A stretch of DNA of 24,833 nucleotides from a virus. Where the stretch lies: the IMG/VR virus record IMGVR_UViG_3300025131_000397, positions 1 through 24,833 of that record; one strand, 5' to 3'. Below are positions 1-24,833 of this stretch, in pieces. A program made the position numbers and the translations under genes. The notes beneath the pieces were generated by a model. It made no database searches. It was not told the origin of the DNA and worked only from the letters and a program-made list of their open reading frames with translations. Numbering within the stretch: position 1 is the first letter of the stretch; each line of letters begins with the position of its first letter.

Positions 1-1
1 C

Positions 2-1132
2 AGGGGATTATCCGATTTCGGCGGTAAGATACTCATACCCGCCACACCGCTTACTCAGGCATGGATGTTGGATAAACTCGTGTTATCGGGCAGGTCTGAC
101 GTGGGGATAATGAAGAACCTCTGCGCATTGGATAACGAGGTGACCTACGCGCATGACGATGATATTCTGAGCAAGATGGGGCTTACGGGAAAGAAGACGA
201 AATACTGGGGCGATGCGGACGGTCAGAAAAAGCAGTTTTTTGATATGATAATGAGATGGGATCTCTACCTCGGTACTGACGGTGCGGAGAGCCGGTCACC
301 CGATGACCAGGGGAAATCGGCGGAGCAGTTTCTTATTGATAATACGCCTGAGAGCAGGCACGGGCTTATAAAGGAATTGAGATTTCTCAGGCGGGTAAAG
401 GATACGCCCCTTGAGGACAAACCTTCCAGGTTTTTCGGTATGTTTAAGAAACTGGTGGGGCTTGTAATAAAGAATTTTGATAAATCCAGGCATATCGTAC
501 CTTTTCCCCGCGGCGGTGTTCCGACCGACTGGGTGGTCACGGTGCTTATAGACCTGCATTTAAATAAACCTCACGCAATTTCTTTTTATGGGTGTGACAA
601 ACACAACCGACACTATTGCATAGATGAATATTGGGTTAATTGTACCCCGGAGGAAATTGCGGACATTATCATCAGGAAGAAGAAGGGCGATCTATGCTGG
701 AACATAAGCAATGTATACATAGACCCGCTCTCGAAAGGTGATAATAAGTTTATGGAGAACAGGGTGGACGTGGAGGATTCGTACACCATCATAGGAAACA
801 GGCTCTCGGAAGAGGGCATATACCTCCAGACAGCCTCGAAAGACAAGGAATCTGGCATGAGGAACATCAGGGCATGGTTGGAAGGGCCGAACAGTATCCC
901 CATACTGTTCTTTTTCGATACCCTGCAAAGCGCGGGGGGGAACACGCGGGGGATAGTGTTTGATATACAGAGATTGTGTTTTGATAATAACGGCAAGGTG
1001 GAAAAGATAAATGACGATTTTATGGAAAACCTCTACAGGTACACCCTGACGGGTACGGAGTACGTGGAAGAGGAAACCCCCGTCCTTATAGGCGCGGGAC
1101 AGGGGCAGGAACAGTCATGGATGGGGATGTAG
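2..1132 (+). CDS. terL: Terminase large subunit, C-terminal part (5' partial)
   Basis: The frame is open to the window edge, so this is the last 376 residues of a longer protein and its ATPase Walker motifs lie outside. Large terminases cut concatemeric DNA and pump it through the portal. The visible part fits the end of the motor domain followed by an RNase H-like nuclease. A strand of the form VVTVLIDLHLNKPHAISFYG leads into a CDEYW strand, and a later NVYIDPLSKGD strand could supply a second metal-binding Asp. The first internal ATG (65) is not a credible start because coding continues upstream. The portal gene follows after a 230-base gap, the usual order in P22-like phages. The assignment rests on fold pattern and position; a weakly conserved nuclease is possible because the usual DxG context is changed to DLH. 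Confidence 0.8.
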   Translation, partial: RGLSDFGGKILIPATPLTQAWMLDKLVLSGRSDVGIMKNLCALDNEVTYAHDDDILSKMGLTGKKTKYWGDADGQKKQFFDMIMRWDLYLGTDGAESRSPDDQGKSAEQFLIDNTPESRHGLIKELRFLRRVKDTPLEDKPSRFFGMFKKLVGLVIKNFDKSRHIVPFPRGGVPTDWVVTVLIDLHLNKPHAISFYGCDKHNRHYCIDEYWVNCTPEEIADIIIRKKKGDLCWNISNVYIDPLSKGDNKFMENRVDVEDSYTIIGNRLSEEGIYLQTASKDKESGMRNIRAWLEGPNSIPILFFFDTLQSAGGNTRGIVFDIQRLCFDNNGKVEKINDDFMENLYRYTLTGTEYVEEETPVLIGAGQGQEQSWMGM

Positions 1133-1206
1133 AATAAAAGAGAATAAAAAAAAATGGGAAAAAGAAATAGATAAATAAATAATAGAAAAAATAGAAATAG
1201 ACTGGA

Positions 1207-1265
1207 TACCCTTCCCTCTCCCTAATCGGGATACAAAAAAAAATAAAAATAAAAGCGGAAGGGTA
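1207..1265. repeat. 9-bp inverted repeat in the terminase-portal gap
   Basis: TACCCTTCC at 1207-1215 is matched exactly by its reverse complement GGAAGGGTA at 1257-1265, with a 41-base A-rich loop. The surrounding bases (1133-1200) are almost pure A/G/T with no gene and no clear promoter. It sits just before a stronger terminator-like hairpin and may extend that structure or act as an RNA-processing or protein-binding site. No function is proven. Confidence 0.45.
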
Positions 1266-1270
1266 AAAAA

Positions 1271-1340
1271 GCAATAAAAAAAACGGGCAAGGCCGTGTGG
1301 GGCCACACCTCCATACGCAACCTTGCCCTTTTTTTATTGC
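1271..1340. terminator. Nested bidirectional terminator-like hairpin
   Basis: GCAATAAAAAAA plus CGGGCAAGG on the left (1271-1292) pairs with CCTTGCCC plus TTTTTTTATTGC on the right (1321-1340), so a GC-rich core is flanked by an A-run on one side and a T-run on the other. This is the classic form of an intrinsic terminator working in both directions. The loop holds a second small hairpin, GTGTG with CACAC around 1295-1308. It separates the terminase gene from the portal gene, and its right arm ends 22 bases before the portal start. Confidence 0.8.
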
Positions 1341-1362
1341 CGAATTTGAGGAAAAACTGATT

Positions 1363-3162
1363 ATGGCAAGAAAGAAAACAACAAAAAAAGACGATTTAAA
1401 ATTTCTAAGCACGGCGAAGGAAAGGTTCCAGAAGATCGAACTCGCGGATGACCACAATTACGAGGCGGGAAGGAACAATCTCAGGTTTGTCTACAATATA
1501 GATAACGGGCAGTGGGCGGAGGATGTCAAGAATGAAAGGGCGGAGGATAACCGTCCGTGCCTTACAAGCAATAAGCTGCGTAAATACGTGGCGCAGGTCG
1601 CAAACAGGGAGAGGGATCAGAGGCTCGCGGGTAACGTGATACCGGTTGACGATAAGGGTGACGAGGAGAAGGCGAGGATAATATCCGGGCTTATCCGTCA
1701 GATTGAATACGCCTCTAATGCGGAGGAGATATACACGACTGCGGGGGAACACGCGATTGCCGCGGGTTTCGGGCATTGGAGGATAACCACCGAGGAACTG
1801 GATGATTCTTTTGACCAGGAGATTTTCATAAGACCCATAAAGAACCAGTTTAATGTACACATGGATCCCGATGGTATGTACGGTTTTATCAGGGAGAAGA
1901 TAACGAAGGATGAATTTGAGTACAGGTACCCGAAGGCGGACGAGCAGAGTTTTGATTCGGGGTACGTAAAGGACAGTCAGGATCAGTGGTACGACACGGA
2001 TAACCTTGTTATTGCCGAATATTTCTATAAGGAGAGGGTCAAGACCGAGGTGGTCAAGGTGAGGAACGAGTTTTTCCCCGGAGAGTCCAGGGTGTACGAG
2101 ATAGGGCGGAAATATAACGGCGAGACTGTTACCGAGGAAGCACTGATGGATCAGGGTTGGGTAGTGGAAGACAGGAAGACACCCAGGGTATTCAAGGTTA
2201 AATGGGCTAAGATAACGGGTAACCAGATACTTGAACGCGGTGAGTGGCCGGGGAAGGAAATCCCTATCATTACCGTCAAGGGGGACTGGGTAACGGTTGA
2301 CGGCAGGGTGTACAAGAGGTCTTTGTGCGAGGATGCCAAGGACGACCAGAGGATGTACAACTACTGGAAGACTAATATAACAGAAACCGTGGCACTTGCG
2401 ATCAAGGCACCGTATCTCGTCACTAATAATATGATAAAGGGGTTGAAGTCGTTCTGGGACGTTGCTCACAAGAAACTTCTGCCCTACCTGCCTTTTCACC
2501 CGCAGGGAAAACTCACGCCGAGGCGCGAACCGCCACCGCAGGTGCCGACAGGCGCGGCGACCATGCTTGGGGTTACGAGCGGGGATATTCAGGATACCCT
2601 TGGTTTGTACCAGTCGTTTGCGGGCGAGAGGAGTAATGAGAGAACGGGTGTTGCCATACAGCAGAGGGCGAGCAGGAGCGAGTTCGGGACGTTTCATTTT
2701 ACGGATAATTACCGCAGGGCTATTCTTGAGACTGCGAGACAGCTTAAAGACCTTATCCCCGTCATATACGACACTCCCCGTACCGTCCGTATTCTGGGCG
2801 AGGCAGGGCCGTCACAAGACCCAAGGAGCGACCTTGTAAGGATAAACCAGGTGGTCTTGGAGACAGGGACTATATTAAATGATTTAACGATGGGCAAATA
2901 CGATGTTATTGAAAGCGTAAAGATAATGTCCACCAGGAGACAGGAACAGTTGCAGGGAATGATCGGTCTTGTATCGGGCAATCCCCAACTGGCTGTATTG
3001 CTCACTCCCCATATTGCGCGGTTAAGCGATTGGGACGGGCATCAGCAGATTACGGAAGAAATAAAGCAGTTCTTACCAACCATGTTGGGAATACAACCTC
3101 AAGATGAGGGACAAGGCTCTACCGGGGAGGGTAACACCGGGGCGGGAGGAAACTTACTATGA
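1363..3162 (+). CDS. P22-like portal protein
   Basis: This 599-residue protein forms the ring through which DNA enters and leaves the capsid. The C-terminal half has the hallmark P22-portal stretch: SNERTGVAIQQRASRSEFGT followed by FHFTDNYRRAI, then LIPVIYDTPRTVRIL. The N-terminal half has the NRPCLTSNKLRKYVAQVANRER segment typical of this family, split here by the 20-residue quoting limit as NRPCLTSNKLRKYV and AQVANRER. It is shorter than the roughly 725-residue P22 portal, and the end is a glycine/glutamine-rich tail. I chose ATG 1363 because GAGGAAAA lies at 1348-1355; an upstream in-frame GTG at 1297 falls inside the terminator hairpin. The stop overlaps the scaffold start (ATGA at 3159), implying coupled translation. 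Confidence 0.92.
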   Translation: MARKKTTKKDDLKFLSTAKERFQKIELADDHNYEAGRNNLRFVYNIDNGQWAEDVKNERAEDNRPCLTSNKLRKYVAQVANRERDQRLAGNVIPVDDKGDEEKARIISGLIRQIEYASNAEEIYTTAGEHAIAAGFGHWRITTEELDDSFDQEIFIRPIKNQFNVHMDPDGMYGFIREKITKDEFEYRYPKADEQSFDSGYVKDSQDQWYDTDNLVIAEYFYKERVKTEVVKVRNEFFPGESRVYEIGRKYNGETVTEEALMDQGWVVEDRKTPRVFKVKWAKITGNQILERGEWPGKEIPIITVKGDWVTVDGRVYKRSLCEDAKDDQRMYNYWKTNITETVALAIKAPYLVTNNMIKGLKSFWDVAHKKLLPYLPFHPQGKLTPRREPPPQVPTGAATMLGVTSGDIQDTLGLYQSFAGERSNERTGVAIQQRASRSEFGTFHFTDNYRRAILETARQLKDLIPVIYDTPRTVRILGEAGPSQDPRSDLVRINQVVLETGTILNDLTMGKYDVIESVKIMSTRRQEQLQGMIGLVSGNPQLAVLLTPHIARLSDWDGHQQITEEIKQFLPTMLGIQPQDEGQGSTGEGNTGAGGNLL

Positions 3163-4055
3163 CAGTAGGGGAACGTGACCGGGACGTGCAATCCGGGGAA
3201 AATGAAGAAGAAGTTGTACAAGCCGGGGCAGTAGAAAATGAAGAGGAAGAGGTAGTGACGGCGACTACCGGTGAAGAGAGTACGGATGACACGGGTATCG
3301 TGGCGGGAAAGGAAGAAGGTTTAAGCCCGGAGGATATCATGTCGGGAGAACCGCAGAAATCAGGTGCGGAGAAATTCAAGGAACGCACCATGCCTTCCGT
3401 TCAGAAACGCATCGATAAGATCGCGGGGCAGAAGAACGAGGCGCAGGATAAACTGCGGAAAGCCAACGAGAAGATACAGCAGTTGGAAGCCGAGAAACTG
3501 GCTCCCAGGGACAGGCCGAAGGTTCCCGACAGGGATGAGTACGTAGGGTATGATGAGTACCAGAAGGCTTATGACAAGTACCAGGACGATACAATATCTT
3601 ACAACAACGCGCAGGCGAGTATAACGGCGAGGACAAGGACTGCGGAAACGCGGGATCAGTCCAATGCCGACAGGTTCGTTGAACAGGCGGGTAAATTACA
3701 GGAGAAGTTTCCCGATGTTTACGACACTATCAACAGAACCCAGTACGGTAACGCGAGACAGGCGATTGCCGATAGTCCTCATAATGCGAGGATCGGTCTT
3801 TACCTGGCTAAAAACCAGGCGGAGAGGGTTCGTATAGGCAGTCTGGGTGATATGGGAGAGATAAACCGTGAGGTAGGAAAAATAGAGGCACGTTTTGAGA
3901 GTGCCGGGACAATGACAACTAATGCGCCGAAACCGCTTGAACCGGTCGGTGGTAACGGGGAGATCGTTACCAAGGAACCGGGCAAGATGACGGACGAGGA
4001 ATGGTACAAGTGGCGGCAGGCGGAAGAATTTAAAAGACTAAAGAAGGAGAAATAA
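3159..4055 (+). CDS. Putative capsid scaffolding protein
   Basis: At 298 residues, it lies between portal and coat genes, where P22-like phages encode the scaffold that templates procapsid assembly and then leaves. The composition fits: a very acidic, disordered first 60 residues rich in Glu, a helical coiled-coil region around residues 75-115, a charged helical middle, and a basic C-terminal helix ending in KRLKKEK. In P22 scaffold a basic C-terminal helix-turn-helix binds coat protein. The start overlaps the portal stop by four bases. No enzyme motif is visible. Assignment is from position and composition rather than recognised sequence identity. Confidence 0.75.
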   Translation: MTVGERDRDVQSGENEEEVVQAGAVENEEEEVVTATTGEESTDDTGIVAGKEEGLSPEDIMSGEPQKSGAEKFKERTMPSVQKRIDKIAGQKNEAQDKLRKANEKIQQLEAEKLAPRDRPKVPDRDEYVGYDEYQKAYDKYQDDTISYNNAQASITARTRTAETRDQSNADRFVEQAGKLQEKFPDVYDTINRTQYGNARQAIADSPHNARIGLYLAKNQAERVRIGSLGDMGEINREVGKIEARFESAGTMTTNAPKPLEPVGGNGEIVTKEPGKMTDEEWYKWRQAEEFKRLKKEK

Positions 4056-4058
4056 ATT

Positions 4059-5291
4059 ATGGCTAATTCACTGAAAACGCTATCTGATGGTGATATTGTC
4101 AGGGAAGCGTTAGCAATTTTTCACAATAAACTGAAGTTTATCAAGACGATCAACCGGCAGTACGACAACAGGTTTGCAAACGAAGGCGGCAAGAACGGCG
4201 GGACACTGCTTATCAGGGAACCCAACCAGTACACTGTTACTGATAGTGCAACTCTGAGTTCGCAGGATGCTGCTGAGACCACACAGACTCTGACGGTCGC
4301 GACACAGAAACATATCGGTCTTCCGAATTTCACATCGGTTGAGATGACAATGAGTGTTGACGACTTTAAGAGCAGGTTTCTTGAACCGGCAATGTCGAAA
4401 CTTGCGGCAAATGTTGAATACACGGTTCTTTCCAATGTTTACCAGGACGTGTTCAACCTTTCCACTAATACCGGAACCGCAACAGACCCTAATACTTTTC
4501 TCGCCGCGCTCAACGCGAATACCAAGTTGAGCCAGGGGCTTGCGCCTACTACTGACAGGCATCTGCTTATGGATTCAGTCGCTATGGCGGCTACGGTAAA
4601 TGCAGTCGGTACGTATTTCCACAAGTCAAGCGAACTCGAAAGGGCTTTCTCAGAGGGTTATATCGGCGAAGCTGCGGGTATGAAGTGGTGGGAGAGTAAT
4701 ATGGTTCCCAGTCATACCAACGGTACAAGGACTGATGCGACTCCGGTTTGTAATACCTCTTCAGGTATAACAAGCGCGTCGGCTTCTATTGTGACGACAG
4801 GGCAGACAAGTTCTCAGACACTTACAGTTGGCGATGTATTCACGATTGCCGATGTTTACGCGGTTAATCTTGAAACAAAACAGAGGTATTCTCATTTGCA
4901 GCAGTTTGTTATTACTGCCGCTATTACAGCTGATGCCACGGACACTTTTACGGTTTCACCTACACCTGTAACATCGGGTGCGAAGCAGAACGTGGATCTT
5001 GAAAGTGCGGGGGCGGGTAAGGCGATAGTACACGTTGCTTCCGGTGGTTCGGGTGCGGCTTCTGGTGCTTACACACAGAACCTTGCTTACCACAGGGATG
5101 CCTTTACTTTTGTTTCCGCAGACCTTCACGTGGAGCCTTTACAGAGAATGTCAAGGGCTGTCATAGAGGGTATCTCAATGAGGTTCTGGAGAGGCGCGGA
5201 CATCACTAATGACAAATTTCCTGCAAGACTGGATGTGCTTTTCGGATACAAGACAATACGTCCGGAATGGGCTACCAGGGTCAGGGGATAA
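4059..5291 (+). CDS. Major capsid (coat) protein, P22 gp5-like
   Basis: The 410-residue protein is close to the 430 of P22 coat protein and sits directly after the scaffold. It starts with helices, then TLLIREPNQYTV, an N-terminal layout like gp5. The region from about residue 225 to 345 is rich in Thr, Ser, Ala and Val, fitting the inserted beta-domain and the VFTIADVYAVN strand seen in this family. It ends with a conserved beta segment containing TRPEWATRV, comparable to the P22 end. ATG 4059 is preceded by AAGGAG at 4045-4050. Codon use is slightly different from the neighbours (more GTT, CTT and ACT), which is common for very highly expressed virion genes. Confidence 0.87.
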   Translation: MANSLKTLSDGDIVREALAIFHNKLKFIKTINRQYDNRFANEGGKNGGTLLIREPNQYTVTDSATLSSQDAAETTQTLTVATQKHIGLPNFTSVEMTMSVDDFKSRFLEPAMSKLAANVEYTVLSNVYQDVFNLSTNTGTATDPNTFLAALNANTKLSQGLAPTTDRHLLMDSVAMAATVNAVGTYFHKSSELERAFSEGYIGEAAGMKWWESNMVPSHTNGTRTDATPVCNTSSGITSASASIVTTGQTSSQTLTVGDVFTIADVYAVNLETKQRYSHLQQFVITAAITADATDTFTVSPTPVTSGAKQNVDLESAGAGKAIVHVASGGSGAASGAYTQNLAYHRDAFTFVSADLHVEPLQRMSRAVIEGISMRFWRGADITNDKFPARLDVLFGYKTIRPEWATRVRG

Positions 5292-5329
5292 GTTATCTGT
5301 ATGTTTGTTTGTATTATTATTATTAGTCG

Positions 5330-5355
5330 GCAGGGGATGATAAAAAATCCCCTGC
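5330..5355. terminator. Hairpin after the coat gene
   Basis: GCAGGGGAT at 5330-5338 and ATCCCCTGC at 5347-5355 form a perfect 9-bp stem with an A-rich 8-base loop. It lies in the 116-base gap between coat and the next gene. No good T-run follows directly, so it may be a weak terminator, an attenuator that lowers downstream expression relative to coat, or an mRNA-stabilising 3' end. Confidence 0.6.
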
Positions 5356-5407
5356 ATGACTATTTTCTACAGTCGCAGTATGCCTATTTCTATAGTGGGG
5401 AAGATAA

Positions 5408-6130
5408 ATGGCTGATATGACAGCACAGGAAGTAATAACAGCCTCGTACAGGAAGTGCGGGGTAAAAAGCCCGTCCACGCAGCAGTTGACGGACGGTTTG
5501 CAGGACTTACAGAATATGTTATCGTCATGGAGTGCGGACGGTTTGATAGTGCCGTATTCCGTAACCGAGAGTTTCGCATTAACCGTGGGGCAGGCGGTCT
5601 ACACCATAGGAGTTACCGGTGACAGTCCAGACCTTACGACCTCAACGGGAAGGCCGGTGAAGATCACAAGTGCCTTTATCCGCATAAGCAATGTGGATTA
5701 TCCTATTAATACGGATATGACGAAAAAGGAATATAACGCCCTTTTATCAAAGGACACCGAAGACCGCCCGACCGAACTGTATTACGATCCCCAGTATCCA
5801 TTGGGGAAGATTAAATTTAATTACGAGGCGGATTCCACCTATGCCTTCCATCTTGTTTCCGAGAAGGTACTGGTAAACCCGACGGCGCAGGGGACTACTT
5901 TCAGCATACCCCTTGAGTACAACAGGGCGATGGTATACAACCTGGCGATTGAACTCGCCGTTGATAACGATATACAGTTATCCGCGGAGGTCTTTAATAT
6001 AGCCAATAGAAGCTACGAGATAATCGAGAATATAAATGCTCTTGACCAGTTGATAAGCGGTGTGGGAGTGGACAGTGCTATCCTGTCGGCGGGTACGGGT
6101 TCCATGAATATTAACAGGGGGGATTACTGA
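5408..6130 (+). CDS. Tail accessory factor, P22 gp4-like head-tail adaptor
   Basis: This 240-residue protein follows coat and precedes the gp10-like gene, as gp4 does in P22-like phages, where it forms the first ring under the portal. It begins with helical MTAQEVITASYRKCGV and later has LQNMLSSWSADGL, the pattern of this adaptor family (helix, short loop, then a beta sandwich). The middle holds beta strands around the TGRPVKI and DYPI motifs, and the end is helical (YNLAIELAVDND through NINALDQL). The start at 5408 has a weak upstream site, GGGGAAG at 5396-5402. In P22, gp4 also has muralytic activity; nothing visible here shows that. Confidence 0.8.
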   Translation: MADMTAQEVITASYRKCGVKSPSTQQLTDGLQDLQNMLSSWSADGLIVPYSVTESFALTVGQAVYTIGVTGDSPDLTTSTGRPVKITSAFIRISNVDYPINTDMTKKEYNALLSKDTEDRPTELYYDPQYPLGKIKFNYEADSTYAFHLVSEKVLVNPTAQGTTFSIPLEYNRAMVYNLAIELAVDNDIQLSAEVFNIANRSYEIIENINALDQLISGVGVDSAILSAGTGSMNINRGDY

Positions 6131-6136
6131 TAAAAA

Positions 6137-7729
6137 ATGGGATACAGGGGACAAACGCACGGTATTGATTTTGCCAGGGGTGGTTTCAGTTTTGACCAGA
6201 ACATAGACAAGATCCCGATAACCGCGATGGTGGAGGGGACGAAGAACATCAATCTCCACAAGGGGGGCAGGTCTAAGCGGGGAGGAACGTCACACGTAAA
6301 CGGTACGGTGATAACGGGAACGCCGCGCATATGGGGACTGTACCAGTTCAGGCTACAGAACGGCACGGAGTTTATCCTGACGGCAACCTCGGACGGCAAG
6401 ATACAGAAAGATTATAATACGGAATTAAAGACGGGGCTTACCATTGACCGCCCCGTTCACTTTATAACATTTAATAATATGTGCGTTATATGCACGGGAA
6501 ACGACCTTCCGCAGATATGGGACGGTGCCGCGGGTTCCACGACTGATATCGTCAACGAGGCTACCGACTGGGCGGGCGGTAATTATCCCCGTAAGATGAT
6601 TATACACGGCAGGGGAGCGTCCGAGAGGTTATGGGCTATTAACGGCAAGACCGATCCGAACACGGTCTACGCATCGGCTGAGAATCCGGGTGACGGGAGT
6701 ACTGAACCTGATTTCGTTACGGGTGTACTCACCTTTTATATAGATACGGGTGACGGGCATGGCATACTTAACGGTGCCGAGTACGGCGACAGGATCGTAC
6801 TGGCGGGTAAATCATGGACGTACATAATAGACGATACGGACAGTGATACGAGTAAATGGGGTTACAACAAGGCACAGTGGGGCGGGGGAACGGCTACGGA
6901 CAAGACCTTTGTGCAGGTGACCAATGATATTATATCAATGACAGAGGACGGTACGATTTACAGCGTTACCGCAGCCCAGAATTACGGTGACTACAAACAG
7001 GCAACGCTTACAAGGGCTTCCTTTATAGACGAGTATATAAGGGAAAAGATGAAACTCTCCGCGATAGGTGATTTCCACATGGTCTACGACCCGGTACTGA
7101 GGTGCATAAATTTCTTTGTAATGAGGGGTAATCAGTCCGATATAGATACAGCCCTTGTTTATTTTATTGACAGAGGCCCTGAAGAGGGATGGGTGATTAA
7201 GGATAATATAAATTCGGATTCGGGTTTCAAGGCATCATGTTCCGCGCTTGTGCGAAAAGCGGTGGGTGATTTTAAGATATACACGGGTGGTATGAGTGAC
7301 GGTTACGTATGGGAACTGGAAACATCCACTCATAACGATAACAGCGCGGCGTATTCAAGCGGTTTCAAGACACCAAGGGGGCATCTGGGTGACCCTAGGA
7401 TTACCAAGCGTTTTGACCAGGGAAGGATACTCGTTGATGCGAAAGGGCCTTATAACCTGCTCGTTGATTTCTGGGTAGACGGCTCGTATGTGGGGCAGGA
7501 GACTATATCGCTTGCCGGCATAGGTTCGACCTACGGTGGTGGTACGACCTACGGCGCGGACGGAAGTGCGGGTACGTACGGTGGCGGGGAAGTGATAGAG
7601 GTTGCCTTCCCTATAAAGAAAGTCGGTTTGAGGATAGAATATCATATATTTAATAATAATGTGGACGAGGATTTCTTTATATCACAATTATTAACGGATT
7701 TTAAACCATTATCGAGGATGGCAAGTTAG
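6137..7729 (+). CDS. Packaged-DNA stabilisation / tail protein, P22 gp10-like
   Basis: A 530-residue protein, predicted mostly beta-strand, it probably forms the tail-tube ring that extends from the gp4 adaptor and keeps DNA in the head. Evidence is position plus a repeated strand pattern around RIWGLYQFR, EFILTATSDGKIQ and NNMCVICTGNDLPQIWDG, the propeller-like pattern of gp10-type proteins. A Gly/Thr-rich stretch (STYGGGTTYGADGSAGTYGG, about residues 460-480) is a flexible insert. The start is six bases after the previous stop, with GGGGGGA about 13 bases upstream, inside the previous gene. Confidence 0.75.
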   Translation: MGYRGQTHGIDFARGGFSFDQNIDKIPITAMVEGTKNINLHKGGRSKRGGTSHVNGTVITGTPRIWGLYQFRLQNGTEFILTATSDGKIQKDYNTELKTGLTIDRPVHFITFNNMCVICTGNDLPQIWDGAAGSTTDIVNEATDWAGGNYPRKMIIHGRGASERLWAINGKTDPNTVYASAENPGDGSTEPDFVTGVLTFYIDTGDGHGILNGAEYGDRIVLAGKSWTYIIDDTDSDTSKWGYNKAQWGGGTATDKTFVQVTNDIISMTEDGTIYSVTAAQNYGDYKQATLTRASFIDEYIREKMKLSAIGDFHMVYDPVLRCINFFVMRGNQSDIDTALVYFIDRGPEEGWVIKDNINSDSGFKASCSALVRKAVGDFKIYTGGMSDGYVWELETSTHNDNSAAYSSGFKTPRGHLGDPRITKRFDQGRILVDAKGPYNLLVDFWVDGSYVGQETISLAGIGSTYGGGTTYGADGSAGTYGGGEVIEVAFPIKKVGLRIEYHIFNNNVDEDFFISQLLTDFKPLSRMAS

Positions 7730-8121
7730 TGTACGAAAAAGATTATATAGAATATGACGGTTACGGGTTAAAAGAGGTCAGGTGCATGAGGTGTGATTCA
7801 CCCGTAAAGAAACGCGGTATAGTCGAGCATATATTACCCGATGGCGGTAAGGTCAACGTGTACGCGGTCAAGACGATGAGTAATTTCAGTCCCGTCCCCT
7901 TTACGCTCTCAGACGGCAGTTTTACGAATATTCTGATGTGCAGGGATTGTAATAAGAAATATACCGATAACGGGGAGGAACGAAAGGGCATGGAGAAACA
8001 GGTGAGAAGGGGGCTTGAACTTGAGGCTATCGGAAAGGGCAGGTCACAGGAAGAGATCGGGGCTATCAGGAAAAGGGCGGAGAAGATTAAAATTATTAAA
8101 ATACATACTTTCGGAGGTTAG
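7729..8121 (+). CDS. Small zinc-ribbon-like protein of unknown role
   Basis: The 130-residue protein starts with GTG at 7729, which shares a base with the previous stop (TAGTG); GAGG at 7714-7717 is the likely ribosome site. Two CxxC pairs (C19/C22 and C71/C74) could bind one zinc ion as a ribbon, with a beta-rich stretch between them. The C-terminal third is a basic, helical tail (KGMEKQVRRGLELEAIGKGR). It lies between the tail-tube gene and the fibre gene, so it may be a minor virion or assembly factor. No specific family was recognised. Confidence 0.65.
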   Translation: MYEKDYIEYDGYGLKEVRCMRCDSPVKKRGIVEHILPDGGKVNVYAVKTMSNFSPVPFTLSDGSFTNILMCRDCNKKYTDNGEERKGMEKQVRRGLELEAIGKGRSQEEIGAIRKRAEKIKIIKIHTFGG

Positions 8122-8123
8122 AA

Positions 8124-10829
8124 ATGGGATACCCATATTCAATGACATATACGGTGAGTGCAGGGGACACGATCCTCGCCGCCCACTATAATACGGCGAA
8201 CAACGAGCATATAAACAATAATATACCGGAGAGCATAGACGATTACAGCGCAAATGCCACGGAGATGAAAGCTACGGCAGACCCGTACCCGGCAGGTTCG
8301 GAATCACTGGCGACCACGCTTGACGGCGAGTTACAGAGGATAAGGTACGTGATAAACCAGATCCTCAAATCAACGCAGTGGTATATATTCCCTGACCTGG
8401 TGACAAAGACCACCACGTACACGGCTACGCTTGCGGACAGGATTATATTATGCAGTACAGCCGGCGGCGCATGGTCACTCACACTCCCCGCCGCATCGGG
8501 CAATACGGATAAAACCTATTACATAAAGAAGACAACAGGGGATGCCTATGCGCTTACGATAGACGGCAACGCATCGGAGACAATAGACGGTTCGACCACG
8601 CTCGCACTAAGCACACAGTACGATTCGGTCTTAATCGCGTGTGACGGCTCGAACTGGCATACGCTCGCGCAGAAAGATGCCGACCTGGGGACATTAAGCA
8701 ATGTGGTAGATGATGCCACGCCCCAACTGGGTGGTTTTCTTGATGCAAACGGAAACTATATGCAGACCGAGAAAGGCGGTGATATAGCATCGGCTTCACC
8801 TCTTGTGATCGACACGGACGGAGATTACTTCGATGTGACAGGTACTACCGGTTTTGCTGCTATGACGGTGGTGGCGGACAGGCAATTTACACTCCAGTTT
8901 GACGGTGCCTTGACGATGACCCATCATGCTACCAACCTGGACTTACCCGGTGAATCTAATATAACGACTGCTGCGGGTGATGTGGCTACCTTCCAGTCAA
9001 CTGGTTCCAATACAGTACAATGTATTAATTATACACGGGCAGACGGAACTGCGATTGTTTCATCACACACCCCGGAAGGCACGGCAGTATTAAGTACCGG
9101 AGAAGGCGGTGGGACGAAGTTTTTACGGGAGGACGGCGACGGGACTTCCAGTTGGCAAACTGCCCCGGTTACAAGTGTTTCCGGTTCAACGGGAGCGGTT
9201 GCGGATGGCGATATAGACCATGATTCTCTGGCAAATTTTGCTGCCAATGAACATTTTACACAGGCTAATATCACGGCAACAGGAACGGTAGCCTCCGGAA
9301 CATGGCAGGGAACGGCAGTAGACGGTACTTATGTGGATTTAGAGGGTACAGAGTTAAAAAGCACAGGAGAGGCAGGGGGAACGAAGTTTTTACGGGAAGA
9401 CGGCGATGGAACGTGTTCCTGGCAGGCTGCCGCAGGGGGTATAGCAAGTGTGGCTGCTGATGGGTCTCCGCAATTAGGTGGTTTTCTCGATGCAAACGGT
9501 AATTATATGCAGACGGAAAAAGGTGGAGACATAGCATCGGCATCGCCACTCGTAATTGATACTGATGGAGATTACTTTGATGTAACTGGCACGACTAACT
9601 TTGCAGCGATGACTGTTGCAGCCGATAGACAGTTTACATTACAATTTGATGGTGCGTTAACCATGACTCACCATGCTACTAATCTTGACCTGCCTGGTGA
9701 AGCTAATATAACTACTGCTGCTGGAGATGTAGCCGTATTTCAATCAACAGGAGCAAATACTGTACAATGTATTAACTATACTAAGGCAGATGGTACTGGT
9801 ATCGTTGCTGCTGGTGGTGGAGGTATAAACGACAATGTTCTAATCAATGGGGAAATGAGAGTTGCAGTTAGAGGTACTATCATTCATGCTGGAACTACCT
9901 TCCTAAATGATGATGATTCTTATAGTCTTGATAGATGGAATACGCTTTCTGATGGGGATGATATTATAGATATAACACAAGCGGCAGATGGCGGTGTTTC
10001 TGGTACAGATGCTTATATAAACTTGGATGTAGAAACAGCACAAAAGAAGTTCGGCATAGCACAGTATGTAGAAAATGATAATTGTAGACATTTGCTTGGT
10101 GGAAGCCAAGTAGTATCATTATCATTTGAAGCAAGAGTATCTAATGCTACTAGACTATCAGATATAAGGGCTGCTGTTTTATCATGGGACTCAACAGAGG
10201 ATTCAGTTACAAGCGATATTGTTTCGGCATGGGGGGCAGAGGGTTCAAACTTTACACCAGTAGCAAACTGGACTCTGGAAAATACTCCAGCTAATTTATC
10301 AGTAACTACTTCATGGGCAAAATATACCATTGAGAATATTTCAATAGATACTGCAGCAACAGCAAACTTATGTGTATTCATTTGGCAAAATAATGTAGCA
10401 ACTAATGATACAGTTACAGATACAGTATCAGTAACTAAAGTAAAACTTGAATTGGGTGCATCTGCAACTACCTTTGTAAGCAGAGATATAGCAACTGAAA
10501 GGACTATGACTTCTAGATACTGTTGGAACGTGCCTACTGAAGCATCATTTCCAGGAAGGGGTAACGGTGAAACCAATGTTTACTGTTCTATCCTTGCACC
10601 TGTAAGAATGTTTGCTACACCAACATCAGTTATAGAATCATTAGGTATAGTTGCTTATGCAACTGGTGGTGGAGTGTCCGCAAGTTCAGATGCTATTACT
10701 GGTATGGGATTAAATGATAATGGAAATTCAATTAATTTTAAGCCAACAACTTTTGCAGGAATTGTTAATAACGAGGCGCAAACAGTTTTTGTCAATACTG
10801 GTGAATTTTGGTTTGTTGCAGAAATGTAA
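8124..10829 (+). CDS. Tail fibre with duplicated module and receptor-binding end
   Basis: This 901-residue protein follows the tail genes and should attach the virion to the host. ATG 8124 has GGAGG at about 8114-8118. Residues 1-80 look like the virion-anchoring end. Residues about 90-190 are a beta domain (TYTATLADRIILC through SLTLPAASGNT to GSNWHTLA) common in phage fibres. Residues 200-312 and 449-561 are near-identical copies of one module. Short TKFLREDGDGT repeats lie near residues 330-345 and 420-434. From about residue 570 comes a beta-sandwich, carbohydrate-binding-like end: DNVLINGEMRVAVRGT, LDRWNT, VVSLSFEARVSNAT, VTKVKLELGASATTF. Arg codons are AGG (4) or CGG (3) before residue 448, but AGA (10) or AGG (3) after it, indicating a mosaic gene. 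Confidence 0.88.
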   Translation: MGYPYSMTYTVSAGDTILAAHYNTANNEHINNNIPESIDDYSANATEMKATADPYPAGSESLATTLDGELQRIRYVINQILKSTQWYIFPDLVTKTTTYTATLADRIILCSTAGGAWSLTLPAASGNTDKTYYIKKTTGDAYALTIDGNASETIDGSTTLALSTQYDSVLIACDGSNWHTLAQKDADLGTLSNVVDDATPQLGGFLDANGNYMQTEKGGDIASASPLVIDTDGDYFDVTGTTGFAAMTVVADRQFTLQFDGALTMTHHATNLDLPGESNITTAAGDVATFQSTGSNTVQCINYTRADGTAIVSSHTPEGTAVLSTGEGGGTKFLREDGDGTSSWQTAPVTSVSGSTGAVADGDIDHDSLANFAANEHFTQANITATGTVASGTWQGTAVDGTYVDLEGTELKSTGEAGGTKFLREDGDGTCSWQAAAGGIASVAADGSPQLGGFLDANGNYMQTEKGGDIASASPLVIDTDGDYFDVTGTTNFAAMTVAADRQFTLQFDGALTMTHHATNLDLPGEANITTAAGDVAVFQSTGANTVQCINYTKADGTGIVAAGGGGINDNVLINGEMRVAVRGTIIHAGTTFLNDDDSYSLDRWNTLSDGDDIIDITQAADGGVSGTDAYINLDVETAQKKFGIAQYVENDNCRHLLGGSQVVSLSFEARVSNATRLSDIRAAVLSWDSTEDSVTSDIVSAWGAEGSNFTPVANWTLENTPANLSVTTSWAKYTIENISIDTAATANLCVFIWQNNVATNDTVTDTVSVTKVKLELGASATTFVSRDIATERTMTSRYCWNVPTEASFPGRGNGETNVYCSILAPVRMFATPTSVIESLGIVAYATGGGVSASSDAITGMGLNDNGNSINFKPTTFAGIVNNEAQTVFVNTGEFWFVAEM
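8721..9059 (+). repeat. Fibre module, copy 1
   Basis: 113 codons beginning PQLGGFLDANGNYMQTEKGG. It aligns without gaps to 9468-9806. By hand count 106 of 113 residues are identical, but 61 of those use different codons. Confidence 0.9.
9114..9130 (+). repeat. Short direct repeat in fibre, copy 1
   Basis: ACGAAGTTTTTACGGGA is repeated exactly at 9381-9397 and encodes the shared TKFLRE peptide inside a slightly longer diverged repeat (STGE.GGTKFLREDGDGT). Such identical tracts are natural sites for recombination between fibre genes. Confidence 0.85.
9381..9397 (+). repeat. Short direct repeat in fibre, copy 2
   Basis: Exact 17-base match to 9114-9130, in the same reading frame, just before the composition of the gene changes. 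Confidence 0.85.
9468..9806 (+). repeat. Fibre module, copy 2 (recoded)
   Basis: Same 113-residue module as 8721-9059 with seven residue changes. Its codons lean to A/T at the third position (GAT, GTA, ACT, AGA), like the sequence that follows it, whereas copy 1 matches the upstream half. Confidence 0.9.
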
Positions 10830-10843
10830 GAAAGGAAAAAGAT

Positions 10844-11248
10844 ATGAATATAAACAGGATTCAATCAGTGCAGTTTGATGATATTTCTGGATATATAATT
10901 ACACCTGTTGGCGGTGGAGGGAAAATAGGTGTTCCAGATGATGCCAGGAACAAGGAATATCGCTTAGTTCAAAGATGGATTGCAGCTGGAAATACTGTTG
11001 ACCCATCAGATGAAGATTCTATGTCTCTTGCTGATTATAAAGCAAGAGCAAGGCATAATCAAAAACTGAATGGTAAAATGAAACGCCAAGATAATGAATT
11101 TGATACTACTGATTCAGAAGCATACAAAATTAATTTAAAGGCTTATTTCGTAAGCAATGTTAAAACACCAATTAATGCAGCAGTAGATAGGGCTGGTGTG
11201 GACGCTGCCGTTGCTTTAGTTGATTGGGATTCAGTAGTCATTCCGTAA
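10844..11248 (+). CDS. Small fibre-associated protein (possible fibre assembly factor)
   Basis: A 134-residue protein directly after the fibre gene. ATG 10844 has AAAGGAAA about 8 bases upstream; an in-frame TTG at 10808 would lie inside the fibre gene and is unlikely. The segment VPDDARNKEYRLVQRWIAAG matches a pattern (VP.D..N..Y..V..WI..G) often seen in small proteins next to phage fibre genes, so a fibre-assembly or fibre-tip role is plausible. The C-terminal half is helical and Asp/Ala-rich. It shares the AT-rich composition of the distal fibre, suggesting both travelled together. Confidence 0.65.
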   Translation: MNINRIQSVQFDDISGYIITPVGGGGKIGVPDDARNKEYRLVQRWIAAGNTVDPSDEDSMSLADYKARARHNQKLNGKMKRQDNEFDTTDSEAYKINLKAYFVSNVKTPINAAVDRAGVDAAVALVDWDSVVIP

Positions 11249-11381
11249 AACCTCACGGTGTCCAGGAAATCCTAGTCACACAGTAACCCAGATGATGTTA
11301 CATATCCAGATAAGCCTGAGTAATAATTAGTTTTTATATTTTTATTTTATTTATTTAAAACAAAAAGAGGGAATAAAAAGT
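11249..11381 (+). other. Gap with a possible decayed C-terminal extension
   Basis: This 133-base gap continues the upstream gene's frame past its TAA (11246) and a TAG (11270) into codons reading SHSNPDDVTYPDKPE, then TAA TAA. The peptide looks protein-like. It may be an old C-terminus left after stop mutations, or chance. The rest is an AT-only stretch, then GAGGG (11365-11369), the probable ribosome site of the next gene. No promoter or good terminator was seen. Confidence 0.35.
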
Positions 11382-12818
11382 ATGACGGTAATGTTTGATC
11401 CAAATATTCCCGGTGGGTTTCCATCAGGTTATGGGGGAGCGAGCGGAGCAGAAACCGGTTTAGTAGGTGGTGGTGGTGGTGGTGCAATGTCAGGAGCCGC
11501 AGGAGCCGCGGGGGGCTTTCTAACTGTTTTAGGCGCAACACAAGGGCTTGGGCCGTGGCAGGGAATCTCCGACTTTTTTGATAGCACTTTTAATTCCTCA
11601 TCAAAATTACGGAGACACGCGGAAGCAGCGGCTCCCAGGGATTGGTTATCTCAGTCTATCGGTACATATTTAAGTGGACATGGACTTGGCACATATAAAA
11701 CAGAAGGTAAGGGAGCATCACTGGGTGGAACTCCCGCTGCTAAACGTGCAAATAAATTATCTGAAATTGTGCGAAAGGCGCAGGAAAAGTATCCAGGTCT
11801 TCCACAAGCCGCGTATGCCGAGATGTTTAAGCCAGGCAATATCCACCGCTTTATGCCTAGTATATCAATAGATGATGCCATAGAGGCACGTAAACAGGAA
11901 CTACTTAACCCCGAACAGAATCCGGAATGGATCCGTATAACCGAAGAGTTAAAGAGTGGGAAAATTAAAGGCAAGGGGATAAATAATGCACGTGCAGCCC
12001 TAGGGGAAATACAGAATAAGGCTGCTAGTTTAAGGGAAAATCTGGCACGAAATCCAAATTATGTACCAAAAGCATTAAAGGCGGGAAAGGGATCGAATCT
12101 TGGATTTAAGTTTGGAGGCAGACAAACGGATATGACGATGGAGGGTTTCTTTAAAAATCTTGAAGAAGCCATTGATAATAATACTTTTCTGCCAGAATGG
12201 GCGAGACAGACAATACCTGTACCAGATGCAACATTTACGGGAGAAGACCCGCGATTAACTGATGCGGGGCAATATACTCCTGAAATGCCGACCGTACAAG
12301 ATCCTGAACCAACACCAGAACCGGGGCTTATAACGGAACCAACACCAGTTGAAACACCAACGGAACCACCAACAGAAACACCAAGTGATCAGGGTTTATT
12401 TAGTGATGAGGCTATCGCACAGTTTTTTACTGAGGCGGAACAGGAAGCCATCGTTACTGATTTGGAAAAGGCGAAGGCTACCCAGGCGGATGCGGATGCT
12501 ACACCGTCAGACAAGAATAATGCGTGGGGTAAAGTTGCATTTGGTCTTGCGGCAGGGGCAGGTCTTTTCGGATTATCAAAACTTTTCCAACCCAGAAACG
12601 GTGAAACAACAGATGGCGACATAAATAATTTACCGCGCCTGAACCTGAACCTTCCCAGTTCTAATCGCTTGGGTTTGAATTTCAGTAATACCGGCGGACT
12701 TACACCGGTTCCCCCGGTGGCCTTGTCGACATTACCGACAGGAGTTCAGTCTGGCGGGGGAATACCATTAGGGAAATTTGAATACAAGGATGATTACGTG
12801 GGATATCCATTATTATGA
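11382..12818 (+). CDS. Putative internal virion / ejection protein
   Basis: A 478-residue protein, the first of five genes in the position where P22-like phages encode ejection proteins. Residues 20-50 are Gly/Ala-rich and hydrophobic, with a run of six Gly from a GGT triplet repeat. A basic helical middle follows. Residues about 305-340 form a Pro/Thr/Glu linker with repeats of the type EPTPE and TPTE. A small-residue hydrophobic helix (KVAFGLAAGAGLFGLSKLF, about 384-402) could insert in a membrane. The tail is Leu/Asn/Pro-rich. Membrane-active, flexible proteins of this kind are typical of the ejected set, but no specific homologue was recognised. Confidence 0.55.
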   Translation: MTVMFDPNIPGGFPSGYGGASGAETGLVGGGGGGAMSGAAGAAGGFLTVLGATQGLGPWQGISDFFDSTFNSSSKLRRHAEAAAPRDWLSQSIGTYLSGHGLGTYKTEGKGASLGGTPAAKRANKLSEIVRKAQEKYPGLPQAAYAEMFKPGNIHRFMPSISIDDAIEARKQELLNPEQNPEWIRITEELKSGKIKGKGINNARAALGEIQNKAASLRENLARNPNYVPKALKAGKGSNLGFKFGGRQTDMTMEGFFKNLEEAIDNNTFLPEWARQTIPVPDATFTGEDPRLTDAGQYTPEMPTVQDPEPTPEPGLITEPTPVETPTEPPTETPSDQGLFSDEAIAQFFTEAEQEAIVTDLEKAKATQADADATPSDKNNAWGKVAFGLAAGAGLFGLSKLFQPRNGETTDGDINNLPRLNLNLPSSNRLGLNFSNTGGLTPVPPVALSTLPTGVQSGGGIPLGKFEYKDDYVGYPLL

Positions 12819-13123
12819 AAAAAAACGATGTACTCAGATATTATCTGGAAGACGGGAAGGTGGTCAAGGGGTTCTTCCTGGTTAATTTTAAGAAGAATCT
12901 GCCCCATTTGCAACACTGTTATTTAAGCAAGGCGAGCAGGAATATAGATAATCTGCGGTTAATGGTGAATGTATTTAAAGATATGATAAAAGAACTGGGA
13001 TACCAGGCAGCTTTTCTTCACGCGCGATCTGAAAGGCAGATGAAACTTATCAGGTATTTTTTTAACAGGAAAAAGCCATACGCATTTGAGAATAATATTG
13101 CGTGGTATAAAGTGGATGTATAA
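12815..13123 (+). CDS. Small protein, possible degenerate GNAT-like fold
   Basis: A 102-residue basic protein whose start overlaps the previous stop (ATGA at 12815). The order of elements (a strand near GKVVKGFFLVNF, a strand near HCYLS, a long helix from NIDNLRLMVNVFKDMIKELG, then AAFLHARSERQMKLIRYFFN and a final strand) resembles small phage acetyltransferase-like proteins encoded among ejection genes. The acetyl-CoA loop (Q/RxxGxG/A) is not evident, so activity is doubtful. Translation is probably coupled to the upstream gene. Confidence 0.5.
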   Translation: MKKNDVLRYYLEDGKVVKGFFLVNFKKNLPHLQHCYLSKASRNIDNLRLMVNVFKDMIKELGYQAAFLHARSERQMKLIRYFFNRKKPYAFENNIAWYKVDV

Positions 13124-13146
13124 AAATAATATAATAGGAGAAAGTT

Positions 13147-13872
13147 ATGGAAAACGAAGTCGAACCTGCTGAACAAACAGCGAACCAACTGCTTATAGAG
13201 AACCTTGCTATTAAGGGCCTTCAGGAGACGGAAGCTAAAACCGAGGATTTAACCAGTACTATTCTCTCGGCGATGAGGATTGTGCCGGATGCAGAAACCG
13301 GTGATTACCGGAGGATGACGGATAATGAGTATATCGCTACTCTTGGTGACACCGAGAAGCTGTTGTTCCGTAATCTTGGAGTGATGGCGGAAAGGCAGGA
13401 AAAGGCATTGAAGGGTGATGTGCCTGTTTCTGAATTTCTGGGGCAGAAAAAAACTGACGATTTCAGGGTCTTTAAGGAAAACCAGGCACGTCTCGGAAAC
13501 GAGATAATCGGTGACGACCCCGATACCGCTACGGCAAATACAACACCGGGCATACAATCCCTTAACTCGTTCCGTGACACATGGGCTCTGACGGAGGAAC
13601 AGGAAAGGCGTGGTGAATTGCAGACTACTATGGGGAACGTGGCTTCAAGCGCGGGACTTTTAACCAATCTGTCAAGCGATAGATACACAAAGGAGATGGG
13701 GTTTCCGGGGCGTTATAATTTTGCCCTTGCCCCGTATTCAAGCCAGGCGGGACTGTTAAGCAACCAGGCCCTTTACAATGCACAGGCAAAGTCACAGACA
13801 CAAAGCGACTGGCTTGGATTGGGAGGTACGCTTGGCGGTACTGCGCTATACGGTTATTTTATGAAACCGTAA
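13147..13872 (+). CDS. Putative internal virion protein
   Basis: A 241-residue protein between two likely ejection-protein genes. ATG 13147 is preceded by TAGGAGAAAG. The N-terminal half is acidic and helical. The C-terminal third is rich in small and aromatic residues (GFPGRYNFALAPYSSQAGLL) and ends in a Gly-rich hydrophobic stretch (LGLGGTLGGTALYGYF) that could contact membrane. No family was recognised; the virion role is inferred from position and composition. Confidence 0.5.
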   Translation: MENEVEPAEQTANQLLIENLAIKGLQETEAKTEDLTSTILSAMRIVPDAETGDYRRMTDNEYIATLGDTEKLLFRNLGVMAERQEKALKGDVPVSEFLGQKKTDDFRVFKENQARLGNEIIGDDPDTATANTTPGIQSLNSFRDTWALTEEQERRGELQTTMGNVASSAGLLTNLSSDRYTKEMGFPGRYNFALAPYSSQAGLLSNQALYNAQAKSQTQSDWLGLGGTLGGTALYGYFMKP

Positions 13873-13922
13873 TGCTGTAAAAATAAAAAAATAAGAGAGA
13901 GAGAAAAAAAAGGAGAAGAATC

Positions 13923-14969
13923 ATGGCAGAATCATGGGCAGGGGGATTGAATACAGGACTATTTAAAGGCTTTCAAATAGGTTCTATGCTTGAAGAGGGT
14001 AAGGCGAGAAAAGAGGCAAGTAAAGCGAGGGAAGAGAAAGATAAACTCGCCAAACGGCAGGAAAAACGGCAGATATTAACCTCAGAAATGAACCAAATAG
14101 TCCAGGTTTTAAAGAGTAAACTTTGGAAGGAATTTGATCCTTATCAGAAAAAGAATATATATGACAAGTATAAGGAACTAATGGGGAAATTTATGCCCGG
14201 ATATACACTTCCCGACCTGGATGCGACCAAGTTCGGTGAGGGGGCAGCCGCGGCAGTGAGGCAGGCAATGACAGATGGTTTTGCGACTATTAATTCAAAG
14301 AAGACGACAGAAGAAAAACAGTTAGATATGATGGGGCATTGGCAAAAACTTATAAATAACCCTGAAGCGTGGGCGATGCTTGAAGGTTCATTTAATAAGA
14401 GTGAAGCGGAGAAGGCTGCCAGGAAAGAAGGTCAGCTTAACGCCGATATTGAGATATTAAAGCAAGAACGGCAGGGGAAAATAGATGCAAGTGACGATCG
14501 TGTTAAGGCGGCACTAAGAAGAGGCAGTGACAATGCGGAATATGGGGTAAAGGTTGCAAATGCGGTAACAGTTGAATTAGGTAAAGAAACACCACCGCAG
14601 ACAGGCGTTCCCTCGGCAAAGGATTTTACACTTGGGAGTCTAGATAAATATGGAGAAACAGGTAAATATGAAGATTTAGAGCGTATGCCGGAAAAAGAGA
14701 AACTTGAACCAGGGGATGAAAAATATAAAATTTTAATATCAAAAGCATTTGCTGCGGATTTGGAAAAGGCCTTCAGGATATTAAGGTTAAGAGAATCCGG
14801 TGAGACGAAGGACAAAAAAGGTAATCCGTTACTAACCGAACGGGAAGTTAGGGACAGGTTGATTAAGCTCTATCCTCCGATACATAAAGATATAGATGAT
14901 ATGCTGCGGGAAGACGGAAGCGGTGAAATGACACTTACGGTTGGTGGTAAAACATTTAAACTTAAATAA
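13923..14969 (+). CDS. Putative ejection protein, coiled-coil rich
   Basis: A 348-residue protein. The start has AAGGAGAAG just upstream. Its first 20 residues (GGLNTGLFKGFQIGSMLEEG) form an amphipathic helix of the type seen at the start of small phage internal proteins. Residues about 25-60 are a strongly charged coiled coil. The centre includes further helices (AEKAARKEGQLNADIEILKQ), and the end is a short beta hairpin (GEMTLTVGGKTFKLK). It lies 29 bases before the giant 1551-residue gene, a usual place for an ejection-protein partner. Confidence 0.55.
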   Translation: MAESWAGGLNTGLFKGFQIGSMLEEGKARKEASKAREEKDKLAKRQEKRQILTSEMNQIVQVLKSKLWKEFDPYQKKNIYDKYKELMGKFMPGYTLPDLDATKFGEGAAAAVRQAMTDGFATINSKKTTEEKQLDMMGHWQKLINNPEAWAMLEGSFNKSEAEKAARKEGQLNADIEILKQERQGKIDASDDRVKAALRRGSDNAEYGVKVANAVTVELGKETPPQTGVPSAKDFTLGSLDKYGETGKYEDLERMPEKEKLEPGDEKYKILISKAFAADLEKAFRILRLRESGETKDKKGNPLLTEREVRDRLIKLYPPIHKDIDDMLREDGSGEMTLTVGGKTFKLK

Positions 14970-14998
14970 ATTAAAAGGGGTAATCAAAAAGGGCGATT

Positions 14999-17900
14999 AT
15001 GGGCTTATTTGATGATATTGAATTAGAGGAAGATGGTGTTTCCAGTGCCACATTACCTGAACCTCCCGGCAAGAAAGGGGAGTTATTCGGGGATGTAGAT
15101 ATTGGGGATATTGACTTGGAAGTTGATGTTTCGGATACCGTACCATCTGAACCTCCCCAAAAAGGAAACCTGTTTAAGGATATAGATATTGGGGAACCCG
15201 GCGATACCAAGGAATTCACAGTAGAAAAAGAAAAACTTGTTACTGCTAAATCCGAACCTTGGGGAAAAGCCTTAGTAGAGGAACACTTAGAAGATATGGG
15301 TGAACCTTTCGGTGATAAGATGGAACAGTCCTTTATTGCCTATGAAGCGGCTTTGGCTCTTGGTCTTAGAAAATTAATATGGCCTGACCGTCCTATACCC
15401 CCAGATATAACGGAAGCGATTACAGACCCAGAAAGAAGCGAAACGGCAACTGACCACATTCAGGCTCTTGTCGGCACTAAAGGTTGGATCGGTGATATTC
15501 TGGATGAATTACAACCCGAATCAAAAGGGGGGCCACTTGAGATATTACCGGATCATATATTTGGCATACCAACAGCAGAAATCCCAAGACACGCCTTAAA
15601 TGAATTTGCCGACCTTACCGGTCTTATCCTGAACCCAAAACAGGTTCTCGTACTAAACCCTATATTTAAGTTTGGATTGGCTACCTTAAAGTATACAGGG
15701 ACAAAAGCTGTAAAGTGGGTAAAGTCAATCTTGGAAAAATCAAAGATTAAACCCGGTGAATCAGGTAAGGCCGCGGCGGATAAAGTAAAGCAGGTGGTTT
15801 CAGAAGAAGCGAAAATACCAGTAGAAGAACTTGACAAAGCAAGCCGTGAAGGGATAAAGGAATTAGAGGTTGAGGTAAATAAAGTCGGCGCGGAGAGTGA
15901 GGCTAGATTATTAAAGAACAGAATACCTGAAGAAGGTAGGGGAACGGGAGAACCGTTTGATCCTGTTTTGGAAAAGCGGTTGGCATTAGAAACCGAACTT
16001 AAAGGCGATATAAGGGCAAAGGTTGAGGGGGAACAGGAGTCGTCCGGGATAGAGGTATTGGAAGGCGGAGAATCACCAAAAACAACCAAGCAGGATGTGT
16101 ATGCTGAAACTGGTGGATTTGCAGAATCGGAAATAGCACAGAATCCTCCCCTTGTTGAAATGCCCGAACTTGTATCAATAGCCAAGGATATCACAAAAAA
16201 ATACCCCCGTATTGTCAGGAAACTTATTGCGGCAGGCGGAGGGCGGAAGGCTATTGGTTCAGCGCGACTGCCAAAAGGGGGGGGTGATGCTGAAATAGAC
16301 CTGTTTGCAGGTATGTTCCAGGACCCCGTAGTAGCCGCAAAGGTACTGGCTCACGAAATAGGCCATGTTGTTGATTGGTTGCCCAGTAAGATTATGACCA
16401 GGGGTAATATCCTGGGCAGGATAGCATCACTTAAAAAGTACATGAAAACAATCCTGGAGGAATATCCGGGAGGCCCCGGCCCGCTCACTGCAAAGGACAG
16501 GGCAAAGATAAGGCGTTTAGCTGAAAAGATGGCCAAAGAAGGCCAGAAGACTACGCCGGAGGTTACACCGGAGGATGTATTATCTATATGGCGTGATGTA
16601 AAATCTTTTGAGAAGAATAGGCCCTTAAATGATTGGGTAGCAAATCTGACAAGAGAACAGAAAGTCGAGGTAATGAAAGCTGCTCTCAAGGGCAAGTTCC
16701 CGGAATGGGCTGATTTTGCACAGGTATACAAATCTGCCGAACCAGACGTTAAGGCATTATACCGTAAATTATTAAAAGAGGAAATTGAAAAACGGAGGTT
16801 GTTTGAAAAGGATGCCATCCTTAAAGAACTAAAAACTCTTACTCAAAAATGGAAGCCGTTTTCTGAGGGACTCGATCCTAAATTCACCAAATACCGATAT
16901 TCAAATGAAGAACTGTATGCAGATGCGGTAAGCGTACTCCTGAATAACCCGGAACTGCTCAAAAGCACAGCCCCTAATTTTTACAAGGCGTTCTTTAATT
17001 ACCTTGAAAGAAAACCCGAATTTAAGGAATCATACCTTACTATATTAAGCAGGGCTAAAGAAGGGGCAACAGAGACTCTTCTTGAAAGGCAGAAGAATCT
17101 CCATGCAATGTTTGCAAGGGGGGAAAAGGCCAGGGCGGAAACCCTTGAAAAAGAGCCTGGTACCGTATTTGATGTGCTTAAAAAAGAACTCATTGATAAT
17201 AATGCTCCCAGGATAAAGATGGTTAAAGATGCCAAGAAGAAGGGGGCTTATATTCCTCCCGAAAAAAACCCTATATACTGGGCAGAAGAATATCCATATA
17301 CCCATGCACCATATTTTGAATATTTGAGAAATGTCGAAAACAGCGTAAGGATACCGCTTAGAGATATTGGCCTTTCAGATGTTGAACTTGGCGAATATTT
17401 GATGATGCGCCGGATCATGACACAAAGAGCCACGATTGCTAATCCATTAGGACATACACCGGCAACGGCGGCAAGGGACATGGATCTCCTGAAAACACAA
17501 TTAGGGTCTGAGAAGTTTGCGCGACTCGAACAGGCGGCAGGGGATTTTAGTCGTGCCAGGGCGGAACATATGCTTCCGGTCTTAAAGAAAGCCGATATGT
17601 ATAGCGGAGAATTACAGAAGGCTATTGAAGACAATATAGCGAATTATACAAAATTTGAGGTAAGAATATCTTTAGAGAAGAAGTTTGGTAAAGGTGAGGC
17701 CGGTAGATTATTTAAACAAGAGGGAACATTTCAGGAAATCGAGAACCCTTTTACGGCAACACTAGTCCAGGATGCGGCTTTAATGAGGGCGGCGGCGGTA
17801 AAGATGGAGAGAAAGATGTTTGTCGATACAATGCAACCTGCGTTTTCTGATTTTATTCTACCCGCCAAGAAGAAATGGAACGGTAAGTTTCACGCACCGG

Positions 17901-19654
17901 ATGGAAATGCTGCCCCGGCAGATATGGGGATGGTAACATATTTACATAAGGGGGAGGTTGAGGCATGGTATCTACCGAAAGATATTGCTGATAACTTTAA
18001 CAAGAACAGTCTTGAGGCCGGAAAGATTGTAAGGGCGTTGGGATATGTAACTGCACCATTTAAAGAAATATTTGTCGGTAAAAATCCGTTTTGGATGACA
18101 TGGAATATACAAAGAGATATAAAGGCTATGGCCAAGCACTTACCCGGCGGTAATATTCCCAAGGCGTTATGGTATACAACCAAAGCGATTCCCGACACCT
18201 TTAAAGATGTGTTCCTTAATATGTCAACTAAGGAAGTATCTGAGATGTATAAGCAAAAATTGCTCATTGTTGGCAGATATTATTCCGCCCTTGATATAGG
18301 GCCGGATAAACACATGGATAAAGTTATGCGTTTGTATGGTTTGTCCGAGAAAAAATATGAGAATAATGTAATAAAGCCGTTTGTTAAATTGTGGGAATTT
18401 TTGGACAAACCCGGCAGGTTTACTGAAAGAATAGTAAAGATTGGAGCCCATAAACAATTACAGGAAACCCCTGTGATACAACAGAAACTCTTCTGGAAAG
18501 ATTACTTCCCCGTAGCCAAGGAGATAGCAGGGGTGAAACCGCCACCGGGATACGCACGACAGGGTATGGGAATTGAGATAGAAAAAGAAATAGCCCATAT
18601 TGTAAGGACTCAGGCAGGATCTCCCGATTTCCTGAGAAAAGGTCATTTGTCATCATTGTATAACAATCTATTCCTGTTCTCAAATGCGGGCAAGGAGGGT
18701 TGGAGGGCTTCTATGGAAGCTGCTAAAAATAACCCCCTTTCCTATACATGGAAAACTGTCAAATATGACGTTATGCCAAAACTCATAATGTATGGGGGGA
18801 GTATTGGTTGGTTAGGGCCAAAGGTAAAGAGAATGTACGCTAATATCCCGGACAGGGATAAGGCAAATTATATATGTATACCCCTGGGTTTTACAAAAAG
18901 CGGAAAAACGGCATATTTTGTGATGCCTCACGATTTCATGGGACAGGCTATTGCCGGTACTCTTTGGAAAAGTCTTAATACGGAGAAGACAGAAGATATA
19001 CAGGCGTTATTTGATTTCACAATGGGGGGATTGCCGTATTCAAGTCTCAACCCGGTTATTGGTGGTAGTATAGATACTATGAGATATATAACAGGTAAAA
19101 ATCCTTATAACAGTTGGAGTGGTAGATACGTGGTTCCTGAGAGCGTGTTCAGAGCCGGGGGCCAGAGATCGCATAAGGCGTTTGCAAAACATATGTGGAA
19201 TACTATGGGTGGTGCAGTTGTATACAGGTTCAGGCATGATAACATAGATAAAATAAAAGGTGAATTAGAATCTCTGTATGGGATTCCCCTGGTTGGAAGT
19301 GGTTTGTCAAGGTTTGTCAGGGTGAGTGATTACGGCGTAAGAGAGCAACTTAAAGAGGTAAAGAATGAAGAGAAGCAGATTAATGCAAATGATTTATTAG
19401 ATGCCAAAGACGTATTATATAAATTGGTAAACGATGGTGTTGATGCGTTGACGGATGCAGACATGAAGGCATTGGGGAAAAAACCCGGAATTTTACTTGA
19501 TAGCACCCTTAAAATGCTTGTGGAACAGAAGAATGTGCCTGCACTTGAGGAATATCTTTCTGCCAGTACGATTAAAGAGCAAGAGGCTGTTATTAAAAAA
19601 TGGCATGAAATAGAAAAAGATTATCCTGCCCCATCATTATTAGACCAGAATTAA
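14999..19654 (+). CDS. Giant ejection protein with HEIGH metallopeptidase domain
   Basis: At 1551 residues this is the largest gene, at the end of the ejection block. AAGGG lies about six bases before ATG 14999. The first 70 residues hold three related LF-D-I/V acidic motifs (GLFDDIELE, ELFGDVDIG, NLFKDIDIG) separated by PEPP/SEPP linkers. Residues 452-456 are HEIGH followed by VVD, and NEELYADAV (about 636-644) could give the third zinc ligand, as in gluzincin peptidases. Residues about 1040-1100 contain VGKNPFWMTWNIQRDIKAM, resembling domains of large multi-domain phage proteins (LPD families). Known ejection proteins enter the cell with the DNA and span the envelope. A peptidase might cut peptidoglycan-linked or host proteins, or self-process. 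Confidence 0.72.
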   Translation: MGLFDDIELEEDGVSSATLPEPPGKKGELFGDVDIGDIDLEVDVSDTVPSEPPQKGNLFKDIDIGEPGDTKEFTVEKEKLVTAKSEPWGKALVEEHLEDMGEPFGDKMEQSFIAYEAALALGLRKLIWPDRPIPPDITEAITDPERSETATDHIQALVGTKGWIGDILDELQPESKGGPLEILPDHIFGIPTAEIPRHALNEFADLTGLILNPKQVLVLNPIFKFGLATLKYTGTKAVKWVKSILEKSKIKPGESGKAAADKVKQVVSEEAKIPVEELDKASREGIKELEVEVNKVGAESEARLLKNRIPEEGRGTGEPFDPVLEKRLALETELKGDIRAKVEGEQESSGIEVLEGGESPKTTKQDVYAETGGFAESEIAQNPPLVEMPELVSIAKDITKKYPRIVRKLIAAGGGRKAIGSARLPKGGGDAEIDLFAGMFQDPVVAAKVLAHEIGHVVDWLPSKIMTRGNILGRIASLKKYMKTILEEYPGGPGPLTAKDRAKIRRLAEKMAKEGQKTTPEVTPEDVLSIWRDVKSFEKNRPLNDWVANLTREQKVEVMKAALKGKFPEWADFAQVYKSAEPDVKALYRKLLKEEIEKRRLFEKDAILKELKTLTQKWKPFSEGLDPKFTKYRYSNEELYADAVSVLLNNPELLKSTAPNFYKAFFNYLERKPEFKESYLTILSRAKEGATETLLERQKNLHAMFARGEKARAETLEKEPGTVFDVLKKELIDNNAPRIKMVKDAKKKGAYIPPEKNPIYWAEEYPYTHAPYFEYLRNVENSVRIPLRDIGLSDVELGEYLMMRRIMTQRATIANPLGHTPATAARDMDLLKTQLGSEKFARLEQAAGDFSRARAEHMLPVLKKADMYSGELQKAIEDNIANYTKFEVRISLEKKFGKGEAGRLFKQEGTFQEIENPFTATLVQDAALMRAAAVKMERKMFVDTMQPAFSDFILPAKKKWNGKFHAPDGNAAPADMGMVTYLHKGEVEAWYLPKDIADNFNKNSLEAGKIVRALGYVTAPFKEIFVGKNPFWMTWNIQRDIKAMAKHLPGGNIPKALWYTTKAIPDTFKDVFLNMSTKEVSEMYKQKLLIVGRYYSALDIGPDKHMDKVMRLYGLSEKKYENNVIKPFVKLWEFLDKPGRFTERIVKIGAHKQLQETPVIQQKLFWKDYFPVAKEIAGVKPPPGYARQGMGIEIEKEIAHIVRTQAGSPDFLRKGHLSSLYNNLFLFSNAGKEGWRASMEAAKNNPLSYTWKTVKYDVMPKLIMYGGSIGWLGPKVKRMYANIPDRDKANYICIPLGFTKSGKTAYFVMPHDFMGQAIAGTLWKSLNTEKTEDIQALFDFTMGGLPYSSLNPVIGGSIDTMRYITGKNPYNSWSGRYVVPESVFRAGGQRSHKAFAKHMWNTMGGAVVYRFRHDNIDKIKGELESLYGIPLVGSGLSRFVRVSDYGVREQLKEVKNEEKQINANDLLDAKDVLYKLVNDGVDALTDADMKALGKKPGILLDSTLKMLVEQKNVPALEEYLSASTIKEQEAVIKKWHEIEKDYPAPSLLDQN

Positions 19655-19681
19655 CTTTATAGAAAAAAGGGGAATATAACC

Positions 19682-20224
19682 ATGAGGAAGAAGAGGAAGA
19701 AGACACCATTATTGTGCATTATTGCCGTTGCCACTTTGTTTATCTGCGGGGGATGCTCGGCGTTGCTCTCAAGGGCGATTATGAACACGGATACACGCAC
19801 ACCCCAGAAGGAACTTGACTTCAATAGTACCATCACAAAAGATGTACTGGCGGTATACGAATCGCTGAGTGACAAGGAAGGTGCTTCTATAAAAGGGATT
19901 ATCAAGGCGGTTGACCGTGAGGCTAACCGCGCTCATAAGGCGGGTGATCCATCCGTTGCGGCGATGCTCAGTAACCAGTTATCACGCCCGGTCGTAGAAC
20001 AGGGCATACAAACTGGCTTTGAATGGACTGCCAATACAATCTCACAGGTAGCAGGCGGTTCCGTTGCCGGCGGTGGACTGATAGGTACTATCGTAGGTCT
20101 GATGCGCAGTCGTGCGCGCAAGGCAAAGGCTCTGAATATATTTAAAACCGAACTGACACCGGAAGAACTTGCGAGGACAAAGAAAGCCGCGGAACATACC
20201 GGGGTTGAGGGTGAAGTGGCATGA
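19682..20224 (+). CDS. Putative phage lipoprotein
   Basis: A 180-residue protein with a classical export signal: basic MRKKRKK, a hydrophobic core LLCIIAVATLF, then ICGGC, giving Cys25 as the likely lipidated residue (the -3 position is Cys, not the usual Leu). Residues 120-140 are a Gly-rich hydrophobic segment followed by basic residues 142-149, so the protein may be anchored at both ends. Such proteins near lysis genes can act in envelope disruption or superinfection exclusion; neither is shown. AAGGGG lies about 11 bases before the start. The stop overlaps the next start (ATGA at 20221). Confidence 0.65.
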   Translation: MRKKRKKTPLLCIIAVATLFICGGCSALLSRAIMNTDTRTPQKELDFNSTITKDVLAVYESLSDKEGASIKGIIKAVDREANRAHKAGDPSVAAMLSNQLSRPVVEQGIQTGFEWTANTISQVAGGSVAGGGLIGTIVGLMRSRARKAKALNIFKTELTPEELARTKKAAEHTGVEGEVA

Positions 20225-20421
20225 GTCCAAAAACACCTTTTGAAATTTCACATCAAATATTGAAGGGTACGGGTATGCCTCCCGTTCAAATGAAAAACCC
20301 CGATAAGAACTATCACGATTTTAAAATGATAGAATCGATATTGACCAAATGGAAGAAAGATATAATAGACGAGTATTTTAACCGGGCTGCTGAAAAAGAA
20401 GAAGAAGAGGAAGGCGGCTAA
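20221..20421 (+). CDS. Small acidic-tailed protein, unknown
   Basis: A 66-residue protein translationally coupled to the lipoprotein through ATGA, with GAGGGTG about eight bases upstream. The first half contains GTGMPPVQMKNPDKNY; the second half is one charged helix ending in a run of six Glu and two Gly. No family was recognised. The overlap and good ribosome site support a real gene. Confidence 0.6.
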   Translation: MSPKTPFEISHQILKGTGMPPVQMKNPDKNYHDFKMIESILTKWKKDIIDEYFNRAAEKEEEEEGG

Positions 20422-20426
20422 AACAC

Positions 20427-20464
20427 TTTTTAACTCAAAAAAGAAAAAAGAAAGGAGTTAAAAA
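20427..20464 (+). promoter_or_regulatory. Hairpin masking the ribosome site of the NrdD-like gene
   Basis: TTTTTAACTC (20427-20436) and GAGTTAAAAA (20455-20464) are exact reverse complements around an 18-base purine loop. The right arm contains most of GGAG, the Shine-Dalgarno site for ATG 20468, so folding would hide it. This could make translation depend on temperature, a binding protein or ribosome passage from upstream. It has no T-run on the right, so a terminator in the forward direction is unlikely. Confidence 0.5.
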
Positions 20465-20467
20465 AAT

Positions 20468-20890
20468 ATGGAAGACGTTGTAACAGACAAGATTGGCGAG
20501 TTTGTAGAGAAAGTAGAAGGTAGTGAGATGTTTGAGATAGCGGGGTTGGATAGAGTTGGTGAAGAAGATGAAGTATTTGTTTTGTCTGATACAACAAAGA
20601 AAGACGGGATATATGGAAAATACACCGAAGTTGAAGTAAGGGAAGTGGTGGATAAACCGTTAAAGGATATTTGGGACGTAATTGCGAATAACAGGAAGAA
20701 ACTTGTTTGCCACGGCGTTACGAGAATCGTGGGATATTATTCAAGAACGCATAATTGGAACAAGTCAAAAGTAGGGGAGTTGAGAGATCGTATCGTGAGC
20801 CGTGAGCATGGCGGTTATGGTTTTAACGGCTTACAGACAGATACCAAGGCGAGGGAAGATGCCCTCACAGCCGTAGGTAATTTGGAATAA
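20468..20890 (+). CDS. Stand-alone NrdD-like glycyl-radical domain protein
   Basis: A 140-residue protein. Residues 86-105 read RIVGYYSRTHNWNKSKVGEL and continue RDR. This follows the C-terminal glycyl-radical segment of class III (anaerobic) ribonucleotide reductase NrdD: R-x-x-G-Y, then W-N-x-x-K-x-x-E-x-x-x-R, with Gly89 where the radical glycine should be. Ser100 replaces a frequent Gly. The preceding CxxC zinc pairs of NrdD are absent; only Cys81 is present. The first 80 residues are acidic with a helical and a beta part and are not the NrdD catalytic barrel. No NrdD barrel or NrdG activase is in the window. It might repair or supplement host NrdD, or be a repurposed fold. The resemblance is by pattern only. 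Confidence 0.55.
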   Translation: MEDVVTDKIGEFVEKVEGSEMFEIAGLDRVGEEDEVFVLSDTTKKDGIYGKYTEVEVREVVDKPLKDIWDVIANNRKKLVCHGVTRIVGYYSRTHNWNKSKVGELRDRIVSREHGGYGFNGLQTDTKAREDALTAVGNLE

Positions 20891-20898
20891 CTACTTAT

Positions 20899-20935
20899 CG
20901 GGTTTTTACCGGTTGTACCCGGAAAACAACCGGTA
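20899..20935 (+). promoter_or_regulatory. Hairpin / possible pseudoknot before the phosphoesterase start
   Basis: TACCGGTTGT (20907-20916) pairs exactly with ACAACCGGTA (20926-20935), ending four bases before ATG 20940. CGGGT (20899-20903) can pair with ACCCG (20917-20921) in its loop, which would form a pseudoknot or an alternative fold. The only SD-like bases (CGGA) are in the loop. The structure probably controls translation initiation. Confidence 0.5.
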
Positions 20936-20939
20936 CATT

Positions 20940-21626
20940 ATGGGTAGACTTAAACTGGAGAAACATAATGTATTAATTATAGGTGATACGCATATACCTT
21001 ATCAACAGGAAGGCTACCTGGAGCATTGTTTATCCGTTCAAAGGGACGAGCGGTGCGGCACTGTAGTCCACATAGGTGATCTGGTTGATAATCTCAGTTT
21101 ATCGAGGCAACAACGTTATAACCCGGATGCCCAATCACCGAATGATGAGATTGAGTTGACGATTAAGCAACTGAAGCCATGGTTTAAGGCGTTTCCAAAA
21201 GTCAAATTTACCTATGGTACTCATGATAAGAGATTGAGCAATAGGGCGACTGAGGCAAATGTACCGTCAATCGGGATCAAGTCATTCCGGGAGACATGGC
21301 AGTTGCCGAGAGGTTGGGTCGATAATCTTGAGTTTGTTATAGACGATGTACTCTATAAACACGGCACCGGGACAGGGATAAACGCGCACAGGGAACTGGC
21401 TATATACAACAGGATGTCGGCAGTCCAGGGTCATAGTCACGCATTTGCAGGGATCGCGTATGTAGCTAATCAGAGGGAATGTTTGTTTGGGATGAACGTT
21501 GGCACGGGGATCGATAACAGCAAACTTGCTTTTGCATACGGAATCAGTTTTAAGGTTAAACCGATTGTTTCGTGCGGTGTTGTCTATAATGGAGAAGACC
21601 CAAGGTTATTCAGGATGAGGCTTTGA
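20940..21626 (+). CDS. Calcineurin-like metallophosphoesterase
   Basis: A 228-residue protein with the ordered metal-binding motifs of the family: D16-x-H18 (IGDTH), G46-D47-x-x-D50 (HIGDLVD), G93-T94-H95-D96 in place of the usual GNHD, H141 (YKHG) and G164-H-S-H167. These coordinate two metal ions for phosphodiester or phosphomonoester hydrolysis. The Asn-to-Thr change in GNHD removes a usual metal ligand and may alter activity. I chose ATG 20940, just before the family's first strand; TTG 20913 lies inside the hairpin stem. The substrate is unknown: nucleic acid ends, cyclic nucleotides and a dinucleoside polyphosphate are all possible. It lies between the NrdD-like gene and an acidic protein. 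Confidence 0.85.
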   Translation: MGRLKLEKHNVLIIGDTHIPYQQEGYLEHCLSVQRDERCGTVVHIGDLVDNLSLSRQQRYNPDAQSPNDEIELTIKQLKPWFKAFPKVKFTYGTHDKRLSNRATEANVPSIGIKSFRETWQLPRGWVDNLEFVIDDVLYKHGTGTGINAHRELAIYNRMSAVQGHSHAFAGIAYVANQRECLFGMNVGTGIDNSKLAFAYGISFKVKPIVSCGVVYNGEDPRLFRMRL

Positions 21627-21633
21627 TGATAAT

Positions 21634-21885
21634 ATGGAAGAAAAGGAAAAAAAAGAAACAGAACAGGAACTATACGACTGGCAGATAGAGTTTAAGGGTT
21701 ACATAGAAATAAAAGGGAAGTATGAAAAGATGCCGACCGGTTATCCTATGTTGCGGTTTCTGGAAAGGGCGATACACGAAGCAATAGCAACGGATCCACA
21801 TAAATTCAGATTATACAAATACAATGCGGAAGTAACTGATTATGACGGTGAGGAAGAGATAGATTTCGAGAGTGATATGGAGTGA
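21634..21885 (+). CDS. Small acidic protein, unknown
   Basis: An 83-residue protein starting seven bases after the phosphoesterase. It is charged at the N-terminus (MEEKEKKETEQ), then has an amphipathic stretch with FLERAIHEAIATDPHKFRLY, and ends very acidic (DGEEEIDFESDME). No family was recognised. Its stop overlaps the next start (TGATG), which supports a shared operon. The ribosome site is weak (GAGG 13 bases upstream). Confidence 0.55.
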   Translation: MEEKEKKETEQELYDWQIEFKGYIEIKGKYEKMPTGYPMLRFLERAIHEAIATDPHKFRLYKYNAEVTDYDGEEEIDFESDME

Positions 21886-22349
21886 TGATTAGAAAGAAGA
21901 TTATACTGCCTTTTTTTATAATAGTTGTCTCGTTTTTCGTAACAGGCTCCCCGCATTGTTTAGCGGGTATTGATATAGTTGCGCGTGACAACAAGGCCCC
22001 GATATTCCAGGCTACGACTGATACGGAGTGTATAAAAGAAACGGGAGTGAATCTATCCTGGGTTGAATCTTTTAAGACTGAGAGTTATGTGCATTACGTT
22101 AATAGGCCCGTAGAAAACGCTTTGGTATGCCATAAGAAAGAGATGCTGCTCTTTGTTATCAAGGGTTTTGAGGAAATATATGTCATCTGCGGGCAGGAAT
22201 ATCTAGACGGCACTCAGTATTGGCAATTATTTACAGTGGATATATATGACGATGAAGATGAATTTACCCGGCGTTACAAGTTAATGTTGCTTGAATTAGT
22301 TAATATGATCCCCGAATCTGAAAAGAAGTGCATAATAAAAAATGACTAA
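21885..22349 (+). CDS. Secreted protein with four cysteines, unknown
   Basis: A 154-residue protein with a clear signal peptide: MIRKK, a hydrophobic core (IILPFFIIVVSFFVTG), then a likely cut after CLA before GIDIV. The mature part has four Cys (TEC, LVC, VIC, KKC), enough for two disulfide bonds, and mixed beta/helical character with an acidic DIYDDEDEF stretch. It should act outside the cytoplasm. Phage-encoded periplasmic proteins can block superinfecting phage or inhibit lysozyme; neither is demonstrated. The start is ATG 21885 (TGATG overlap); GTG 21882 adds one residue. Confidence 0.65.
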   Translation: MIRKKIILPFFIIVVSFFVTGSPHCLAGIDIVARDNKAPIFQATTDTECIKETGVNLSWVESFKTESYVHYVNRPVENALVCHKKEMLLFVIKGFEEIYVICGQEYLDGTQYWQLFTVDIYDDEDEFTRRYKLMLLELVNMIPESEKKCIIKND

Positions 22350-22578
22350 ATCATCAGAAACAAAGCGTGAAGAACAGCATCTTGAAATTATGCTTGCTAT
22401 TAATAGTATTAAAGTGCAGATAAAAGAGACGGTTCGCCCTGCCGTTGATCAAACCTGGAAAAATGAAAAAGATATAACTACCCTGAAGACCAAGCAGAGG
22501 CTGACCACGTGGATCGGGGGTACGGTCGTGACCGCCTTCCTACTCTGGTTGACGAAAGGCCACTTCTTTAAGCACTAG
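22342..22578 (+). CDS. Holin-like single-pass membrane protein
   Basis: A 78-residue protein overlapping the previous gene by eight bases. Residues 5-50 are a charged coiled-coil helix; residues 56-71 (TWIGGTVVTAFLLWLT) are one membrane span; a short tail GHFFKH follows. This order (soluble coiled coil, then C-terminal span) matches XhlA-type holin or holin-associated proteins that open the inner membrane at lysis. No endolysin is visible nearby, so the lysis role is inferred from size and topology. Confidence 0.6.
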   Translation: MTKSSETKREEQHLEIMLAINSIKVQIKETVRPAVDQTWKNEKDITTLKTKQRLTTWIGGTVVTAFLLWLTKGHFFKH

Positions 22579-22596
22579 TGGATATTTTCTTATTGT

Positions 22597-22615
22597 GATA
22601 TAGGCATTTTATATC
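22597..22615. terminator. Weak AT stem between convergent genes
   Basis: GATATA (22597-22602) and TATATC (22610-22615) flank a 7-base loop in the 57-base space between the plus-strand holin-like gene and the minus-strand gene. A stop signal is expected here, but the stem is all AT apart from one pair and no strong T-run follows on either strand. Confidence 0.3.
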
Positions 22616-22635
22616 AGGTTTCTTAAAAAAGGTTG

Positions 22636-22875
22636 TTAAAGTAAATTTCTACTTTTTGTTTCTTCCCATAATGAATCTATTTCTTCTTCTGAAAACAACT
22701 GATTTGTTGGGTAATATTGCGAAAGATAAATTGTAATTGCTCGTAGAAAAGGCCACCCAAGTTTGAAGTTCTCGAATAATTCTGTTCCTATAAATCCATC
22801 AATTATTTGTTTATTTGAAATCGGATAATCAACTTCATTATGGCGAACAAAATTATCTACTCGTGGTTTATTCAT
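22636..22875 (-). CDS. Reverse-strand gene of unknown function (moron candidate)
   Basis: A 79-residue protein and the only convincing minus-strand gene. The longer frame begins at 22968, but I chose the ATG whose complement is at 22873-22875 because GGAGAGAG lies just upstream of it on the minus strand and the protein then begins MNKPRVDNFVRH. It has aromatic helices (ENFKLGWPFLRAITIYLSQYY) and an acidic C-terminal helix (SEEEIDSLWEETKS); no membrane span or known motif is seen. CGA and CGC arginine codons contrast with AGG in neighbouring genes. Its own promoter and AT-rich content suggest an acquired gene expressed separately, perhaps in a lysogen. Confidence 0.6.
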   Translation of the reverse strand: MNKPRVDNFVRHNEVDYPISNKQIIDGFIGTELFENFKLGWPFLRAITIYLSQYYPTNQLFSEEEIDSLWEETKSRNLL

Positions 22876-22959
22876 TTCTCTCTCCAATTCTCTGATAAGC
22901 AAAATGCCCATTGCGGTTAAATTGTCAAAGAGCAAAAAAACAAAACACCCTCTATTATC

Positions 22960-22987
22960 ATTATACACATTTGACCAAAAAAATCAA
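22960..22987 (-). promoter_or_regulatory. Sigma70-like promoter for the reverse gene
   Basis: On the minus strand TTGATT (22987-22982) is followed by a 16-base spacer and a perfect TATAAT (22965-22960). It lies about 85 bases ahead of the chosen start of the reverse gene. A second TTGACA at about 22919-22924 has no good -10 partner. Confidence 0.6.
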
Positions 22988-23096
22988 CAAAAAAATTTGT
23001 CACCTCTCCCAGACCCCCCTCTTTTCGCATTTTTTTTTCGTTGGGGACAAGTTACATTGGTAGTAGGAGGGGGTAAACTTTTTTTTTGTGAATTAT

Positions 23097-23125
23097 GGGT
23101 TTTTCTATAAAAAAATAAAAAACCC
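23097..23125. terminator. Hairpin with A/T runs
   Basis: GGGTTTTT (23097-23104) pairs with AAAAACCC (23118-23125) across a 13-base A-rich loop. The mixed GGG core and A/T run could end transcription, but the stem is short in GC. Confidence 0.35.
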
Positions 23126-23178
23126 CAAAGAAATTACTTGACTTTATTCAAATCATCTGATAGTTTATCCTCGTAGTA

Positions 23179-23196
23179 AAAAGAAACATCACCTAC
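23179..23196 (+). repeat. 18-base imperfect repeat, copy 1
   Basis: AAAAGAAACATCACCTAC matches the copy at 23250-23267 in 14 of 18 bases. Both lie between the possible promoter at 23138 and the gene at 23380, so they could be operator sites. Confidence 0.4.
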
Positions 23197-23220
23197 CAAA
23201 AAAAGCAAAAAAAAAGAACG

Positions 23221-23243
23221 GCCTTGAACTATAGGCTTTTTTT
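23221..23243 (+). terminator. Possible weak terminator
   Basis: GCCT (23221-23224) and AGGC (23233-23236) enclose an 8-base loop and are followed directly by seven T. The T-run is good but the four-pair stem is short. It lies between the two 18-base repeats and might act as an attenuator. Confidence 0.35.
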
Positions 23244-23249
23244 AAACTG

Positions 23250-23267
23250 AAAAGTAGCATTGCCTAC
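23250..23267 (+). repeat. 18-base imperfect repeat, copy 2
   Basis: AAAAGTAGCATTGCCTAC, the partner of 23179-23196. It also contains an internal inverted repeat, GTAG with CTAC. Confidence 0.4.
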
Positions 23268-23379
23268 ATTGCAGAAAGAAAAAATTACACTCATAATAAT
23301 ACAGTATGCGTGTTTTTTCACAACCCACGAACACAACATAATATACAAATAGGACGTTTGTTACCGAAAACGGCTTAAA

Positions 23380-23718
23380 ATGCACATGGATAGAATATAC
23401 TATAAAAACACCTATTTAACACATGATGAAGATGGAAATCCCATTGAGAGAATCACGGCTGAGTATAAGCATATAGGCAAGTATATTGTGGGCGTTACGG
23501 TGCTGGGGCAGGCAGGAAAGATGCGAAAGGTTGCATCTACTTTAAATAAGATGGTCAGGGCGAGAGGGGAAGAGCCGATATTTAAGGTGATTAGGAATAT
23601 ACCGGAAAACTGCAAACACGGGCCAGGTTACAAATACATGGTGGTTCGTAAACTTATCGCGGACGATAAACTTGAGTTTATTGACCACGCCTTACTTGAT
23701 TGGGAGGATATCGAATGA
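23380..23718 (+). CDS. Small phage protein, unknown
   Basis: A 112-residue protein, first of a cluster of overlapping small genes. The start is ATG 23380 or ATG 23386; neither has a clear ribosome site, and a small CCG-AAAA-CGG hairpin lies just upstream. It has a beta-rich start (IYYKNTYLTHDEDGNPIERI), a basic helix around KVASTLNKMVRARGE and an acidic end (LDWEDIE). No family was recognised. Its stop overlaps the next start (ATGA at 23715). Confidence 0.6.
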   Translation: MHMDRIYYKNTYLTHDEDGNPIERITAEYKHIGKYIVGVTVLGQAGKMRKVASTLNKMVRARGEEPIFKVIRNIPENCKHGPGYKYMVVRKLIADDKLEFIDHALLDWEDIE

Positions 23719-23924
23719 GGAATATTATCTTAACGGTGTTTCTATCATTACTACTAATCCTCATCCTGCTGTTCCTATGCAATATGAGTGTATACATGAC
23801 CGAACTGAAAGGAAAGGCGGATATCGGGGAGAGGTGCCTTAGAGAGCATAAGGAGAAGGAGAAGATAATGATGAAGAATGGCGGTGTCTGGAAAGAATGG
23901 GAGGTTACCAAAAGGTATGAGTGA
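23715..23924 (+). CDS. Small single-span membrane protein
   Basis: A 69-residue protein starting at the ATGA overlap. Residues 3-24 (NIILTVFLSLLLILILLFLC) are one strong membrane span, followed by a charged soluble helix. It could be a small holin-like, spanin-like (i-spanin) or membrane-anchor protein; the C-terminal coiled-coil-like stretch would fit an i-spanin but no partner was found. An upstream in-frame start at 23700 is less likely. Confidence 0.6.
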   Translation: MRNIILTVFLSLLLILILLFLCNMSVYMTELKGKADIGERCLREHKEKEKIMMKNGGVWKEWEVTKRYE

Positions 23925-24066
23925 TTTAGATGATGCAAAGTCTAGGCAGGAGTATGAGTGGTTTTTACGGGAAGTACTGGACGATGATGACCGTATTGCG
24001 AGGATTATAAAGAAAGACTCCATCGGAAGTACGGATGAGGAATTTCAGGATTATAAAAATTTATGA
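23917..24066 (+). CDS. Small acidic protein, unknown
   Basis: A 49-residue protein starting at ATG 23917 and overlapping the membrane-protein gene by eight bases, with GGGAGG about 12 bases upstream. An upstream in-frame start at 23878 would overlap far more. It is acidic and helical (EYEWFLREVLDDDDRIARII). No family was recognised. Its stop overlaps the next start (ATGA at 24063). Confidence 0.55.
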   Translation: MSDLDDAKSRQEYEWFLREVLDDDDRIARIIKKDSIGSTDEEFQDYKNL

Positions 24067-24290
24067 AAAAGATAATTTACACAAAAGATAAGTGCGGTGG
24101 TTGTATCACCTTGAAAAGGGACTTGGATCGGCAGGGCGCGGTATATGAGGAGCGTGATTCCTCACGCCTGGAACGTCCTGAAGACGAGATTGACATAAAG
24201 GCTTTTATTGAGGAAGTCGTAATGAAAAATATAGCCCCAAAGGATATTTCATTCCCAATCGAATATGACTATCAGGCCGAAAAAATGTAG
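24063..24290 (+). CDS. Glutaredoxin/NrdH-like redox protein
   Basis: A 75-residue protein. It begins KKIIYTKDKCGGCITLKRDL, the first strand, CxxC active site (Cys11-Gly-Gly-Cys14) and helix of a thioredoxin fold, followed by a second strand (AVYEERD). These proteins reduce disulfides; NrdH-type members feed electrons to ribonucleotide reductase. The typical cis-Pro and GG elements of a full glutaredoxin are not clear, and the C-terminal part (FIEEVVMKNIAPKDISFPIE) is only loosely like the family, so it may be a divergent short form. It overlaps both neighbours. Confidence 0.65.
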   Translation: MKKIIYTKDKCGGCITLKRDLDRQGAVYEERDSSRLERPEDEIDIKAFIEEVVMKNIAPKDISFPIEYDYQAEKM

Positions 24291-24630
24291 GATCTGCGGG
24301 AAAACCGTACCGCTTATAAAAGGGAGAACACGGACACAGGTTGCCATGATTTGCCGTGGTACGGTGCTTGAAGATGGCACACGCTTGCCTTCCGAGTGCC
24401 AGAAAACATACCGTGCCACTTGGCACAGGGAGCATTATGCTAAATTTAAAAAAGGGGGGGTTAAAAAGACTAAACCTGACAGGGACGTGCGGAATATCTG
24501 CCTTAAATGCTATAAGGAGTTTATGGCTTTATCAAAAAATAATAGGATTTGCGAAAAATGCACACGGGAAAACGATTTTATCAGAGTAAGGACTGCAACC
24601 TTACATTATGGGAGCGGAAAGAAAGGGTAG
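24265..24630 (+). CDS. Eight-cysteine zinc-binding protein
   Basis: A 121-residue basic protein overlapping the redox gene by 26 bases. Cys8/Cys11 with Cys30/Cys45, and Cys79/Cys82 with Cys96/Cys99, form two likely zinc-binding groups. The intervening basic stretch (HYAKFKKGGVKKTKPDRD) could bind nucleic acid. Small phage proteins of this kind often bind DNA, RNA or host transcription proteins; none of these is shown. The start at 24265 has no strong ribosome site and may be coupled to the upstream gene. Confidence 0.7.
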   Translation: MTIRPKKCRICGKTVPLIKGRTRTQVAMICRGTVLEDGTRLPSECQKTYRATWHREHYAKFKKGGVKKTKPDRDVRNICLKCYKEFMALSKNNRICEKCTRENDFIRVRTATLHYGSGKKG

Positions 24631-24639
24631 GTGATATAC

Positions 24640-24833
24640 ATGAAAAGGACGATAAGGATATCAGGTAGCGTTTCGGGAACGATAGCTACCGGGAGTTTTC
24701 AAAACCTGAAGCCCACTTTTACGTGGGAAGAAGAAATTGAGATGGATGCTACTGAAACCCTGGATGACGATAAGATCCAGAAGCGCAGGCAGTTTCTATA
24801 TGATATGAGTTTTTCGCTTCTAAAACAGGCGGA
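24640..24833 (+). CDS. Partial gene, unknown phage protein (3' cut by window)
   Basis: Starts ATG 24640 with GGTAGGTG about seven bases upstream and stays open for 64 codons to the window end. It begins KRTIRISGSVSGTIATGSFQ and continues NLKPTFTWEEEIEMD. This beta-rich start (ISVS.S..I..G.F.N..P..T...E.E) resembles small hypothetical proteins in phages of anaerobes, from memory only. The role is unknown. Confidence 0.6.
   Translation, partial: MKRTIRISGSVSGTIATGSFQNLKPTFTWEEEIEMDATETLDDDKIQKRRQFLYDMSFSLLKQA

Follow-up and report, generated by a model that had tools for sequence, protein, structure and literature searches.

The gene at positions 20,468 to 20,890 of the window (the whole stretch of DNA analysed here, a virus fragment of 24,833 bases) very probably encodes a trans-acting glycyl-radical subunit for a class III ribonucleotide reductase, whose Gly89 would enter the barrel of the host NrdD. 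It is also likely that the class III reductase of anammox bacteria and other Planctomycetota, and of at least one phage, is an obligate two-subunit enzyme with its radical on a small dissociable protein, and that several phage lineages took up this protein free of NrdR, driving dNTP supply. An earlier note on this DNA had proposed a stand-alone NrdD glycyl-radical end that acts with host NrdD, and the proposal is supported by profile matches, an invariant glycine, predicted NrdR operators and co-occurrence.

The window gene and its protein

The gene and the parts of its product are as follows (coordinates are those of the window).

20452..20457, plus strand: Shine-Dalgarno-like AAGGAG, 10 bases 5' of the ATG (read from the sequence)
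20468..20890, plus strand: gene for a stand-alone glycyl-radical-domain protein of 140 aa (open reading frame; match to the C-terminus of PF13597; 76-sequence family alignment)
20468..20701, plus strand: N-terminal alpha/beta domain, residues 1-78 (AlphaFold2 pLDDT 82-94 over residues 1-80)
20708..20746, plus strand: putative glycyl-radical loop, residues 81-93 (hhalign to intact NrdD, E 2.5e-22; predicted loop, low pLDDT)
20732..20734, plus strand: codon of Gly89, the equivalent of the NrdD radical glycine (P. copri Gly711; invariant in 76/76; 8p23 alignment)
20747..20809, plus strand: helix with THNWNKSKVGELRDR, residues 94-114 (predicted structure; family alignment; hhalign to NrdD)

The open reading frame is real and had been rightly described in the earlier note, which recognised the C-terminal pattern of NrdD in residues 86-108 (RIVGYYSRTHNWNKSKVGELRDR) and placed Gly89 at the radical position. 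In an hmmscan search the protein matches PF13597 (NRDD) with an E value of 4.5e-5 and 22.8 bits, residues 77-109 aligning with positions 531-560 of the 562 in the profile. This score lies below the whole-protein cut-off of 26.2, as is expected for a protein that covers just the final 5% of the model; since the match falls at the C-terminus of the NrdD model and the protein has 140 residues, only the glycyl-radical end is present. TIGR02487 (NrdD) also matches the protein (E 0.0028), and PF13597 is the only family found by a Pfam scan at E <= 1, which gave no match to PF01228. Profile-profile comparison of the family with intact planctomycete NrdDs (99.5% probability, E 2.5e-22) places G89 on the radical glycine. 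When the family profile was compared with Protein Data Bank sequences, the only match was a weak one (E 0.29) to the NrdD of P. copri (8p23), in which the family glycine aligns with chain residue 715, the published Gly711. Gly711 is the radical site of the P. copri enzyme and faces the initiator Cys416 (PMC11226230).

The barrel, NrdG and the zinc CxxC pairs are missing from the 140 residues of the window protein, as had been noted (the record itself is a fragment), and the only cysteine in its translation is C81. The zinc CxxC pairs are also missing from its relatives, and the rest of the 24.8-kb record holds no second NRDD match or piece of NrdD. The predicted helix of residues 94-114 is, by alignment, the counterpart of the tail helix of NrdD, which runs across the barrel top. 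The N-terminal domain stands where NrdD has its zinc-binding part; it may dock onto NrdD. In the AlphaFold2 model Gly89 lies on a loop that joins the N-terminal domain to the helix, as the structure check in the earlier note anticipated; the pLDDT there is about 55, so the model is consistent with a radical loop and not decisive. The alternative raised in that note, a repurposed non-radical fold, is unlikely.

Fold searches with the model of the small protein gave no convincing match. HicB was the best (Z 5.4), but the match is middling and limited to the N-terminal domain. An anti-CRISPR protein found by sequence in the Protein Data Bank (E 0.28) was dismissed as chance-level.

Distribution and conservation of the family

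A scan of IMG/VR found 40 viral contigs with matches. Among about 85,000 species of bacteria and archaea, 39 contigs matched, most of them from anammox planctomycetes (Scalindua, Brocadia, Jettenia, and Anammoxibacter) and a minority carrying ordinary full-length NrdDs of other groups. Members of the family occur in 58 of 62 genomes of the Brocadiales (anammox bacteria), in about 20 other Planctomycetota and on about 40 viral contigs. No recognisable relative was found among INPHARED phages or PLSDB plasmids; Vibrio phage matches (E 0.3) were set aside as confined to the N-terminal domain.

Members of the family have 97-160 residues. T85, R86, V88, G89, Y90, N96, W97, N98, S100, K101, E104, and L105 are invariant in the alignment of 76 proteins, and the N-terminal 80 residues vary freely across the family, with one predicted alpha/beta fold. 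In a second planctomycete group, outside the Brocadiales, the stand-alone protein has 105-125 residues and ends in LQHMTRVVGYFSRVENWNKSKVGELKDRQKGNYS. The two-gene arrangement may extend past Planctomycetota, as judged from sequence matches: a genome of the Omnitrophota (G019) encodes a 99-aa stand-alone protein and an NrdD with the motif, and three genomes of the same phylum (G487, G629, and G671; loci L324, L325, and L326) have short reading frames of 62-74 aa with weak matches to the radical-loop profile (E values from 5e-6 to 1e-5).

NrdD proteins that have lost the radical glycine

Genomes with the small protein nearly always also have a separate full-length NrdD, encoded on a different contig or at a long distance. 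In Brocadia and its relatives this NrdD ends in YGISRIVGYFSRINNWNKSKIGEL, with an intact RIVGYFSR, alongside the stand-alone protein. The Scalindua NrdD tail reads, for example, YGINKRDSHEKINNWDRSKIEEL and that of Anammoxibacter YGINKGGCCSKKVNYWDKTRIKEV, while in a third Brocadiales clade the motif has drifted, with RTDGY, RTDSY, RSDNY, and RLDDY all represented. The motif RxVGY(Y/F)SR is missing from 26 Brocadiales NrdDs with complete tails, two of which, from the third clade, keep the Gly-Tyr pair in a degraded setting. It is also missing from 18 NrdDs of the second planctomycete group, in which hardly any trace is left. On the barrel tree, motif loss requires at least six state changes with all groups counted. 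In one Brocadiaceae genome (G049, locus L135) that also carries the stand-alone protein, NrdD reads RIGDYFSR instead of RIVGYFSR, and the radical glycine has apparently been lost recently.

An assembly frameshift does not account for the missing motif, since 46 of 47 tails are without it in the other frames as well; the lone match, RLDGY (L137), is the degraded in-frame tail itself. A simple splitting of NrdD into two genes was rejected for the bacteria because their NrdD runs past the zinc site into a degraded tail, and the small protein has its own N-terminal domain and lies at another location.

The rest of these enzymes is well preserved. In 40 aligned NrdDs (27 without the motif and 13 with it), C272, C475, C476, and C497 (numbering of the NrdD at locus L092) are invariant, as are the zinc cysteines 739, 742, 753, and 756; C272 aligns with P. 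copri Cys171 and the C475/C476 pair with the initiator cysteine. The barrel dN/dS between sister species is 0.02-0.09. The loci inspected preserve the gene order nrdR-nrdD-nrdG2, and a match to NrdG2 adjoins nrdD in nearly all Brocadiales genomes. A model of the Scalindua NrdD superimposes on the P. copri NrdD with a Z score of 24.1 (430 residues, 3.8 A), and its best fold matches reach about residue 734-762, immediately ahead of the lost loop; only the fold match was used because the pLDDT of the model is modest (63.7). By these comparisons the motif-less NrdDs are not pseudogenes and look functional except for the missing glycine. An activase encoded beside a glycine-less NrdD needs a substrate, and the stand-alone protein would supply one.

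Several more distant loci were seen. Two planctomycetes with genomes of 7-9 Mb (G125, locus L286, and G189, locus L285) carry a distant NrdD branch in which Asp replaces the radical glycine (TRIADYF(C/S)RT..EWNRSK), and the stand-alone protein was not detected in either. Distant NrdD-like proteins of about 650-715 aa at L289-L293 (G076, G082, G094, G349, and G326) have an NRDD match that ends before the radical motif. In one Anammoxibacter genome, nrdD and nrdG are separated by a 92-aa glutaredoxin-like gene (L095:1141-1419, minus strand).

Regulation, co-occurrence and other reductases

NrdR is a dNTP-sensing repressor of ribonucleotide reductase genes. Paired 16-bp sequences resembling NrdR boxes lie 5' of the cellular small genes (at L171, TCACAATATATTGTGT and GTACAAAATATTGTGT at a spacing of 31 bp). 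Of 76 cellular upstream regions, 29 contain a pair scoring >=23, compared with 15 of 471 control reading frames from the same loci (p 3.5e-17); the 76 regions include orthologous promoters, which are non-independent samples. When the spacing was left free, 26 of the 35 best pairs fell at exactly 31 bp. These predicted operators would place the cellular small gene under NrdR control. The phage copies, including the window gene, are without NrdR-box pairs (1 of 25 at p<=0.05).

The cellular small genes do not appear to come from prophages where inspected. The Scalindua gene, for example, lies on a 430-kb contig downstream of an apparent cell-wall cluster, in which the upstream reading frames, judged from their translations, are presumably murC-murB-ddl-ftsQ.

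In an evenly sampled set of 392 planctomycete genomes, 30 of the 34 that have lost the motif carry the small protein (4 do not), and those that have kept it are divided into 22 with the protein and 23 without. The association gives a Fisher p of 2.8e-4, a value that ignores descent; an independent-pairs test, which allows for descent and leaves too few independent contrasts to carry much information, finds the co-occurrence not significant. Two genomes (G028, 2.5 Mb, and G117, 1.8 Mb) have a motif-less NrdD and no detected small protein, and these genomes may be incomplete. The other two of the four exceptions are G125 and G189, which have Asp at the site.

A class I or II reductase (PF02867) was found in 40 of the 62 Brocadiales genomes, many of them with a glycine-less NrdD. 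None was found in 19 of the 23 genomes of the second planctomycete group or in either Anammoxibacter genome (5.9 and 7.6 Mb), and the two-part NrdD therefore appears to be the sole reductase there. Genome bins may miss genes, yet not consistently across 19 of 23 genomes. Among the four second-group genomes that do have a class I/II reductase is G365, the NrdD of which is intact.

Phage copies of the gene

The window carries a T7-type portal protein (phrog_156) and a major head protein (phrog_283). Three genes follow the radical-domain gene.

20913..21626, plus strand: calcineurin-like metallophosphoesterase (PF00149, E 6.3e-6; phrog_221)
21634..21885, plus strand: conserved phage protein of 83 aa (YDWQIEFKGYIEIKG), part of a shared block (73-92% identity in L008-L010, L013, and L019)
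21882..22349, plus strand: secreted-looking protein of 155 aa, part of the shared block (61-66% identity in L008-L010 and L019; about 31% in L011-L013)

The block common to related phages consists of the secreted protein, the radical-domain gene, the metallophosphoesterase and the YDWQIEFKGY protein, and in phages L006 and L010 the metallophosphoesterase likewise lies directly 3' of the radical-domain gene. In the tree of small proteins the phage copies occupy several separate positions. The copy in the window groups, with weak support, with those of phages L006 and L008 in the Scalindua/Anammoxibacter half, and the phage N-terminal domain diverges from the cellular ones (end branch 0.83). From this weakly supported protein tree, the host of the window phage is likely an anammox bacterium of the Scalindua/Anammoxibacter type.

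Elsewhere in the window, positions 24063-24290 encode a 75-aa glutaredoxin-like protein (KCGGC), which could be an NrdH-like reductant because its nearest matches among the loci compared (L176 and L177) adjoin anammox class II reductase genes. Positions 14999-19654 encode a phage protein of 1551 aa without a PHROGs match, and a 130-aa reading frame among the structural genes (7729-8121) has a weak match to HNH endonucleases.

Another phage, known from the 81.6-kb record G421, has a gene for a 97-aa stand-alone protein, GITRIVGYFSKILNWNKSKKGELKDRQKGNYEVK, with RIVGYFSK, and encodes, about 5 kb from this gene, an NrdD barrel that is 46-69% identical to Scalindua NrdD in matched stretches. The NrdD frame ends in CENCNSGDVEGIEYYQ followed by a stop codon, just past the fourth zinc cysteine and short of the radical loop. 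In contrast to the bacterial enzymes, this NrdD looks truncated at the split, and G421 is, as read from its sequence, the clearest candidate for a natural experiment with a split NrdD and a radical part. The same frame (L040:12860-16123 and L299) spans about 1630 aa and is interrupted by two intein-like sequences, the first of them inserted precisely at the catalytic cysteine conserved in the barrel (YC before SSHS in relatives). Phage record G434 has a single intact NrdD instead.

A proposed radical subunit acting in trans

In the proposed mechanism, the radical-SAM activase NrdG of the host would generate the radical on Gly89. The Gly89 loop and the helix that follows it would then enter the host NrdD barrel, occupying the position that a C-terminal loop on the NrdD chain itself normally fills, and Gly89 would hand the radical to the NrdD cysteine that initiates nucleotide reduction, after which the barrel chemistry would proceed as usual. 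Since NrdD has lost its own glycine in the likely hosts, the small subunit would be part of the working enzyme there, and the radical is probably supplied by this detached protein. The phage copy, having no recognisable NrdR operator, would be made regardless of dNTP feedback in the host, and the phage would gain a radical subunit, and hence dNTPs, during infection.

Alternative explanations

The small protein could be a spare part only: much as YfiD/GrcA and T4 Y06I serve pyruvate formate-lyase, it would replace the tail of an oxygen-cut NrdD and be otherwise dispensable. Its novel N-terminal domain joined to a radical tail parallels the architecture of YfiD, the Brocadiaceae have an intact RIVGYFSR NrdD in addition to the small protein, and the 2021 YfiD paper raises the possibility that other glycyl radical enzymes have such parts too (PMC8683613). 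However, there is no glycine to damage in the NrdD of Scalindua, Anammoxibacter, the third Brocadiales clade, the second planctomycete group or G421, and as an account of the whole family this one is unlikely. The spare-part analogy drawn in the earlier note may hold for Brocadia and its relatives, in which the small protein is a possible YfiD-type spare part, but the inferred hosts have no intact radical site to rescue. Since the NrdD of those hosts is without a glycine, the small protein looks like a regular radical-bearing subunit and not a repair part. Phages make decoys of host enzymes, and this is a recognised strategy; the phage copy might act as an inhibitor or decoy, which would engage the NrdD barrel or NrdG but yield no useful radical, a role that the divergent phage N-terminal domain would suit. 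Such a role is improbable, as the Gly-Tyr loop and helix are equally conserved in phage and cellular copies, G421 pairs its small protein with its own loop-less NrdD, and lytic phages usually want more dNTPs, not fewer.

The glycine-less NrdDs themselves could be read differently. If they were on the way out after takeover by a class II reductase, the small protein would do another job. Although the PF02867 counts in the Brocadiales fit such a takeover, it is highly improbable with the barrels under strong purifying selection and all catalytic cysteines kept, with no PF02867 in most second-group genomes or in Anammoxibacter, and with predicted NrdR operators at the small gene. The idea that these NrdDs are aminoacyl radical enzymes using Ser or Ala at the site, with the small protein as a regulator, is scarcely to be credited. 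Ala, Ser, and Thr radical enzymes do occur in the glycyl radical enzyme superfamily (PMC11528403), and both Ser and Ala turn up often at the aligned position (in 14 and 6 of 46 NrdD tails). Yet D, E, N, C, P, and other residues also stand there, length changes and loss of the next Tyr are frequent, the NrdD of phage G421 stops short of the site, and the invariant glycyl motif of the stand-alone protein would be left unexplained. A radical subunit acting in trans on NrdD remains the preferred reading.

Comparison with known systems

Glycyl radical enzymes are generally regarded as bearing the radical glycine on the catalytic chain. To our knowledge, detached radical parts have been validated only for pyruvate formate-lyase, namely YfiD and Y06I. 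Spare parts have been described only for that enzyme and are a matter of speculation for others (PMC8683613). The glycyl radical of class III reductases has been described as lying on the catalytic chain (PMC9531940), and no earlier description of a two-part class III reductase was found in the open-licence literature.

The small protein shares with the NrdD (PF13597) glycyl radical domain the C-terminal RIVGYYSR...NWNKSK..EL.DR loop and helix with the aligned radical glycine; the cellular small genes have NrdR-type operators, and in the hosts nrdG adjoins nrdD. Unlike NrdD, it is a separate protein of 97-160 aa with a new N-terminal alpha/beta domain and with no barrel, zinc cysteines or ATP-cone. 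It resembles YfiD/GrcA and T4 Y06I (PF01228) in being a stand-alone radical domain akin to the C-terminus of a glycyl radical enzyme and in occurring in bacteria and phage, but it is related to NrdD and not to pyruvate formate-lyase. It also appears to be an obligatory part, unlike YfiD/GrcA, because the partner NrdDs often have no glycine of their own. Its N-terminal domain is predicted to be folded, whereas the N-terminus of YfiD is disordered (PMC8683613). By analogy, the small protein would work like a GrcA for NrdD, although it is neither NrdD nor GrcA.

The arrangement also recalls class I ribonucleotide reductase (NrdA and NrdB), in which a catalytic subunit is combined with a separate radical-bearing subunit. 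Only the organisation is alike, however, since the small protein is unrelated and would carry an oxygen-sensitive glycyl radical, not a metal/tyrosyl one. Like the aminoacyl radical enzymes, which have been described in other branches (PMC11528403), the motif-less NrdDs are relatives of glycyl radical enzymes without the canonical glycine. Those enzymes have Ala, Ser or Thr on the same chain, whereas here the loop is degraded or absent and the glycine is on another protein.

Implications

The small protein is a candidate for a detached radical part of ribonucleotide reductase. It is widespread across a single phylum, where the glycine of the catalytic chain has disappeared on several occasions. 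The question left open by the 2021 YfiD paper (PMC8683613), whether such parts serve other glycyl radical enzymes, becomes directly testable. The finding suggests that a class III reductase can be built like a class I enzyme, from a catalytic and a radical subunit, and it would identify the reductase of many genomes that seem to be without a working one. For the phages of anammox bacteria, which are important in the nitrogen cycle, a radical subunit is apparently worth carrying.
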